Source: Candidatus Hydrogenisulfobacillus filiaventi (lineage in GTDB: Bacteria; Bacillota; Sulfobacillia; Sulfobacillales; R501). From it: 64,000 nucleotides of DNA. The notes beneath the pieces are model-generated. The model was not told the DNA's origin. It ran no database searches and was given only the letters and a program-made list of their open reading frames with translations. The position numbers and the translations under genes are program-made. The stretch spans positions 2,232,001 to 2,296,000 of the forward strand of contig LR778114.1 of NCBI GenBank assembly GCA_902809825.1, given 5' to 3'. Positions 1 through 64,000 of this stretch are shown here, one piece after another (the stretch's first letter is position 1; each line of letters starts with the position of its first letter).

Positions 1-168
1 GTTGCCGCTCTTCTCGGCCACGATCTCCAGCGCCCGGTACACGATGCGGCGGGCCAGGTTCTTCTTGCCGCTCATCATGACCTTGTTGATGAGCCGGGCC
101 ACCAAGGGGCTGTTGTACAAAGGATCGGGCTCAATGACCCGTTCCGGAACCGGTCCCCGTCTCGGCAT
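1..168 (-). CDS. rpsG: 30S ribosomal protein S7, N-terminal part (runs off window)
   Basis: Small-subunit protein that nucleates assembly of the 16S 3' domain. Only the first 56 residues are inside the window; the gene continues past base 1. The start MPRRGPVPER followed by a lysine/arginine-rich LINKVMMSGKK segment is typical of bacterial S7. The ATG at 166-168 is preceded by a good AGGAGGT ribosome-binding site. It follows rpsL by 27 nt on the same strand, the usual str-operon order, so fusA and tuf are expected beyond the window edge. Confidence 0.96.
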   Translation of the reverse strand, partial: MPRRGPVPERVIEPDPLYNSPLVARLINKVMMSGKKNLARRIVYRALEIVAEKSGN

Positions 169-195
169 GGCTTGCGTACCTCCTGTCCCCTGGCG

Positions 196-579
196 CTACT
201 TCTTCCCGGACTGGGCCCGCTTGGCGCCATAGCGCGAACGGCCCTGGGCCCGCTTGGCCACCCCGGCGGCGTCCAGCGCCCCGCGGATGATGTGGTAGCG
301 CACCCCCGGCAGGTCCCGCACACGGCCCCCGCGCACCAGCACCACCGAGTGCTCCTGCAGATTGTGCCCGACCCCGGGGATGTAGGCCGTGACCTCCTCG
401 CCGTTGGTGAGGCGCACCCGCGCCACCTTGCGCAACGCCGAGTTGGGCTTCTTGGGGGTGACGGTCTTCACACTGAGGCAGACCCCCCGCTTCTGGGGAT
501 TCCCCCGCAGGGCGGGCGCCTTCGACTTCTTGCGCATCTGCTTCCGCCCATGGCGGATCAACTGATTAATGGTCGGCAT
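196..579 (-). CDS. rpsL: 30S ribosomal protein S12
   Basis: Decoding-centre protein of the small subunit, 127 residues, close to the family norm. It begins [13 protein letters not shown] and contains the conserved [11 protein letters not shown] loop with the lysine found in streptomycin-sensitive S12, and the [23 protein letters not shown] core (shown here in two parts: GHNLQEHS and [11 protein letters not shown]). A GGAGGCGAC ribosome-binding site precedes the ATG; a longer in-frame upstream extension lacks S12 similarity. It lies between an L7Ae-like gene and rpsG, as in Bacillus. Confidence 0.97.
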
Positions 580-683
580 CCCGTCGCCTCCTTTCCCTCC
601 GCTGCCGTCGCTGCGCCTCCCTGCGCGGCGCCGGGGCCAAAGACGGCGGGGAGGTTCCCCGCCGTCCGCCGCCAGACCGCTGG

Positions 684-941
684 TCAGGGCGCCGCAGGGG
701 GACCCAGCCCCGCGGCGCAGGCCGCGCCTACCGCAATCCCGCAGAGGCGCCCCAGCTCGGCCATGGCGTCCACCCAGACCACCGGCACCTGCCGGGCCTG
801 ACACGCCTGCAATACGGGGTCAACGACTTTCGGATCGGCGTCGCGTGCGATATATACCAAGCGCACCCGTCCCTGGGCAAGCTTTTTCACCGTCTCTCGC
901 GCGCCTACGACCCGTGCGGCAGGATTCTTCAGCTCTTCCAT
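684..941 (-). CDS. L7Ae-family RNA-binding ribosomal protein (YbxF-like)
   Basis: Predicted 85-residue kink-turn RNA-binding protein of the L7Ae/L30e/YbxF family. It starts [20 protein letters not shown] and carries the family pattern of a G-x-x-E-x-x-K helix, then [15 protein letters not shown], then a P-V-V-W-V strand. Its position between rpoC and rpsL is the one YbxF occupies in Bacillus subtilis, which supports the call. The ATG at 939-941 follows a purine-rich GGGAGAGG stretch; an upstream in-frame start would add an unrelated proline/glycine tail. The exact RNA target is unknown. Confidence 0.85.
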
Positions 942-1057
942 ACCCTCTCCCGGTGCGTGTGCGCGGGCGGGGATCGGGCGCTGCCATCCTCCCGACCCTT
1001 GCCCTGGGCCGGACGGTAAGACACACCATGGCATTCTACCATCCGGCCCGGGCCCGG

Positions 1058-4000
1058 TCAATTGTCCCGCGTGGCCGCGATCTCGCTGGCCGCCTCCGGC
1101 GGCGGCTCCTCCGCCGGCCGCACCCGCACCCCGCGGTAGCGGGCCATCCCGGTCCCGGCCGGGACCAGCTTGCCGATGATGACATTCTCCTTCAGGCCCA
1201 GCAGGGGATCCTGCTTGCCCTTGATGGAGGCCTCCGTCAGCACCCGGGTGGTCTCCTGGAAGGAGGCGGCCGAGAGGAAGGACTCGGTCGCCAGCGAGGC
1301 CTTGGTAATGCCGAGCACCACCGGGTGGGCCACCGCCGGGGAGCCCCCCTGGGCCAGGACAGCGGCATTGGCATCCTCAAACTCGAAGCGGTCCACCAGC
1401 GCCCCCGGTAGCAGGGAGGTGTCGCCGGATTCCTCCACCTTGAGCTTGCGCATCATCTGCCGCACCATGACCTCGATGTGCTTATCGTTGATATCCACGC
1501 CCTGCACGCGGTAGACCCGCTGCACCTCCCGCAGCAGGTAGTCCTGCACCCCGCGCGGCCCCAGCACCCGCAGGAGGTCGTGGGGGTTGACCGAGCCCTC
1601 GGTGAGCTCCTCACCAGCCTGCACCCGGTCGCCGTCATGTACCCGGATGCGCGAGCCGAAGGGAATGGGGTAGGTCTGGGTGCGGGTGGGGTCATCGGGA
1701 TCCGAGACGGTGATCTCCCGCCGGCCCCGGTTCTCCCCGATGGACACCACCCCGGCGATCTCGGTGATCACCGCCTGGCCTTTGGGCTTGCGGGCCTCGA
1801 ACAGCTCCTCCACCCGCGGCAGACCCTGGGTGATGTCATCCCCGGCCACGCCGCCCATGTGGAAGGTGCGCATGGTGAGCTGGGTACCCGGCTCCCCGAT
1901 GCTCTGGGCGGCGATGATCCCCACGGCCTCGCCCACCTCCACGATGGAACCCGTGGCCAGGTTGCGGCCGTAGCAGGCCACGCACACCCCGTAACGGGTC
2001 TGGCAGGTCAGCACCGACCGCACCTCAACCGTGGTAATGCCGGCCCCCACAATGGCGGCCGCGGCCTCTTCGGTGATCAGCTCGTTCTTGCCCACCAGGA
2101 TCTCGCCGGTCTCGGGGTGCAGCACATCCTGCGCCGCCACCCGGCCGACCAGGCGGTCGGTGAGGGACTCGATGACCTGGCCCCCGTCCCGGATTTCGCT
2201 CACCGGCATACCGTCCTCGGTGCCGCAGTCCACCTCGCGCACGATCACATCCTGCGCCACGTCCACCAACCGCCGGGTGAGGTAGCCGGAGTCGGCCGTG
2301 CGCAGCGCGGTGTCGGCCAGGCCCTTGCGGGCACCGTGCGTGGAGGTGAAGTACTCCAGCACCGTGAGCCCCTCGCGGAAATTGGCCCGGATCGGCAGCT
2401 CGATGATGCGCCCGGAGGGGTCCGCCATCAGACCGCGCATGCCCGCCAGCTGCGAAATCTGCTGCACATTCCCCCGCGCCCCCGAGGTGGCCATCATGTA
2501 GACCGAATTGGTGCGGTCCATGTTGTCCATCAGGGCCTTGGTGACCCGATCCTTGGCCTCGGTCCAGATCTCGATGACCCGCTCGTAGCGCTCGTCGGCG
2601 GTGATGAGCCCGCGCCGGTACTGCCGTTGGACCTGCTCCACCTTCTGCTCGGCCTCGGCCAGGATCTGCGCCTTTTCCGGCGGGATCTGGATGTCGGAAA
2701 CGGCGATGGTCACCCCCGCCTTGGTGGCATAGTGGAAGCCCAGCGCCTTGATCCGGTCCAGGATGGCCGCGGTGCCGTTATTGCCGTAGCGCCGGAAGGC
2801 GTCGGCCACCAGCTGCGCCAGCACCTTGCGGTCCACGGTGTAATCAATGAAGCGCATATCCCGCGGCAGGGCCTCGTTAAACAGGAAGCGGCCCAGGGTC
2901 GAGGTGCGCCGCTCCCCGTCATACCGCACCACAATCCGGCTGTGGAGGTCGATCAGGCCATGGTGGTAGGCCATCTCCGCCTCGGCCAGGTCGGCGAAGA
3001 GCTTGCCCTCCCCCTTGCTGCCCGGCTTATCCATAGTCAGGTAGTAGGAGCCCAGCACCATGTCCTGGGTAGGGGTCACCACCGGCCGGCCGTCCTTGGG
3101 GTTGAGGATGTTCTGGGTGGACATCATCAGCACCCGGGCCTCGGCCTGCGCCTCCGCCGACAGGGGCACGTGCACCGCCATCTGGTCGCCGTCAAAGTCA
3201 GCATTGTAGGCCGTGCAGACCAGGGGATGGATCTGGATGGCGCGGCCCTCCACCAGGACCGGTTCAAAGGCCTGGATGCCCAGCCGGTGCAGGGTGGGCG
3301 CCCGGTTGAGCAGCACCGGGTGCTCGCGGATCACGTCCTCCAGCACGTCCCAGACCTCAGGCCGCACCCGTTCCACCATACGCTTGGCCGACTTGATGTT
3401 GTGGGCATAGCCCTCATTGACCAGCTTCTTCATCACGAAGGGCTTGAAGAGCTCGATGGCCATCTCCTTGGGCAGGCCGCACTGGTTCATCTTCAGCTTG
3501 GGCCCCACCACGATCACGGAGCGCCCGGAGTAGTCAACCCGCTTGCCCAGCAGGTTCTGCCGGAAACGGCCCTGCTTGCCCTTCAGCATGTCGGAGAGCG
3601 ACTTGAGGGGCCGGTTACCGGGACCGGTGACCGGCCGCCCGCGGCGGCCGTTGTCGATGAGGGCGTCCACCGCTTCCTGCAGCATGCGCTTCTCGTTGCG
3701 CACGATGATATCGGGCGCGCCCAGGTCCAGCAGCCGCTTCAGGCGGTTGTTGCGGTTGATGACCCGCCGGTAGAGGTCGTTGAGGTCGGAGGTGGCAAAG
3801 CGGCCGCCATCCAGCTGCACCATGGGGCGCAGGTCCGGAGGGATGACCGGCACCACATCCATGATCATCCACTCCGGCCGGTTTCCGGAGGACCGGAAGG
3901 CCTCCACCACCTCCAGCCGCCGGATGGCCCGCACCCGGCGCTGGCCGCTGGTGGAGTTGACCTCCTCGCGCAGCTCCGCCGCCAGCTGGTCCAGGTCGAT

Positions 4001-4543
4001 CTCCGCCAACAGCTCCTTGATGGCCTCAGCCCCCATACCAGCGCGGAAGTGGTTGCCGTACTTCTCCCGGTACTCGCGGTATTCGGTCTCCACCAGCAGC
4101 TGCTTCTTCATGAGGGGCGTGGTCCCGGGCTCGATCACCACATAGGAGGCGAAGTAGAGCACCTTTTCCAGCGCCCGCGGCGACATGTCCAGGATGAGCC
4201 CCATGCGGGAGGGGATGCCCTTGAAGTACCAGATGTGGGAGACAGGGGCCGCCAGTTCGATGTGGCCCATCCGTTCCCGCCGGACCTTGGCCCGGGTGAC
4301 CTCCACGCCGCAACGGTCGCAGACCACGCCCTTGTAGCGCACCCGTTTGTACTTGCCGCAGTGGCACTCCCAGTCCTTGGTGGGCCCGAAGATCTTCTCG
4401 CAGAAGAGGCCCTCGCGCTCCGGCTTCAAGGTGCGGTAGTTGATGGTCTCGGGCTTCTTGACCTCGCCCTTGGACCATTCGCGGATCTGCTCCGGCGAGG
4501 CCAGGGCGATGCGCATGGAGTCGAAATTGTTCACGTCCAGCAT
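1058..4543 (-). CDS. rpoC: DNA-directed RNA polymerase subunit beta'
   Basis: Largest catalytic subunit of RNA polymerase, 1161 residues, the usual Firmicutes size without large insertions. Visible landmarks are the N-terminal zinc-binding region with paired cysteines (ECHCGKYKR and CDRCGVEV), the Mg-binding active-site motif [12 protein letters not shown], a second zinc site near the C-terminus ([13 protein letters not shown]), and the [13 protein letters not shown] trigger-loop region. Start chosen at [10 protein letters not shown]: a GGGAGGG ribosome-binding site lies just upstream, and the longer in-frame extension is basic and unconserved. It follows rpoB by 19 nt and is co-transcribed with it. 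Confidence 0.98.
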
Positions 4544-4562
4544 GCCAGGGCTTCCCTCCCGC

Positions 4563-7500
4563 CTAGTACTCCTCGTCCTCGCCGTCCTCGTCGCCGCCGG
4601 CTTCGCCCTCGTCCTCCTCGTCGGGCTCCTGCTGACGGCTGCCACGCCGGAGGATCGCGTAGGCGGCCTCCGCCTCCTCGTCGTAGTCCATACCGCCGCC
4701 GGGCTGGAAGGTCTCCTGCGGCTGGCCTTCGCCCGTATCCTCCATCAGGCGGTGCAGGCTGGCCTCCGCCGCCTCCGGCCCTTCCTCGCCCTCCGCCAGT
4801 TCCAGCGGCAGCTCAAAGGCGGGCGTCTCCACCGGCTCGTCGTCCAGCTCCCGGATCTCGATGGGCTCCCCGTCGGCGTTGAGGACCTTGACGTCGAGCC
4901 CCAGGCTCTGCAGCTCCTTAATGAGCACCTTGAAGGACTCCGGTACCCCCGGCTCTGGTACGTTCTCCCCCTTGACGATGGCCTCGTAGGTCTTGACGCG
5001 GCCCACCACATCGTCCGACTTGACCGTGAGCAGCTCCTGCAGGGTGTAGGCCGCCCCGTAGGCCTCCAGCGCCCACACCTCCATCTCCCCGAACCGCTGG
5101 CCGCCGAACTGGGCCTTGCCGCCCAGGGGCTGCTGCGTGACCAGGGAGTAGGGGCCGGTGGAGCGGGCATGGATCTTGTCGTCCACCAGGTGGGCCAGCT
5201 TGAGCATGTAAACCACCCCCACCGTCACCTCGTGGTCGAAGGGTTCGCCGGTGCGGCCGTCATACAGGATGGTCTTGCCGTTCTCGGGCAGGCCCGCCTC
5301 CCGCAGCTTCTCCACAATGGCGGCCTCGCTGGCCCCATCAAACACCGGGGTGGCGGTGGTGATGCCCAGGGCCCGGGCCGCCCAGCCCAGGTGGGTCTCC
5401 AGCACCTGGCCGATGTTCATGCGCGAGGGCACGCCCAGGGGATTAAGCACAATCTCCACCGGGGTGCCATCGGGCAGGAAGGGCATGTCCTCCTCGGGCA
5501 GAATGCGGGAGATGACGCCCTTGTTGCCGTGGCGGCCGGCCATCTTGTCGCCCTCGGAGATCTTGCGCTTCTGGGCCACGAACACCTGTACCAGCTGGTT
5601 GACCCCCGGCGAGAGCTCATCCCCCTGATCGCGCGAGAAGACCTTGACATCCACCACGATGCCCGATTCCCCATGAGGCACCCGCAGCGAGGTATCGCGC
5701 ACCTCCCGTGCCTTTTCCCCGAAGATGGCCCGCAGGAGGCGCTCCTCGGCGGTCAGCTCCGTCTCCCCCTTGGGGGTGACCTTGCCCACCAGGATGTCGC
5801 CCGGCCGCACCTCAGCCCCGATGCGGATGATGCCGCGGTCGTCGAGGTCCTTCAGCACTTCGTCGCCCACGTTGGGGATGTCCCGGGTGATCTCCTCCGG
5901 CCCCAGCTTGGTGTCGCGGGCGTCGCACTCATACTCCTCAATGTGGATGGAGGTGAAGACGTCCTCCTTCACCAGCTTCTCGCTGAGCAGGATGGCGTCC
6001 TCGTAGTTGTACCCCTCCCAGGGCATGAAGGCCACCAGCACGTTGCGGCCCAGGGCCAGTTCCCCCTGGTCGGTGGAGGGACCGTCGGCGATGATGTCCC
6101 CCTTTTCCACCCGCTGCCCCTTGGTTACGATGGGCTTCTGGTTGATGCAGGTACCCTGGTTGGAGCGGGTGAATTTGAGCAGCTTGTAGACGGATACGGT
6201 GTAGTCATCGTTCTTGACCACAATCTGGTCCGCCGACACCCGCTCCACCACACCGCTCTTCGCCGCCAGCACCACCACCCCGGAGTCGCGGGCCGCCTTG
6301 CCTTCCATGCCCGTCCCCACCAGGGGCGCCTCGGTCTTAAGCAGCGGCACCGCCTGCCGCTGCATGTTGGCGCCCATAAGGGCCCGGTTGGCGTCATCGT
6401 GCTCCAGGAAGGGAATGAGCGCAGTAGCGATGGAGACCACCTGCTTGGGGGAGACGTCCATGTAGTCCACATGGTCGGGGGTCTCCTCCAGGATCTCCTG
6501 GCGGTAGCGCACCGTCACCCGTTCGGCCAGGAAGTGCCCCTCCTCGTCCAGCGGCTCGTTCGCCTGGGCGATGACGGCCTCGTCCTCCTCATCGGCGGTA
6601 AGGTAGACGATCTCATTGGTCACCAGGCCCCGGGCCTTATCCACCCGCCGGTAGGGGGCTTCAATGAAACCGTAGGCATTGACCCGGGCGTAGGTGGAGA
6701 GGGAGCCGATAAGGCCGATGTTGGGCCCCTCAGGGGTCTCGATGGGGCACATGCGCCCGTAGTGGGAGTGGTGCACGTCCCGCACCTCGAAGCCCGCCCG
6801 TTCCCGGGACAGGCCGCCGGGCCCCAGGGCGGACAAGCGCCGCTTGTGGGTCAATTCCGCCAGGGGGTTGGTCTGGTCCATGAACTGGGAGAGCTGGGAG
6901 GAACCGAAGAACTCCTTGATGGCCGCCACCACCGGCCGGATGTTGATGAGGGCCTGGGGGGTGATGGCCTCCATGTCCTGGATGGTCATGCGCTCCCGGA
7001 CCACCCGCTCCATCCGCGAGAGGCCGATGCGGAACTGATTCTGCAGCAGCTCGCCCACCGAGCGCAGGCGCCGGTTACCCAGGTGGTCGATGTCGTCCAC
7101 ATGGCCGAGGCCGTGGAAGAGGGTCAGGGCATGGTTGACGGTGGCGACGATGTCCTCCTGGGTGAGGATGCGCACCTGGTCGTCAGGCTGGCCGTTGGAG
7201 ACGACCAGGATCTCCTCCCCGGCCGCATTGCGCACCCGGATACGGGTCACACGGGCATCGTCCAGGCGCTGGGCCAGCTCGCGGTCGATGTGCTCGCCCT
7301 CCCGCACCAGGATCTCCCCGGTGGCGGGATCGGCCACAGTCTCGGCGGCGGTGGTGCCCACGATGCGCCGGCGCAGGGCCAGCTTCTTGTTCACCTTGTA
7401 ACGGCCCACCGCTGCCAGGTCGTAGCGCTTAGCATCGAAGAACAGGGAGCGCAGCAGGCTTTGCGCGCTCTCCACCGTCGGCGGTTCGCCGGGGCGCAGG

Positions 7501-8210
7501 CGCTTGTAAATCTCAATCAGGGCATCGTCGGGGGTCTTGGCGGGATCCTTAGCCAGGGTGGTGAGGATGTGCTCCTCTTCCCCCACCGCCTCCAGGATCT
7601 CTGCGTCCGTGGCCAGCCCGATGGCCCGCAGCAGGGTGGTCACCGGCAGCTTGCGGGTGCGGTCGATGCGCACGGAGACCGTGTCGGCACTGTCCGATTC
7701 CAGCTCCAGCCAGGCGCCCCGGTTCGGGATGACCGTGGCGAAATAGAGGCGCTTACCGCTGGGATCGAACTGCTCGTTGTAGTAGACTCCCGGCGAACGC
7801 ACCAGCTGGCTGACGATAACCCGCTCGGCCCCGTTGATGATAAAGGTGCCTTTCTCGGTCATGAGCGGGAAATCGCCCATGAACACGTCCTGCTCCTTGA
7901 CTTCGCCGGTGTCCTTGTTGATGAGGCGCACCCGCACATGCAGCGGGGCCGAGTAGGTAACGTCGCGGGCCTTGCACTCCTCCACCGAGTACTTGGGGGT
8001 CTTCAGGGTGTAGTCGACGAACTCCAGGCTCAAGTTGCCGGTAAAGTCCTGAATCGGGGAGATGTCGCGGAAGGTTTCGCGCAGCCCTTCCTCCAGGAAC
8101 CAGTTGTAGGACTTCTGCTGGATCTCGATGAGGTTGGGCATGTCGAGCACTTCGTTGATGTGCGAGAAACTGACCCGCTGCCGGCGCCCCGCTTGGACAA
8201 CATGTGCCAT
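4563..8210 (-). CDS. rpoB: DNA-directed RNA polymerase subunit beta
   Basis: Second catalytic subunit of RNA polymerase, 1215 residues. The rifampicin-binding cluster reads [19 protein letters not shown] then [13 protein letters not shown], all sensitive-type residues. The C-terminal half has the expected [16 protein letters not shown] block. An acidic, Glu/Asp-rich tail of about 25 residues ends the protein, a feature of many Gram-positive beta subunits. The ATG at 8208-8210 has an AAGGAGC ribosome-binding site. It lies 429 nt downstream of rplL, with a predicted promoter of its own inside that gap (8576-8604). Confidence 0.98.
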
Positions 8211-8551
8211 CGAGCTTCAGCTCCTTGATTCGGTGGTTTGCCCCAGTGCCAGGTTCCCGTCCGCGAGCCGGCCCCGGCTCAGGCTGGGCAGAGGCGAGGA
8301 CGCCCATCAACCGACCGCCGCACGGTGCTTCAGCCGGTCAAAGGCTCCGCCCGGCGCGCTCGGTTGGGCGCGCTATCAATGAGTGATGGATGACGCCGTT
8401 GTCCGCCGGCTCCCCCGGGGAGCCGCCCCGAACCCGATTCATGCAACCTCCGTGCCCGCCCCTCCGGGCCCGTGGGGCCCGGCCTCCCTGCCTGCATGAC
8501 CCTTCGGGAAAAGCGCTTAGCCGCCTGTGCGTCCCCCCAGGCTGCTAAAAG

Positions 8552-8580
8552 CTGACAAAACAATCGCAAGTGGGTATAAT
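8552..8580 (+). promoter_or_regulatory. Predicted promoter pointing antisense into rplL
   Basis: CTGACA (8552-8557) and a consensus TATAAT (8575-8580) lie 17 nt apart on the plus strand. No plus-strand gene follows, so a transcript would run antisense to rplL and rplJ. The -10 overlaps the opposing rpoB -10 in a symmetrical TATAATA element. Confidence 0.45.
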
Positions 8581-8604
8581 AGCACAAGCCCGCCGCCGGA
8601 TCAA
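8576..8604 (-). promoter_or_regulatory. Predicted sigma-A promoter for rpoBC, inside the rplL-rpoB gap
   Basis: On the minus strand, TTGATC (8599-8604) and TATTAT (8576-8581) are separated by exactly 17 nt, with a TGn extension just upstream of the -10. It would give rpoB a leader of about 360 nt and let rpoBC be transcribed independently of rplJL. Its -35 lies within the rplL-proximal hairpin. The -10 region is shared with an opposing promoter. The 8211-8587 stretch otherwise holds only GC-rich leader sequence with no gene seen. Confidence 0.55.
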
Positions 8605-8625
8605 GGGCTCGATCCGGCAGCGGGC
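8588..8625 (-). terminator. Strong hairpin just after rplL (attenuator or processing site)
   Basis: GCCCGC-C-GCCGGATC, an 8-nt loop, then GATCCGGC-A-GCGGGC: a 14-pair stem with one C/A mismatch, starting 14 nt after the rplL stop. No uridine run follows on either strand, so full Rho-independent termination is unlikely. A partial attenuator or RNase site, as known between rplL and rpoB in other bacteria, is more plausible. Confidence 0.5.
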
Positions 8626-8639
8626 ACGTCGGTTGCAGC

Positions 8640-9035
8640 CTACTTGATCTCCACCGTGGCGCCGGCTTCCTCAAGCTTGGCCTTGGCCGCCTCGGCGTCG
8701 GCCCGGCTGATCTTCTCCTTGACCGCCTTGGGCGCCCCGTCGACCAGGGCCTTGGCCTCGGTCAGGGACAGCCCGGTCAGCTCGCGCACCGCCTTGATGA
8801 CCTGCACCTTCTTGTCGCCGGCGGAGGTCAGCACCACGTCGAACTCGGTTTGCTCAACCTCCTCGGCCGGGCCGGCCGCCGCACCGGCGGCTCCGGGCGC
8901 GGCCACCGGGGCCGCCGCCATCACCGGGGCGGCAGCGCTGACCCCGAATTCCTCCTCCAGGGCCTTCACCAGCTGGGAGAGCTCGAGCACGCTCATCCCC
9001 TTGACCATTTCCACGATCTCGGACACGTTGGCCAC
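8640..9035 (-). CDS. rplL: 50S ribosomal protein L7/L12
   Basis: Stalk protein that recruits translational GTPases. The N-terminal dimerisation helix ([20 protein letters not shown]) is followed by an alanine/proline hinge (about residues 34-55) and the C-terminal factor-binding domain with [13 protein letters not shown] and [20 protein letters not shown]. Start: the first ATG (9039-9041) sits one base after AGGAGG, too close. The GTG two codons later has a 7-nt spacing and gives exactly 13 residues before MSVLEL, the family norm, so I chose GTG at 9035 (131 aa). It follows rplJ in one transcript. Confidence 0.95.
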
Positions 9036-9099
9036 GGCCATACCTCCTTCAATGGTTGCGGCCCCCTGCGGGGTCCGTGCCTCCCTGGCAGCCCCGTCC

Positions 9100-9627
9100 T
9101 CAGGACGCGGCCGCCTCCCGCTGCGCGCGCACCTGATCGAGGGCCCGGACCAGCTGGGCGGGGATTTCGTTCAAGGTCCACACCAGGTTGCGGATGGGCG
9201 CCGCCATGGTACCCACCACCTGGGCCAACAGCACCTCGCGGCTGGGCAGGTCCGCCAGGGCCCGCACCCCGGCCGCGTCCAGCACCTCGCGGCCCAGGAT
9301 GCCTGCCTTGACCGCCACCTGGCGGTATTCCCGTGCCGCCTGGGCCATGAGCCGGGCCGGGGCGACGGGATCCACGGTCGAGACCGCCAGCATGGTCTGC
9401 CCTTCCAGGTAGGGCTCCAGGCCCTCCACGCCTGCCTCCCGGGCGGCGATCCCGAGCAGGGTGTTCTTGACCACCTTGAGCCGGACCTGCTCCGCCCGCA
9501 GCTTGTTGCGCAGGGCGTTCATCTGGTGGGCGGCCAGGCCCCGGAAGTCGGCCAGGACCACGCCCTGGGCCTCCGTCAGCATTTCGCGCATCTCCGCCAC
9601 CGCGGCCACCTTCGCCGGCGTCGGCAT
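9100..9627 (-). CDS. rplJ: 50S ribosomal protein L10
   Basis: Stalk base protein that anchors L7/L12 dimers on 23S rRNA, 175 residues. Conserved features are the N-terminal [15 protein letters not shown] segment, the RNA-binding [17 protein letters not shown] region and a C-terminal helical spine for L12 binding ([16 protein letters not shown]). The ATG at 9625-9627 is used because a GGGGGGTGG ribosome-binding site precedes it; an upstream TTG in the leader is unlikely. Expression is probably autoregulated through the L10 leader just upstream. Confidence 0.96.
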
Positions 9628-9639
9628 CCGTCCACCCCC

Positions 9640-9760
9640 CGACAAAAAAGCCTCCCCCCAAGACGGGCAGAGGCATGGGAACAGGAAGCAGGCTTCCCTC
9701 TATCCGGTTCATGCCTGGACGGGATATTAAGCCCGAAGGCACCCGCCGTCTTGGGTCCGG
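9640..9760 (-). promoter_or_regulatory. Ribosomal protein L10 leader RNA
   Basis: Between the promoter and rplJ, the transcript starts with CCCAAGACGGCGGG (rc of 9742-9755), which pairs with CCCGTCTTGG (rc of 9657-9666), closing a long-range stem. Inside it lie GGTGCCTTCGGGCTTAAT and an AGAGG...GCCT region, which resemble the Firmicutes L10-leader family. After the stem come GGAGGC and TTTTTTG just before rplJ. In that family L10(L12)4 binds the leader and represses rplJL. Confidence 0.75.
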
Positions 9761-9765
9761 ATCCG

Positions 9766-9794
9766 TTGATACCGGATCCGGCCCCCGTTGTCAA
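9766..9794 (-). promoter_or_regulatory. Promoter for rplJ-rplL, overlapping the trpS stop codon
   Basis: TTGACA (9789-9794, consensus) and TATCAA (9766-9771) are 17 nt apart on the minus strand. The TGA stop of trpS is inside the -35 box. Transcription would start about 10 nt before the L10 leader stem. Confidence 0.7.
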
Positions 9795-10792
9795 CCGGCC
9801 ACGGGCGGCACCAGGCCCACCCGTTCGTAAACCCGGGCCAGCATGGGCTCCGCCAGGCTGCGGGCCCGGGCCGCCCCGGCCGCCAGCACCCGGTCCAGCT
9901 CGGCCCCCTCCAGGATGTCCAGGTAGCGGCGGCGGACGGGGTCGAGGGCCGCCACCACCACATCGGTCAGCTCCTGCTTGAAGACGCCGTAGCCGGCACC
10001 GCGGGCCCGGAAGCGGGCGGCCACCTCCTCCACCGGCTCCTCCGCCAGCAGGGCGTAAATAGTCAACAGGTTGCTGAGGGCGGGCTTGTGTTCGGGGTCA
10101 TAGAGGATCTCCCGCCCGGAATCGGTCACCGCACGGCGGATCTTGGCCGCGATCAGGTCCGGGTCGTCGCTGAGGGCAATGTAGCTGTAGGGATTGGCGC
10201 TGGACTTGCTCATCTTCCGGGTGGGATCGTCCAGCGCCATGATCCGCCCGCCCAGTTTGGGAATCAGCGGCTCCGGCACGGTGAAGGTCTCCCCGAAGCG
10301 GCTGTTGAACCGCTGGGCCAGGTCCCGGGTAAGTTCCAGGTGCTGCTTCTGGTCCTCCCCTACCGGCACCAGGTCGGTACGGTACAACAGGATGTCCGCT
10401 GCCATCAAGGCGGGATAGGTGAAGAGGGAGGCGCTCACCACGGCCTTGCCGGCCGCCTTGTCCTTGAACTGGGTCATCCGCTCCAGTTCCCCGAAGTGGA
10501 CCAGCGACTCCATGATCCAGGCCAGCTGGGTGTGGGCCGGAACATGGGACTGCACAAACAGGGTGGCCCGCGCCGGGTCCAGCCCCACCGCCAGGAATAC
10601 CGCCGCCAGCTGCCGGGTCTGGGCGGTGAGGGCTGCCGGATCCTGGGGAACCGTGAGGGCGTGCAGGTCCACCAGGCAGTACAGGCAGTCGGCCTGGTCC
10701 TGCAGGGCCACAAACTGCCGCAATGCCCCCAGGTAGTTGCCCAGGGTCACCACCCCGCTGGGCTGCACCCCCGAAAATACCCGCGATGCCAC
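9791..10792 (-). CDS. trpS: Tryptophanyl-tRNA synthetase
   Basis: Class I synthetase charging tRNA-Trp, 333 residues, the normal bacterial size. The N-terminal nucleotide-binding signature is present as SGVQPSG then TLGNYLGALR, the KMSKS loop is intact (RKMSKSSANPYSY), and the DxxP/LDxxxE tryptophan-site region follows. The start is a GTG at 10790-10792, giving MASRVFSGVQPSG; GGAGG lies 11 nt upstream. It lies 71 nt after ddl on the same strand and interrupts the usual rplA-rplJ adjacency. Confidence 0.95.
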   Translation of the reverse strand: MASRVFSGVQPSGVVTLGNYLGALRQFVALQDQADCLYCLVDLHALTVPQDPAALTAQTRQLAAVFLAVGLDPARATLFVQSHVPAHTQLAWIMESLVHFGELERMTQFKDKAAGKAVVSASLFTYPALMAADILLYRTDLVPVGEDQKQHLELTRDLAQRFNSRFGETFTVPEPLIPKLGGRIMALDDPTRKMSKSSANPYSYIALSDDPDLIAAKIRRAVTDSGREILYDPEHKPALSNLLTIYALLAEEPVEEVAARFRARGAGYGVFKQELTDVVVAALDPVRRRYLDILEGAELDRVLAAGAARARSLAEPMLARVYERVGLVPPVAG

Positions 10793-10863
10793 CGGTTTAC
10801 CCGCCTCCCGCCGGAGCCTCGGCTCCCTTGTCCCCCTTATTCTAGCGGATTCCGGCCCCGGCC

Positions 10864-11895
10864 TTAAACCGCGGCCAGCGCCCGCTGCACGATCCGGTCC
10901 ACCAGCCGGGGAAAGGGCAGCCCGGCCGCCGCTGCAGCCTTGGGCAGGAGGGAATTCGGGGTGAGGCCGGGCAGGGTGTTGACCTCCAGCAGCACCGGCC
11001 CGCCGGGGGTGAGGATGAAATCCGCCCGGGAGAGGCCCCGCGCCCCCAGGGCCCGGTGCGCCTCCAGGGCCAGGGCCCCCAAGCTCTCCGCATCGGCCGG
11101 GTCCAGCGGGGCGGGGCAGATTTCGTCCGCCCCGCCGGTCTCGTATTTGCTGGCGAAGTCGAAGAAGCGGCCGCGCCGGGGCCGGATGGCCACCGGCGGC
11201 AGGGGCCGGGGTTCCCCGTCCGCGTCCTCCAATACCGCCACCGTGATTTCGGCCCCGTCCAGCCACGGTTCCACCAGCGCCGCCGGGGCCACCGCCAGGG
11301 CCGCCGCCAGGCCCTCGGCCGCCGCCGCCTCCCCCTCGGCCCGGCTGACCCCGACACTGGAGCCGCCCACGTTGGGTTTAATGGCCACCACCGGCCCCAA
11401 CGCCGTCACCGCCGCCAGCACGCCGGAGCGGTCCGCCTGCCAGGTCGCGCGGTCCACCAGGATTTCCGCCGCCACCGGCAGACCCGCCTGCCGGAAGACC
11501 CGCTTGGCCATGACCTTGTCCATGGCCAGGGCTGAGGCCAGGCGTCCGCTGCCGGTGTAAGGCACCCCCAGGGTCTCCAGAAACCCCTGAATGGTACCAT
11601 CCTCCCCGAAGGTCCCGTGCAAGGCCAGAAAGGCCAGGTCCACATCGGCCAGCAGGGCGGCCCCGCGGATGGCTTCCTCCCTCCGGGGCCGTGGCGGGGC
11701 CCCTTCCGGCACGAGCGGTACCCCGGCCGGATCGGTGGTGCGTTCCCAACGACCGTCGCGGTGAATCACGAGGGCGCTGACCCGGTAGCGGGACCGGTCC
11801 AGGGCCTCAAACACCATGCGCCCGCTGGCGAGGGACACCGCGTGCTCGGTGGAGGGCCCCCCCATGATGACGCTAACATGCGGCAGTGGCGCCAT
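10864..11895 (-). CDS. ddl: D-alanine--D-alanine ligase
   Basis: ATP-grasp ligase making D-Ala-D-Ala for peptidoglycan precursors, 343 residues. The start MAPLPHVSVIMGGPSTEHAVS matches the Ddl N-terminal GGxSxEHxVS motif, and VPYTGSGRLASALAMDK is the substrate/ATP lid region. Metal-ligand region LEVNTLPGLT (E and N) lies near the C-terminus. The ATG at 11893-11895 has AAGGAGC 9 nt upstream. It is divergent from an L,D-transpeptidase gene, so wall-synthesis genes flank this 290-bp intergenic region, in which I see no confident promoter. Confidence 0.94.
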   Translation of the reverse strand: MAPLPHVSVIMGGPSTEHAVSLASGRMVFEALDRSRYRVSALVIHRDGRWERTTDPAGVPLVPEGAPPRPRREEAIRGAALLADVDLAFLALHGTFGEDGTIQGFLETLGVPYTGSGRLASALAMDKVMAKRVFRQAGLPVAAEILVDRATWQADRSGVLAAVTALGPVVAIKPNVGGSSVGVSRAEGEAAAAEGLAAALAVAPAALVEPWLDGAEITVAVLEDADGEPRPLPPVAIRPRRGRFFDFASKYETGGADEICPAPLDPADAESLGALALEAHRALGARGLSRADFILTPGGPVLLEVNTLPGLTPNSLLPKAAAAAGLPFPRLVDRIVQRALAAV

Positions 11896-12185
11896 AATCG
11901 CTGCTCCTTCCCCGCGGCGGCCTCGCCGGCCGCCCCTGCGCGCCGCTTCGGTCACCCTTTGCTACCTATGCAGGCCAAGCCTGCACGCGCTACCATTTGG
12001 CGGGGGCGGCTCCGGGCACTTCCCCGACAGGCCCGCCCCGATGTGTCCGGCCCGGAACATACAGAATCTGTTAGATCCGGCAACCTGCTACCGGTTCCGG
12101 GCGTTTGCGTTGGTGAAGAACCGGCACCCCTCAGCCCCTGACCGGGGTGGAGGACCCGGGATTGCACGAAGGAGGCTCTGGCACG

Positions 12186-13520
12186 ATGGCCCACCCTGCG
12201 CGCTCCGGTTGGGGCTTGGCGGTGAGCGCCGGCATCGGGCTGGCGGTGCTGGCCGCCGCCGCCGGCTGGTACTACGGGCACGGGTTCCCGGCGTCCCGCC
12301 CCCTCCCGGCCGCGTCGCGGCCGGCGCGCGTCCACCGCGCCCGTCCCCGTCCGGTCCCGCCCGCGCTGACGGTGACGGTGTCCCCCGCCTCGGGCACGGT
12401 CTGGGGCCGGCTGGCGGAGCCCATCACCCTGCATTTCTCCCAACCGGTGGCGGCCGACGGCTTCCGTCCGCCGGCCCTGTCCCCCGCCGTCCCCGGCCGC
12501 TGGGTCCGGGTCTCCGCCCGCACCTGGAGCTTCGAACCGCAGCAGCCCTGGTATCCCTTGAGCGTGGTCCGCCTGCGCCTGGCGGCCGGCGTGCAGGCGG
12601 TGAACGGGGCCCACCTCCCGCGGGCGGTCCAGGCCCGCTGGGCAGCCCCGCCCGGATCCGACCTCACCCTGGATGAGGCCCTGGCCCGCCTGGGCTACCT
12701 GCCGGTCAGCTTCACCCCGGCGGTGCCCTGGCCACAAGGCACCGCCGCCTGGCTGGCGGTGCTGCGCCACCCCTTGCCCGGATCCTTCAGCTGGGCCTAT
12801 CCCGACATCCCCGCTCAGCTGGCGGGCCTCTGGCAGCCCGGCAGCGCCAATTTACTGCTGCGGGGAGCGGTGATGGCCTTCGAGCGGCAGCACGGCCTGC
12901 CCACCGACGGGGTGGCGGGCCCCGCTGTCTGGCAGGCCCTGGTAGCCGCCCTGGCCGCCGGGCAGACCAACCCCGACGGCTACACCTATGTGCTGGTGCA
13001 GGAGACCCTGCCGGAAACCCTGTACCTGTGGCATGACGGGCAGGTGGTGCTGACATCCCTGGCCAACACCGGCATCCCTCAATCTCCCACCCTGCTGGGC
13101 ACCTTTCCCATTTATCTGCGCTACCGCAGCCAGGACATGCGGGGCGTCAACCCCTGGGGGCAGCCCTACAACGACCCCGGCGTCCCTTTTGTCAACTACT
13201 TTGCCGAAGCCGACGCCATCCATGGATTCGTCCGCGCCCGCTACGGCTTCCCTCAGAGCCTGGGCTGTGTGGAGCTGCCGGTGCCGGAGGCGGCAGCGGT
13301 CTGGCCCTACCTCCACATCGGCACCCTGGTCACGGTGCTGCCTCCCGGCACCCCGGCCGGGCTGCCGGGGGCGCCCCCACCGGGCGGCACCGCGCCCGGC
13401 GCCAGCCAAAGCAGCAGCGGATCCGGCACCGCTTCCGGAAGCGGCGGCGGCAGCACCCCTGTGCCGCCCCCACCCCCGCCGCCCCCGGGCGGCGGGGTGC
13501 CCTCCAACACCACCGGCTGA
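12186..13520 (+). CDS. L,D-transpeptidase (YkuD) with Ig-like and peptidoglycan-binding domains
   Basis: Secreted or membrane-anchored wall enzyme of 444 residues that would form 3-3 or lipoprotein-type crosslinks. A hydrophobic N-terminal segment (about residues 10-33) looks like a signal anchor. A proline-rich linker and an Ig-like domain (about 60-150) follow, then a peptidoglycan-binding repeat with GAVMAFERQHGLPTDGVAG (about 225-250). The catalytic YkuD domain is at about 270-390 with IHG and SLGC. The nucleophile cysteine is present, but the common SHGC(x)R reads SLGCVEL. A Gly/Ser/Pro-rich tail ends the protein. The ATG has GAAGGAGG upstream. Confidence 0.88.
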   Translation: MAHPARSGWGLAVSAGIGLAVLAAAAGWYYGHGFPASRPLPAASRPARVHRARPRPVPPALTVTVSPASGTVWGRLAEPITLHFSQPVAADGFRPPALSPAVPGRWVRVSARTWSFEPQQPWYPLSVVRLRLAAGVQAVNGAHLPRAVQARWAAPPGSDLTLDEALARLGYLPVSFTPAVPWPQGTAAWLAVLRHPLPGSFSWAYPDIPAQLAGLWQPGSANLLLRGAVMAFERQHGLPTDGVAGPAVWQALVAALAAGQTNPDGYTYVLVQETLPETLYLWHDGQVVLTSLANTGIPQSPTLLGTFPIYLRYRSQDMRGVNPWGQPYNDPGVPFVNYFAEADAIHGFVRARYGFPQSLGCVELPVPEAAAVWPYLHIGTLVTVLPPGTPAGLPGAPPPGGTAPGASQSSSGSGTASGSGGGSTPVPPPPPPPPGGGVPSNTTG

Positions 13521-13529
13521 GGCCGCCCT

Positions 13530-13560
13530 AAAAAAGAGCGCTGCCCGCGGACGGGCAGCG
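13530..13560 (-). terminator. Rho-independent terminator after rplA
   Basis: On the minus strand CGCTGCCC, a 6-nt loop, GGGCAGCG, then CTCTTTTTTA. It ends the rpmG-secE-nusG-rplK-rplA transcript 16 nt after the rplA stop, and so separates it from rplJL. Confidence 0.88.
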
Positions 13561-13575
13561 TCGGCGGGGGCCGCC

Positions 13576-14286
13576 TCAGGCTCCCTGGGCGACCCGGGAA
13601 ACCTCCAGGGGGTTGACCGGCACCCCGGGCCCCATGGTGGAACTGACGGTGACCCCGCGGATGTACTGGCCCTTGGCGGCCGCGGGGCGCGCCTTGTTGA
13701 GGGCATCGATGAGGGCGGCCAGGTTCTCGACCAGGTGCTCGACCGGGAAGCTCACCCGTCCGATGGGGACGTGGACGATGCCGGCCTTTTCCGTGCGGTA
13801 TTCCACCTTGCCCAGCTTAATCTCGCGCACGGCGGTGGCCACATCCATGGTGACGGTGCCGGTCCGGGGGTTGGGCATGAGGCCCTTAGGGCCGAGGATC
13901 TTCCCCAGGCGGCCCACCAGTCCCATCATGTCCGGCGTCGCCACCGCGGTGTCAAAGCCGGTCCAGCCGTTCTGAATGCGCTCGGCCAGGTCCTCATCCC
14001 CCACGAAGTCAGCCCCGGCCTCCTGGGCCTCCCGGGCCTTGTCGCCCTTGGCGAAGACCAGCACCGTGCGCGAACGCCCAGTGCCGTGCGGCAGCACCAC
14101 CGCCCCTCGCACCACCTGGTCGGAGTGGCGGGGGTCCACGCCCAGACGGACGGCGACGTCCACGCTCTCGTCGAACTTGGCGAAGGCCAGTTCCTTCACC
14201 AGCTGCAGGGCCTCCTCCGGCGCATAGAGCCGGGTACGGTCCAGGCGGCCTTCCGCCGCCTTCATCTTCTTGCCCACCTTGGCCAT
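13576..14286 (-). CDS. rplA: 50S ribosomal protein L1
   Basis: Large-subunit L1-stalk protein, 236 residues. Family landmarks are [21 protein letters not shown] at the N-terminus, the [17 protein letters not shown] signature, and [16 protein letters not shown] at the C-terminus. The ATG at 14284-14286 aligns with other L1 proteins although AGGAG directly abuts it; a GTG three codons later has better spacing. It follows rplK by 93 nt and ends the transcript at a terminator, so it is not followed by rplJ as in most Firmicutes. Confidence 0.96.
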
Positions 14287-14379
14287 CTCCTGCCATGCCT
14301 CCCTGCCGTCACCCCCGGGGCTGCGCCCCGGGGCCGGTGTGGTTGTCGGACCGCGCCTCCCACAAGGCATGTCCGCGTG

Positions 14380-14805
14380 CTAGTCGCCGATCTCCACGCC
14401 CATGCTGCGGGCGGTCCCCTCAATCATGCGCTCCGCTGCCTCCACGGTGGGCGCGTTGAGGTCGGGCATCTTGGTCTGGGCAATCTCCCGCAGCTGGGCG
14501 CGGGTAAGGGTGCCCACCTTCTTGGCCTTGGGGTTGGCGGACCCGCTTTCCAGCCCCAGGGCCTTCTTGATCAGCACCGACGCCGGCGGGGTCTTGGTCA
14601 CGAAGGTGAAGGACCGGTCCTCGTAAACCGTAATCTCCACCGGCACGATGGTGCCGGCCTGACTGGCCGTGCGCTCGTTGTACTCCTTCACGAAGGCCAT
14701 GATGTTGACCCCGTGCTGGCCGAGGGCGGGACCTACCGGCGGGGCCGGGGTGGCCTTGCCGGCCGGGATTTGCAGCTTGATGACGGCCGCAACCTTTTTC
14801 GGCAC
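14380..14805 (-). CDS. rplK: 50S ribosomal protein L11
   Basis: GTPase-centre protein, 141 residues, full length. Signature stretches: [20 protein letters not shown] (N-domain), [15 protein letters not shown], and the C-terminal [21 protein letters not shown]-binding region. It uses a GTG start at 14803-14805 with AAAAGGGGAAG upstream. It lies 34 nt after nusG in the secE-nusG-rplK-rplA order found throughout bacteria. Confidence 0.97.
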
Positions 14806-14839
14806 TGTTCTTCCCCTTTTCCGTCAACGGCCGCCGGGA

Positions 14840-15385
14840 TCAGTGCACCTCGGCGACCTGCTCGTAGTCGAGTTCAAGCGGGGTTTCCCGCCCGAACATG
14901 GAGACAATGACCCGAACCTTGGCACGGTCGGGCAAGATGGCATCAATCCGGCCCGTAAAGCCCTCGAAGGGCCCTTCCCGGACCGTGACCTCCTGGCCCA
15001 CGCTGAAGTTGACCCGCGGCAGGTCCGGGGTTCCCGAGAGGTCCTGACCCAGGATCATGCGCACCTCCTCGTCCTGCAGCGGGATGGGCCGGGTGCCGGA
15101 GCCCACAAAGCCGGTGACGCCGGGGGTGTTGCGCACGACATACCAGGAGTCGTCGGTCAGGATCATCTCCACCAGCACATACCCGGGGAAGACCTTCTTC
15201 TTGACCAGCCGCTTCTTGCCGTCCTTCACCTCGATTTCGTCGTCCATGGGCACGACGACCCGGAAGATCTGGTCCTGCATGCCCATCGACTCCACGCGCC
15301 GCTCCAGGTTGGCCTTCACCTTGTTCTCGTAACCCGAATAGGTGTGGATGACGAACCAGTCCTTGCGGACCTGTTCAGACTCCAT
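14840..15385 (-). CDS. nusG: Transcription elongation/antitermination factor NusG
   Basis: Binds RNA polymerase and couples it to Rho or the ribosome, 181 residues. The NGN domain begins DWFVIHTYSGYENKVKANLE and holds FPGYVLVEMILTDDSWYVVR; the C-terminal KOW domain has VREGPFEGFTGRIDAILPD. Start at MESEQVRKDW, where family similarity begins; the longer upstream frame overlaps the secE gap and is unconserved. It sits between secE and rplK. Confidence 0.97.
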   Translation of the reverse strand: MESEQVRKDWFVIHTYSGYENKVKANLERRVESMGMQDQIFRVVVPMDDEIEVKDGKKRLVKKKVFPGYVLVEMILTDDSWYVVRNTPGVTGFVGSGTRPIPLQDEEVRMILGQDLSGTPDLPRVNFSVGQEVTVREGPFEGFTGRIDAILPDRAKVRVIVSMFGRETPLELDYEQVAEVH

Positions 15386-15459
15386 GGGAACCCGCCGCCT
15401 CCCCACAAAAAATGCGCCAAGCCGGCATCGTTGGCCAAAAACCCGCCTAGCGCAACCAA

Positions 15460-15675
15460 TCAGCGGATGAACTGGGCCAGGCCCCAATTGAAAACCGCAT
15501 CGAGCCCCGCAATGATTAAGGCCACCACCAGCGAACTCAGAACGACGAAGGCCGTGTATGACAAGGTCTGCCGGGGCTTGGGCCAGATCACCTTCTTAAG
15601 CTCCGCCCCCACCTCCCGCAGGTACTTGCGCGAGCGGGCAACGGCCGAAGGGCGCACGGTGCCGTTAGGCTGCAT
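15460..15675 (-). CDS. secE: Preprotein translocase subunit SecE
   Basis: Essential small SecYEG subunit, 71 residues, single-TM form typical of Gram-positives. SRKYLREVGAELKKVIWPKP is the conserved amphipathic region, followed by one membrane helix (LSYTAFVVLSSLVVALIIAG) and a short tail. The ATG at 15673-15675 follows GGGGAAGG. It sits between rpmG and nusG. Confidence 0.95.
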   Translation of the reverse strand: MQPNGTVRPSAVARSRKYLREVGAELKKVIWPKPRQTLSYTAFVVLSSLVVALIIAGLDAVFNWGLAQFIR

Positions 15676-15716
15676 GACCTTCCCCACTTCTTCCGGCCTT
15701 CTCCCTCCTGCGCCCC

Positions 15717-15866
15717 TCAGCGGGTTTCGCGGTGCAGGGTGTGGTGACGGCACCACCGGCAGTACTTGTTGCGCTCCAGCCGGTTGGGCGTGTTCTTCTT
15801 GTTCTTGGTGGTCGTATAGTTGCGCCGCTTGCACTCGGTGCATGCGAGCGTGATGATGGTCTGCAT
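15717..15866 (-). CDS. rpmG: 50S ribosomal protein L33
   Basis: 49-residue ribosomal protein of the zinc-binding (C+) type: it keeps CTECKRRNY near the N-terminus and [12 protein letters not shown] at the C-terminus, giving two C-x-x-C pairs. The [17 protein letters not shown] core is diagnostic. The ATG at 15864-15866 follows GGGAGGGG. It is the first gene of the transcript that continues into secE, nusG, rplK and rplA. Confidence 0.96.
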
Positions 15867-15893
15867 CGGCACCCCTCCCAGATATGCGGATGG

Positions 15894-15922
15894 ATTTTAT
15901 CACAGCCATGGCGGGGCGTCAA
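15894..15922 (-). promoter_or_regulatory. Sigma-A promoter for rpmG-secE-nusG-rplK-rplA
   Basis: TTGACG (15917-15922) and TAAAAT (15894-15899) are 17 nt apart, with TGTG just before the -10. The rest of the 15867-16197 gap shows no gene. It must also hold the start signals of the divergent plus-strand gene, for which I see only weak candidates. Confidence 0.78.
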
Positions 15923-16197
15923 TTTCCGCCTGCGTCCCGGACGCTTGAACCCTCTGACAATTGCGACAGCAATACCGCATGCCTCCTCCCGCCGGCCCGG
16001 AGTAGAAAGGTGGGGGCTGGGCGGACCCATACCTGCGGGGGTAGGTTGGAATTAGTCAATCCGGGTCGGACCCGTCGACGGTCGTCCCCTCGATCGCGAA
16101 CAAACGGACCGGCCGGACTTGACCTTACCAGCCGGCCCTGCCCGGCAGGACCACCGGCATACCTGGCCCGCCCCTGCGGGCACGGGAGGGATGATCC

Positions 16198-18678
16198 ATG
16201 CAGACCACACGCCGGGGCACGGCTGCCCTCGCAGCCGGCACCCTGGTGCTGATGCTGGCGGGCGCGGTCCCCGCCACCACCGCCGACCAGGGCTGGAACG
16301 GGGTGGCCCAGCCCCCCGCTTATCAGGAACGCATCTTCCCGCCCTGGAGTCACGGCGCCAACGACCCTGCAACCCATCAGGGGCTGCACTTCACGGTGCC
16401 GGAAGTGGACGATATGCCCGACTTCCACGGCGACCTCAACCATCCGAAGCTGGTCATCTTCGTGGGCGGCAATTACTTCTTCGCCATGGCGCCCCTGGTG
16501 GCCGCCTTCGAGCAGGAGCACCCGTCCCTCAAGGGCCGCATCTTCTATGAGACGCTGCCCCCGGGTATCCTGGTCAAGCAGATGCAGGACCAGGACACCA
16601 TCACCGTCGGCAACCTGACCTTCACGGTACATCCGGACGTCTACGCCGCCGGTCTGCGCAAGGTGGACGGCCTCATCCGCGCCGGGATGCTGCAGGGGCC
16701 GGCGGTGCCCTACGTCACCAACGACCTCGCCATCATGGTCCCCAAGGGCAACCCCGGTCACGTCACCGGCCTGACCGATCTGGGGCGGCCGGGGCTGCGG
16801 CTGTCCATGCCCAACCCGGCCTACGAAGGGGTGGCGCGGCAGATTGAAGCCTCCCTGGTCAAGGCCGGCGGCCCCGCCCTGGAGAAAGAGGTCTACCAGA
16901 CCAAGGTAGCGGACGGGCAAACCATCCTGACCCACATCCACCACCGGCAGACGCCGCTTTACCTGATGCAGGGGATCGCCCAGGCGGGGGTGACCTGGAA
17001 GTCGGAGGCCATCTTCCAGGAGATGGCGGGCCACCCCATCTCCTATATCCCCATCCCGGCCCGGTACAACACCACCGCCACGTACGCGGCCGCGGTGGTC
17101 AAAGGCGCCCGGCACCCGCGCGCGGCCGAGGAATGGGTGCACTTCCTGGCCTCGCCCCAGGCGCTGGCCATCTTTGAGCGCTACGGCTTCAAGCCCGTAC
17201 CGCCCTCGAAGCCGGACGCCGGGCCGGTGATCCCGCCCTTCGCCAGCTCGCCGGTGGCTTTTCCGGTCTCTCCCGCCCGCGACTACCTGAAGACCGCCGC
17301 CACCCCCGGCCGCCACGGCATCCTGCCCGATGCCCTGGGCCTGCCCGTCTCCCCGGTATACTTCCCGGGCCTGGCCGGCTGGGTGGAGGGAAGGACCACC
17401 ACCTCGGCCCCGGTCTGGTGGTTCAGCAAGACCGGCAACACCATCCCCAAATATGATGGCCTGGTCATCCGGCAGAGCCGGGTGGAGGGAAACACGGTGG
17501 TCATCCCGGCCGGCGGGCTCCTGTACTACGCGTCCCCCGCCCGGGGGGAATTGCCCCTCTCGGCCTCGCCGGAGTACATCCTGGGCAAGCGGTACTACTT
17601 CGTCAACTACGACCCCCACATCTACGTGAAGCGCAACTTCACCCTGCCCGTGGGGGGATCGGTGGTTATCGGCAACCAGGTCTACACCCTGGCCGTAGCC
17701 CACAAGACACGGGTCAACCCGGTCCCGGTGCTGCACTGGCGCACCCTCGGCGGTTTCAGCATCCGTCCCTACCCCGTGAGCCTGCGTTTCGAGCACCCGC
17801 AAGCGGGGGTGGAGCGTAACCAGCCCGCCCTGGACTACCTGCAGGGGGTCATCCGCTCGGTGGACGGCAACCGCAGCGTTACCTTCGCCTCCCTGACCGG
17901 CACCGGGGTGGACCACGAATGGTGGAGCCCCGACCTGGCCTTCAACGGCTACGCGGCCGCAGGACAGGTCATCCCGGCCGGCACCGCCCAGGTGCACGTG
18001 CAGGCGGTGGACCCCAAGGCGGGCACCGTGACCGTCAGCCTCTGGCAGGACGGCCGCCGGCTGGCCACCCGCGTCCTGGGTCCCCTCACCCACCCGCAGT
18101 GGCTGCCGGAAGACAGCGCCCAGCGGGCACGCGCGCTCTGGATTGACGGCAGCACGGAGGTGGAGATCGCGCCCAACCCGGTGGCGGACGAATTCCAGGG
18201 CAGCCGGGTGCACCTGCGGGTCTACGGCCAGGTGTCCGAACTCACCAGCGGCCAGCCGGCCCTGCCCTTCTCCCGCCGCTTCGACTACCTGGGCCTGGTC
18301 TGCCCCATCGGGCACCACGTGGGCCTCATGCTCTACAACCCCAAGCCCATCGTCCTGCGGCCGGGGGTCCCCTTCCGCGGACCGGCCGGCTACTTCACCC
18401 TCACCGTGGACCGCATCGCCGGGCGCACGGTAACCTACACCCTGGCCAATCCCGCCGAGCCGGCAGGGGTCGCCTACAGCCGCTACACCTTCACCAAACA
18501 GGACGGCAACATCGACACCCTGGGCGGCCAGGGCCGGGACATCTACGGCCTCATCGCCACCCTCACCGCTACCTACGGCGGCAACCCCGCCTTCGCTCAG
18601 GACTTCCTGAGCCAGGTCTGGCCGGGCGGCAACTACCGCACCGGGCACGGGGCACCGGCTCCGGTCACCGGCTCCTGA
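16198..18678 (+). CDS. Secreted solute-binding-like protein with large unknown C-terminal region
   Basis: 826-residue exported protein. Residues 1-30 form a signal peptide (RR then a hydrophobic core ending AGAVPATTA). Residues about 80-335 resemble a type 2 periplasmic binding protein of the molybdate/extracellular family: [20 protein letters not shown], then [20 protein letters not shown], then the typical [19 protein letters not shown]-like end. Residues about 340-826 match nothing I recognise; they are beta-rich in appearance, with no membrane helix and one Cys-containing VCPIGHHVG patch. No permease or ATPase gene is adjacent, so transport is doubtful. GGGAGG precedes the ATG. Confidence 0.72.
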
Positions 18679-18723
18679 CCCCCCGGCCGGGGGAGAGGAA
18701 TCCGGAGGCCCGCCGGCGAATGC

Positions 18724-18765
18724 TATACACGGCCGGGAGGGGGCGCCGTCCGGGCGCCCCCTCCC
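18724..18765 (+). promoter_or_regulatory. Extended -10 and perfect 13-bp leader hairpin upstream of phosphoketolase
   Basis: TGC-TATACA (18721-18729) resembles an extended -10, without a good -35. It is followed directly by a perfect 13-bp stem, GGGAGGGGGCGCC / GGCGCCCCCTCCC (18735-18747 and 18753-18765), with a 5-nt loop. No uridine run follows. The hairpin could end the upstream transcript weakly or act as a 5' stabiliser or attenuator for the phosphoketolase mRNA. Confidence 0.4.
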
Positions 18766-18821
18766 GCTGTTCCGCCGCCGGCTTGCGGCGGCTACCGGCG
18801 CACTGCAAAGGAGCGGATGGT

Positions 18822-21212
18822 ATGAGCAACGGCAGCATGGTCCCCGGCCCCCTCTCCCCGGAGGAACTGCAGGCGGTTGACGCCTGGTGGCGGGCGGCCA
18901 ACTACCTGGCCCTGGGCATGCTCTACCTCCAGGACAATCCCCTGCTGAAACGGCCGCTGGAACCCTCGGACATTAAGGCCCGCCTGCTGGGCCACTGGGG
19001 GTCCGACCCCGGGCAGTCCTTCATCTGGGCCCATCTCAACCGCGTGATCCGGGCCCGCGACCTCAACATGATCTACATTGCCGGCCCCGGTCACGGGGCT
19101 CCTGCCACCCTGGCCAACGCCTACCTGGAGGGCACCTATCCCGAGGTCTATCCCGACCGGGGGTGGGATGAGGAAGGTATGAAGCGCTTTTTCAAGCTCT
19201 TCTCCTTCCCCGGCGGCGTGGGCAGTCACTGCACCCCGGAAACCCCCGGATCCATCCACGAGGGTGGGGAGCTCGGGTACAGCCTGTCCCACGGGTTCGG
19301 GGCCGCGTTCGACAACCCCGACCTCATCGTGACCGTGGTGGTCGGCGACGGCGAGGCCGAAACCGGCCCCATGGCCACCTCCTGGCACTCCAACAAGTTC
19401 CTCAACCCGGCCCGGGACGGCGCCGTGCTGCCCATCCTGCATCTCAACGGCTACAAGATCGCCAATCCCACCCTGCTAGCCCGCATCCCCGAAGAGGAAC
19501 TGCTCGACCTCTTCCGCGGCTACGGCTACACCCCCTACGTGGTGGCGGGGGAGGATCCCGCCGTCATGCACCAGCAGATGGCCGCTACCCTGGATACCTG
19601 CCTGGACACCATCCGCGACATCCAGCGCCGGGCCCGGACAGGGGACAGCGGGAAGCGCCCGCGCTGGCCCATGATCATCCTGCGCACGCCGAAAGGCTGG
19701 ACCGCCCCCCGCACCGTGGACGGCCATTATGTGGAAGGCTACTGGCGGGCCCATCAGGTCCCCATCCCTGATGTGACCACCAACCCCGAGCACCTGCGCC
19801 TGCTGGAGGACTGGCTGCGCAGCTACCGGCCCCAGGAGCTGTTCGAGCCCTCGGGGCGGCCGGCCGCCTTCCTGCGGGCCCTGGCCCCTACCGGCCCGCG
19901 CCGGATGAGCGCCAATCCCCACGCTAACGGCGGCCTCCTGCGGAAGCCCCTGCGCCTGCCCGACTTCCGCGCCTATGCGGTGGCAGTCCCGCACCCGGGG
20001 GCGGTGGAAGCCGAGAACACCGCCGTGCTGGGCACCTACCTGCGCGACGTCATCCGCCGCAACCCCCGCAACTTCCGCCTCTTCGGGCCGGACGAGACCG
20101 CCTCCAACCGCCTGCAGGCGGTGTACGAGGCCACCGGCAAGGCCTGGATGGCGGAAAACCGGCCGGAAGACCAGGACGAGGGACATCTCTCCCCGGACGG
20201 CCGTGTGATGGAAATGCTGAGCGAACACACCCTCGAGGGCTGGCTGGAAGGTTACCTGCTTACCGGCCGCCATGGCCTCCTGAACTCCTACGAAGCCTTC
20301 GTGCACATCATCGACTCCATGGTCAACCAGCACGCCAAATGGATCGAGAAGGCCCGGCAGGAGGTCACCTGGCGCGCGCCCATCGCCTCCCTTAACATCC
20401 TCATCAGCTCCACGGTGTGGCGGCAGGACCACAACGGCTTTACCCACCAGGACCCCGGCTTCCTGGATGTGGTCACCAACAAGCAGGCGGGGGTCGTCCG
20501 CATCTACCTGCCCCCGGATGCCAACTGCCTGTTGAGCGTGGCCGACCATTGCCTGGCCAGCACCGATTACGTGAACGTGATCGTAGCGGACAAACAGCCG
20601 CACCTGCAGTACCTCGACATGGACAGCGCAGCCACCCACTGTGCCAAGGGCATCGGCCTCTGGGACTGGGCCGGCACCGATGCCGACGCCGAACCGGAGG
20701 TGGTGATGGCGGCTGCCGGGGACGTCGCCACCATGGAGGCGCTGGCCGCTACCGCCCTCCTCCGGCAGCACTTCCCCGACCTGCGCCTGCGGTTCGTCAA
20801 CGTGGTCGACCTCTTCAAGCTGCAGCCGCCCAGCCAGCACCCGCATGGCCTGCCGGACCGGGACTACGATAGCCTGTTCCCGCCCGGGGTGCCGGTGGTG
20901 TTCAACTTCCACGGCTACCCCGCCCTGGTGCACAAACTCACCTACCGCCGGGCCCACCACGACCGCCTGCATGTGCATGGCTACCGCGAGGCCGGCAGCA
21001 TCAACACGCCCCTGCAGCTGGCCATACTGAACGGCATCGACCGCTTCCACCTCGCCATCGACGCCATCGACCAGGTCCCCCGCCTGGGTTCGCGGGGCAC
21101 CCACGTTAAGGAATGGTTGAAGGATGAGATCCTGCGCCATCTGGCCTATGCCTGCGAACACGGCATCGATCCGCCGGAAATCCGCAACTGGCGCTGGCCG
21201 CAGGACCTTTAG
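18822..21212 (+). CDS. xfp: Xylulose-5-phosphate/fructose-6-phosphate phosphoketolase
   Basis: Thiamine-diphosphate enzyme that splits xylulose-5-P (and often fructose-6-P) with phosphate to acetyl-phosphate plus an aldose phosphate. It is 796 residues, the usual size. Landmarks: [20 protein letters not shown], the TPP site [29 protein letters not shown], and the C-terminal [14 protein letters not shown]. The ATG has AAAGGAG 9 nt upstream; the longer frame is leader sequence. Acetate kinase and phosphate acyltransferase genes 5-6 kb away on the other strand could use its acetyl-phosphate product. Confidence 0.95.
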
Positions 21213-21222
21213 CCCCCGACCG

Positions 21223-21250
21223 CCGGCGCCCGGTGGACCCCGGGCGCCGG
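21223..21250. terminator. Hairpin between convergent xfp and pdhC
   Basis: Perfect 11-bp inverted repeat CCGGCGCCCGG / CCGGGCGCCGG with a 6-nt loop, in the 48-bp gap between two convergent genes. It lacks a clear uridine run on either strand, so the terminator call rests on position and stem strength. Confidence 0.5.
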
Positions 21251-21260
21251 GGCCGGGCCC

Positions 21261-22440
21261 TTACAGCCAGGCGTCTGGCTGCGCCAGCCGTCCGGCCAGG
21301 GTGGTCAGGAAACGGGCGGCATCGGCGCCGAAGATGACCCGGTGGTCGCAGGTGAGGGTGCAGTCCGCCCGCCCGTCCTCCCCCAGGGCGGCCACAGCCA
21401 GGATGGCAGCCGCCCCCGGCGGCACCACCGCATCGAAATGCTCCACCACCGGGAACATACCCAGGTTGGAGAGGTAGAAGGTGGCACCGGCATAGTCGGC
21501 CGGCGCCAGCCGCCCGGCCTGGGCCTGATCCCGCAACCGCTCCCAGGCTTCGGCCAGCTCCTCCAGCGGGCGCCCCGCCATATCGCGCAGCACCGGCGTG
21601 ACCAGGCCGGCGGGGGTGTCGACCGCTATGCCTACGTCCACCCGGTCCCGGACCGCCAGTCCCCCCGGGGTCCACACCCGGTTGAAGAGGGGATGGTCGG
21701 CCACGGTCAGGGCAGCCGCCCGGGCCAGGGCCAGGGTGAGGGAGACGCCGGCCGCCTCGGCCGCATCCCGCAGAACCGCCAGCGGCAGCCGCCCGCCCAG
21801 CCGGAACACGGGAGTCGCCACCGCCGCCGTCATGGTACGGGCCACCGCCGCACGGGCCGCTGTCGGCCGTTCCAGGCGGTAGGGCGGGCCGGCGCGCAGG
21901 TCGGGCGCCGGCGGCGCCACCGCGGCTGCCAGCACGTCGGCGGCCCGCAGGGGGCGGCCGTCCGGCCGGGCCAGGGCCATCAGGTCGATCCCCAGGTCCC
22001 GGGCCAGGGCCCGCGCGTAGGGGGAGGCCGGCACCCGGTCCCCTGCCGGCTCCCGCGGGGCCGGCAGGGGCGGGTCCCGCCGCGGCCGGGGCCGCCGGGG
22101 AGGCGGGAGAGGCCGGCGGGGGAGCTGAAGCACCATCCCCGGCCGCTCCCCCCGGAGCCGGGGCCGTCTCCGCCGCCGCCGGCTCGGCCAGGGCCTCCTC
22201 CCGGCTGCCGGCCAGGTAGGCGATCACGGCCTGAACCGGGATATCCGTCTCCACCGGCGCCAGCGGCCCGGCCAGGAAGCCGTCGGCGAAGGCCTCCACG
22301 TCCAGCACCGCCTTGTCGGTCTCCACCTCCGCCACCGCATCCCCTTTCCGGACCGGGTCCCCGGGTGCCTTGGTCCAGCGCACGATGCGGCCGGTCTCCA
22401 TGGTGTCGGACAACGCCGGCATGCGGATGGGCTGCTTCAT
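21261..22440 (-). CDS. pdhC: 2-oxoacid dehydrogenase E2 (dihydrolipoyl acyltransferase), frame broken in the linker
   Basis: Core of the dehydrogenase complex. Frame 1 from ATG 22440 encodes the lipoyl domain (MPALSDTMETGRIVRWTKAPG, lipoyl lysine in VETDKAVLDVEAF) and an Ala/Pro linker. The peripheral-subunit-binding domain (ASPYARALARDLGIDL) and catalytic domain (to DHRVIFGADAARFLTTLAG) are in a frame shifted by +1. The break lies between about 22035 and 22140 in GC-rich linker DNA; an assembly indel or a real mutation would both explain it. The catalytic DHRxxDG motif has Phe for Asp; some E2 families carry an aromatic residue there. The ATG overlaps the pdhB stop. No E3 gene is adjacent. 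Confidence 0.82.
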
Positions 22441-23435
22441 GATGCGGTCGCCTCCCCGTCAGCCGCCAGCGCCCGGGCGGCCGCCTCGATATCCTCCGTG
22501 CGCGGGATGCTGGCCGCCTCCAGGGCCCGGGCGAAGGGGGTGGGCAGGTCAAGACCCGCCACCCGGCGCACGGGGGCGTCCAGCAGGTCGAAACAGCGCT
22601 CCTGCAGGGTGGCGGCGATCTCCGCCCCCGCCCCCGCAAATCGGCAGTCCTCCTCCACCACCAGCACGCGATGGGTCCGGGAAGCAGAAGCCACCAGGGG
22701 ATCCCAGTCGATGGGAGACAGGCTGCGCAGATCGAAAACCTCCATCTCCACCCCCTGTGCGGCCAACCGTTCCGCCGCCTCCAGGGCCAGGGGCACCATG
22801 CGGGAATAGGCGACGCAGGTCAGGTCGCGCCCGGGACGCCGTAGGGCGGCCCGGTGGGGCGGTGGCGGCTCCGCCTCCTCGTCCAGCAGCCCTTTGGCGA
22901 AGTAGAGCAGTTCATGCTCAAGCACGATGACGGGGTCATCGCTACGGATGGCCTGGCGCAGCTGCCAGTAGGCGTCCTGGGGGGTGGCCGGCACCACGAT
23001 GCGGAGGCCGGGCACGTTCATGAGCGTGTGTTCCAGGCGCTGGGAGTGCTGCGCTCCCAGCTGGCGCGCCACCCCGCCCGGCATGCGCACGGTCAGGGGC
23101 ATGGGAAACTGCCCGCCGGACATGAAGGGCACCTTGGCGGCCATGTTAATCAGGGCGTCCAAGGCCAGCAGGGCGAAGTTCACCGTCATGATCTCCACCA
23201 CCGGCCGCAGGCCGGCCATAGCCGCCCCCACCCCCAACCCGGTGAAGCTGTTCTCGGAGATGGGAGTGTCCCGCACCCGCCATTCTCCGTACTTGGCCAT
23301 CAGCCCCTCAGTCACACGGTAGGTGCCGCCGTACAGGCCGACATCCTCCCCCAGGACCACCACGGCATCGTCGTCCTCCATCTCCGCATCCAGGGCGCGG
23401 TTGAGCGCCTGCCAGTAGAGGACCTCCTCCGCCAT
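22437..23435 (-). CDS. pdhB: 2-oxoacid (pyruvate) dehydrogenase E1 beta subunit
   Basis: 332-residue transketolase-type E1 beta chain. It opens with EEVLYWQALNRALDAEM and has VLGEDVGLYGGTYRVTEGL, then RVRDTPISENSFTGLGVGAA, GMP-like PLTVRMPGG, and the C-terminal VLVVEEDCRFAGAGAEIAA transketolase C-domain. The ATG at 23433-23435 has GGAGGGAC upstream. It lies 18 nt after pdhA and overlaps pdhC by ATGA, so the three are translated from one message. Substrate could also be acetoin or a branched-chain keto acid. Confidence 0.92.
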   Translation of the reverse strand: MAEEVLYWQALNRALDAEMEDDDAVVVLGEDVGLYGGTYRVTEGLMAKYGEWRVRDTPISENSFTGLGVGAAMAGLRPVVEIMTVNFALLALDALINMAAKVPFMSGGQFPMPLTVRMPGGVARQLGAQHSQRLEHTLMNVPGLRIVVPATPQDAYWQLRQAIRSDDPVIVLEHELLYFAKGLLDEEAEPPPPHRAALRRPGRDLTCVAYSRMVPLALEAAERLAAQGVEMEVFDLRSLSPIDWDPLVASASRTHRVLVVEEDCRFAGAGAEIAATLQERCFDLLDAPVRRVAGLDLPTPFARALEAASIPRTEDIEAAARALAADGEATAS

Positions 23436-23453
23436 CCCCGTCCCTCCTTCCGG

Positions 23454-24506
23454 CTACAAGAGGGTCTCGTCCCGGCGGTTGGCCAGGAACGCTGCCCAGG
23501 CATCCTCCATCGTGGGTTCCGGACTGGCCTGGGCGAAGGCGACGGCATCGGCCACCACCGTCTCGACCTGCTTGCGCATGGCCTCCACCGTCTCCTCGTC
23601 CAGGTGGCCGTGGGCAAAGCCTCGCCGGGTATGGCGGCTGATGGAATCGGCCCCCGCAGCCTCCAACTCCTCGCGCGGTGGATAGCGGAACTCCGCGGCC
23701 CGGATGGCCGCCGCCACCGGGTCGTGGGCCGCGAAGGCGTTGACTTCCGCCGGGGGCCGGTAGACCCCGGGGTCGGCCATGGAGTGCCCCCGGTAGCGGT
23801 AGGTTTCAAACTCAATGAAGTAAGGACCCTCCCCCGCCCGCACCCGTTCCAGGGCCTTGCGGCTGGCCTCGTATACCGCCACCACATCCATACCGTCCAC
23901 CTGCTCGGCGGGGATGTTGTAGGCCGCCGCCCGCCGGTAGAGGTCCACCACCGCGGAATGGCGGTGAATCTCGGTGCCGATCTGGTAGTGGTTGTTCTCG
24001 CAGACGAAGAGGACCGGCAGTTTCCAGAGCCCGGCCATGTTGAGGGACTCGTGGAAGGTTCCCTGATTGACGGCGCCGTCGCCGAAGAAGCAGATGACCG
24101 CTTCCGGCAGACGCCGGTAGGCCACCGCGTAGGCGACCCCCACCGCAATAGGGAAGGTCTCCCCGACGATGGCGTAGCCGCCCATGAAACGCCGCTCCCG
24201 GTCGAAGAGGTGCATCGACCCCCCCATGCCCCCGCTGACCCCGTCCTTGCGGCCGAACAGCTCGGCCATCACCCGGCGGGCGGGGATACCGCGTACCAGG
24301 GCGTGTACATGCTCCCGGTAGGTGCTGACGATATAATCCGAGGGCTCAGCGGCCTGGATCACCCCCACCGCCACCGCCTCCTCGCCGGGGTAGAGGTGCA
24401 GGAAACCCGCGATCTGGCCCTCGGAATAGGCCTGGGCCGCCCGTTCCTCGAAGGCGCGGGCCAACAGCATGTCATACAGGAAGGCCCGCCAGCGCTCCCG
24501 ATCCAT
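23454..24506 (-). CDS. pdhA: 2-oxoacid (pyruvate) dehydrogenase E1 alpha subunit
   Basis: 350-residue thiamine-diphosphate subunit that decarboxylates the oxoacid. The TPP motif is intact (FFGDGAVNQGTFHESLNMAG ... CENN), and the phosphorylation-loop-like segment YRYRGHSMADPGVYR is present. Start: GTG then ATG are adjacent; ATG 24506 sits 7 nt after AGGAGG and is preferred. It follows gpmI by 19 nt, so glycolysis and pyruvate oxidation genes share a transcript. Confidence 0.93.
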   Translation of the reverse strand: MDRERWRAFLYDMLLARAFEERAAQAYSEGQIAGFLHLYPGEEAVAVGVIQAAEPSDYIVSTYREHVHALVRGIPARRVMAELFGRKDGVSGGMGGSMHLFDRERRFMGGYAIVGETFPIAVGVAYAVAYRRLPEAVICFFGDGAVNQGTFHESLNMAGLWKLPVLFVCENNHYQIGTEIHRHSAVVDLYRRAAAYNIPAEQVDGMDVVAVYEASRKALERVRAGEGPYFIEFETYRYRGHSMADPGVYRPPAEVNAFAAHDPVAAAIRAAEFRYPPREELEAAGADSISRHTRRGFAHGHLDEETVEAMRKQVETVVADAVAFAQASPEPTMEDAWAAFLANRRDETLL

Positions 24507-24525
24507 CACGCCACCTCCTGTCGGC

Positions 24526-26034
24526 TCAGCCCCGGATCACCAGACTGCGCCCGCTCATAGCCGCCGGCACCGGCAGCCCCATGAGGTCCAGAACGGTGGG
24601 CGCCACGTCCGCCAGGCCCCGGCCCGTGCCTAGCCGCACCCGCGACTCCCCCATGAGCAGGAGCGGCACCGGGTAAGGGGTGTGGCGGGTGTGGGGCTCC
24701 CCGCGCACCGGGTCCACCATCTCGTCGCAGTTGCCGTGGTCGGCGGTGAGCAGGACGCGATAGCCGTGCTGCAGGGCGGTCTCCGCCACCCGGTGGAACT
24801 GCAGGTCCAAGGTCTCCACCGCCCGGATGATGGCAGCCGGCTTGCCGGTGTGGCCCACCATGTCGCCGTTGGCGAAGTTGACCAGGACGAAGTCGTAGCC
24901 TGCCACCAGCGCCCCCCGCACCTGGTCGGCCACGGCAGCCGCGCTCATCTCCGGAGCCAGGTCGTAGGTAGCCACCGCCGGCGAGGGCACGATCACCCGG
25001 TCCTCCCCCGAGAAGGGCGCCTCACGGCCGCCGTTGAAGAAGTAGGTGACATGGGGATACTTCTCCGTCTCCGCACAGTGGAACTGCCGCAGCCCCGCCT
25101 CCGCCAGCACCTGGGCCAGCACGGCCTCCGGCACTTCCGGCGGGAACAGCACCGGGAAGGGGAAACGGGCATCGTACTCGGTCATACAGGTGACCGGCCG
25201 CGGACCCTCCCCGCCACGGTCGAAACCGGAGAAGTCCGCCAGCCCCACCGCCGCCGCCAGCTGGCGCATGCGGTCGCTGCGGAAGTTGAAGAACAGCACG
25301 GGTTCGCCGGGGGCAATACGGGCCGCAACGGGGTCCCCCACCACGGTGGGGGTGAGGAACTCATCCCCTTCCCCCCGCGCATAACCCTGACGGACGGCTT
25401 CGGCGGTGGTGGGCGCCGTGGCCCCCCGCCCGCGCACCAGCGCCTCCCAGGCCTGCCGGGTGCGCTCATAGTGTCCCGCCCGGTCCATGGCGTAATAGCG
25501 TCCGGCCACGGTGGCGATGCGGCCGCGTCCGGCGGCGGCCAGGGCAGCCTCTACCCGGCTCAGGAAATCCAGGGCCGCCCGCGGGGCGGTGTCGCGCCCG
25601 TCGGTGAAGGCATGCACCACCGGCTCCACCCCCGCCGCCACCACCTTGGGCAGCAGGGCCAGCAGGTGGTCGAGGTGGGAGTGCACCCCGCCGGTGGAGA
25701 CCAGGCCGGCCAGGTGCAGACGCGGTCCGCGCAGCAACGCCAGCCAGTGGGGATTGCGGTCGAAGCTGCCGTCAGCCAGCGCCCGGCTGATGCGCAGCAG
25801 GTCCTGCAGCAGCACCCGGCCGGCACCCAGCGTCAGGTGGCCGACTTCGGAGTTGCCGAACTGCCCGTCGGGCAGCCCTACCGCTTCCCCCGAGGCCGCG
25901 AGGACGGTATGGGGCCAGGAGGCGAAGTAGTGGTCGAGATGCGGGGTGCGGGCCAGGGCCCAGCCGTTGTAGGCCCGGTTGGGGTTGAGTCCGAATCCGT
26001 CGAAGATGACCAAGAGGACCGGTCGCCGTGCCAT
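24526..26034 (-). CDS. gpmI: 2,3-bisphosphoglycerate-independent phosphoglycerate mutase
   Basis: Manganese-dependent alkaline-phosphatase-superfamily mutase interconverting 3- and 2-phosphoglycerate, 502 residues. It starts with ARRPVLLVIFDGFGLNP (first metal Asp) and has the catalytic serine in QFGNSEVGHLTLGAGR. HAFTDGRDTAP, NFRSDRMRQL and the metal-binding NFANGDMVGHTGK and LTADHGNCDEM motifs follow. ATG 26034 has GGAGG about 10 nt upstream. It heads the gpmI-pdhABC unit and is 106 nt downstream of the phosphate acyltransferase gene. Confidence 0.96.
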   Translation of the reverse strand: MARRPVLLVIFDGFGLNPNRAYNGWALARTPHLDHYFASWPHTVLAASGEAVGLPDGQFGNSEVGHLTLGAGRVLLQDLLRISRALADGSFDRNPHWLALLRGPRLHLAGLVSTGGVHSHLDHLLALLPKVVAAGVEPVVHAFTDGRDTAPRAALDFLSRVEAALAAAGRGRIATVAGRYYAMDRAGHYERTRQAWEALVRGRGATAPTTAEAVRQGYARGEGDEFLTPTVVGDPVAARIAPGEPVLFFNFRSDRMRQLAAAVGLADFSGFDRGGEGPRPVTCMTEYDARFPFPVLFPPEVPEAVLAQVLAEAGLRQFHCAETEKYPHVTYFFNGGREAPFSGEDRVIVPSPAVATYDLAPEMSAAAVADQVRGALVAGYDFVLVNFANGDMVGHTGKPAAIIRAVETLDLQFHRVAETALQHGYRVLLTADHGNCDEMVDPVRGEPHTRHTPYPVPLLLMGESRVRLGTGRGLADVAPTVLDLMGLPVPAAMSGRSLVIRG

Positions 26035-26112
26035 CGCGCATGCCTCCACCCTGGTTCGGGATTCGGATGCCGGAGGCCGCCCCCGGGGCGGGCAGCTGCC
26101 GGGGACAAGCTT

Positions 26113-26121
26113 ATTCTAGCA
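26113..26121 (-). promoter_or_regulatory. Possible extended -10 promoter for gpmI-pdhABC
   Basis: TGC-TAGAAT reads as an extended -10 on the minus strand, in the 106-bp gap after the phosphate acyltransferase gene. No convincing -35 box lies 16-18 nt upstream. Confidence 0.3.
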
Positions 26122-26140
26122 GGAGCCCGCTGCGGGGTGC

Positions 26141-27061
26141 CTAGCTACCGTCGCCGATGCCGCCCCGGGCTTCCACCAGCACCGCCAGTGCCGCCGACAC
26201 CAGACGTGCCCGCGGCGGGTCCGCCCGGGAAGTCAGGATGATGGGGGCGCGGGCCCCCAAGACCACCCCCGCCAGGGTGGCACCGGCCAGGTATTCCAGA
26301 TCCTTGGCCAGGATGTTCCCCGACACCAGGTCAGGCACCAGCAGGATGTCCACCTCCCCCGCCACCGCGCTGCGGATACCCTTAATCTCCGCCGACTCCC
26401 GGGAGATGGCGTTGTCGAAGGCCAGCGGACCGTCCACCAGCGCCCCCCGGATCTGCCCGCGGTCGGCCATTTTCGCCAGGCAGGCCGCATCCACGGTGGA
26501 GGGGATGGCAGGATTGATCACCTCCACCGCCGACAGGGCGGCGGCCTTGGGCTCCTCGCGGCCCAAGAGGCGCAGGAGGTCGACCGCATTCTGCAGGATG
26601 GCCGCCTTGGCCATGAGGTCGGGGTTGATATTGATGGCGGCGTCGGTGACCGCCAACAGCTTGGGATAGCTGGCCAGTTCCACCATGAAGACGTGGGAGA
26701 TGCGGCGGGTCCCCCGCAATTTGGCCAGCACCGGATGCAGGAAGGCGTCGCTGTGGATATGCCCCTTCATGAGGGCCCGCGCCCGGCCCTCCAGCACCAT
26801 GGCCACACCCCGTTCGGCGGCGGCGTCATCGTCCGGCTCCTCCACGACCGGCAGGTCCGGACAGGGACCGATCCGTTCCAGCAGGGCCCGGATCCGGTCG
26901 CCACGGCCGATGAGGATGGGATCGATGAGCCCCGCATCGCGCGCCTCGCAGGCTCCCCGCAGCACGTGCTCCTCCGCTGCATCCACCACCGCCACCGGCA
27001 GCGGCGGGAGTCCCCGGACCGCCTGCAGGAGCTCCCCGAATCCGGCCAGACCCGTCGTCAC
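26141..27061 (-). CDS. Phosphate acetyl/butyryltransferase family protein
   Basis: 306-residue enzyme of the PTA/PTB family, exchanging acyl-CoA and acyl-phosphate. Family features: LMKGHIHSDAFLHPVL, SHVFMVELASYPKLLAVTDA, NPAIPSTVDAACLAKMADRG, VDGPLAFDNAIS and the C-terminal LTSRADPPRARLVS. Its length fits the short PTB/eutD-like class, so acetyl-, butyryl- or other acyl groups are possible. It uses a GTG start at 27061 overlapping the ackA stop, so it is coupled to acetate kinase, which favours an acetyl-phosphate role. Confidence 0.88.
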   Translation of the reverse strand: MTTGLAGFGELLQAVRGLPPLPVAVVDAAEEHVLRGACEARDAGLIDPILIGRGDRIRALLERIGPCPDLPVVEEPDDDAAAERGVAMVLEGRARALMKGHIHSDAFLHPVLAKLRGTRRISHVFMVELASYPKLLAVTDAAININPDLMAKAAILQNAVDLLRLLGREEPKAAALSAVEVINPAIPSTVDAACLAKMADRGQIRGALVDGPLAFDNAISRESAEIKGIRSAVAGEVDILLVPDLVSGNILAKDLEYLAGATLAGVVLGARAPIILTSRADPPRARLVSAALAVLVEARGGIGDGS

Positions 27062-28251
27062 CGGCAGTCCTCCCCTTTCTGGTACAGGCGATAGGTGTGG
27101 CGGGCAATCACCCGGTCCTCATCGGTGGGGATCACCCGCACGTGCACGCGGCTGGCCGGGGCAGAGATGAGGGGGGCCTGCCGGGCATTGGCCTCCGGGT
27201 CCAGGCGGATCCCCAGGAACGCCAGCGGCCGGCAGATGGCGGCGCGGACCGGCGCCGCATGCTCCCCGATCCCCCCGCTGAACACCAGGGTGTCGAGGCC
27301 GCCCAGCGCCACCGCCATCGCCCCCACCGCCTTGGCTGCGGAATAGGCGAACAGCTCCACCGCCTGCGCGGCGTGGGCGTCCTGCGGGGCCCGGGCGAGC
27401 AGGGTCTGCATATCGGAGCTCACCCCCGACACCCCCAGCAGGCCGGAAAGGTGATCCAACAACCGTTCCAGCTGCCTGGCGTCGTAGCCCTTCTCGTTCA
27501 GCAGGTAGAGCAGCACGCCGGGGTCGAGGTCGCCGCTGCGGGTGCCCATCATGAGGCCGCCGGTCGGCGTCAGCCCCATGGTAGTGTCCATCGGCTCCCC
27601 GTGGTCCACCGCCGCCAGACTGGCCCCGTTGCCCAGGTGCGCCAGCACCGCGCGCCCGCCTCCATCCGGCCCCAGCCGGGACAGGAGGTACTCGTAGGAC
27701 AGGCCGTGGAAGCCGTAGCGGCGCACCCCCTCATGCCAGAGATTGCGGGGGAGCGGCAGGCGCGCCGCCCGTTCCGGAAGCTGGCGGTGAAAGGCGGTGT
27801 CGAAACAGGCCACCTGGGGCACCGCCCCCCATTCGGCAGCCACCGCCTCTACCGCCGCGATGGCCGGCGGCAGGTGTAGCGGGGCAAAGGCCAGGTAATT
27901 GCGGATGTCGGCCCGGAAGGCGGGGGTGATGCGGCAATGACGGCGGTAGCGGGGACCGCCGGACACGAAGCGGTGCCCGACCGCGGCGGGGGCCGGCAGC
28001 CCCTGGCCCTCCAGGGCCCGGAACATGGCGGCTACCGCGTCCCGGTGGCGGGGGAAGCTCTCCCCCTCGTCCAGCACCCGGGCCCCATCCCGGTCCAGCC
28101 ACAGGCGGCCCGCGGGCAGCCCGATGCGCTCCACCGCGCCCACGGCCAGGGGCTGCTCCACCCCCGGACCCATCTGGTAGAGGGTGAACTTAAGCGAGGA
28201 GGACCCGCTGTTGACCGCCAGGACCGGAACCGGGGCCGTGCCCTGTACCAT
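27058..28251 (-). CDS. ackA: Acetate kinase
   Basis: 397-residue ASKHA-fold kinase converting acetyl-phosphate plus ADP to acetate plus ATP. Landmarks: AVNSGSSSLKFTLYQ (phosphate 1), ACFDTAFHRQLP, RYGFHGLSYEYL, AHLGNGASLAAVDHG, GLTPTGGLMMGTRSGDLDPG and VFSGGIGEHAAPVR. The usual GHRVVHGG reads GHRFVSGG, with Ser for His. ATG 28251 has GGGAGGCGGG upstream. It is followed immediately by the acyltransferase gene. Butyrate or propionate kinase is a less likely alternative. Confidence 0.93.
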   Translation of the reverse strand: MVQGTAPVPVLAVNSGSSSLKFTLYQMGPGVEQPLAVGAVERIGLPAGRLWLDRDGARVLDEGESFPRHRDAVAAMFRALEGQGLPAPAAVGHRFVSGGPRYRRHCRITPAFRADIRNYLAFAPLHLPPAIAAVEAVAAEWGAVPQVACFDTAFHRQLPERAARLPLPRNLWHEGVRRYGFHGLSYEYLLSRLGPDGGGRAVLAHLGNGASLAAVDHGEPMDTTMGLTPTGGLMMGTRSGDLDPGVLLYLLNEKGYDARQLERLLDHLSGLLGVSGVSSDMQTLLARAPQDAHAAQAVELFAYSAAKAVGAMAVALGGLDTLVFSGGIGEHAAPVRAAICRPLAFLGIRLDPEANARQAPLISAPASRVHVRVIPTDEDRVIARHTYRLYQKGEDCR

Positions 28252-28314
28252 TGTCCCGCCTCCCGCGCCAGCGCCTGCTTCCGTTGTACCGGCCTCCGGG
28301 CGCGGGCGCAAGCC

Positions 28315-29226
28315 TCAGGATCCGCTCGGCTCCGCCTGCGGCCGGGTGCGGTCCTCCCAACCCAACCCGCCCGCCGCCGCCAGCGGCCGCAGGCGGGCGC
28401 GCATGACCGCCACGGCCGCGGGGTTGAGGTCGCTGACCCAGGCGGAACGTCCCCGGCGGGCTGCCGCTGCCGCCAGGGTGCCGGACCCCGCCATGAGGTC
28501 CCCCACCAGATCGCCGGGATCGCTTAAGAGGTCGACCAGCCGTTCCAGCAGAGCCTCCGGCTTCTGGGTCGGATAACCGGTCCGCTCGCGGGCGGAGGTG
28601 TTGAGGATGGGCAGGTCCCAGACTGAGTCCACGGCCCGCCCCCGGGCCACGGCCTCGTCCAGGTAGATGCGGTAGGCCTTGGAGCGGCCCCGTCCGGCAT
28701 GTCCCCAAATCCACTCCCGCCGGTCCGCATCGCGATGCACCGCCTGCCGCTTCATCCGCACGTATTCGTGGCGGGTCCAGGCGGGCTCGAACAGGGGCCG
28801 CATGCGGGCGGCGGGGCTGCGGGCCCAGATGTACAGCGCGTCGTGCTTCTGGTTCACGCGCCGGCGCCCGGCCATGCGACGGCCGGTGTAGTGCCAGATG
28901 ATCTCATTGCGGAAGTTGCGGTAGCCGAAGATGCGGTCGCCCAGGACCTTGAGGTAATGCCCGCTGTGGTAGTCGGCATGCAGGCAGAAGAAGCCGTCCG
29001 GGGCCAGCAGGGGCGCCTGCGCTGCCAGTACCTGCGCCATCCAGGCCAGGTATTCCTCCAGGGTGCGGCCGGAATCCGGATAGGCCCCGGCGTCGGCCAC
29101 GCGGTCGCGGCCGGTAAAAAAGGGAGGATCGCAGTACAACAGGCGGAAGCCGCCCGGGCGTTCGCGCATCCAGGCGGCCGCCACCGCCCGCACGTCCCCC
29201 TGCTCGATGCGGATGAGGGGTGTCAC
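28315..29226 (-). CDS. Orphan DNA methyltransferase, beta-class (N6-adenine or N4-cytosine)
   Basis: 303-residue amino-methyltransferase. The catalytic motif IV (CDPPFF, residues 32-37) precedes the SAM-binding motif I (DLMAGSGTLAAAA, about 244-256), which is the beta-class order. The region between holds a likely target-recognition segment (RRMAGRRRVNQKHDALY and YPTQKPEALLERLV). DPPF favours N6-adenine, but specificity cannot be read from sequence. It has a GTG start with AGAAGGCGAC upstream. There is no restriction-enzyme gene beside it. It begins 37 nt after the last tRNA of the cluster and is probably co-transcribed with it. Confidence 0.87.
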   Translation of the reverse strand: MTPLIRIEQGDVRAVAAAWMRERPGGFRLLYCDPPFFTGRDRVADAGAYPDSGRTLEEYLAWMAQVLAAQAPLLAPDGFFCLHADYHSGHYLKVLGDRIFGYRNFRNEIIWHYTGRRMAGRRRVNQKHDALYIWARSPAARMRPLFEPAWTRHEYVRMKRQAVHRDADRREWIWGHAGRGRSKAYRIYLDEAVARGRAVDSVWDLPILNTSARERTGYPTQKPEALLERLVDLLSDPGDLVGDLMAGSGTLAAAAARRGRSAWVSDLNPAAVAVMRARLRPLAAAGGLGWEDRTRPQAEPSGS

Positions 29227-29263
29227 GTCGCCTTCTGCTCCCGGAGCCTGCGCAAAATAAAAA

Positions 29264-29339
29264 TGGAGCTCACGACCGGGGTCGAACCGGTGACCTCGTC
29301 CTTACCAAGGACGTGCTCTACCTGCTGAGCTACGTGAGC
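29264..29339 (-). tRNA. tRNA-Thr (anticodon GGU)
   Basis: 76-nt cloverleaf. Acceptor GCTCACG pairs with CGTGAGC, the anticodon loop is TTGGTAA, the T-loop is GGTTCGACCC, and CCA is encoded. Last tRNA of the four-gene cluster. Confidence 0.96.
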
Positions 29340-29342
29340 ATC

Positions 29343-29419
<77 letters not shown>

Positions 29420-29422
29420 AAA

Positions 29423-29508
29423 TGGTGGAGGGGGTTGGATTCGAACCAACGTAGGCGTTAGCCAACGATTTTACAGACCGTCCCCTTTAGCCACTCGGGC
29501 ACCCCTCC
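29423..29508 (-). tRNA. tRNA-Tyr (anticodon GUA)
   Basis: 86-nt class II tRNA with a long variable arm. Acceptor GGAGGGG pairs with CCCCTCC, the anticodon loop is CTGTAAA, and CCA is encoded. Confidence 0.96.
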
Positions 29509-29532
29509 GCGTTATGCAGGCGCGGCCATAGT

Positions 29533-29608
29533 TGGAGCTGGCGATGGGACTCGAACCCGCAACCTGCCGATTACAAATCGGCTGCTCTACCACTTGAGCT
29601 ACGCCAGC
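29533..29608 (-). tRNA. tRNA-Thr (anticodon UGU)
   Basis: 76-nt cloverleaf. Acceptor GCTGGCG pairs with CGCCAGC, the anticodon loop is TTTGTAA, and CCA is encoded. First tRNA of the cluster in transcription order. Confidence 0.96.
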
Positions 29609-29640
29609 GCGGGTCTTGCCCTTCGACCAGCCGCACGGGT

Positions 29641-29670
29641 ATCTTAGCATACGCCCCGGGCGGTTTTCAA
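29641..29670 (-). promoter_or_regulatory. Promoter for the tRNA cluster
   Basis: TTGAAA (29665-29670) and TAAGAT (29641-29646), 18 nt apart, about 33 nt before tRNA-Thr(UGU). Confidence 0.6.
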
Positions 29671-29705
29671 CCACCGGTTTTTTCGGAGCCTCAAGCCGGC
29701 GGGAG

Positions 29706-29975
29706 CTAGAAGCTGCCCGGCTCCGGCGGCCAAACACCATCCAGCCGGCAGCCGTCCAGCTCCGGCACCGGGGCGCCCTGGCGCAGGCGGTCCAGCAGCC
29801 ACAGCTCCAGCACCCCTTGCAGGTTTTCGTAGGCTGTGCCGGTGTCGGGGCCGGCCGCCCATACCCCCCGGCAGTCGGGGATTTCCACGTAGACCTCCCC
29901 GCTGTCCAGGATGTCGAAACGCGCCCGGGCCAACGCCGCCCGGATGTAGGCGCTCAAGAGCCCCTGGTCGCCCAC
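29706..29975 (-). CDS. HicB-like (UPF0150) protein without a HicA partner
   Basis: 89-residue protein resembling the partial RNase-H-fold half of HicB antitoxins: an N-terminal strand-rich region with EVYVEIPDCRGVWAAGPDTG, then AYENLQGVLELWLLDRLRQG, then a P-V-P-E-L-D-G end. No HicA-sized gene lies on either side, and there is no DNA-binding extension, so it may be a solitary regulator-like protein rather than half of a toxin-antitoxin pair. It uses a GTG start after GGAGGAGG. Confidence 0.65.
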   Translation of the reverse strand: MGDQGLLSAYIRAALARARFDILDSGEVYVEIPDCRGVWAAGPDTGTAYENLQGVLELWLLDRLRQGAPVPELDGCRLDGVWPPEPGSF

Positions 29976-30152
29976 CCCTGCTCACCTCCTCCGCCCGCCG
30001 GTACGCCGGACGGGACCGGATAACCCTAGCCTGACCCGGGGAGGCGCCCGGTACACCCCGTGCCGGCGCCGGAACCGTTTCCACCGCCCCGATGCCGCAC
30101 CGGGCACGGTACAATGGCTTCAACAACCGGCGGCGGAAAGGGGGGCAAGATC

Positions 30153-31115
30153 ATGACGCCGGCGGGCAGGGATGTACTGGAAGGCGCGGTGGCACCGCCG
30201 TTTGACCGCATCGTCGCTCAGGTGGGCGGGATGCTGATTGGAAAGGAGGCGGCGGTGGTCGCCCTGCTGACGGCCCTGCTGGCCGGGGGGCATGTGCTGC
30301 TGGAGGATGCCCCCGGTGTGGGCAAGACCACCCTAGCCAAGGCCTTCGCCGCCAGCCTGGCCCTGGAGTTCCGGCGGATTCAGATGACGCCGGACCTCCT
30401 CCCCGCCGACCTCACCGGTACCGCCGTCTGGGACCCCGCCGGCGGCTTGCGGTTTCAGCCGGGCCCGCTGTTTGCGCAGGTCGTGCTGGCCGACGAGCTG
30501 AACCGCGCCTCGCCCCGCACCCAGAGCGGACTGCTGGAGGTGATGGAAGAGGGGGCGGTCACGGTGGACGGGGTGAGCCGTCCGGTGCCGGAGCCTTTCT
30601 TCCTCATCGCCACCCAGAATCCGCTGGCCTTCGCCGGTACGTATCCCCTGCCGGAAGGCCAGCTCGACCGCTTTCTGCTGCGGCTCACCCTGGGCTACCC
30701 GGAGGCGGCCGACGAGGTCCGCATCCTCACCGCCCCGCCGCCGGACCCTGCCCGGCTGCCCGCGCTGCTGGACGCTGCCGCCGTGTTGCGCCACCGCCAG
30801 GCGGCCCGGGCGGTTTATGTCGACCCCGCGGTGGTGCGGTACGTGGCCGGACTGGCCCGGGCCACCCGCCGTCACCCCGCCCTGCGCCTGGGGGCCAGCC
30901 CGCGGGCCGGGCGGGCGCTGCTGGCGGCGGCGCGGGCCCGGGCCTACCTGTCTGGACGCGGGTTCGTGCTGCCGGATGATGTCCGCGCCCTGCTGGAGCC
31001 GGTGTTCCTGCACCGCCTGATGGGGCGGGACGGCAGCCCCGCCCCCCGCGCCGCCCTGGCCGAGGTGCTGGCGGAAGTCCCGGTACCGGACGCGGAGGGG
31101 GAACCCTGGCCATGA
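30153..31115 (+). CDS. MoxR-family AAA+ ATPase
   Basis: 320-residue MoxR chaperone-like ATPase. Walker A is EDAPGVGKTTLAKAF, Walker B is VVLADELNRASPRTQ, sensor 1 lies in FFLIATQNPLAFAGTYPLPE, and an AAA lid follows. MoxR proteins usually act with von Willebrand-type or DUF58 partners in assembling or maturing envelope proteins, and here the DUF58 gene overlaps it directly (ATGA). ATG 30153 has AAAGGGGGG upstream. It is the first gene of a three-gene operon with DUF58 and a transglutaminase. Confidence 0.92.
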   Translation: MTPAGRDVLEGAVAPPFDRIVAQVGGMLIGKEAAVVALLTALLAGGHVLLEDAPGVGKTTLAKAFAASLALEFRRIQMTPDLLPADLTGTAVWDPAGGLRFQPGPLFAQVVLADELNRASPRTQSGLLEVMEEGAVTVDGVSRPVPEPFFLIATQNPLAFAGTYPLPEGQLDRFLLRLTLGYPEAADEVRILTAPPPDPARLPALLDAAAVLRHRQAARAVYVDPAVVRYVAGLARATRRHPALRLGASPRAGRALLAAARARAYLSGRGFVLPDDVRALLEPVFLHRLMGRDGSPAPRAALAEVLAEVPVPDAEGEPWP

Positions 31116-32146
31116 AGCCCGCCGCCCTCCCCTGGTGGGCACCGCCCGCCCTGACCACCTTCCTGCTGGTGTTCGCCTGGGCCCAGTCGAGCCGCCTGGC
31201 CTGGGGGACTGCCCTGGCGGCCGGCGCCTGGACCCTGGTGGCCCTGGCCGGCATCGCCCCTGACCCCCGCCGGCTGGAGCTGCACCGGGCCGTCTCTCCT
31301 GGACGGCTGGAGGCCGGGGAGGCGGGGGAGGTGGTCATCCGTCTGCGACGGCCGGGATGGCCCTGGTCGGTGCTGGAGGTGGAGGACCCCGGCCTGGAGG
31401 GGCTGGGCGGCCGCTGGCTGCTTTGGGCCGGCGGGCGCGGGTGGGCGGAACTGCGCTACCGCCTGCCTGCGCTGCCGCGGGGCGTCTACCCCCTGCCGCC
31501 CCTCACCGTCGGGGTAGGGGACCTCTGGGGCGTCTGGCGGCGGCCGGACCGGCGCGGGCCGGGGGAGGAGCTCCGGGTCTGGCCCCGTCCCCTGGAAGCA
31601 GGCCCGCCCGGCGGAGCGGAGGCGGAGCCGGGGAAAGGCCCGGGAATCCCCCACCGCGGACCCTGGGGCAGCCCCGCCGGGCTGCGCCCCTACCGGGCCG
31701 GGGACCGGCCGTCCCGTCTGGACTGGCGGCGGCTGACCCGCGGCGGGCCTCCCTTGACCAAGGACCTGGAGGAGGGGGCGCACACTGGCCCGCTCCTCAT
31801 CGTGTTGGACAGCCCCGCCTTCCGGCCCGGACCCGCCTTTGAACGTGCCCTCAGCCTGGCCGCCGGCCTCATCCGGGCCGCCGCCCGTCAGGGGCAGGCG
31901 GTGGGGCTGTGGGATGCCGGGCCGCCCGTCCGCTACCTGCCGCCACGGGTGGACGCCGCCATCCCGTTGCTGGACCACCTGGCGGCGGCTGCGGCCCGGG
32001 GGCTGGAAGCGGGAGGCCGGCTGCAGACGGCCCTTCCCCCGGCGGCCGCCACGGTGGTGCTGACCACGGAGCCGGAGCGTTGGCCGGCCATGCCGGCGCA
32101 GCAGGTGATCCGCATCGGCAGCCGGTGGGAGGAGACCGGACCATGA
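31112..32146 (+). CDS. DUF58 membrane protein (MoxR partner)
   Basis: 344-residue membrane protein. Two N-terminal hydrophobic segments (about residues 8-45) are followed by a beta-rich domain and the DUF58 signature, here GLRPYRAGDRPSRLDWRRL (about 190-210), then a von Willebrand-like part (PLLIVLDSPAF). Its ATG overlaps the MoxR stop and its TGA overlaps the next ATG, so all three genes are translationally coupled. Function is known only by association with MoxR ATPases. Confidence 0.88.
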   Translation: MKPAALPWWAPPALTTFLLVFAWAQSSRLAWGTALAAGAWTLVALAGIAPDPRRLELHRAVSPGRLEAGEAGEVVIRLRRPGWPWSVLEVEDPGLEGLGGRWLLWAGGRGWAELRYRLPALPRGVYPLPPLTVGVGDLWGVWRRPDRRGPGEELRVWPRPLEAGPPGGAEAEPGKGPGIPHRGPWGSPAGLRPYRAGDRPSRLDWRRLTRGGPPLTKDLEEGAHTGPLLIVLDSPAFRPGPAFERALSLAAGLIRAAARQGQAVGLWDAGPPVRYLPPRVDAAIPLLDHLAAAAARGLEAGGRLQTALPPAAATVVLTTEPERWPAMPAQQVIRIGSRWEETGP

Positions 32147-34053
32147 GGCGCCGGGTACCCGCCGTGCTCATGCGGGCAGCCTGGATGGGCCTGGGCCTCT
32201 GGCCCCTGGCGACCGCAGGGGGGCTGCCTCCGGCCTGGGCGGCTGCCGCCGCCGTCCTGCCCGTCCTCTGGGCCGGGCTGCTGCTCCTCTCCCCGGTGCT
32301 GGCCGGGATCAGCCTCGCCATCCTGGCCGGAGGCTGGCTGGCGCTCGACCGCAGCCCTCTTCCCGGCATCCCGCCCGCCATGCCGGGCACCGGCCTGCTG
32401 CCCTGGCTGGTAATGGGCAGCGGGGCGGCCGTTCTGCTAGCCCTGCGCCGCGACAGCCTGCGCGGGGACTACGGACTGCTGGGCGCGGGCCTGCTGGTGC
32501 AGGTAGTCACCCATGCCCGCCTGGGCGCCCCCATGACGGTGCCCCTCCTGGCGTTCAGCCTCAGCGGGGTGAGCCTCATCGCCGCCCGGCGGCTGGCCGC
32601 CTTCCGGTCCGCCCCGCCCGGCCTGCGGCCCCGCCGCTGGCTGCTGGCGGCGGCTCCCCTCGCCGCGGGGGCCGCTGCCCTCCTGCCTCCGGGCCTGCCG
32701 GGCCCGCCCCCGGCGCCGCCGGTGCCGGCCGGCAGCCCCAACCTCCTGCAGGTGCCCTTCGGGCATGTGGTCCCCGACCGTGGCCGGCCGCGGCGGTTCT
32801 CCCGACGGCCACTGCTGCTGGTCCGCTCCCCCACGCCTGTCTACCTGACCGGCGGGGTCTACACCACCTTCACCGGGCTGGCCTGGACCAACCCCGCCGG
32901 TCCGGGGCCCTATCCGGCCGCGGGGGGGCCGGGCGGCATCTTTCCGGCCGCGATCCCGGCCGGACCGGGCAGGCTGCTGACGGTGCGGGTGCTGGACCTG
33001 CAACCCGGCCCGCTGGGGGAACTGCCCTACCCGGGCCGCCCGCTGCGCATCCGGACCGATCCGCCGGCTCCGGTGGTGGCGGACCCAACCAGCCGCCGCC
33101 TGCTGACGGAGGCGGTCCGGGCCTACACCGTGGAGGCGGACTGGCCGGTGCCGGACGGCTCCCGCCTGGAATCCGCCGCCGGCCCGCCGCCGGAGGCCCT
33201 GGCGCCGGACCTGGAGCTGCCGGCCGGGTTGGCGGCCCGCCTGCGGCCCCTGGCCCGGATCGCGGCTGGCAGCAGCCATGGGCCCTGGCAGACGGCCCTG
33301 GCCGTCCGGGCCTGGCTGGACCGGCACTACCGCTATACCCTGGCCACCACCCCCGCCCGCCATGACCTGGCCACCCACTTCCTGCTCCACAGCCGGGCCG
33401 GGTACTGCGACCAGTTCTCCACCGCCTATGTGGTGCTGCTCCGCACCCTCGGCATCCCCGCCCGCTGGGTGGCGGGCTTCGCCCCCGGCCGTTACGACCC
33501 GTCCCGGAACGGCTACCTGATCCGGGCCGGGGATGCCCATTCCTGGGCCCAGGTGTACCTGAACGGCATCGGCTGGGTGACGGTGGACCCGACCCCCGGG
33601 TTTCCCGCCCTGCCCACGGTAATGGCGTCCCCTCCCCCGGCGGCGCCAGCCCGCGCCCTGCCCCCGGCAGCCGCCCGCCGGCCGCAGGGCCGTTCCCCCC
33701 TGCCGGTTTGGGTCCCGGCGGCCCTGGGCGCCATCCTGGCCATGGCGGCCGGGATCCGTGCCCGCCGGCGCCGCGGTCGCGATGCCCGGGCGGCCGCGGT
33801 CCGCATCTGGCGGCAATGGCAACGGTGGGCCCGCCGGTTGGGCTGGGGGGCTGTGCCCACCCCCCGGCTCTGGGGCCAGGCGGCGGTCCGGGCCGGCCTG
33901 CCCAGGGAAGCCGTCGATCCGGCGGTACGGGCCCTGGAGGCTGCCCTCTGGGGCCCGCTTCCGGTGCGCCCGCCGCAGTGGGTCCGGCTGCAGCGGCTGC
34001 TCTGGCAGGCCTGGATCCGTCCCCGCGGCCGCAAAGAACCAAACGCCCCTTAG
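32143..34053 (+). CDS. Membrane transglutaminase-like protein (TgpA-type)
   Basis: 636-residue membrane protein. The N-terminal 190 residues hold several hydrophobic helices. An extracytoplasmic region follows with a transglutaminase-like domain at about 410-490: catalytic Cys in RAGYCDQFSTAYVVLLRT, His in GDAHSWAQVYL, and Asp in WVTVDPTPG. One more membrane segment (PVWVPAALGAILAMAAG) precedes a cytoplasmic tail. This arrangement matches the TgpA/DUF3488 class found with MoxR and DUF58 genes. Substrate unknown; a role in the envelope is likely. Confidence 0.88.
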   Translation: MRRRVPAVLMRAAWMGLGLWPLATAGGLPPAWAAAAAVLPVLWAGLLLLSPVLAGISLAILAGGWLALDRSPLPGIPPAMPGTGLLPWLVMGSGAAVLLALRRDSLRGDYGLLGAGLLVQVVTHARLGAPMTVPLLAFSLSGVSLIAARRLAAFRSAPPGLRPRRWLLAAAPLAAGAAALLPPGLPGPPPAPPVPAGSPNLLQVPFGHVVPDRGRPRRFSRRPLLLVRSPTPVYLTGGVYTTFTGLAWTNPAGPGPYPAAGGPGGIFPAAIPAGPGRLLTVRVLDLQPGPLGELPYPGRPLRIRTDPPAPVVADPTSRRLLTEAVRAYTVEADWPVPDGSRLESAAGPPPEALAPDLELPAGLAARLRPLARIAAGSSHGPWQTALAVRAWLDRHYRYTLATTPARHDLATHFLLHSRAGYCDQFSTAYVVLLRTLGIPARWVAGFAPGRYDPSRNGYLIRAGDAHSWAQVYLNGIGWVTVDPTPGFPALPTVMASPPPAAPARALPPAAARRPQGRSPLPVWVPAALGAILAMAAGIRARRRRGRDARAAAVRIWRQWQRWARRLGWGAVPTPRLWGQAAVRAGLPREAVDPAVRALEAALWGPLPVRPPQWVRLQRLLWQAWIRPRGRKEPNAP

Positions 34054-34068
34054 CAGACTGCCAGGGGC
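34033..34068 (-). terminator. Terminator after sigH
   Basis: GCCCCT / AGGGGC (34045-34050, 34063-34068) with a 12-nt loop, followed on the minus strand by GTTTGGTTCTTT. It is 18 nt past the sigH stop and lies in the end of the convergent transglutaminase gene. Confidence 0.55.
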
Positions 34069-34086
34069 GTCGCCAGGGGGCAGAGG

Positions 34087-34761
34087 CTACTCGCCGGCCG
34101 CGTTGCCCGGGACCGGGATGCCGCGGGCATCCAGATAGCGTTCCAACTTGCGCTTCACCCGTTGCAGGGCGTTGTCGACCGTTTTGACCCGCCGTTGCAG
34201 GTCGACGGCGATCTCCTGGTACGAGCGGCCGTCCAGATAGGCCACCAGCACCCGCCATTCCAGGTCGCTCAGGATCTCGCCCATCTTCTCCTCGATATCC
34301 CCGAATTCCTCCCGGTTGATGACCATCTCCTCGGGATCGGAGACCTTGGCCGCGGAGATCACATCCATGAGCGTGCGGTCGGAATCTTCCTCATAGATGG
34401 GTTTGTTAAGGGAGACATACGAGTTCAAGGGGATATGTTTCTGACGGGTGGCGGTTTTGATGGCGGTAATAATCTGACGGGTAATGCACAGCTCCGCGAA
34501 CGCCCGGAAGGTGGACGGCTTGTCGCTCCGGTAGTCCCGCACCGCCTTATAGAGCCCGATCATGCCTTCCTGGATGATGTCCTCCCGGTCCGCTCCAATG
34601 AGAAAATAGGAGCGCGCCTTTGCCCGGACGAAATTCCGGTATTTGTTGATCAGGTATTCCAGTGCTTCCCCGTCCCCGTTGCGGGCGTCCATCACGATTT
34701 CTTCGTCGTCCATGGACTCGAAATCGCGGATAAATTCGTCGTACCGGGAGCCCAAGGTCAT
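34087..34761 (-). CDS. sigH: RNA polymerase sigma-H factor
   Basis: 224-residue sigma-70-family factor of the SigH type, which in Firmicutes drives early sporulation and stationary-phase genes. Region 2 has EALEYLINKYRNFVRAKARS and REDIIQEGMIGLYKAVRDY; region 4 has LSDLEWRVLVAYLDGRSYQE and a helix-turn-helix to NALQRVKRKLERYL. The ATG at 34759-34761 follows GGAGGG; the long in-frame extension upstream is leader. Its place after rlmB matches Bacillus, though yacP is missing between them. Confidence 0.95.
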   Translation of the reverse strand: MTLGSRYDEFIRDFESMDDEEIVMDARNGDGEALEYLINKYRNFVRAKARSYFLIGADREDIIQEGMIGLYKAVRDYRSDKPSTFRAFAELCITRQIITAIKTATRQKHIPLNSYVSLNKPIYEEDSDRTLMDVISAAKVSDPEEMVINREEFGDIEEKMGEILSDLEWRVLVAYLDGRSYQEIAVDLQRRVKTVDNALQRVKRKLERYLDARGIPVPGNAAGE

Positions 34762-34999
34762 TCCGATCCCTCCACCTGGCCTCGACCGGCCCACCTGGAA
34801 CCGACTGGGACAGCGCTCACGATGACGGCCCGGTTCCTCTAGCCGGCCGGCGACTCCCCACCGTTCGTCGTCATTCGTGTGGTGATGCCCGACATTCCCG
34901 GCAGGATTCGACACACTAAACCCATTTCACTACCTCAGGTATCCTGATATGTTGACCATTGTTTGGCAACACCTGGATCCCTTGCCTGAGCACTCTCTC

Positions 35000-35028
35000 A
35001 TTATGTATCCGGGCCCAGCCGAATACAA
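35000..35028 (-). promoter_or_regulatory. Candidate promoter for sigH
   Basis: TTGTAT (35023-35028) and CATAAT (35000-35005) are 17 nt apart in the 34762-35068 gap, which is clearly AT-richer than its surroundings. It implies a leader of about 230 nt. I see no gene in this gap. Confidence 0.45.
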
Positions 35029-35068
35029 CCCGATGTGCGATCAAGATTACGGGAAGGTTACACAGGAC

Positions 35069-36068
35069 TTAATGGCGTTTCATCGCGGCCTGCCCGCGCT
35101 GGCGGACCGCTTCAAACAGCAGCACCGCCGCCGCGGTGGCGGCGTTCAGGGATTCCACCGGCCCGGCCAGGGGAATGGACACCGTGCCGTCCGCGCGCTT
35201 GCGCACCAGCTCATGCACGCCGGTTCCCTCCGAGCCGATGATGATGCCCACCGGGCCCTGCCAGAGGGCCTCCGTATAGGGCCGGCCGCCCCCGCTCTCC
35301 GCGGCGTAGACCGTGATACCCTCCTCCTGCTGCAGCCGGCTGATGGCCTGCGCCAGGTTCTTCACCCGCACCAGGGGGATGTGGGCATCGGTCCCGGCGG
35401 CAGCCTTGGACACTGCCGCGGTGAGGGGAGCGGTGCGGCGGTCGGCAAACACCACGGCCGTCGCCCCTGCCCCGGCTGCCACCCGGATGCAGGCCCCCAG
35501 GTTCTGCGGATCCTGGATGCCGTCGAGGAACAGCAGCAGGGGCCAGCGGCCACGCTCCTCCTCACGGCCCACCAGCTCCAGCAGCTGCTCCAGCTCGAGC
35601 ACGGGGAAGGGGGTGACCGCCGCCACCACCCCCTGATGGACCACCCCGGCGCTCAGCTCGTCCAGCCGCGCGCGCGGCACCGCCTGCACCACCGCCCCCT
35701 GGCGGCGCGCCAGGGCCACCAGTTCGCTCATGCTGCCGGACCGCTCCCCCTCCTGCACCCACAGCCGCTGGATGGGGCGCCCGCTGCGCAAAAGCTCCCG
35801 CACGGGATTGCGGCCGGCCACCAGCCGGGAAGGAGCTTCCGCCGCCGGCCCGACCGGCGGGAGCGGGGCAGGTCGTGGACGCCCCGGGCCGCCCGGACGC
35901 CGCCGGCCGTTAGCCGCGGGCCGCGCTCCCGGCCGGGCCGGCCGCCCGCCTTGGCGGCCGGTGGTCTCCGCCCCCTCCCGCCGGGGCCGGCCCCCGCGCG
36001 GCCGGTCCGGTCCCGCGAGGGCGCGGGGACCGTGCCCCGCCCCCTCCGCTGTTAGCGCGCTTCGCCAT
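35069..36068 (-). CDS. rlmB: 23S rRNA 2'-O-methyltransferase RlmB/TrmH family, frame broken in N-terminal extension
   Basis: SPOUT methyltransferase. The conserved body begins VAGRNPVRELLRSG (GTG at 35821) and has all three SPOUT motifs: LDGIQDPQNLGACIRVAAGA, GPVGIIIGSEGTGVHELV, and IPLAGPVESLNAATAAAVLL. That frame is open to cysS but has no start codon. Instead, an ATG at 36068, with a perfect AAGGAG site and overlapping the cysS end, opens a Gly/Arg/Pro-rich stretch (MAKRANSGGGGARSPRPRG) in a frame one base off. A +1 break between about 35910 and 36060 joins them. If the break is real, translation could instead begin at GTG 35821. Confidence 0.82.
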
Positions 36069-37503
36069 CATCTGCTCCTTCCGCCGGACGGTTGCTGCGC
36101 CGCCGGATACGGGTACCCTCGGGAAGGTCCTGCACCTCCCAGCCCGCCGCTTCCAGCTGCTGGCGGATGGCATCCGCCAGCTCCCAGTTGCGGGCCTGGC
36201 GGGCTTCCTCGCGCCAGCGGGCCAGGCGGCGGGCCAGGCCGTTCTCCGGCACCCCCGGGACGGCCTCGCGGGCCTGGAGCGGCAGAATCCCGAAGATACC
36301 GTTAGCGGTGCTAAGCGCCCGCCGCAAGAGGGAGCGGGCGGTGAGGTTGTCGGCCCCCTCGAGCTCGCCCAGCAGGCGGAAGCCGTCCCGTACCAGCTCA
36401 AACAGCTCCGCCAGCGCCTGTGGGGTATTGAAATCATCGTCCAGGGCGGCAGCCATCCGTTCCGGAAAGGTCCACAGCTGCTCACCCCACGGCTCCTCCG
36501 GCATGCTGACCCCGAAACGGGCCCCGGCCACCTCCTCCCACAGGCGCGCCACCCGCTCCACCGCCCGTCCCCAGGCCGCGAGACCTTCCTCCGAAAAGGC
36601 CAGGGGGCTCCGGTAATGCACCGAAACCAGGTAGGTGCGCAGGACGTGGGCGGGGTAGCGTGCCAGCAGCTCCCCCAGGCTCACCCCGTTGCCCAGCGAC
36701 TTGGACATCTTCACCTCGTCCATGGTCACCAGGCCGTTGTGCACCCAGATGGAGACGGGGGGCTGGCCGGTGAGGGCCTCGCTTTGAGCGATCTCATTCT
36801 CGTGATGCGGAAAGATGAGGTCGAGCCCGCCCCCGTGCAGGTCGAACCGGTCCCCCAGATAGGCGCGGGACATGGCCGAACACTCGATGTGCCAACCGGG
36901 CCGGCCGCGCCCCCAGGGGCTGTCCCAGCCCGGCTCGTCCGCCTCCGAGCCCTTCCAGAGGGCAAAGTCGGCCGGGGCTTCCTTGTTGGGCTCGGGCGCC
37001 ACCCGCGCCCCCGCCGCCAGCTCGGCCGGGCTGCGGTGGGAGAGTTTGCCGTAATCGGCCTTGCGGGCCACCCGGAAATAGACATCCCCGCCCGCCGCAT
37101 AGGCGTATCCCCGATCCACCAGCCCCTGGATGAAGGCCTCGATCAGGGGAATGTGCTCGGTCACCCGCGGGTAGAAGTCCGCCGGCTCCACCCCCAACGC
37201 ATCCAACGCGGCCAGGTACTCCCGGATGTGGCGGCCCGCCAGGGCAGCGGGGTCCTGCCCCTCTTCCCGGGCACGCTGGATGATCTTGTCGTCGATGTCG
37301 GTAAAGTTCTGCACGTGGCGCACCTGCAGCCCGCGATACCGGAAGTGACGCTTCAGCACGTCCCAGACCACCGCCGGCCGGGCATGGCCCACGTGCGCCT
37401 CCGCATAGGGGGTGGGCCCGCACACGTAGATCCGGACCTCGCCGGGATGCAACGGAACCAGCGGCTCCTTGGTTCCGCTGAGGGTGTTATACAGGGTAAT
37501 CAT
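36052..37503 (-). CDS. cysS: Cysteinyl-tRNA synthetase
   Basis: Class I synthetase, 483 residues. It starts MITLYNTLSGTKEPLVPL. The zinc ligands are in YVCGPTPY, GWHIECSAMS and FPHHENEIAQ; the HIGH-type motif is AHVGHARPAVV; the KMSKS motif is VKMSKSLGN. The ATG at 37503 has a weak GGGGATG site and lies downstream of a good promoter. The usual neighbour mrnC is absent; rlmB follows with a 17-nt overlap. Confidence 0.97.
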   Translation of the reverse strand: MITLYNTLSGTKEPLVPLHPGEVRIYVCGPTPYAEAHVGHARPAVVWDVLKRHFRYRGLQVRHVQNFTDIDDKIIQRAREEGQDPAALAGRHIREYLAALDALGVEPADFYPRVTEHIPLIEAFIQGLVDRGYAYAAGGDVYFRVARKADYGKLSHRSPAELAAGARVAPEPNKEAPADFALWKGSEADEPGWDSPWGRGRPGWHIECSAMSRAYLGDRFDLHGGGLDLIFPHHENEIAQSEALTGQPPVSIWVHNGLVTMDEVKMSKSLGNGVSLGELLARYPAHVLRTYLVSVHYRSPLAFSEEGLAAWGRAVERVARLWEEVAGARFGVSMPEEPWGEQLWTFPERMAAALDDDFNTPQALAELFELVRDGFRLLGELEGADNLTARSLLRRALSTANGIFGILPLQAREAVPGVPENGLARRLARWREEARQARNWELADAIRQQLEAAGWEVQDLPEGTRIRRRSNRPAEGADDGEAR

Positions 37504-37549
37504 CCGCTCATCCCCGTCCGGCCGGCTAGGGGCCCTGGAGTCTCCTAGC

Positions 37550-37578
37550 AGTGTAGAAAATGGCCCCGGGGCCGTCAA
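37550..37578 (-). promoter_or_regulatory. Promoter for cysS
   Basis: TTGACG (37573-37578) and TACACT (37550-37555), 17 nt apart, in the divergent gap with the PBP gene. I looked for a T-box leader before cysS and saw none. Confidence 0.65.
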
Positions 37579-37656
37579 CGCAGCCCGCCGGTCCTGCCGG
37601 TCCTGCATCCTTTCCCATCCGGCCCGCGTTTATCCTGTAGACGCCTGGAGCGGGTC

Positions 37657-37665
37657 TGTTACACT
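37657..37665 (+). promoter_or_regulatory. Extended -10 element before the PBP gene
   Basis: TGT-TACACT on the plus strand, 27 nt before the PBP start, lacking a clear -35. Confidence 0.35.
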
Positions 37666-37692
37666 AGCGAAACGGGGGGCGCAGCAAGCGAT

Positions 37693-39615
37693 ATGGAAAT
37701 GAAGGGGGCCCGCCGGCGGGGCCTGGCCATGACGGCGGCCATCGGGGTGTTGTTCACCCTCCTGGGGGCCCGCTACTGGGACCTGCAGGTGGTGAAGGGC
37801 GCTCATTACCATGCCCTGGCGGAGCAGGATGTGCTCCGGCGCCTGCCTATCCCCGCCCCCCGCGGGAACATCGTCACGGCCGACGGGGTGACGGTGGCCA
37901 CCTCCCAGCCGGCATGGAGCCTCTATTACCTGGACCGCAGCCGGCCTATGCCCAAGGGGGAGCTGGACACCCTGGCCCGCTACCTGGGCAAGAACCCGGC
38001 TGCCATTGCGCGCTTCATGGCCCATCAGGAGCGCATCACCTACTCCTACGACCCGGTGTTGGTGGACCCCGACCTCACCCGGCGCCAGATCACGGCCATC
38101 GAGGAGAACCTCTCCGCCCTGCCCCAGCTCCGCATTCAGCCCACCCCGCAGCGGTACTACCCCTACGGGTCCATCATGGGCAATATCCTGGGATACGTGC
38201 AGGATATCAGCCCCCAGGAGTATGCCGCCCTCAAGCGCTACGGATTCTCCGCCAACAGCATCGTGGGGGTGGCGGGGTTGGAGTATGAGTACAACCTCTA
38301 CCTGCACGGGCACGGGGGAGGGGAATACGCCGAAATCAACCGCCAGGGGCAGCTGGTGAAGCTGTTGGGGCATTCCGTGCCCCGGCCCGGCGACACCCTG
38401 CATCTGACCATCAACTGGCGGCTGGAAGAGACGGCGCAGAAGGCGCTGGCCCTGGATATGCACACCATCCAGACCACGCCGGTAGGGGGATTCCGCGATC
38501 CCAAGGCCGATCAGGGCGCGGTGATCGCCATCGACCCCAACAACGGGGACATCCTGGCCATGGCCAGCCTGCCCACGTACAACCCGGAAAGGCTGGTGCC
38601 GGGGACCCGCGGGGAGGCGGCCTACGCCGCCACCCACCTCATGAGCGGGCAGGACCAGATGAACCTGGCCATCAGCGCCCGCTTCTCCCCCGGTTCCATC
38701 TTCAAGCCCATCGTGGCCGTGGCGGCCCTGGCTTCGGGAGTGGTGACGCCCAGTACGGTCATCTTCGACCCCGGGTACTTTCCTAAGGATCCCCGTTTTC
38801 ATAACTGGTACGCCCCCGGGTTCGGCGACCTCACCATCACCCAGGCCATTGCTCTGTCCGACGACACCTTCTTCTACACTTTGGGCTATCTGCTGGGCAT
38901 CCAGCGCATGGACCACTGGTTCGACCTGTTCCTGCTCAACCACCGCACCCATATCGACCTGCCGGGGGAGGCCCGCGACCTGGTGCCCAGTCCCGCCACC
39001 CTCCAGGCCACCCTGGGGGTGCCATGGACGTACGGGTACAACCTCCTGACCGCCATCGGCCAGGGCATCGACGGCTTCACCCTTGTCAACCTGGCGCGGG
39101 CGGAGTCCGCCATCGCCAACGGCGGCACCCTTTACTGGCCCCATCTGGTGTCCGCGATCACCACCCCCTCCGGCCGGGTGGTCAAGCAGTTCGGGCCGGT
39201 GGTACAGGGGCACGTGCCCGCCCCGGCGGCGGTGTTTCACACCGTCCACCAGGGCATGGAGATGTCCGCCCAGGATCCGGAGCCGAAGCCCGGCATCGCC
39301 ATCAGCGGCACCGGCTACGGGGCCATGAAGGGCATCCCCATCCCGGTGGCCACCAAGACCGGCACCGCCCAGGTCTACAAGAAGGCCAACAATTCCTTCT
39401 TCATCACCTACGCCCCTATGCCCCATCCCCGCATCCTGGTCATTGTCTACGTGAAGGGCGGCATCTGGGGCGCCAATGCCGGTTTCGTGGCCCGCGCCAT
39501 CTACGACCAGTATTTCAAGCTGCAGGACCCGACTGCGGGACAGCTCTTTGACAGCACCTTCGGGGTCAACACGCCCTGGCCGTTCTCCTACCACCCGGCC
39601 CCCAAGCTGCCCTGA
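37693..39615 (+). CDS. Class B penicillin-binding protein (PBP2/MrdA-like transpeptidase)
   Basis: 640-residue membrane-anchored D,D-transpeptidase of cell elongation or spore wall. One N-terminal membrane helix (TAAIGVLFTLLGARYW) is followed by the PBP dimerisation domain (PAPRGNIVTADGVTVATSQP). The transpeptidase domain has SxxK as SPGSIFKP, SxD as LSDDTFFYTLG, and KTG as ATKTGTAQV. Length and motif order fit MrdA rather than FtsI. The gene is transcribed alone and converges on the aldo/keto reductase gene, whose stop is 4 nt away. Confidence 0.92.
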   Translation: MEMKGARRRGLAMTAAIGVLFTLLGARYWDLQVVKGAHYHALAEQDVLRRLPIPAPRGNIVTADGVTVATSQPAWSLYYLDRSRPMPKGELDTLARYLGKNPAAIARFMAHQERITYSYDPVLVDPDLTRRQITAIEENLSALPQLRIQPTPQRYYPYGSIMGNILGYVQDISPQEYAALKRYGFSANSIVGVAGLEYEYNLYLHGHGGGEYAEINRQGQLVKLLGHSVPRPGDTLHLTINWRLEETAQKALALDMHTIQTTPVGGFRDPKADQGAVIAIDPNNGDILAMASLPTYNPERLVPGTRGEAAYAATHLMSGQDQMNLAISARFSPGSIFKPIVAVAALASGVVTPSTVIFDPGYFPKDPRFHNWYAPGFGDLTITQAIALSDDTFFYTLGYLLGIQRMDHWFDLFLLNHRTHIDLPGEARDLVPSPATLQATLGVPWTYGYNLLTAIGQGIDGFTLVNLARAESAIANGGTLYWPHLVSAITTPSGRVVKQFGPVVQGHVPAPAAVFHTVHQGMEMSAQDPEPKPGIAISGTGYGAMKGIPIPVATKTGTAQVYKKANNSFFITYAPMPHPRILVIVYVKGGIWGANAGFVARAIYDQYFKLQDPTAGQLFDSTFGVNTPWPFSYHPAPKLP

Positions 39616-39618
39616 GCC

Positions 39619-40467
39619 TTATCCCCAGGCCAGGGCCCACTCCAGCCATTCCGGATCCACCGGCCGCTCCAGGGCGCTCACCGCCTCCTCCAGGTGGGCC
39701 AGGTTGCGGGTGCCCACCACCAGCGCCGCCACCGAGGCATGCCGGCCGGCGAAGGCCAGGGCCAGGGCCTCCAGGGCCTGGTAATCATGGCCGACCAGTT
39801 CCAGATAGGGGTCGACTTGCCCGGCTTCCTGGGGATGGGTCGGCAGCAGGTCCCGGGCACGGGGGGTCAGCCAGCCCCGGGCCAGCGGACCCAGGATGAG
39901 CGCCCCCACCCCGCCCTGGTCCGCGGCGGTCAGCACCTCTTCGGCGCGCCGGTCCAGGAGGTGGTAGGTCACCGCCACCACCGCCACCCCCGGTTCCTCC
40001 AGCAGCGGCTGCAGACGGGCGGGGTCGTGCCCGGCTGCCGGTGACACCCCCACCGGCCGCCGCCATCCCCGGTCGGCCAACACCTGCAGGGCGGCCCGCA
40101 CCTCGCGGGGGCCCGTCTCCGGCCCGCAGTCGAGGAGGAGCAGGTCGGGTTCCCGCCCCAGGCGCCGGCTGCTGGCGGCCAGGGAGGCCGGCAGGCCCGG
40201 GCCGGGCGAGGCGCGTGTCACCAGCAGCACCGGTTGCGGGACCCCGCTCAGGGCCCGGCCCAGCCGGCTTTCGCTGTCCCCGTACGCGGGGGAGGTCTCA
40301 AACAGGGTGACGCCGGCAGCAGCCGCTCCCCGCACCAGGGCCGCTGCCGCCTCCGGCCCCGGCGGGGCCCGCCGGCTGCCGATGCCGCTCTCCATCCCCA
40401 GGCCCCGGGTGCCAAGCCCCAGGCGGGGGACCACCAGGCCGGTGGTCCCCAACGGCCTCCGTTCCAT
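39619..40467 (-). CDS. Aldo/keto reductase-fold protein with altered catalytic residues
   Basis: 282 residues with an AKR-like layout: RRPLGTTGLVVPRLGLGT at the N-terminus and GTRNLAHLEEAVSALERP at the C-terminal cofactor region. The usual tetrad Asp-Tyr-Lys-His seems mostly replaced: FETSPAYGDSE (Glu for Asp, Tyr kept), LVTRASPG (Arg for Lys) and DLLLLDCGPE (Asp for His). It may be a non-catalytic or altered relative. GGAGGAAG precedes the ATG. Confidence 0.78.
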   Translation of the reverse strand: MERRPLGTTGLVVPRLGLGTRGLGMESGIGSRRAPPGPEAAAALVRGAAAAGVTLFETSPAYGDSESRLGRALSGVPQPVLLVTRASPGPGLPASLAASSRRLGREPDLLLLDCGPETGPREVRAALQVLADRGWRRPVGVSPAAGHDPARLQPLLEEPGVAVVAVTYHLLDRRAEEVLTAADQGGVGALILGPLARGWLTPRARDLLPTHPQEAGQVDPYLELVGHDYQALEALALAFAGRHASVAALVVGTRNLAHLEEAVSALERPVDPEWLEWALAWG

Positions 40468-40599
40468 ACCTGCTTCCTCCTCCGGGATTCACTGCGTACC
40501 GCGGGCCGGGCAGGCAGACCGGCTTGCATACCACGGTAACCGGCCGCGGGCCGGACACGTTAAGGGCCACAGAAGACCGTACGCAGGGAGGATACCGCC

Positions 40600-40719
40600 A
40601 TGAACCATCACGATCCGGCCGCCGACATCGTCGCCACCGTACTAGGAAGCCTGGCGCTGGTGACCGTTTTCCTGGCCGCCGGTCATCCCCTCATCTCCCT
40701 GCTGACCGGGCTGGGCTAG
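40600..40719 (+). CDS. 39-residue single-pass membrane microprotein (unknown)
   Basis: Small ORF with a strong ribosome-binding site (GGGAGG, 8 nt before ATG). It encodes MNHHDPAADIVATVLG, then a hydrophobic stretch of about 22 residues (SLALVTVFLAAGHPLISLL), ending TGLG. It converges on ispDF, and its TAG and the ispDF TAG share the palindrome CTAG (40716-40719). Coding status rests on the ribosome-binding site and membrane helix only; I know no family for it. Confidence 0.5.
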   Translation: MNHHDPAADIVATVLGSLALVTVFLAAGHPLISLLTGLG

Positions 40720-41939
40720 GAGGCTACGGCCGCCAGCTCCACCAGGGCCAGGGCCGCGATGCCTTCCTGGCGCCCGGCAAAGCCCAGACCGTCGGTGGTG
40801 GTGAGCTTCACCGAGACCGCCGCCGGGTCCACGCCCAGGGCCGCCGCGAGCCGTTCGCGGATGGCCTGCCGGTAAGGGGCCAGCCGCGGGGCCTGAGCGA
40901 CCAGGGTGGCATCCACCCGGGCCGTCTGCCAGCCGGCATCCTGCACCCGGTCCAGGATGCGGGCCAACAGGGTGAGGGAGGCCGCCCCCCGCACCCCAGG
41001 GTCGTCGGGCCGGAACCACTCCCCCAGGTCCCCCCAGGCCAGCGCCCCGAGGATGGCATCCATGACCGCATGGGTGAGGACATCCCCGTCGCTGTCGCCC
41101 GCGAGGCCGCGGGTATGCGGGACCGTCACGCCGCCCAGCACCAGCGGCCGGCCGGCCACCAAGGGATGCACGTCGAGTCCCTGCCCCCACCGCCGCTCGC
41201 CCGGCCCGGCCACCCCCAGAGCGGCGGTTACCCACGCCAGGTCGGCAGGGGTGGTCACCTTGCGATTGCGGGCCTCGCCAGGCACCAGCTGCACGGGATA
41301 CCCGGCCCGTTCCAGCAGCTCGGCGTCATCGGTAGGGTCCCGGTCCAATCCGGCCAGCGACCACCGGGCGTCCGCATCCCGCCACCAGCCGGCGCGCACC
41401 CCCTGCGGAGTCTGGGCGGCCGCCAGCGTCCGCCGGTCCACGGTCGCCGCCACCTGCCCCTCCCCGCCCCGCAGCTTGATAGTATCCGCCAGGTCCACCA
41501 CCGGCACCGCCGCCCCGGCCGCACGGGCCGCTGCCGCCACCCGGCTGATGAGGGCGGCGTCCGCCAGAGGGCGGGCCCCGTCATGAATCAACACCACATC
41601 CGCCGGGTCGAGGCCGCGGGCGCGCAAGGCCTCCATCCCCGCCCGCACGGACCCGTGGCGCTCGGCGCCGCCCGCCGTGACCGTCCAGTCCGCGGCCCAC
41701 CCCTGGTCCCTCAGCAACGCCTGCGCCCGGTCCACATCCCCGGCCGCGACCACCAGCACCCCGCCGGCCAGGCCCAGCCGCCGGTCCTGCCAGGGCCGCA
41801 GGGTGTGCACCAGCAAGGGGACCCGCCCCACCGGGATCCAAACCTTGGAGCCCGGACTGCCCATGCGGCGGCTGGTTCCCGCCGCCACCACCACCGCCCA
41901 GAGCCGGCCCGCCCCGGCCGGTCCTGCCTGCCCCTGCAT
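40716..41939 (-). CDS. ispDF: Bifunctional IspD/IspF (MEP pathway)
   Basis: 407-residue fusion for isoprenoid synthesis. The N-terminal IspD (cytidylyltransferase, about 1-235) has AVVVAAGTSRRMGSPGSKVW, LIHDGARPL and EARNRKVTTPADL. The C-terminal IspF (cyclodiphosphate synthase, about 245-405) has GQGLDVHPL (metal Asp and His), DVLTHAVMDAILGALAWGD and TTTDGLGFAGRQEGIAA. The loop usually read GHSD reads GDSD. ATG 41939 has GGAGGG upstream. Fused IspDF occurs in several bacterial groups; in Bacillus the two are adjacent genes at this same locus. Confidence 0.94.
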   Translation of the reverse strand: MQGQAGPAGAGRLWAVVVAAGTSRRMGSPGSKVWIPVGRVPLLVHTLRPWQDRRLGLAGGVLVVAAGDVDRAQALLRDQGWAADWTVTAGGAERHGSVRAGMEALRARGLDPADVVLIHDGARPLADAALISRVAAAARAAGAAVPVVDLADTIKLRGGEGQVAATVDRRTLAAAQTPQGVRAGWWRDADARWSLAGLDRDPTDDAELLERAGYPVQLVPGEARNRKVTTPADLAWVTAALGVAGPGERRWGQGLDVHPLVAGRPLVLGGVTVPHTRGLAGDSDGDVLTHAVMDAILGALAWGDLGEWFRPDDPGVRGAASLTLLARILDRVQDAGWQTARVDATLVAQAPRLAPYRQAIRERLAAALGVDPAAVSVKLTTTDGLGFAGRQEGIAALALVELAAVAS

Positions 41940-41967
41940 AGCTGCCCTCCTGTGTCCGTTCCCGGCC

Positions 41968-41973
41968 ATTATA
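41968..41973 (-). promoter_or_regulatory. -10 box upstream of ispDF
   Basis: Consensus TATAAT on the minus strand, 28 nt before the ispDF start, directly after the yacL terminator. No clear -35 (the expected position lies in the terminator stem). Confidence 0.4.
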
Positions 41974-41975
41974 GC

Positions 41976-42011
41976 CAAAAAGGGGCCCTTCCCCCCAGGG
42001 GGGAAGGGCCC
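41976..42011 (-). terminator. Strong Rho-independent terminator after yacL
   Basis: A 14-base inverted repeat GGGCCCTTCCCCCC / GGGGGGAAGGGCCC almost without a loop (the loop will open to about 5 nt), followed by CTTTTTGG on the minus strand. Confidence 0.9.
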
Positions 42012-42026
42012 GGCCGGCCGGTCCGC

Positions 42027-43136
42027 CTAGCGGGCCTCGCTGGCCATCATCTGCTGCTTGAGTTTGGCGAAGATCATCCGTCCGGCCGCGGTCTGCAGGA
42101 CGGAGGTGACCAGCACGCCTACCGTCTGGCCCACAAACTTGCGGCCGCCGTCTACCACAATCATGGTGCCGTCATCCAGGTAGCCGACACCCTGGCCGGC
42201 CTCCTTGCCGTCCTTGATGAGGTGGACCACCATCTCCTCGCCCGGCAGCACCACCGGCTTCACGGCGTTGGCCAGCTCGTTGATGTTGAGGACCGGTACC
42301 CCTTGCAGCTCGGCCACCTTGTTTAGGTTGAAGTCGTTGGTGACCACCTTGCCGTCCAGCAGCTGCGCCAGCTTAAGAAGCTTGGAATCCACCTCCAGGC
42401 TGGGGTCGGGATCCCGCTCATAAACCTGAACCGGCACATTCAACTCGCGCTGGATGCGGTTCAGGATGTCCAACCCGCGCCGGCCCCGGTTGCGCTTCAG
42501 CACATCAGCCGAGTCCGCGATGTGGCGCAGCTCCTCCAGCACGAAGCCGGGGATGACCAGCGGCCCCTCCAGGAACCCAGTCTGGCAGACGTCGGCGATG
42601 CGGCCGTCGATAATTACGGAGGTGTCCAGCACCTTCGGCTTGGCGCTTTCCGCGCTGGTGCGCGCCTTGCGCGGCAGCCAGGTCTGGGGCCGCAGCAGCT
42701 CCTCCTTCTTGCGCACGGCGACGCGGAAACCGAGGTATCCCAGCCCCACGGTGAGCGCCACCCGCAGCACGGTGCCGAGCGGCCCCAGGCCGCCCAGGTC
42801 CACTCCCACCAGGAATGCGACCAGCAGGCCCACAATCAGGCCCAGGGCCCCGCTGAGCAGGTCCTGGGTGGGAGTGCGCTGCAGGCGGCTCTCCCCCCAA
42901 TTGATCGCCTGGCGTGCCCCTGCGATGAGCATGGGGCCGAAACCGAACCCGAGCACCCAGCCCAGGACGGTACCCAGGATCAGGATAACCGCCGTGCGCA
43001 GGGTAGGATTGAGTGCCCACCCCTGCACGGCGAAGAGTGCGTTCAGCTGCAGGAGGTTCTGAAAGGCCAACGTAAAGCCCAGCAGGGCGCCCACGCCGGC
43101 CACCACCTGCCGCAATGCCTTGCCCAAACCGGCCAC
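42027..43136 (-). CDS. PIN/TRAM-domain membrane protein (YacL-like)
   Basis: 369-residue protein. Four N-terminal hydrophobic segments (about residues 8-145) are followed by a PIN nuclease-fold domain with acidic residues in [14 protein letters not shown] and [10 protein letters not shown], and a C-terminal TRAM domain ([20 protein letters not shown]). The set matches YacL, next to disA in Bacillus. PIN domains are usually metal-dependent RNases, but YacL's target is not established. It has a GTG start at 43136. The 43137-43325 gap holds a GTGGCGC/GCGCCAC hairpin and no gene. Confidence 0.9.
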
Positions 43137-43325
43137 CCCCTGTCGCCCGGGACTGCCCTCCTTGTCCTGGCAGTCCTTCCAGAATCAGTGTCCCCTGGTG
43201 GCAGGGCCGCCATACGCTTGCCGGTCCCCCGGATACAAAAGGGGGGAATGAGTGCATGTGGCGCCTTGCGCGCCACTACGGTCATCATAGCATAGGTTCC
43301 ATGAGGCCTAGATGAAATTCGGCGT

Positions 43326-44339
43326 TCAGGGGGTCAGGGTTTCGGCCGCGCCTTCATGCAGCTCCCGCCAGATGAGGCGGGCCCGTTGGGGCCCGATGCC
43401 CTCGATGCGGTCCAGCTCGTCGGGGGCAGCCGCGCGCAGGCGGGGCAGGGTACCGAAGTGGCGCACCACGCGCTCAATGAGCGCCGGCGGCAGCCGCGGC
43501 ACCTGCTGCAGCGCCCGCCATCCCCGCGGCACCGCCAGCTCGTCGGGTCCGCCGTAGCCCAGCCGCCGTTCCCATTCTGCAGGGTCCCAGGCCCGGGAGG
43601 GGCCGGGGGCCGGTACCGGCGCCTCCGGGTCGACGGCATAATCCTTCCACAGGGCCTCCCAGGCCCGGCCGGGGGGCGGGAACTCCTCCAGCTGCAGGTC
43701 GATGAGGTGTCCCTCGTCCCCCAGCTCGAGCACATACCCCCGAATCTCCTCCCGGATCCGGATCACCAGGGCCAGGCGATGCAGCACCTCCACCACTTCC
43801 CGGATGGGCACCGGCCCTTGCAGCTCCGCCAGCGTGAGGCGCCGGGCGGCGGCATGCCACAGGCGGTCGTAGCGGTTGAGGGAGGCCAGGGCCTGGTTTG
43901 CCTTGGTCAGGATGTAGCCAAGGTCATGCAGAAGGTACCGTTCGGTGCCCCGGTACAGGGAGACCAGGTTGCGCCGCTGGGAGATGGCCACCACCAGGGC
44001 GTCGGTGGAGCGGGCCACCCGTTCCGCCGTGCGGTGGCGCATCCCGGTCTCGTTGGACAGCAGGGTCTGCGCGGGCAGCAGCTCCACGTTGGCGGCGCGG
44101 ATGCGCCGGACATCGGCATCCAGCAGGATGGCCCCGTCCATCTTGGCGAGCTCGTAAACCAGGCCCGCCTGGAACGGTACATCCAACCGGAAGCCTCCGT
44201 TGACGATGGCATCAATGTCGGGCTCCCCGCCCACCACGATGAGGGCCCCGGTATGGGCCCGCAGGATGTTCTCGATCGCTTCCCGTAGGCCGGTGCCCGG
44301 CGCCACCTTGGCCAGCGCCGCCAGCATCTCCTCCGACAT
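43326..44339 (-). CDS. disA: DNA integrity scanning diadenylate cyclase DisA
   Basis: 337-residue enzyme making c-di-AMP from two ATP while scanning DNA. The DAC domain holds the DGA motif (AKMDGAILLD) and the RHR motif (NETGMRHRTAERVA). A helical linker and a C-terminal helix-hairpin-helix DNA-binding domain (DELDRIEGIGPQRARLIW) follow. ATG 44339 has GGAGGTGG upstream. It follows radA by 22 nt, as in Bacillus, where RadA modulates DisA. Confidence 0.96.
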   Translation of the reverse strand: MSEEMLAALAKVAPGTGLREAIENILRAHTGALIVVGGEPDIDAIVNGGFRLDVPFQAGLVYELAKMDGAILLDADVRRIRAANVELLPAQTLLSNETGMRHRTAERVARSTDALVVAISQRRNLVSLYRGTERYLLHDLGYILTKANQALASLNRYDRLWHAAARRLTLAELQGPVPIREVVEVLHRLALVIRIREEIRGYVLELGDEGHLIDLQLEEFPPPGRAWEALWKDYAVDPEAPVPAPGPSRAWDPAEWERRLGYGGPDELAVPRGWRALQQVPRLPPALIERVVRHFGTLPRLRAAAPDELDRIEGIGPQRARLIWRELHEGAAETLTP

Positions 44340-44361
44340 CGCCGCGCCACCTCCGCCGCCC

Positions 44362-46546
44362 TCAACCCTCGAGACCCAGCAGGGCCAGGGCTGCCTCCAG
44401 CCGCTGCGCCCGATGGACCCCCAGCGCACCCGCCACCTCCGGATGCCGCCCGGGCACCAGCGCCCGCCGGAATCCCAGCACCTCCGCCTCCCGCAGCCGT
44501 TCGGGGATGCGGGGGACCTGCCGCAGGTCGCCGGTCAGGCCCACCTCCCCCACCAGCACCCAGTCGGCCGCTACCGGCACCGCCCGCACACTGCTGACGG
44601 CCGCCGCGGCAATGCCGAGGTCGATGGCCGGATCCTCCACATTGACCCCGCCGGTGATCTTGAAGTAGGCATCCATGCCGGCGGCGGCAATGCCGGTCAC
44701 CCGTTCCACCACCGCCAGCACCAGGGCCACCCGGTCCGGGTCCATGCCGGTCACCACCCGCCGCGGCGGTCCGGCCGCCCGCACCAGCAGGGCCTGCACC
44801 TCCACCAGCAGCGGCCGGCTGCCCTCCAGCGCGGCCACAATCACCGATCCGGCCGCCCCCTGGGGCCGCTCGGCCAGCAGCAGACGGGAGGGATCGGGCA
44901 CCGCCTCCAGGCCGTCTCCGTTCATCGCGAACAACCCGAGCTCGCTGGTGGAACCGAAACGGTTCTTCACCGCCCGCAACATGCGAAGCGCATGCTGACG
45001 ATGACCTTCAAACAGGAGCACCACATCCACCAGGTGCTCCACGACGCGTGGGCCAGCCAGCGCTGACGGACAATGCCTTCATCCCGGGATTAGGATGGCC
45101 GGGAAGGCCAGTACGCTTCCGCCCCCTCACAGACCCAGGGCCGTCCCGGGCCGCACCAGGGCAGGGCGGCCAGCTGGGGCGGCACCGGGAGCCGGCGGCC
45201 CCGGGCCCGCCAGAGGCGGGCCAGGAACGGCCAGGCGGCCGCCGGCACGGTCTCGGCCAAGGTCCGTTCCGGACCCGCCAGGAGGCCCAGCAGGGTCAGG
45301 GCCTCCTCCAGCGCCAGGTCGGCGGCGGTGCCGTCCGGCAGGCGGACGGCGGCCCAGGCCAGGGCGGCCAAGGTGCGCGGGCCCAGGCGCCGGAAGAGGT
45401 CCAGCCCCGCCTGCAGTCCGCGATCCGGCTCCCAGCGCAGGCGGCCGCCCGCCTCCAGCCCCACCACCGCAAACCCGCGGGTCCATTCCCCGGCTTCCCC
45501 GCCCAGCACCAGCAGGGGCGCCGGTTCGGTGGAGGCCAGGAGGGCCCCGCCGCGGAACGGCAGCAGCAGGGCCGGCACCTCGTGCTGCCAGCAGTAGCGC
45601 ACCAGCTTCAGCCAGGGCTCGACCGCCTCCAGGCGCTCCAGCCCGGCGTGACCACGGCGGCGGGCCAGCTTCTCGGCCCGGGCCGCCAATCCCAGGAGCC
45701 GGGCGTATTGTCTCTGAGGATCCGGGGGACTTGCGGGGGTCATCCCGCCCACCTCCGTTTCCTGCACATCGGGCCGCCCGGCCGGGGCTTACGCGCCGGC
45801 CGGTTCCCGGCGGGACAGGCCTTTCATGCATACAGCCCGGTGTTTGCCGCCCGGTTGCCCTAGGCGGCGGGCCGCTTCGACCCTTCCTTAGTAACGTGGC
45901 CCACCACGATCACCGGGGTTTCAGGACCGCCGTCCGCCCCCTTGGCCAGGCGCATGAGACGCGCGGCCACCTCCCGCACCTGCCCTACGCTGCCGGGAGC
46001 GGACTCCAGCCCCGGGTGGTACACCGTCTGCAGGGAGTCGACCACCACCAGACGCCAGACCTGCTGCCGCACGGCCGCCGTGACCGCATCCAGATTGGAT
46101 TCCGCCAGCAGGTAGAGCCCGGACCCGTCCGCTCCCAGGCGACGCGCCCGCATGCGCACCTGGCGCAGGGACTCCTCACCGCTCACATAGAGCACCGGGC
46201 CGTCCCGGCTCAAGGCCGCCGCGACCTGCAGCAGCAGGGTGGACTTGCCCACCCCGGGGTCCCCGCCCAGCAGGATCAGGGCCCCCGGCACCAGGCCGCC
46301 ACCCAGGACCCGGTCCACCTCCCCGAGGCCGGTGGGCAGGCGTTCCTCCTGCCCGCCGTCTCCCGCCGCCGCCGGGACCACCGCTGCCGCGGGCAGGGCG
46401 GCGGCCGGCGCCGCCGGAGCCAGCGTTTCCTCCACCATGGTGTTATAGCCGCCGCAGCCCGGGCAGCGGCCCACCCAGCGGGGCTGGGTGGTGCCGCACA
46501 CCTGGCAGACGAAGCGGCGTACGGTGCGATGCCTGCCTTCGTTCAG
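44362..46546 (-). CDS. radA: DNA repair protein RadA, split by a group I intron
   Basis: RecA-like branch-migration helicase. Exon 1 (45880-46546) has the C4 zinc finger (FVCQVCGTT and GRCPGCGGYN), Walker A (GGDPGVGKSTLLLQ) and ends GHVTKEG plus the first base of a Ser codon. Exon 2 (44362-45062) resumes SLAGPRVVEHLVDVV, then RadA motif AVKNRFGST and the LonC-like domain (GGVNVEDPAIDLGIAAAAV). Joining them gives 455 residues, the family length. Without splicing, exon 1 stops five codons into the intron. Start: no ATG/GTG/TTG precedes the zinc finger; CTG 46546, 9 nt after GGGAGG, is my best guess. Confidence 0.9.
45063..45879 (-). ncRNA. Group I self-splicing intron in radA
   Basis: 817 nt. 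Exon 1 ends in U (45880) and the intron in G (45063), as group I requires. P1 is exon GGGU with intron GCCC (45872-45869), with U-G at the cut. P10 is intron AGCG (45876-45873) with exon CGCU (45062-45059). P3 is CCGGGCG (45854-45848) with CGCCCGG (45705-45699). P7 is GACAAU (45712-45707) in a CAGAGAC context with AUUGUC (45074-45069) in UGAAGGCAUUGUCC. P8 is UCCUGGGAU (45697-45689) with AUCCCGGGA (45090-45082). The S element is nearly that of the Azoarcus tRNA intron. P9 seems absent. I have not assigned P4-P6. Confidence 0.88.
45090..45743 (-). CDS. Intron-encoded protein of unknown family
   Basis: 217 codons inside the radA intron, same strand. The ATG has GGAGG 8 nt upstream, and the TAA sits at the edge of the P8 3' strand, so most of the ORF is the P8 loop. 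Codons about 8-18 coincide with the P7, P3 and P8 5' strands. By position a homing endonuclease is expected, but I see no HNH, GIY-YIG or clear LAGLIDADG motif. Residues 124-139 (TLAALAWAAVRLPDGT) followed by LALEEALTLL faintly recall a LAGLIDADG helix. It could be a decayed or new endonuclease, or an unrelated passenger. Confidence 0.6.
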   Translation of the reverse strand: MTPASPPDPQRQYARLLGLAARAEKLARRRGHAGLERLEAVEPWLKLVRYCWQHEVPALLLPFRGGALLASTEPAPLLVLGGEAGEWTRGFAVVGLEAGGRLRWEPDRGLQAGLDLFRRLGPRTLAALAWAAVRLPDGTAADLALEEALTLLGLLAGPERTLAETVPAAAWPFLARLWRARGRRLPVPPQLAALPWCGPGRPWVCEGAEAYWPSRPS

Positions 46547-46584
46547 TTCGCTACGCCTCCCTTGCTTCCTGCCGCCGGCCCCGG

Positions 46585-46615
46585 TAAGAAAGGAGGCGGC
46601 GTTGCCGCCGCCTCC
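46585..46615 (-). terminator. Terminator after clpC
   Basis: GGAGGCGGC / GCCGCCTCC stem with a 6-nt loop followed by TTTCTTA on the minus strand. It ends the ctsR-mcsA-mcsB-clpC transcript just before radA; readthrough or an unseen promoter must supply radA. Confidence 0.75.
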
Positions 46616-46622
46616 GCCCCTG

Positions 46623-49115
<2,493 letters not shown>

Positions 49116-49239
49116 TGCGGACCCTCCTCCCGTTCCTGGGGGATCGGCCTGTGCCTCGGCTCCTGCTGGGGCCGGCTGCCTGCCCGGCCCGTCGCATCCC
49201 CATTGTGAACCTGGCTTGGGCAATTTTCCAGTGCGGCAG

Positions 49240-50283
49240 TTATGCCGCCAGCCGTTCCCGCAACAATCCCGCCCGGACCTGGTCGCGCTCCAGGGGGGTG
49301 AGGGGATGACCTGCCTGCGCCTGCAGGAATCCGGGCCGGGTCAGCACCATCAGCTGCGCGAAGCCGATCTTCCCTACCGGGTCGATGAGCCCCAGGTCCA
49401 TCCCCAGCTTGACATCGGACAAAAGCCGCAGGGCTTCCTCAGAGGTGATGACCCGGGCGTGGCGGAGGACCCCCAGCGCCCGCCACACCCGGTCGGCCAG
49501 GGCCAGGCGGGAATGGGTGAGCAGCAGCTGCCGGGCCATGCGTTCACGTCCCACTAGCTGCTGGGCGGTCTGGGTCAGGCTGTGCACCAGCTCCTCCTCC
49601 CCCAGTCCCAGCGCCACCTGGTTGGACACCTGAAAGATGTTGCCGGCGGCCTCGCTGCCCTCCCCGTAGAGGCCCCGCACCACCATCCCGACCTGGGCCA
49701 GGGTGGACAGCACCTGGGCTGCCTGGCGGGTCAGGACCAGAGCGGGCAGGTGCAGCATCACCGAGGCCCGCATGCCGGTGCCGACGTTGGTCGGCCAGGC
49801 GGTCAGGTAGCCGAGGGCGGGGTCGAAGGCATAGTCGACGGTCTGCTCGATGGCATCATCCAGGGCCATGGCCACCCCCAGCGCCTCGTTCAGCTGGAGG
49901 CCCGGCAAGATGACCTGCAGCCGCAAATGATCTTCCTCGTTAACCATGAGGCTGATGCTCTCCCGACGGTCGATGGCCAGGGCCGCACCCTGGGGCCCCT
50001 GGGCCAGATGCGGACTGGCCAGATGCTTTTCCATCAGTACCTCGCGGTCCACCGCATCCAGATCGCCCAGGTTATGCCAGATAAGACCCCACTGCGGACT
50101 CAGCGCCCGCACCACCTCCTCCAGGCGGGCGCGTACCCCCTCGGCCTCCTGCGGCCCGGCATGATGGGGGAAGGGGATGCCCCGCAGGTTGCGGGCCAGA
50201 CGCACCCGGCTGGAGAGCACAATGTCCGCCTCCGGGCCCTCCTCGCTCATCCATTCGCTGAACCGCCCCAGTTCGGCCTTCAT
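49240..50283 (-). CDS. mcsB: Protein-arginine kinase McsB
   Basis: 347-residue phosphagen-kinase-fold enzyme that phosphorylates arginines on proteins, including CtsR, and tags proteins for ClpCP. ATP-site arginine region: [18 protein letters not shown]. Substrate-loop acidic residues: [10 protein letters not shown]. The family TSCPTNVGTG active-site segment reads [20 protein letters not shown], so the usual cysteine is Trp163. The start overlaps the mcsA stop; ClpC is 124 nt downstream. Confidence 0.95.
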
Positions 50284-50858
50284 GCCTTCGCCTCCCCCGC
50301 GGGCCCGGGGCTGTCGCCGCCACCCTGTTCCAGTTCCCGGATGCGGTCCCGCAGCGCCGCTGCCCGCTCGAACTCCTCCCGCGCCACGGCCTGCCGCAGC
50401 TCCTCCCGCAGGCGCTCGAGGTCCTGCAGGCGCCGCAGCTGCCGGCCGGCCCGCAAGGGCACCTTCCCCCGGTGCTGGGTGGACCCGTGCAGGCGCCGGA
50501 TGAGGGGAATCAGCTCCTCGCGGAAGGCATCATAGCAGCCCGGGCAGCCGAGGCGCCCGCTGTCCACGAATTGACTATACCGGTACCCGCAGGCGGGACA
50601 CTGACGGTCGGCGGTCAACGCCGGCCGGGGCTGCCCGGGTGCCTGCGGCTGGCCCATCAGGCCCGAGAGCAGCTGCTGCAGTGTGAACTGCGGATTGAAG
50701 GGAAGGGGAAACGCCCCCTCCTCCTTGGCGCAGGCCTCGCACAGATACCGGTCGGTCCGTTCCCCGTTCACCACCCGGCTGATGTGAACGGTGGCGGGGC
50801 GGGTAAGGCAGCGTTCACAGACAACCTGGCCCCCGTCCCCGGCCGTATCCCCGTTCAT
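50280..50858 (-). CDS. mcsA: McsA, activator of McsB
   Basis: 192-residue zinc protein that activates the McsB kinase. Two zinc-binding regions are visible: CERCLTRPAT with YLCEACAKEEG (about 14-47), and CPACGYRYSQF with GCPGCYDAF (about 87-112). A C-terminal UVR motif (EELRQAVAREEFERAAALRD) follows. Both ends overlap its neighbours by ATGA, so ctsR, mcsA and mcsB are translationally coupled. Confidence 0.94.
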   Translation of the reverse strand: MNGDTAGDGGQVVCERCLTRPATVHISRVVNGERTDRYLCEACAKEEGAFPLPFNPQFTLQQLLSGLMGQPQAPGQPRPALTADRQCPACGYRYSQFVDSGRLGCPGCYDAFREELIPLIRRLHGSTQHRGKVPLRAGRQLRRLQDLERLREELRQAVAREEFERAAALRDRIRELEQGGGDSPGPAGEAKA

Positions 50859-51325
50859 GGATCATACGCCCCCTCCGGCCGCAGCGCTTCGGTCAGCATC
50901 GCGCGCAGCAGACGCGCCCGCAGCCGGTCGCGTTCCGGCAGCTGCACCGCCAGCACCTCCCGGTCCAGCGCGGCCTGAATAATGTGCGCCTCGCGGGCGG
51001 TCAGGTATCCCGCCTCGGTCACGCGCGCCACGACCGCCTCCGCCGCCGCCTGGTCAATACCGTCCGCCTCGGCCAGCGAGCCCAGCACATCCGCCGGACT
51101 GGTCTTAAGCTGCACCAGGCGGATTCCGCCACCGCCTCCGCGCCGCCCCTCCACCACATAGCCGCGCTCGGGCGTAAAGCGGGTCATCAATACATAGGTA
51201 ATCTGGGACGGCACACAATCGAACCGTTCCGCCAGCACTGCCCGCTGAATGACCAGGACCCCGTCCGGCGAGCGCGCAAGCTCGTGGCGCAAGTAGGCCT
51301 CAATGGCATCACTTACCCGCGCCAT
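50855..51325 (-). CDS. ctsR: Transcriptional repressor CtsR
   Basis: 156-residue winged-helix heat-sensing repressor of clp genes. The N-terminal DNA-binding domain has VSDAIEAYLRHELARSPDGV and AERFDCVPSQITYVLMTRFT, followed by the glycine-rich beta-wing thermosensor (EGRRGGGGGIRLV). The C-terminal helical part is the McsB-target domain. ATG 51325 has AGGAGG 8 nt upstream; a longer frame overlaps the promoter and is not used. First gene of the operon. Confidence 0.96.
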   Translation of the reverse strand: MARVSDAIEAYLRHELARSPDGVLVIQRAVLAERFDCVPSQITYVLMTRFTPERGYVVEGRRGGGGGIRLVQLKTSPADVLGSLAEADGIDQAAAEAVVARVTEAGYLTAREAHIIQAALDREVLAVQLPERDRLRARLLRAMLTEALRPEGAYDP

Positions 51326-51336
51326 ACCGCCCGCCT

Positions 51337-51353
51337 CCTGACTTTGACTTTTC
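51337..51353 (-). promoter_or_regulatory. Candidate CtsR operator
   Basis: AAGTCAAAGTCAGG on the minus strand resembles the CtsR heptad repeat (GTCAAA units), though the second unit is imperfect and the usual 3-nt spacer is missing. It lies just after the predicted transcription start of ctsR, a position suited to autorepression. Confidence 0.5.
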
Positions 51354-51365
51354 TTGCCTATCCAA

Positions 51366-51394
51366 ATTATACAGTCCCCGCCGCCCCCGGGCAA
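51366..51394 (-). promoter_or_regulatory. Promoter for ctsR-mcsA-mcsB-clpC
   Basis: TTGCCC (51389-51394) and consensus TATAAT (51366-51371), 17 nt apart, 41 nt before the ctsR start codon. Confidence 0.72.
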
Positions 51395-51403
51395 GCAGCC
51401 GCA

Positions 51404-51442
51404 CCCATAACAAACACCCCTACGCACCGCTTGCGTAGGGGT
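51404..51442 (-). terminator. Terminator of the rRNA operon
   Basis: ACCCCTACGC / GCGTAGGGGT perfect 10-bp stem with a 7-nt loop (51416-51442), then GTTTGTTATG on the minus strand, 24 nt after the 5S 3' end. Confidence 0.8.
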
Positions 51443-51465
51443 GGATCGTTCAACAGCTGGAGCTA

Positions 51466-51586
51466 TCGGGCGGCACCCGCCCGTCGCCTCAGTCCCCGGC
51501 GGGACCAGCCGACGGGCGCGCGGGCGCCGGCACGACCGTGTGCGGCATGGGGACGGGTGGACTCCGCCCGCCGTCGCACCGCCCGA
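51466..51586 (-). rRNA. rrf: 5S ribosomal RNA
   Basis: About 121 nt. Helix I pairs TCGGGCGG with CCGCCCGA at the ends, and the interior contains the conserved CCCCATGCCG-type loop (CCGTCCCCATGCCGCACAC). Ends are placed from helix I and may be off by a base or two. Confidence 0.85.
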
Positions 51587-51611
51587 CCCTCCACAACTTC
51601 AGCGGCAGAAG

Positions 51612-54488
<2,877 letters not shown>

Positions 54489-54519
54489 CTTCTGCCGCTG
54501 AAGTTGTCAAGGGTCGTGC

Positions 54520-54595
54520 TGGTGGGCCGAGGTGGATTTGAACCACCGGCCTCCCGCTTATCAGGCGGGTGCGCTCACCCCTGCGCCATCGGCCC
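54520..54595 (-). tRNA. tRNA-Ile (anticodon GAU) in the 16S-23S spacer
   Basis: 76-nt cloverleaf: acceptor GGGCCGA pairs with TCGGCCC, the anticodon loop is CTGATAA, the T-loop is GGTTCAAATCC, and CCA is encoded. It is the only tRNA in the spacer; no tRNA-Ala follows. Confidence 0.95.
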
Positions 54596-54640
54596 CGGGG
54601 CCCCGGCCCCTGAAACCCGCATCGCGCAAGCCCCACTCCC

Positions 54641-56176
<1,536 letters not shown>

Positions 56177-56294
56177 GCGGCCTCCCCGGCCTGGCGCCGG
56201 AGAGGCGACGTTGTGACTGCGCGATGCGGTTTTCAAGGACCGGTGCCCCCCGGACGGTCCCCCGCCCGGGCTGCCCTCCCGGACAGCAAGACGC

Positions 56295-56323
56295 AGTATA
56301 GCGCGGTTATCCGCCGTTGTAAA
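56295..56323 (-). promoter_or_regulatory. rRNA operon promoter
   Basis: TTTACA (56318-56323) and TATACT (56295-56300), 17 nt apart, about 110 nt before the 16S 5' end. A TCCTTGAAAAC leader element follows, as in many Firmicutes rRNA leaders. Confidence 0.75.
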
Positions 56324-56354
56324 GGGGGGGAAATGCAAAAACCCATGCGCCCGG

Positions 56355-57239
56355 TCAGCCGAGGGCCCCTTTCAGCCGCCGCCACCAGCGGCGGGCCAGG
56401 AAGGGCAGCAGATACCCGGCCAACGCGGCCGGGGTGTGGGCCCGCAGGTCCTGGGCCCAGGCAGCCCGCCAGGCCCGGCGGGCCGATTCGCGGTCCCCGA
56501 GCAGCCGGAAAGCTACCCAAAAGCGCAGATGATGCCAAGCCAGCAAGGTCCGGTACCACGAAGGCGACAAACGATCGGCATGTTTGGCCAGCATCGGGAA
56601 CATGGTCCGGTAGACCCGGGCGACATCCTTGCTGTAGCCGGAGGGCACATCGCGGTACATCACATAAGGCCAGGCCAGGACCCGGACCGCCCCGGTATCC
56701 GCCAAGCGGAGCCAGCAGTCCCAGTCCTCGGCCCCGTCCACCCCGGGATCGAAGCCGCCCACCGCCCGCAAGGCGCGGGTGGAGGCCAGCACGGTAGAGG
56801 TCTGGAAACGGTTCATAATCAGGAGATCCTGCTTGCGCAGCGTGCGCACCGGCACTTCCGGCGGCAGGTCGGGAAAGGCCGGCCGCCAGCGGATCCAGTC
56901 GGTGGCCACCAGCACCGCCTCCGGGCAGTCCGCAACCAGGTTGGCCTGGGCTGCCAGCTTGCGGGGATGCCAGCGGTCGTCCGCGTCCAGGAAGGCCACC
57001 CAATCCCCGCGGGCCGCCGCGATGCCTGCGTTGCGGGCCCGGGAAGGCCCGCCGTTGGCCTGTTCAATAACCACCACCCCGGGATAGCGGCTGCGTACCC
57101 AGTCGGCGGTCCCATCCGTGGACCCGTCATCCACCACGATGACCTCCAACGGCGCCAGCTCCTGGTTCAGGGCCGACTCCAGGGCGTCAGCGATGACGGC
57201 GCGGGCATTGTAGGCCGGAATGACTACGCTAATCTTCAT
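56355..57239 (-). CDS. Family 2 glycosyltransferase
   Basis: 294-residue cytoplasmic or membrane-associated GT-A transferase. It opens KISVVIPAYNARAVIADALE. The nucleotide-sugar region is EVIVVDDGSTDGTADWV, and the metal DxD is FLDADDRWHPRK. A catalytic acidic region follows as FDPGVDGAEDWDCWLRLAD. Donor and acceptor cannot be told. The ATG at 57239 overlaps the murE stop (ATGA), so the two are coupled; an ATG three codons earlier is the alternative. The shared transcript with murE hints at an envelope glycan. Confidence 0.9.
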   Translation of the reverse strand: MKISVVIPAYNARAVIADALESALNQELAPLEVIVVDDGSTDGTADWVRSRYPGVVVIEQANGGPSRARNAGIAAARGDWVAFLDADDRWHPRKLAAQANLVADCPEAVLVATDWIRWRPAFPDLPPEVPVRTLRKQDLLIMNRFQTSTVLASTRALRAVGGFDPGVDGAEDWDCWLRLADTGAVRVLAWPYVMYRDVPSGYSKDVARVYRTMFPMLAKHADRLSPSWYRTLLAWHHLRFWVAFRLLGDRESARRAWRAAWAQDLRAHTPAALAGYLLPFLARRWWRRLKGALG

Positions 57240-58735
57240 GAACGGCATTCTTCCCGTCCCGGTTCCGCGGGCAGCGCCGCCCCCCGGCGGGCCAAAGCGG
57301 CCTGGACGGCATCCGCATCCACCATGGGGACGGCGCGGCCGTGAAAAGTCTGGGTCCGTTCGGGACCCCTGCCCGTAATCAGGACAATGTCACCCGGCCG
57401 CGCCTCCTCCACCGCCACCCGGATAGCCTCGGCCCGGTCCGCGATAAAACGGCTGTCGACCTCGCCGGGGATGCCGGCGGCAATTTCGGCGGCGATGACA
57501 GCCGGATCCTCATCGTTGGGGCTGTCGGTGGTAAGCAGAACATGACGGGCCCAACGCGCTGCCACCCGTCCCATTTCAGGCCGTTTGCCGCGGTCCCGCC
57601 CGCCACGCGCGCCGAAGACCGTCCAGATGTCGCCGGGCGCAAACCGCCGCACGGCGGCCAGTGCCTGGCCCAGACCGTCCGGGGTATGGGCGTAATCCAC
57701 CACCACCAGCACCCCGTCCGGGCTGCGGGCAATCTGCATGCGCCCGGGTACCGGCCCCAACCGTGCCAGCGTCTCCACCGCCCGCCGGGGCTCCACCCCC
57801 AGCCGCACCGCGGCGGCCGCCACCGCCAGGGCATTGTACACGTTGTAACGGCCCGGATGCGGGAGGCGCGCCGGCAGACCTCGGTCGCCGAGCCCTTCCA
57901 CCACAAAGCGGGACGACCAGGCCTCGAGGCGCAGGGCCCGGGCACGGACCTCGCCCGCGTCCAGCCCGTACCCCACCACCGGCCCCGCGGCCGCGTGGGA
58001 TCGCATCACCGAGGCGCTGGCATCGTCGGCATTGATGACGGCCCCCCGAGCTTCCGGCACCAGGCGTTCGAACAGGCGGGCCTTAGCCAGCATATAATTT
58101 TCCATCGTGAGATGAAAATCCAGATGCTCCCGGGTCACGTTGGTGAGGATGGCCAGATGGAACCCGATTTCCCCGATGCGCTCCTGGACAATCCCGTGCG
58201 ATGAGACCTCGATTACGGCATGGGTGAGGCCGGAATCCCGCATCTCCGCCAGGTACCGCTGCAGGTCCGGGCTTTCAGGGGTGGTCAGCCGGGCGGCCAG
58301 GGTCCGCCGGCCGGTTTCCACCGCGACACTGGAGACCATCCCGGTGCGGATGCCGGCCTCGCGCAGCACCTGCGTCAACCAGTAGACGACGGAGGTCTTG
58401 CCATTGGTGCCCGTTACCCCCACCACCGTAAGCGACCGCGCGGGATGCCCCCACCAGGCGGCAGCCAGCTCGGCCAGGGCCCGCCGGGCGGAGGGCACAC
58501 GGATAAAGGGCACGGGGGCCGCGACCGGGGTCTCCCCCACCACCGCCACCGCGCCCGCCCGCACCGCCTCGCCGACGTAAGCGTGGCCGTCATGGTGCGC
58601 ACCTTTCACCGCCACAAAGATGTACCCCGGACGCACCTCACGGGAATCCAGCGTGACGCCCTGAACAGCCGGCGACAAGTGCCAGCCGCGGTCATCCTTG
58701 TAAAGCAGGTCTCCGCCGTGCACGATCCAGGGCAC
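57236..58735 (-). CDS. murE: UDP-N-acetylmuramoyl-tripeptide synthetase MurE
   Basis: 499-residue Mur ligase adding the third amino acid of the peptidoglycan stem. It has the ATP loop VVGVTGTNGKTSVVYWL, the uridine-binding GVTLDSREVRPGYIFVAVKG, the lysine-carbamate region, VVDYAHTPDGLGQAL and TVFGARGGRDRGKRPEMG. The specificity motif DNPR of DAP-adding enzymes reads TDSPNDEDP, so the third amino acid may not be meso-DAP. Start: GTG 58735 abuts GGGGAG; a GTG four codons later may be used instead. Confidence 0.92.
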   Translation of the reverse strand: MPWIVHGGDLLYKDDRGWHLSPAVQGVTLDSREVRPGYIFVAVKGAHHDGHAYVGEAVRAGAVAVVGETPVAAPVPFIRVPSARRALAELAAAWWGHPARSLTVVGVTGTNGKTSVVYWLTQVLREAGIRTGMVSSVAVETGRRTLAARLTTPESPDLQRYLAEMRDSGLTHAVIEVSSHGIVQERIGEIGFHLAILTNVTREHLDFHLTMENYMLAKARLFERLVPEARGAVINADDASASVMRSHAAAGPVVGYGLDAGEVRARALRLEAWSSRFVVEGLGDRGLPARLPHPGRYNVYNALAVAAAAVRLGVEPRRAVETLARLGPVPGRMQIARSPDGVLVVVDYAHTPDGLGQALAAVRRFAPGDIWTVFGARGGRDRGKRPEMGRVAARWARHVLLTTDSPNDEDPAVIAAEIAAGIPGEVDSRFIADRAEAIRVAVEEARPGDIVLITGRGPERTQTFHGRAVPMVDADAVQAALARRGAALPAEPGREECRS

Positions 58736-58769
58736 CTCCCCGCACTTCCCGGCGCGTCACGATGGTGGC

Positions 58770-58778
58770 ATAGTAACA
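58770..58778 (-). promoter_or_regulatory. Possible extended -10 promoter for murE
   Basis: TGT-TACTAT on the minus strand, 35 nt before the murE start, with no good -35. Confidence 0.3.
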
Positions 58779-58883
58779 TGAACGGCACCTAAGAATCCCG
58801 ACCGCCGCTTTCCAGCCTAGCCGGTCCGGTCCCCCTTCCCAAGCGCCAGGCGGACCAGCCCCCGCCGGAAGCCGGCCGGCAGC

Positions 58884-60014
58884 CTACTGCAGAAAGTTCC
58901 AGATGCGAGGGTCCTCGATCCCCAGCCGCCACAGGGCGATTCCGCGCAGCTCGTACCCGGTGACCAGATGGATCTTGCTCAAAAAGCTGGCCGAGTTTTC
59001 AAACCACACCGTGTGCACGACGCCGTCCTGGACATAGGTGAAATGGTTGCCGCCGCCGGAGTCATGCTGCCCTTTCAACGACAGCGCCTGACCGTACGTC
59101 ACCGCCTGGGCGCCCCCGCTTCCGCTCCAATTGTAGCCGTAGCCGGGAATGCCCAGGATGATTTTAGCGGGCGGTACCCGGCGCACAGCATAATTCAGCA
59201 CTTGGCGGACCCAGGCCGGGGACGCGATGGGGCCGGGCGCACTGCCGGGATAGTGCTGGTCGTAGGCCATGATCATGAGCAGGTCGGCTTCCCGGCCCAG
59301 CTGGCGGTAGGAATAGGCCCCTGTCCAGGGGTTGGCCGGCTGGGAGGCGGTTTCCGCCGGCACCGATAGGGTCACATAGTAGCCATGGCGGTGGAAGGTC
59401 TGGGCCAGCCGCCCGACAAAGGCGGTGAAGGCCTGACGGTCCGCAGGGCTGATGGCCTCCCAGTCCAGATTGACCCCATCGTACCCGTTCACCTCCACCA
59501 GGGTCAGTAGATTGTCGATGGCGCGCTGTTCGGCCCCGGGATTACCCAGGAGGGCCGCATACACGGCGGGCCCGCCCATGTTGGACACCAGGGCAAAGGT
59601 CCACAGGTCGTGATGTTGGGCCAGCTCCAGGACACGCGGATCAGTCCGGCCGCTGATGGACCCGTTGCGGTGGATGGTATACCAGAAGGGGATAATCCCG
59701 TTCAGCACCGGCACGTACCGGGAGAGCAGCGCCACCCCGTTGGCAGTATGACCGGGATTATAGTAATAGCCCAACACCAGGGCGGGCGGCAGCCCGTCGG
59801 CCGGCGGGGCAGGAGTCCGGACCGCTGCCGCCCGCGGCGCCGGCGGGAGCAGCAGGCGATCCACCGTCGTCACCGCACGGGCCAACGGACCCCGGAAGGC
59901 GAGCGCTCCCCCCAGGGCCATCAGCACCGCCGCCGCCCATCCCGCCGGCCACAGCCGGCGCAGGCGCCCGCCGGCCCGCAGCCGGGTCACCGGTGGTTCC
60001 CATGTACGCAGCAC
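58884..60014 (-). CDS. GH18-type glycoside hydrolase, membrane-anchored
   Basis: 376-residue protein with one N-terminal membrane segment (AAVLMALGGALAF, about 25-40), an Ala/Pro linker, and a GH18 TIM-barrel from ALVLGYYYNPG on. The catalytic DxxDxDxE motif is YDGVNLDWEAIS. Other barrel strands include TLSVPAE, LLMIMAYDQHYPGS and ILGIPGYGYNW. It resembles SleL/YaaH-type N-acetylglucosaminidases of spore cortex or wall turnover, but lacks LysM repeats. GTG 60014 follows GGGGGG. Confidence 0.87.
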   Translation of the reverse strand: MLRTWEPPVTRLRAGGRLRRLWPAGWAAAVLMALGGALAFRGPLARAVTTVDRLLLPPAPRAAAVRTPAPPADGLPPALVLGYYYNPGHTANGVALLSRYVPVLNGIIPFWYTIHRNGSISGRTDPRVLELAQHHDLWTFALVSNMGGPAVYAALLGNPGAEQRAIDNLLTLVEVNGYDGVNLDWEAISPADRQAFTAFVGRLAQTFHRHGYYVTLSVPAETASQPANPWTGAYSYRQLGREADLLMIMAYDQHYPGSAPGPIASPAWVRQVLNYAVRRVPPAKIILGIPGYGYNWSGSGGAQAVTYGQALSLKGQHDSGGGNHFTYVQDGVVHTVWFENSASFLSKIHLVTGYELRGIALWRLGIEDPRIWNFLQ

Positions 60015-60136
60015 CCTACATCCCCCCTGCCAGCCTATGTCCACCCCGGGCGGATTATGGCCCCCGGAGGGAAAGGAGCGCTTATGCTACCATGGAGGAA
60101 AGCAGAAGGGAGAATCCGGCGGGAGGCGGGAATGCG

Positions 60137-60835
60137 GTGCGGACCCTGCTAATCGAGGATGACGAACGGGTGGCGCGGCTCGTCACCCTCTCCGCCCGCC
60201 ATGCGGGCTGGGAGGTCGAATGGCGGGCCCGTGGCCAGGAAGGGCTGGAGGAAGCCCTCAACCGCCCCTACGATGTGATTGTGCTCGACCTGATGCTGCC
60301 CGACATGGACGGCCTCACCGTCTGCCGGGATTTGCGGGCGGCCAATGTCGCGGTCCCCCTGCTGATGCTGACCGCCCGCGACGCGGTGGCGGATCGCGTG
60401 ATGGGGCTGGACGCCGGCGCCGACGACTACCTGACCAAGCCCTTTGCCATGACCGAGCTGCTGGCCCGCATGCGGGCCCTCAGTCGGCGTCCGCCGCACG
60501 TCATGCCGGCCGATGAATGCCTGACGGCGGGGGCCATCGAGCTGTCCGTGCTGCGCCGACAGGTGACCGTGGCCGGCGAGCCGGTGGAACTCACCAAGCG
60601 GGAGTTCGACCTCCTGCACTACTTCATGCAAAACGTGGGCATCACCCTTACCCGCGACATGATCCTGGAACGGGTTTGGGGCTGGGGATTCGGAGGCACC
60701 TCTAACATCGTCGACGTGTATGTAGGATACCTGCGCAACAAGCTGGACCGCCCCGGCGCCCCCTGTCCCATTGTCACGGTGCGCGGGGTGGGCTACGCCT
60801 TGCGGCCCGAAAGTGCTGAGACCGGGCAGGGATAG
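60137..60835 (+). CDS. OmpR-family response regulator
   Basis: 232-residue transcription factor. The receiver domain opens RTLLIEDDERVARLV, has the phospho-acceptor Asp in YDVIVLDLMLPDMDG and the switch lysine in YLTKPFAMTELLAR. The winged-helix output domain has VELTKREFDLLHYFMQN and SNIVDVYVGYLRNKLD. The GTG start with GGGAGG 10 nt upstream is preferred over an ATG 45 nt earlier that lacks a site. It is followed 2 nt later by its kinase. Confidence 0.94.
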   Translation: MRTLLIEDDERVARLVTLSARHAGWEVEWRARGQEGLEEALNRPYDVIVLDLMLPDMDGLTVCRDLRAANVAVPLLMLTARDAVADRVMGLDAGADDYLTKPFAMTELLARMRALSRRPPHVMPADECLTAGAIELSVLRRQVTVAGEPVELTKREFDLLHYFMQNVGITLTRDMILERVWGWGFGGTSNIVDVYVGYLRNKLDRPGAPCPIVTVRGVGYALRPESAETGQG

Positions 60836-60837
60836 CG

Positions 60838-62199
60838 GTGCTCCAGGGCATGAGCCTGCGTCACCGCCTCACCATCCAGGCCATCCTGGCCCAGCTGGTA
60901 CTGCTGGCGTTCATAGCCACCATCACCCTGGGGGCGGTGGCCCTCCACCTTTTTGACTCGGCCAAGAGCGAGGCCGGCACCGTGTTCCGGAGCCTGTACC
61001 CGGCGCGCCCGGACACCGCCCGCCAGCTCCTGAACGCCTATACCCGCCACGTCGACCCTCACGTCTGGATCCTCCACGATGGACGGGTAGTGGCCACGTC
61101 CGCCAACGCCCGCCACGACCCCGTCCGCGGCGGGCGCTATACCCACCTGCGCTGGGCCCCGCAGCCGGTATGGCGGCTGGTGGAGCATGCCGGGGGCAAG
61201 ACCTACCTCATCGACTGGCCGCTGGCGCCCGACCTGGACCTGCTGCGCGACCTGGCTCTGGTCTTGAGCGCCGTCACCGCGGTCTCGGCGGTGGTGGCGG
61301 CCTTCCTGGCCCGCTGGGCTACTCACCGGACCCTGCATCCGGTCAGCCGCATGACCCGTTCCGTCCAGGCCATGCTGGCCACCAACCGCTTTGCGCCCAT
61401 CCCTGCCCCCTCCCCGGAGAACGACGAGTTCACCCAGCTGGCAGGCATCCTCTCCCGCCTCATCACCACGCTGGAACAGCGCTGGCGGCAGGACCGGCAG
61501 GTGCTGGCCGAAGCCGCCCATCAGCTCCGCACGCCCCTGGAGGTGATCCGGGGTAACCTGGAACTGCTGAACCTCTGCCAGCCGGAGGAACCCGCGGCTC
61601 CGGCGCAGGCAGGGACCACCTTCGCCGGACGCAATCTGGGGGAAGTGTGCCGCGAAAGCCTGGGAGCCATCGACCGCGCTGCCCAGGACATGACGGTGCT
61701 GGTCACCGACCTCCTGACCCTGGAGCGCGCCCGCCTGGACAGCCCGCCTTCCTTGGCTGCCTTGGACCTTGCGCCACTGGTCCGGGAGGTGGGGGAGGAC
61801 GCGGCCGCCCTGGCCCCCCAGCTCGCGGTCGAGACCGTGGCCCCGCACCCGGTGTGGGCCCTGGGAGATGCCCTCTCCACCCGCCGGGCCCTGTGGGCGG
61901 TGGTGGAGAATGCCCTTCGTTATACCCCCTCCGGGGGGACTGTACGCCTGCGGGCGGAGGCACCCGACGGCCAACCCCGGGTGGTGGTGGAGGATACCGG
62001 CCCCGGCATCCCGTCCGATGAGCTGCCGCACGTGTTCGAGCGCTTCTACCGCGGCAGCCGCGCCCGCCAGACGGCCGGCAGCGGGCTCGGCCTGCCCATC
62101 GCGCGGGCCCTGATGCAGACCCAGGGCGGCCGGATCGAGCTCGAGAGCCGGCACCCGGGCGGAACCCGGGTCACCTTGCACTTCGTCCCCCGCGGCTGA
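60838..62199 (+). CDS. Sensor histidine kinase
   Basis: 453-residue membrane kinase. Two membrane helices (about residues 12-38 and 130-155) flank an extracytoplasmic sensor of about 90 residues. A HAMP-like region follows, then the H-box AAHQLRTPLEVIRGNLELL (phospho-acceptor His), the N-box VVENALRYTP, and G-boxes VEDTGPGIPSDEL and GSGLGLPIARAL. The start may be GTG 60838 or ATG 60850. It partners the upstream OmpR-type regulator; the signal is unknown. Confidence 0.93.
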   Translation: MLQGMSLRHRLTIQAILAQLVLLAFIATITLGAVALHLFDSAKSEAGTVFRSLYPARPDTARQLLNAYTRHVDPHVWILHDGRVVATSANARHDPVRGGRYTHLRWAPQPVWRLVEHAGGKTYLIDWPLAPDLDLLRDLALVLSAVTAVSAVVAAFLARWATHRTLHPVSRMTRSVQAMLATNRFAPIPAPSPENDEFTQLAGILSRLITTLEQRWRQDRQVLAEAAHQLRTPLEVIRGNLELLNLCQPEEPAAPAQAGTTFAGRNLGEVCRESLGAIDRAAQDMTVLVTDLLTLERARLDSPPSLAALDLAPLVREVGEDAAALAPQLAVETVAPHPVWALGDALSTRRALWAVVENALRYTPSGGTVRLRAEAPDGQPRVVVEDTGPGIPSDELPHVFERFYRGSRARQTAGSGLGLPIARALMQTQGGRIELESRHPGGTRVTLHFVPRG

Positions 62200-62203
62200 C
62201 GCC

Positions 62204-63559
62204 TCAGGCCTCGGGCAGGGCGCCCTGGCCCAGGCGGGCGGCGGCAGCCTGCCGCCGCAGGCGGGGCACGGCCCAGCGGATGTAGGCGTAGGTGGCCAGG
62301 ATGAGAAGCAGAAGGAAGACCAGGGGCCACGGCACTGGCCCCGGCAGCCCATCCGGGGCCAGCAGCGCCCCCAGCCCCAGCAGACCGAACACCCCCAGCA
62401 CCGCCCACGACAGCCAGGGCGTCCCCCAGGCCCGGAACGGCCGGGCCCGCGCCGGCTCCCGGCGCCGGAGGCTTACGGTCAGATAGGCGACATACGCATA
62501 CAGGAAGGACTCCACCGCCGCCCCCACATTGATCAGGAACAGGTACGCCCCGGTCAGCCACACCGCTACCGCCAGCACCAGGGCGGTCCCCGCCAGCCCC
62601 AGCACGGCCCGCGCCGGCACCAGCCGGGAATTGAGCCGGGCCCAGGTGCGGGGCAGCACCCGTTCCCGGGCCAGGGCATAGATGAAGCGCGAGGCCGCCA
62701 CCAGCCCGCCGTTGAAGGTGGTCATGGCGGTGGTCAGGGAGACAGCCGCCATCCACCAGAAGCCCAGAGCCCCCAATGCCTGCCGGCCCAGCAGCAGCTG
62801 CGGGATAGCACTGGCGGTCGGCAGGGCCGAGCGGCCGAACTGGGCGCCCAAGGCCCAGGTGAAGAGCCCGAAAGCGGCGGCAATCAGGACCAGCGCCAAG
62901 TACATGCCCCGCCCGATCGAGCGGGCGTCGGCGAACTCCTCCGCCAGGGGGGTGACCCATTCAAATCCAACGAACACGAAGACGGCGATCGAGAGCCCGT
63001 CGGCCCAGCCCCCCGCACCCGGCCAGGGCACCGCGGCCAGGTGGGGAGCCCGGACCAGCGCCACCACCGAAATGGCCGCCAGGCTGACGAGCAGGAGGAA
63101 GCCGTTGATATCCTGCACCCGTCCCGCCACCTTCACCCCGCGCAGGTTGCCCGCAGTGACCAGGCCCAGCAGGGCGGCGATCCAGACCACACCCGGCACG
63201 GCCGGCCAGGCGGCCTCGAAGACCTTGGCCACCACAAACGCATCCGCCGCCATTACAAACAGCACCGTGACCAGATACACCAGGGAGAACAGCAGGGAGA
63301 GGGTGTCGGAGCTGCCCCGCCGGGACCAGACCCGGATGGCCGCTGCGGAGGGGTACAGCCCGCTCAGTTCAGCGAAATGGCTGGCCACCACGGCGATGAG
63401 CCCCCCCGCGACGGCCAGTGTCAGGGCGCCCGCCAGACCGGCGGCGTGGTCGATCTGGGCGCAGGCCAGAAAATTGACCGCGGCCGAAGCCAGGCCGGCA
63501 CTGGTCGACACCGCGGTCCGCAAGGGCAGTACCCGTTTGAGACGTCCCGCTTCGGCCAT
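62204..63559 (-). CDS. APC-superfamily amino acid permease
   Basis: 451-residue integral membrane transporter with about 12 hydrophobic helices. The N-terminal half carries the substrate-loop region SAGLASAAVNFLACAQIDHAAG, and a central VFVFVGFEWVTPLAEEFAD matches the APC helix-6 signature (FxGFE). Substrate is unknown; an amino acid or polyamine is likely. It starts 4 nt after the SCP2-like gene's stop, so they share a transcript. Confidence 0.9.
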   Translation of the reverse strand: MAEAGRLKRVLPLRTAVSTSAGLASAAVNFLACAQIDHAAGLAGALTLAVAGGLIAVVASHFAELSGLYPSAAAIRVWSRRGSSDTLSLLFSLVYLVTVLFVMAADAFVVAKVFEAAWPAVPGVVWIAALLGLVTAGNLRGVKVAGRVQDINGFLLLVSLAAISVVALVRAPHLAAVPWPGAGGWADGLSIAVFVFVGFEWVTPLAEEFADARSIGRGMYLALVLIAAAFGLFTWALGAQFGRSALPTASAIPQLLLGRQALGALGFWWMAAVSLTTAMTTFNGGLVAASRFIYALARERVLPRTWARLNSRLVPARAVLGLAGTALVLAVAVWLTGAYLFLINVGAAVESFLYAYVAYLTVSLRRREPARARPFRAWGTPWLSWAVLGVFGLLGLGALLAPDGLPGPVPWPLVFLLLLILATYAYIRWAVPRLRRQAAAARLGQGALPEA

Positions 63560-63563
63560 GGTC

Positions 63564-63920
63564 CTACTCCCCCCACAGCAGCAGCGTGATGACGTCGAGC
63601 CGCAAAAGGTCCTCCTGGGACCCCTTCACCAGGAGGTCGCCGTTATCGTAGGGCTCGGTAGGGGTCATCCGCCCGGAAAAGACCGCCTCCAGCACCGCTG
63701 CCGGGCCTTCGATGCGGAGGTCCCACTCGGGCTCCCCCTGTCCCCAGCTGACCTGCCCCTCGCGGGTCCGGATCCAGTAGGGGCCGGCTGCCCCATCCGC
63801 CGGGGCGATCAGTACCGTGCGGTTCCAGTCCCGGTTCATGGTCACCAGCCGGGCATCGGCATTACAGCGGGCGCTGAAATCCGCCAGGGCGGCTTCCAGT
63901 CCCGGATGTGCGTCACTCAT
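63564..63920 (-). CDS. SCP2-like sterol/lipid-binding domain protein
   Basis: 118-residue single-domain protein. The C-terminal part (VFSGRMTPTEPYDNGDLLVKG then SQEDLLRLDVITLLLW) resembles the SCP2 fold end; the N-terminal strands are VLIAPADG and YWIRTREGQVSWG. Such stand-alone domains bind lipids or acyl-CoA and often accompany transporters or hydrolases. The ATG overlaps the upstream fragment's stop region. Confidence 0.65.
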   Translation of the reverse strand: MSDAHPGLEAALADFSARCNADARLVTMNRDWNRTVLIAPADGAAGPYWIRTREGQVSWGQGEPEWDLRIEGPAAVLEAVFSGRMTPTEPYDNGDLLVKGSQEDLLRLDVITLLLWGE

Positions 63921-64000
63921 GCCTCTCTGCCTGTCCCTCCCCCGGCGCCACCAGACGCCGAATCCCGCACTGCAATCCCGCCCGGGCCACCACCTCCGGC
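63913..64000 (-). CDS. C-terminal end of an unidentified gene (runs off window)
   Basis: An open frame entering from beyond base 64000 reads PEVVARAGLQCGIRRLVAPG and ends EGQAERHE at TGA 63913-63915, overlapping the SCP2-like start by 8 nt. The tight overlap and plausible composition suggest an upstream operon member. Too little is visible to name it. Confidence 0.4.
   Translation of the reverse strand, partial: PEVVARAGLQCGIRRLVAPGEGQAERHE

Follow-up and report, generated by a model that had tools for sequence, protein, structure and literature searches.

Results

The radA gene is split at a serine codon

The window analysed here is a stretch of 64,000 nucleotides from Candidatus Hydrogenisulfobacillus filiaventi, whose complete genome consists of a single contig of 2,570,337 bases (2.57 Mb). 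On the minus strand of the window, radA is cut by an 817-nt insert at 45063-45879. Exon 1 (45880-46546, minus strand) encodes the zinc finger and the Walker A motif GDPGVGKST and runs to the first base of the serine codon of GHVTKEG-S; exon 2 (44362-45062, minus strand) encodes S-LAGPRVVEH, the KNRFG motif and a Lon/ChlI-like domain, both exons being assigned from the sequence and Pfam. The last bases of exon 1 read GGC CAC GTT ACT AAG GAA GGG T, with the T at 45880, and exon 2 opens after the insert (45879-45063) with CG CTG GCT GGC CCA CGC; the insertion point lies between the T and the CG of a Ser codon. When ..GAAGGGT (45880) is fused to (45062) CGCTGGCTGG.., GHVTKEG-S-LAGPRVVEH comes back in frame, and the joined exons give GHVTKEGSLAGPRVVEH in a single frame. 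The proposal of the initial annotation, that the insert splits RadA in the GHVTKEGS/LAGPR segment and that exact removal of 45063-45879 restores the frame and a length of 455 aa, is thus borne out, the length being counted from a CTG at 46546. This CTG (window 46544-46546), which has GGGAGG upstream, is probably the start codon of radA; the first in-frame ATG, GTG or TTG falls within the zinc finger.

No second radA was found elsewhere in the complete genome, and both radA exons show strong purifying selection (dN/dS 0.02-0.14) in the tested pairs. Together these results argue against a dead copy with an intact radA elsewhere, the case that the initial annotation had itself named as fatal to its reading. 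In 34/34 genomes, the first start codon of exon 2 comes no earlier than codon 6, within the conserved LAGPRVVEH.

The insert contains the elements of a group I core, all on the minus strand and located in part by comparison with the homologous introns described below. The 5' strand of P1 (45879-45883) consists of exon GGGU and intron C1, with a U.G pair at the 5' splice site, and its 3' strand is the internal guide sequence GGCCC (45869-45873; comparison of 34 introns). Within the guide sequence, GCG (45873-45875) is the P10 partner of the 3' exon CGC (45060-45062). P2 (45846-45868) is a hairpin with a GCAA-type loop and contains an in-frame TAG stop, at intron nt 18, that ends exon-1 translation. 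There follow the 5' strands of P3 (CCGGGC, 45835-45840) and P4 (UGCAUG, 45825-45830), the 3' strand of P4 (UGUGCA, 45763-45768; comparison of 34 introns), and the 5' strand of P6, AGGA with the following AAC (45757-45763), whose partner UCCU lies at 45717-45720 in a pairing that is invariant in 20 introns. The 5' strand of P7, GACAAU (45707-45712), comes after J6/7 CAGA and precedes the 3' strand of P3 (GCCCGG, 45699-45704; comparison of 34 introns) and the 5' strand of P8 (CCUGGGAUU, 45688-45696). Towards the other end, the 3' strand of P8 (AAUCCCGGG, 45083-45091) overlaps the stop codon of an intron gene, and the 3' strand of P7 (AUUGUC, 45069-45074) leaves only 6 nt to the 3' splice site, with no room for a P9 hairpin. 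The P1 with U.G, the P10 (CGC:GCG), the P7 (GACAAU/AUUGUC), the P8 and the terminal G that had been listed for this insert are all present; P3, given there as 7 bp, has 6 bp, the seventh position being A-C in 20/20 sequences.

The same radA codon is interrupted in two classes

In an initial DNA search with the insert as query against 101 relatives, the 5' third of the insert gave short, strong matches in most genomes of the order, and 20/20 fetched loci proved to be radA split at the same codon. A covariance model (R1) was built from the 5' core and run on the order, the class and 398 genomes across the phylum. The R1 core is present in 33/42 genomes of the Sulfobacillus order, at one copy per genome; in 32 of these 33, the window genome included, it belongs to the radA intron, and in the remaining one (G013) to a different intron. 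The class-wide search added one genome of another family (G057), and the phylum search added three (G214, G252 and G473) from one family of another class, interrupted at the same radA codon, for a total of 36 genomes in two classes with an intron at the same radA site. These data, together with frame restoration, define the intron at 45063-45879. A pattern scan of named genomes gave Sulfobacillus thermotolerans Kr1, S. benefaciens, S. acidophilus, S. harzensis and MAGs, S. thermotolerans Kr1 and S. harzensis being cultivated strains with the intron; a Winogradskyella pattern match (L052) was taken as chance.

Intronless sites also occur. In genus g4 of the order the intron is absent and radA is intact GHVNKEGSIAGPR, and in the other class G513, of genus g178, has an intronless radA site GGGTCAATTGC while other members of the genus carry the intron. 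About 10 codons downstream of the intronless site, the G513 locus (L117, G513:C248) has a frameshift, which may be a MAG error. At E 1e-20, no radA was found in G016, G028, G025, G033, G038, G040, G036 and G013 of the order; G016 and G028 are near-complete genomes of one genus, and gene loss is possible there, as are missing contigs.

Covariation identifies a group I core that Rfam misses

Structure was counted over 34 homologous introns with both ends read. In 34/34 the 5' exon ends in U and the intron in G, and P1 has the form GGGU(C/U):GGCCC, its U.G pair lying at the splice site. P3 is paired in 204/204 cells, with compensatory changes at three pairs, and P4 likewise in 204/204, where UGCAUG/UGUGCA becomes UGCCGA/UCGGCA in the other class. 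P7 is paired in 173/204 cells, its first 4 pairs in 34/34 introns, and GACAAU/AUUGUC is replaced in a compensatory manner by GGCCGU/AUGGCC or GGCCAU/AUGGUC. The sequence of P8 varies among clades, with 231/306 cells paired against a shuffle maximum of 212. P10 (101/102 cells paired) tracks the exon codon, CGC:GCG becoming CGA:UCG in another class. For P3, P4, P7, P8 and P10 alike, no more than 1 in 1000 partner shuffles reached the observed pairing score. The pseudoknot order is kept, with P4-P6 between the P3 and P7 strands and P8 after P3, and P6 AGGA/UCCU does not vary among 20 introns. In the complete introns the gap from P7 to the 3' splice site measures 5-12 nt, which leaves no space for a P9 hairpin, a 2-bp P9.0 aside; this and the missing RF00028 match described below are two departures from the usual group I pattern.

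The initial annotation had argued that five pairings in the correct order are hard to obtain by chance. Its suggested check with Rfam was negative: RF00028 has zero matches to the window insert at the gathering threshold and zero up to E 10. In its place stands comparative evidence well beyond chance, namely the same insertion in 31 more genomes of the order, in one other family and in another class, with compensatory changes in P3, P4, P7, P8 and P10. It had also held that the lack of a covariance hit, combined with only unspliced RNA in cells, would count against an intron, and the first half of that pair is what we found. Because ORF-less relatives with the same core also escape RF00028, with no group I match up to E 1, the silence of Rfam carries little weight; the RF00028 model is blind to the radA-intron subfamily. 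Given the conserved boundaries, the P1 U.G, the terminal G, the P3/P7 pseudoknot and the covariation over 34 introns, the group I reading stands, and 45063-45879 is almost certainly a group I intron. An intein was considered and excluded, because every intron has an early in-frame stop and the length differences are not multiples of 3.

The intron has been inherited with radA within the order

In close pairs the intron gene and the exons had similar dS values, at 0.20/0.19, 0.90/0.75, 0.65/0.55, 1.31/1.26, 0.75/0.78 and 0.32/0.48. Within the order, the radA and ORF trees have 19/27 splits in common (shuffle maximum 3), and the radA and ORF distances correlate at 0.81. This agreement of trees and distances indicates that the intron was inherited along with radA. 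In G057 and in the other class, the radA exons group apart from those of the order, which calls for at least one transfer between lineages, or for many losses. The history of the intron thus appears mostly vertical within the order, with an old transfer between lineages.

The intron encodes a conserved protein

A conserved protein gene (45090-45743, minus strand), absent from the initial annotation, fills P8. It encodes 217 aa from an ATG at 45743 to a TAA at 45090, starting in P6 and spanning the 5' strands of P7 and P8 and the P3 strand between them, and a GGAGG Shine-Dalgarno sequence (45752-45756, minus strand) lies ahead of it within the P6 arm. Every complete intron has a homologous ORF, running from P6 through P7, P3 and P8 towards the 3' end and encoding a protein of about 210 aa. 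The start is an ATG after AAGGAGG in three homologues of the other class, an ATG after GGAGG in the window and a TTG in most of the order. Its first codons overlap the ribozyme core, so that the conservation of DPQRQ.A.LL is partly an RNA constraint; beyond this segment the ORF is under purifying selection, with dN/dS of 0.09-0.42 in close pairs, values that signal a function but not its kind. Searches of Pfam, NCBIfam, PHROGs, PDB sequences, phage records and viral contigs gave nothing convincing. Outside the intron, the ORF was not found in the 398 phylum genomes, phages or viral contigs, bar one spurious match, a distant one in G319 that was rejected as chance.

AlphaFold2 modelled the window protein with a pLDDT of 84 and its other-class homologue with a pLDDT of 91. 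Foldseek with the window protein alone gave nothing significant, and with the better model, that of the other-class homologue, a best E of 0.012. For residues 31-138 of that model, the structural comparison list consists mostly of PD-(D/E)XK proteins, all with Z below 8: Hjc is the best match (Z 7.5, rmsd 2.9, 87 aligned), and further ones of this type are VRR_NUC (7.2), Tk-TIP26 (7.1), McrC (7.0), HindIII (6.0), FokI (5.9) and I-Ssp6803I (5.3). Each match is weak alone, and it is the consistency of the list on which we base the assignment; the modelled fold makes a PD-(D/E)XK ancestry of the intron protein likely. The C-terminal part of the same model resembles the winged-helix domains of response regulators (PrrA/VanR; Z about 5).

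The lost active-site residues were located by the strand register of the model and not by structural alignment. In this register, neither the catalytic D nor the (D/E)xK motif was found: across 32 aligned members, the strands expected to carry them have no conserved D, E or K. Strand 2 begins with an Asp in the other class and in G057 but not elsewhere; at the (D/E)xK position these proteins have R/Q/K-x-W, and those of the order have hydrophobic residues. The residues that are invariant beyond the RNA core, K20, R24 and R196, are all basic. The protein is very likely devoid of nuclease activity today.

Related introns without an ORF occur in other genes

In both genera of the other class, a cheY-like response-regulator gene (L105 in G214 and L106 in G252, both at about 1470-1700) contains a second group I intron of about 210 nt, ORF-less and with the same core type, at the site ..VVDDAAFMR-M|MIKDIL.. 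and with a P1 of GAGGAU:GUCCUC with U.G. The intron of G013 (L086, G013:C44, minus strand, contig about 112214-112356) likewise lacks an ORF and is a group I relative of the radA intron; it has additional 3' stems beyond P7 and interrupts a phage-type structural gene (..FFINYDTIPL | HFGIASGLNHL..). This phage-type host makes a viral source of the intron subfamily possible.

Discussion

Upon transcription the core would fold, guanosine would attack after the U of GGGU, the exons would be ligated and full-length RadA would be translated from the spliced mRNA. An in-frame stop lies 18-63 nt into every intron, and a ribosome on unspliced RNA would halt there, ahead of the core; such keeping of ribosomes off the core by an early stop has been argued for other protein-gene introns (PMC3984707). 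Both exons are constrained, yet exon 2 offers no start before its codon 6; RadA must therefore be produced from the joined exons, which argues for splicing, and we hold with great confidence that the intron is spliced in vivo. With hardly less assurance we regard the locus as a group I intron in radA that splices, a judgement that does not extend to the role of its protein. The alternative that nothing is spliced, and that radA is a split gene making two separate polypeptides, or else a pseudogene that took up an insertion long ago, could appeal to the silence of Rfam and to the fact that we infer splicing of the radA intron from sequence. This is very improbable, however, in the face of a P10 partner that changes in step with the exon base, a 3'-terminal G in 34/34 introns, an exon 2 constrained from its first codons without a start codon there, and conservation across two classes.

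What the protein does is a harder question. Were it still to cleave intronless radA and spread the intron by homing, one would understand its PD-(D/E)XK-like fold, the presence of intron-minus radA beside intron-plus relatives (genus g4, and G513 in genus g178), and the use of the same site in unrelated lineages whose ungrouped radA exons suggest at least one transfer. Against continuing mobility stand the aligned proteins, in which no acidic/lysine active site is conserved, the vertical descent seen in the agreement of ORF and exon trees and dS within the order, and the single copy per genome, and we consider it quite unlikely. It can also be imagined that the core splices and that the protein has no part in splicing, serving for instance to bind radA DNA or to regulate the operon. 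Its C-terminal likeness to winged-helix DNA-binding domains (PrrA/VanR) and the purifying selection on the ORF would suit such a role; the confinement of the ORF to the intron, and its absence from sites without the intron, would not, and we see this as a possible but rather doubtful explanation. A protein without nuclease residues that is kept in every intron and found nowhere else points instead to a maturase, a role we find slightly more probable than not. Our best reading is therefore that this group I intron was mobile in the past and no longer is, and that its protein, formerly a homing endonuclease, has become a maturase, the last step being one that we infer. An ancestral endonuclease of PD-(D/E)XK type would have ferried the intron among distant lineages; its active site would then have been lost, and the protein most likely retained to bind the RNA of its intron and help it to splice.

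Because the intron gene begins within the core, its translation might compete with splicing, although this is an idea only. It is tempting to go further and to picture the intron as an obligatory, protein-assisted switch on RadA, in which the ribosome binding site and start codon in the core (P6 to P7) make translation and splicing mutually exclusive per molecule, and a dead PD-(D/E)XK protein, representing a new maturase class, feeds back on radA splicing order-wide. This extension we offer tentatively, as rather unlikely.

In the protein genes of bacteria, group I introns are regarded as rare and patchy in occurrence. As bacterial protein-gene hosts, a review names recA, nrdE/nrdF and flagellin genes (PMC3984707). 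The introns of recA in Bacillus anthracis and of nrdE/nrdF in the Bacillus cereus group resemble the radA intron in being group I introns of a bacterial DNA-repair or DNA-metabolism protein gene (PMC3984707); the radA intron differs in its host gene, its spread over an order and a second class with largely vertical descent, its ORF family without known relatives and its lack of a P9 hairpin. The Geobacillus flagellin-gene introns are also group I introns in a protein gene of thermophilic Bacillota, with a different host gene (PMC3984707). Among the open-access papers listed, we found no earlier report of a bacterial radA group I intron, in keeping with the statement of the initial annotation that none was known in radA, and no relevant report of a group I intron in Sulfobacillus. 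Archaeal RadA inteins were discarded as a precedent, as they concern a different protein and a different mechanism. The ribozyme class itself is familiar; what is new is the host gene radA, the order-wide inheritance, the ORF family without known relatives, probably of PD-(D/E)XK descent, and a core missed by Rfam.

I-Ssp6803I, a homing endonuclease of the PD-(D/E)XK type, belongs to a tRNA group I intron of a cyanobacterium. It shares with the radA-intron protein, as modelled, a bacterial group I intron as its home and a PD-(D/E)XK-like core (2ost, Z 5.3, rmsd 4.2, 89 aligned); no sequence similarity was found between the two, and the radA-intron protein lacks the active-site residues, has an extra C-terminal winged-helix-like part and resides in a protein gene. 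The conversion of a homing endonuclease into a maturase is an established route (PMC3984707, PMC3943268, PMC1654191), taken by I-AniI, the yeast cob maturases and the Thermotoga 23S LAGLIDADG maturase (PMC3943268, PMC3984707). As with the radA-intron protein, these are intron proteins under selection after loss or decoupling of the endonuclease; they belong to the LAGLIDADG type, whereas the radA-intron protein would be a putative maturase of PD-(D/E)XK descent. We know of no earlier maturase of such descent.

The subfamily described here, with hosts that include radA, cheY and a prophage gene, is unseen by the standard Rfam model, so that bacterial group I introns may be more numerous than now counted, and genes that they interrupt, radA among them, may be taken for fragments. 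Across most of the Sulfobacillus order an intron has persisted at a single codon of a repair gene, and it appears in a second class too; the gene it carries is seemingly stripped of mobility yet still under selection. These introns provide a natural series in which to test how a selfish intron may become a permanent, protein-dependent part of gene expression.
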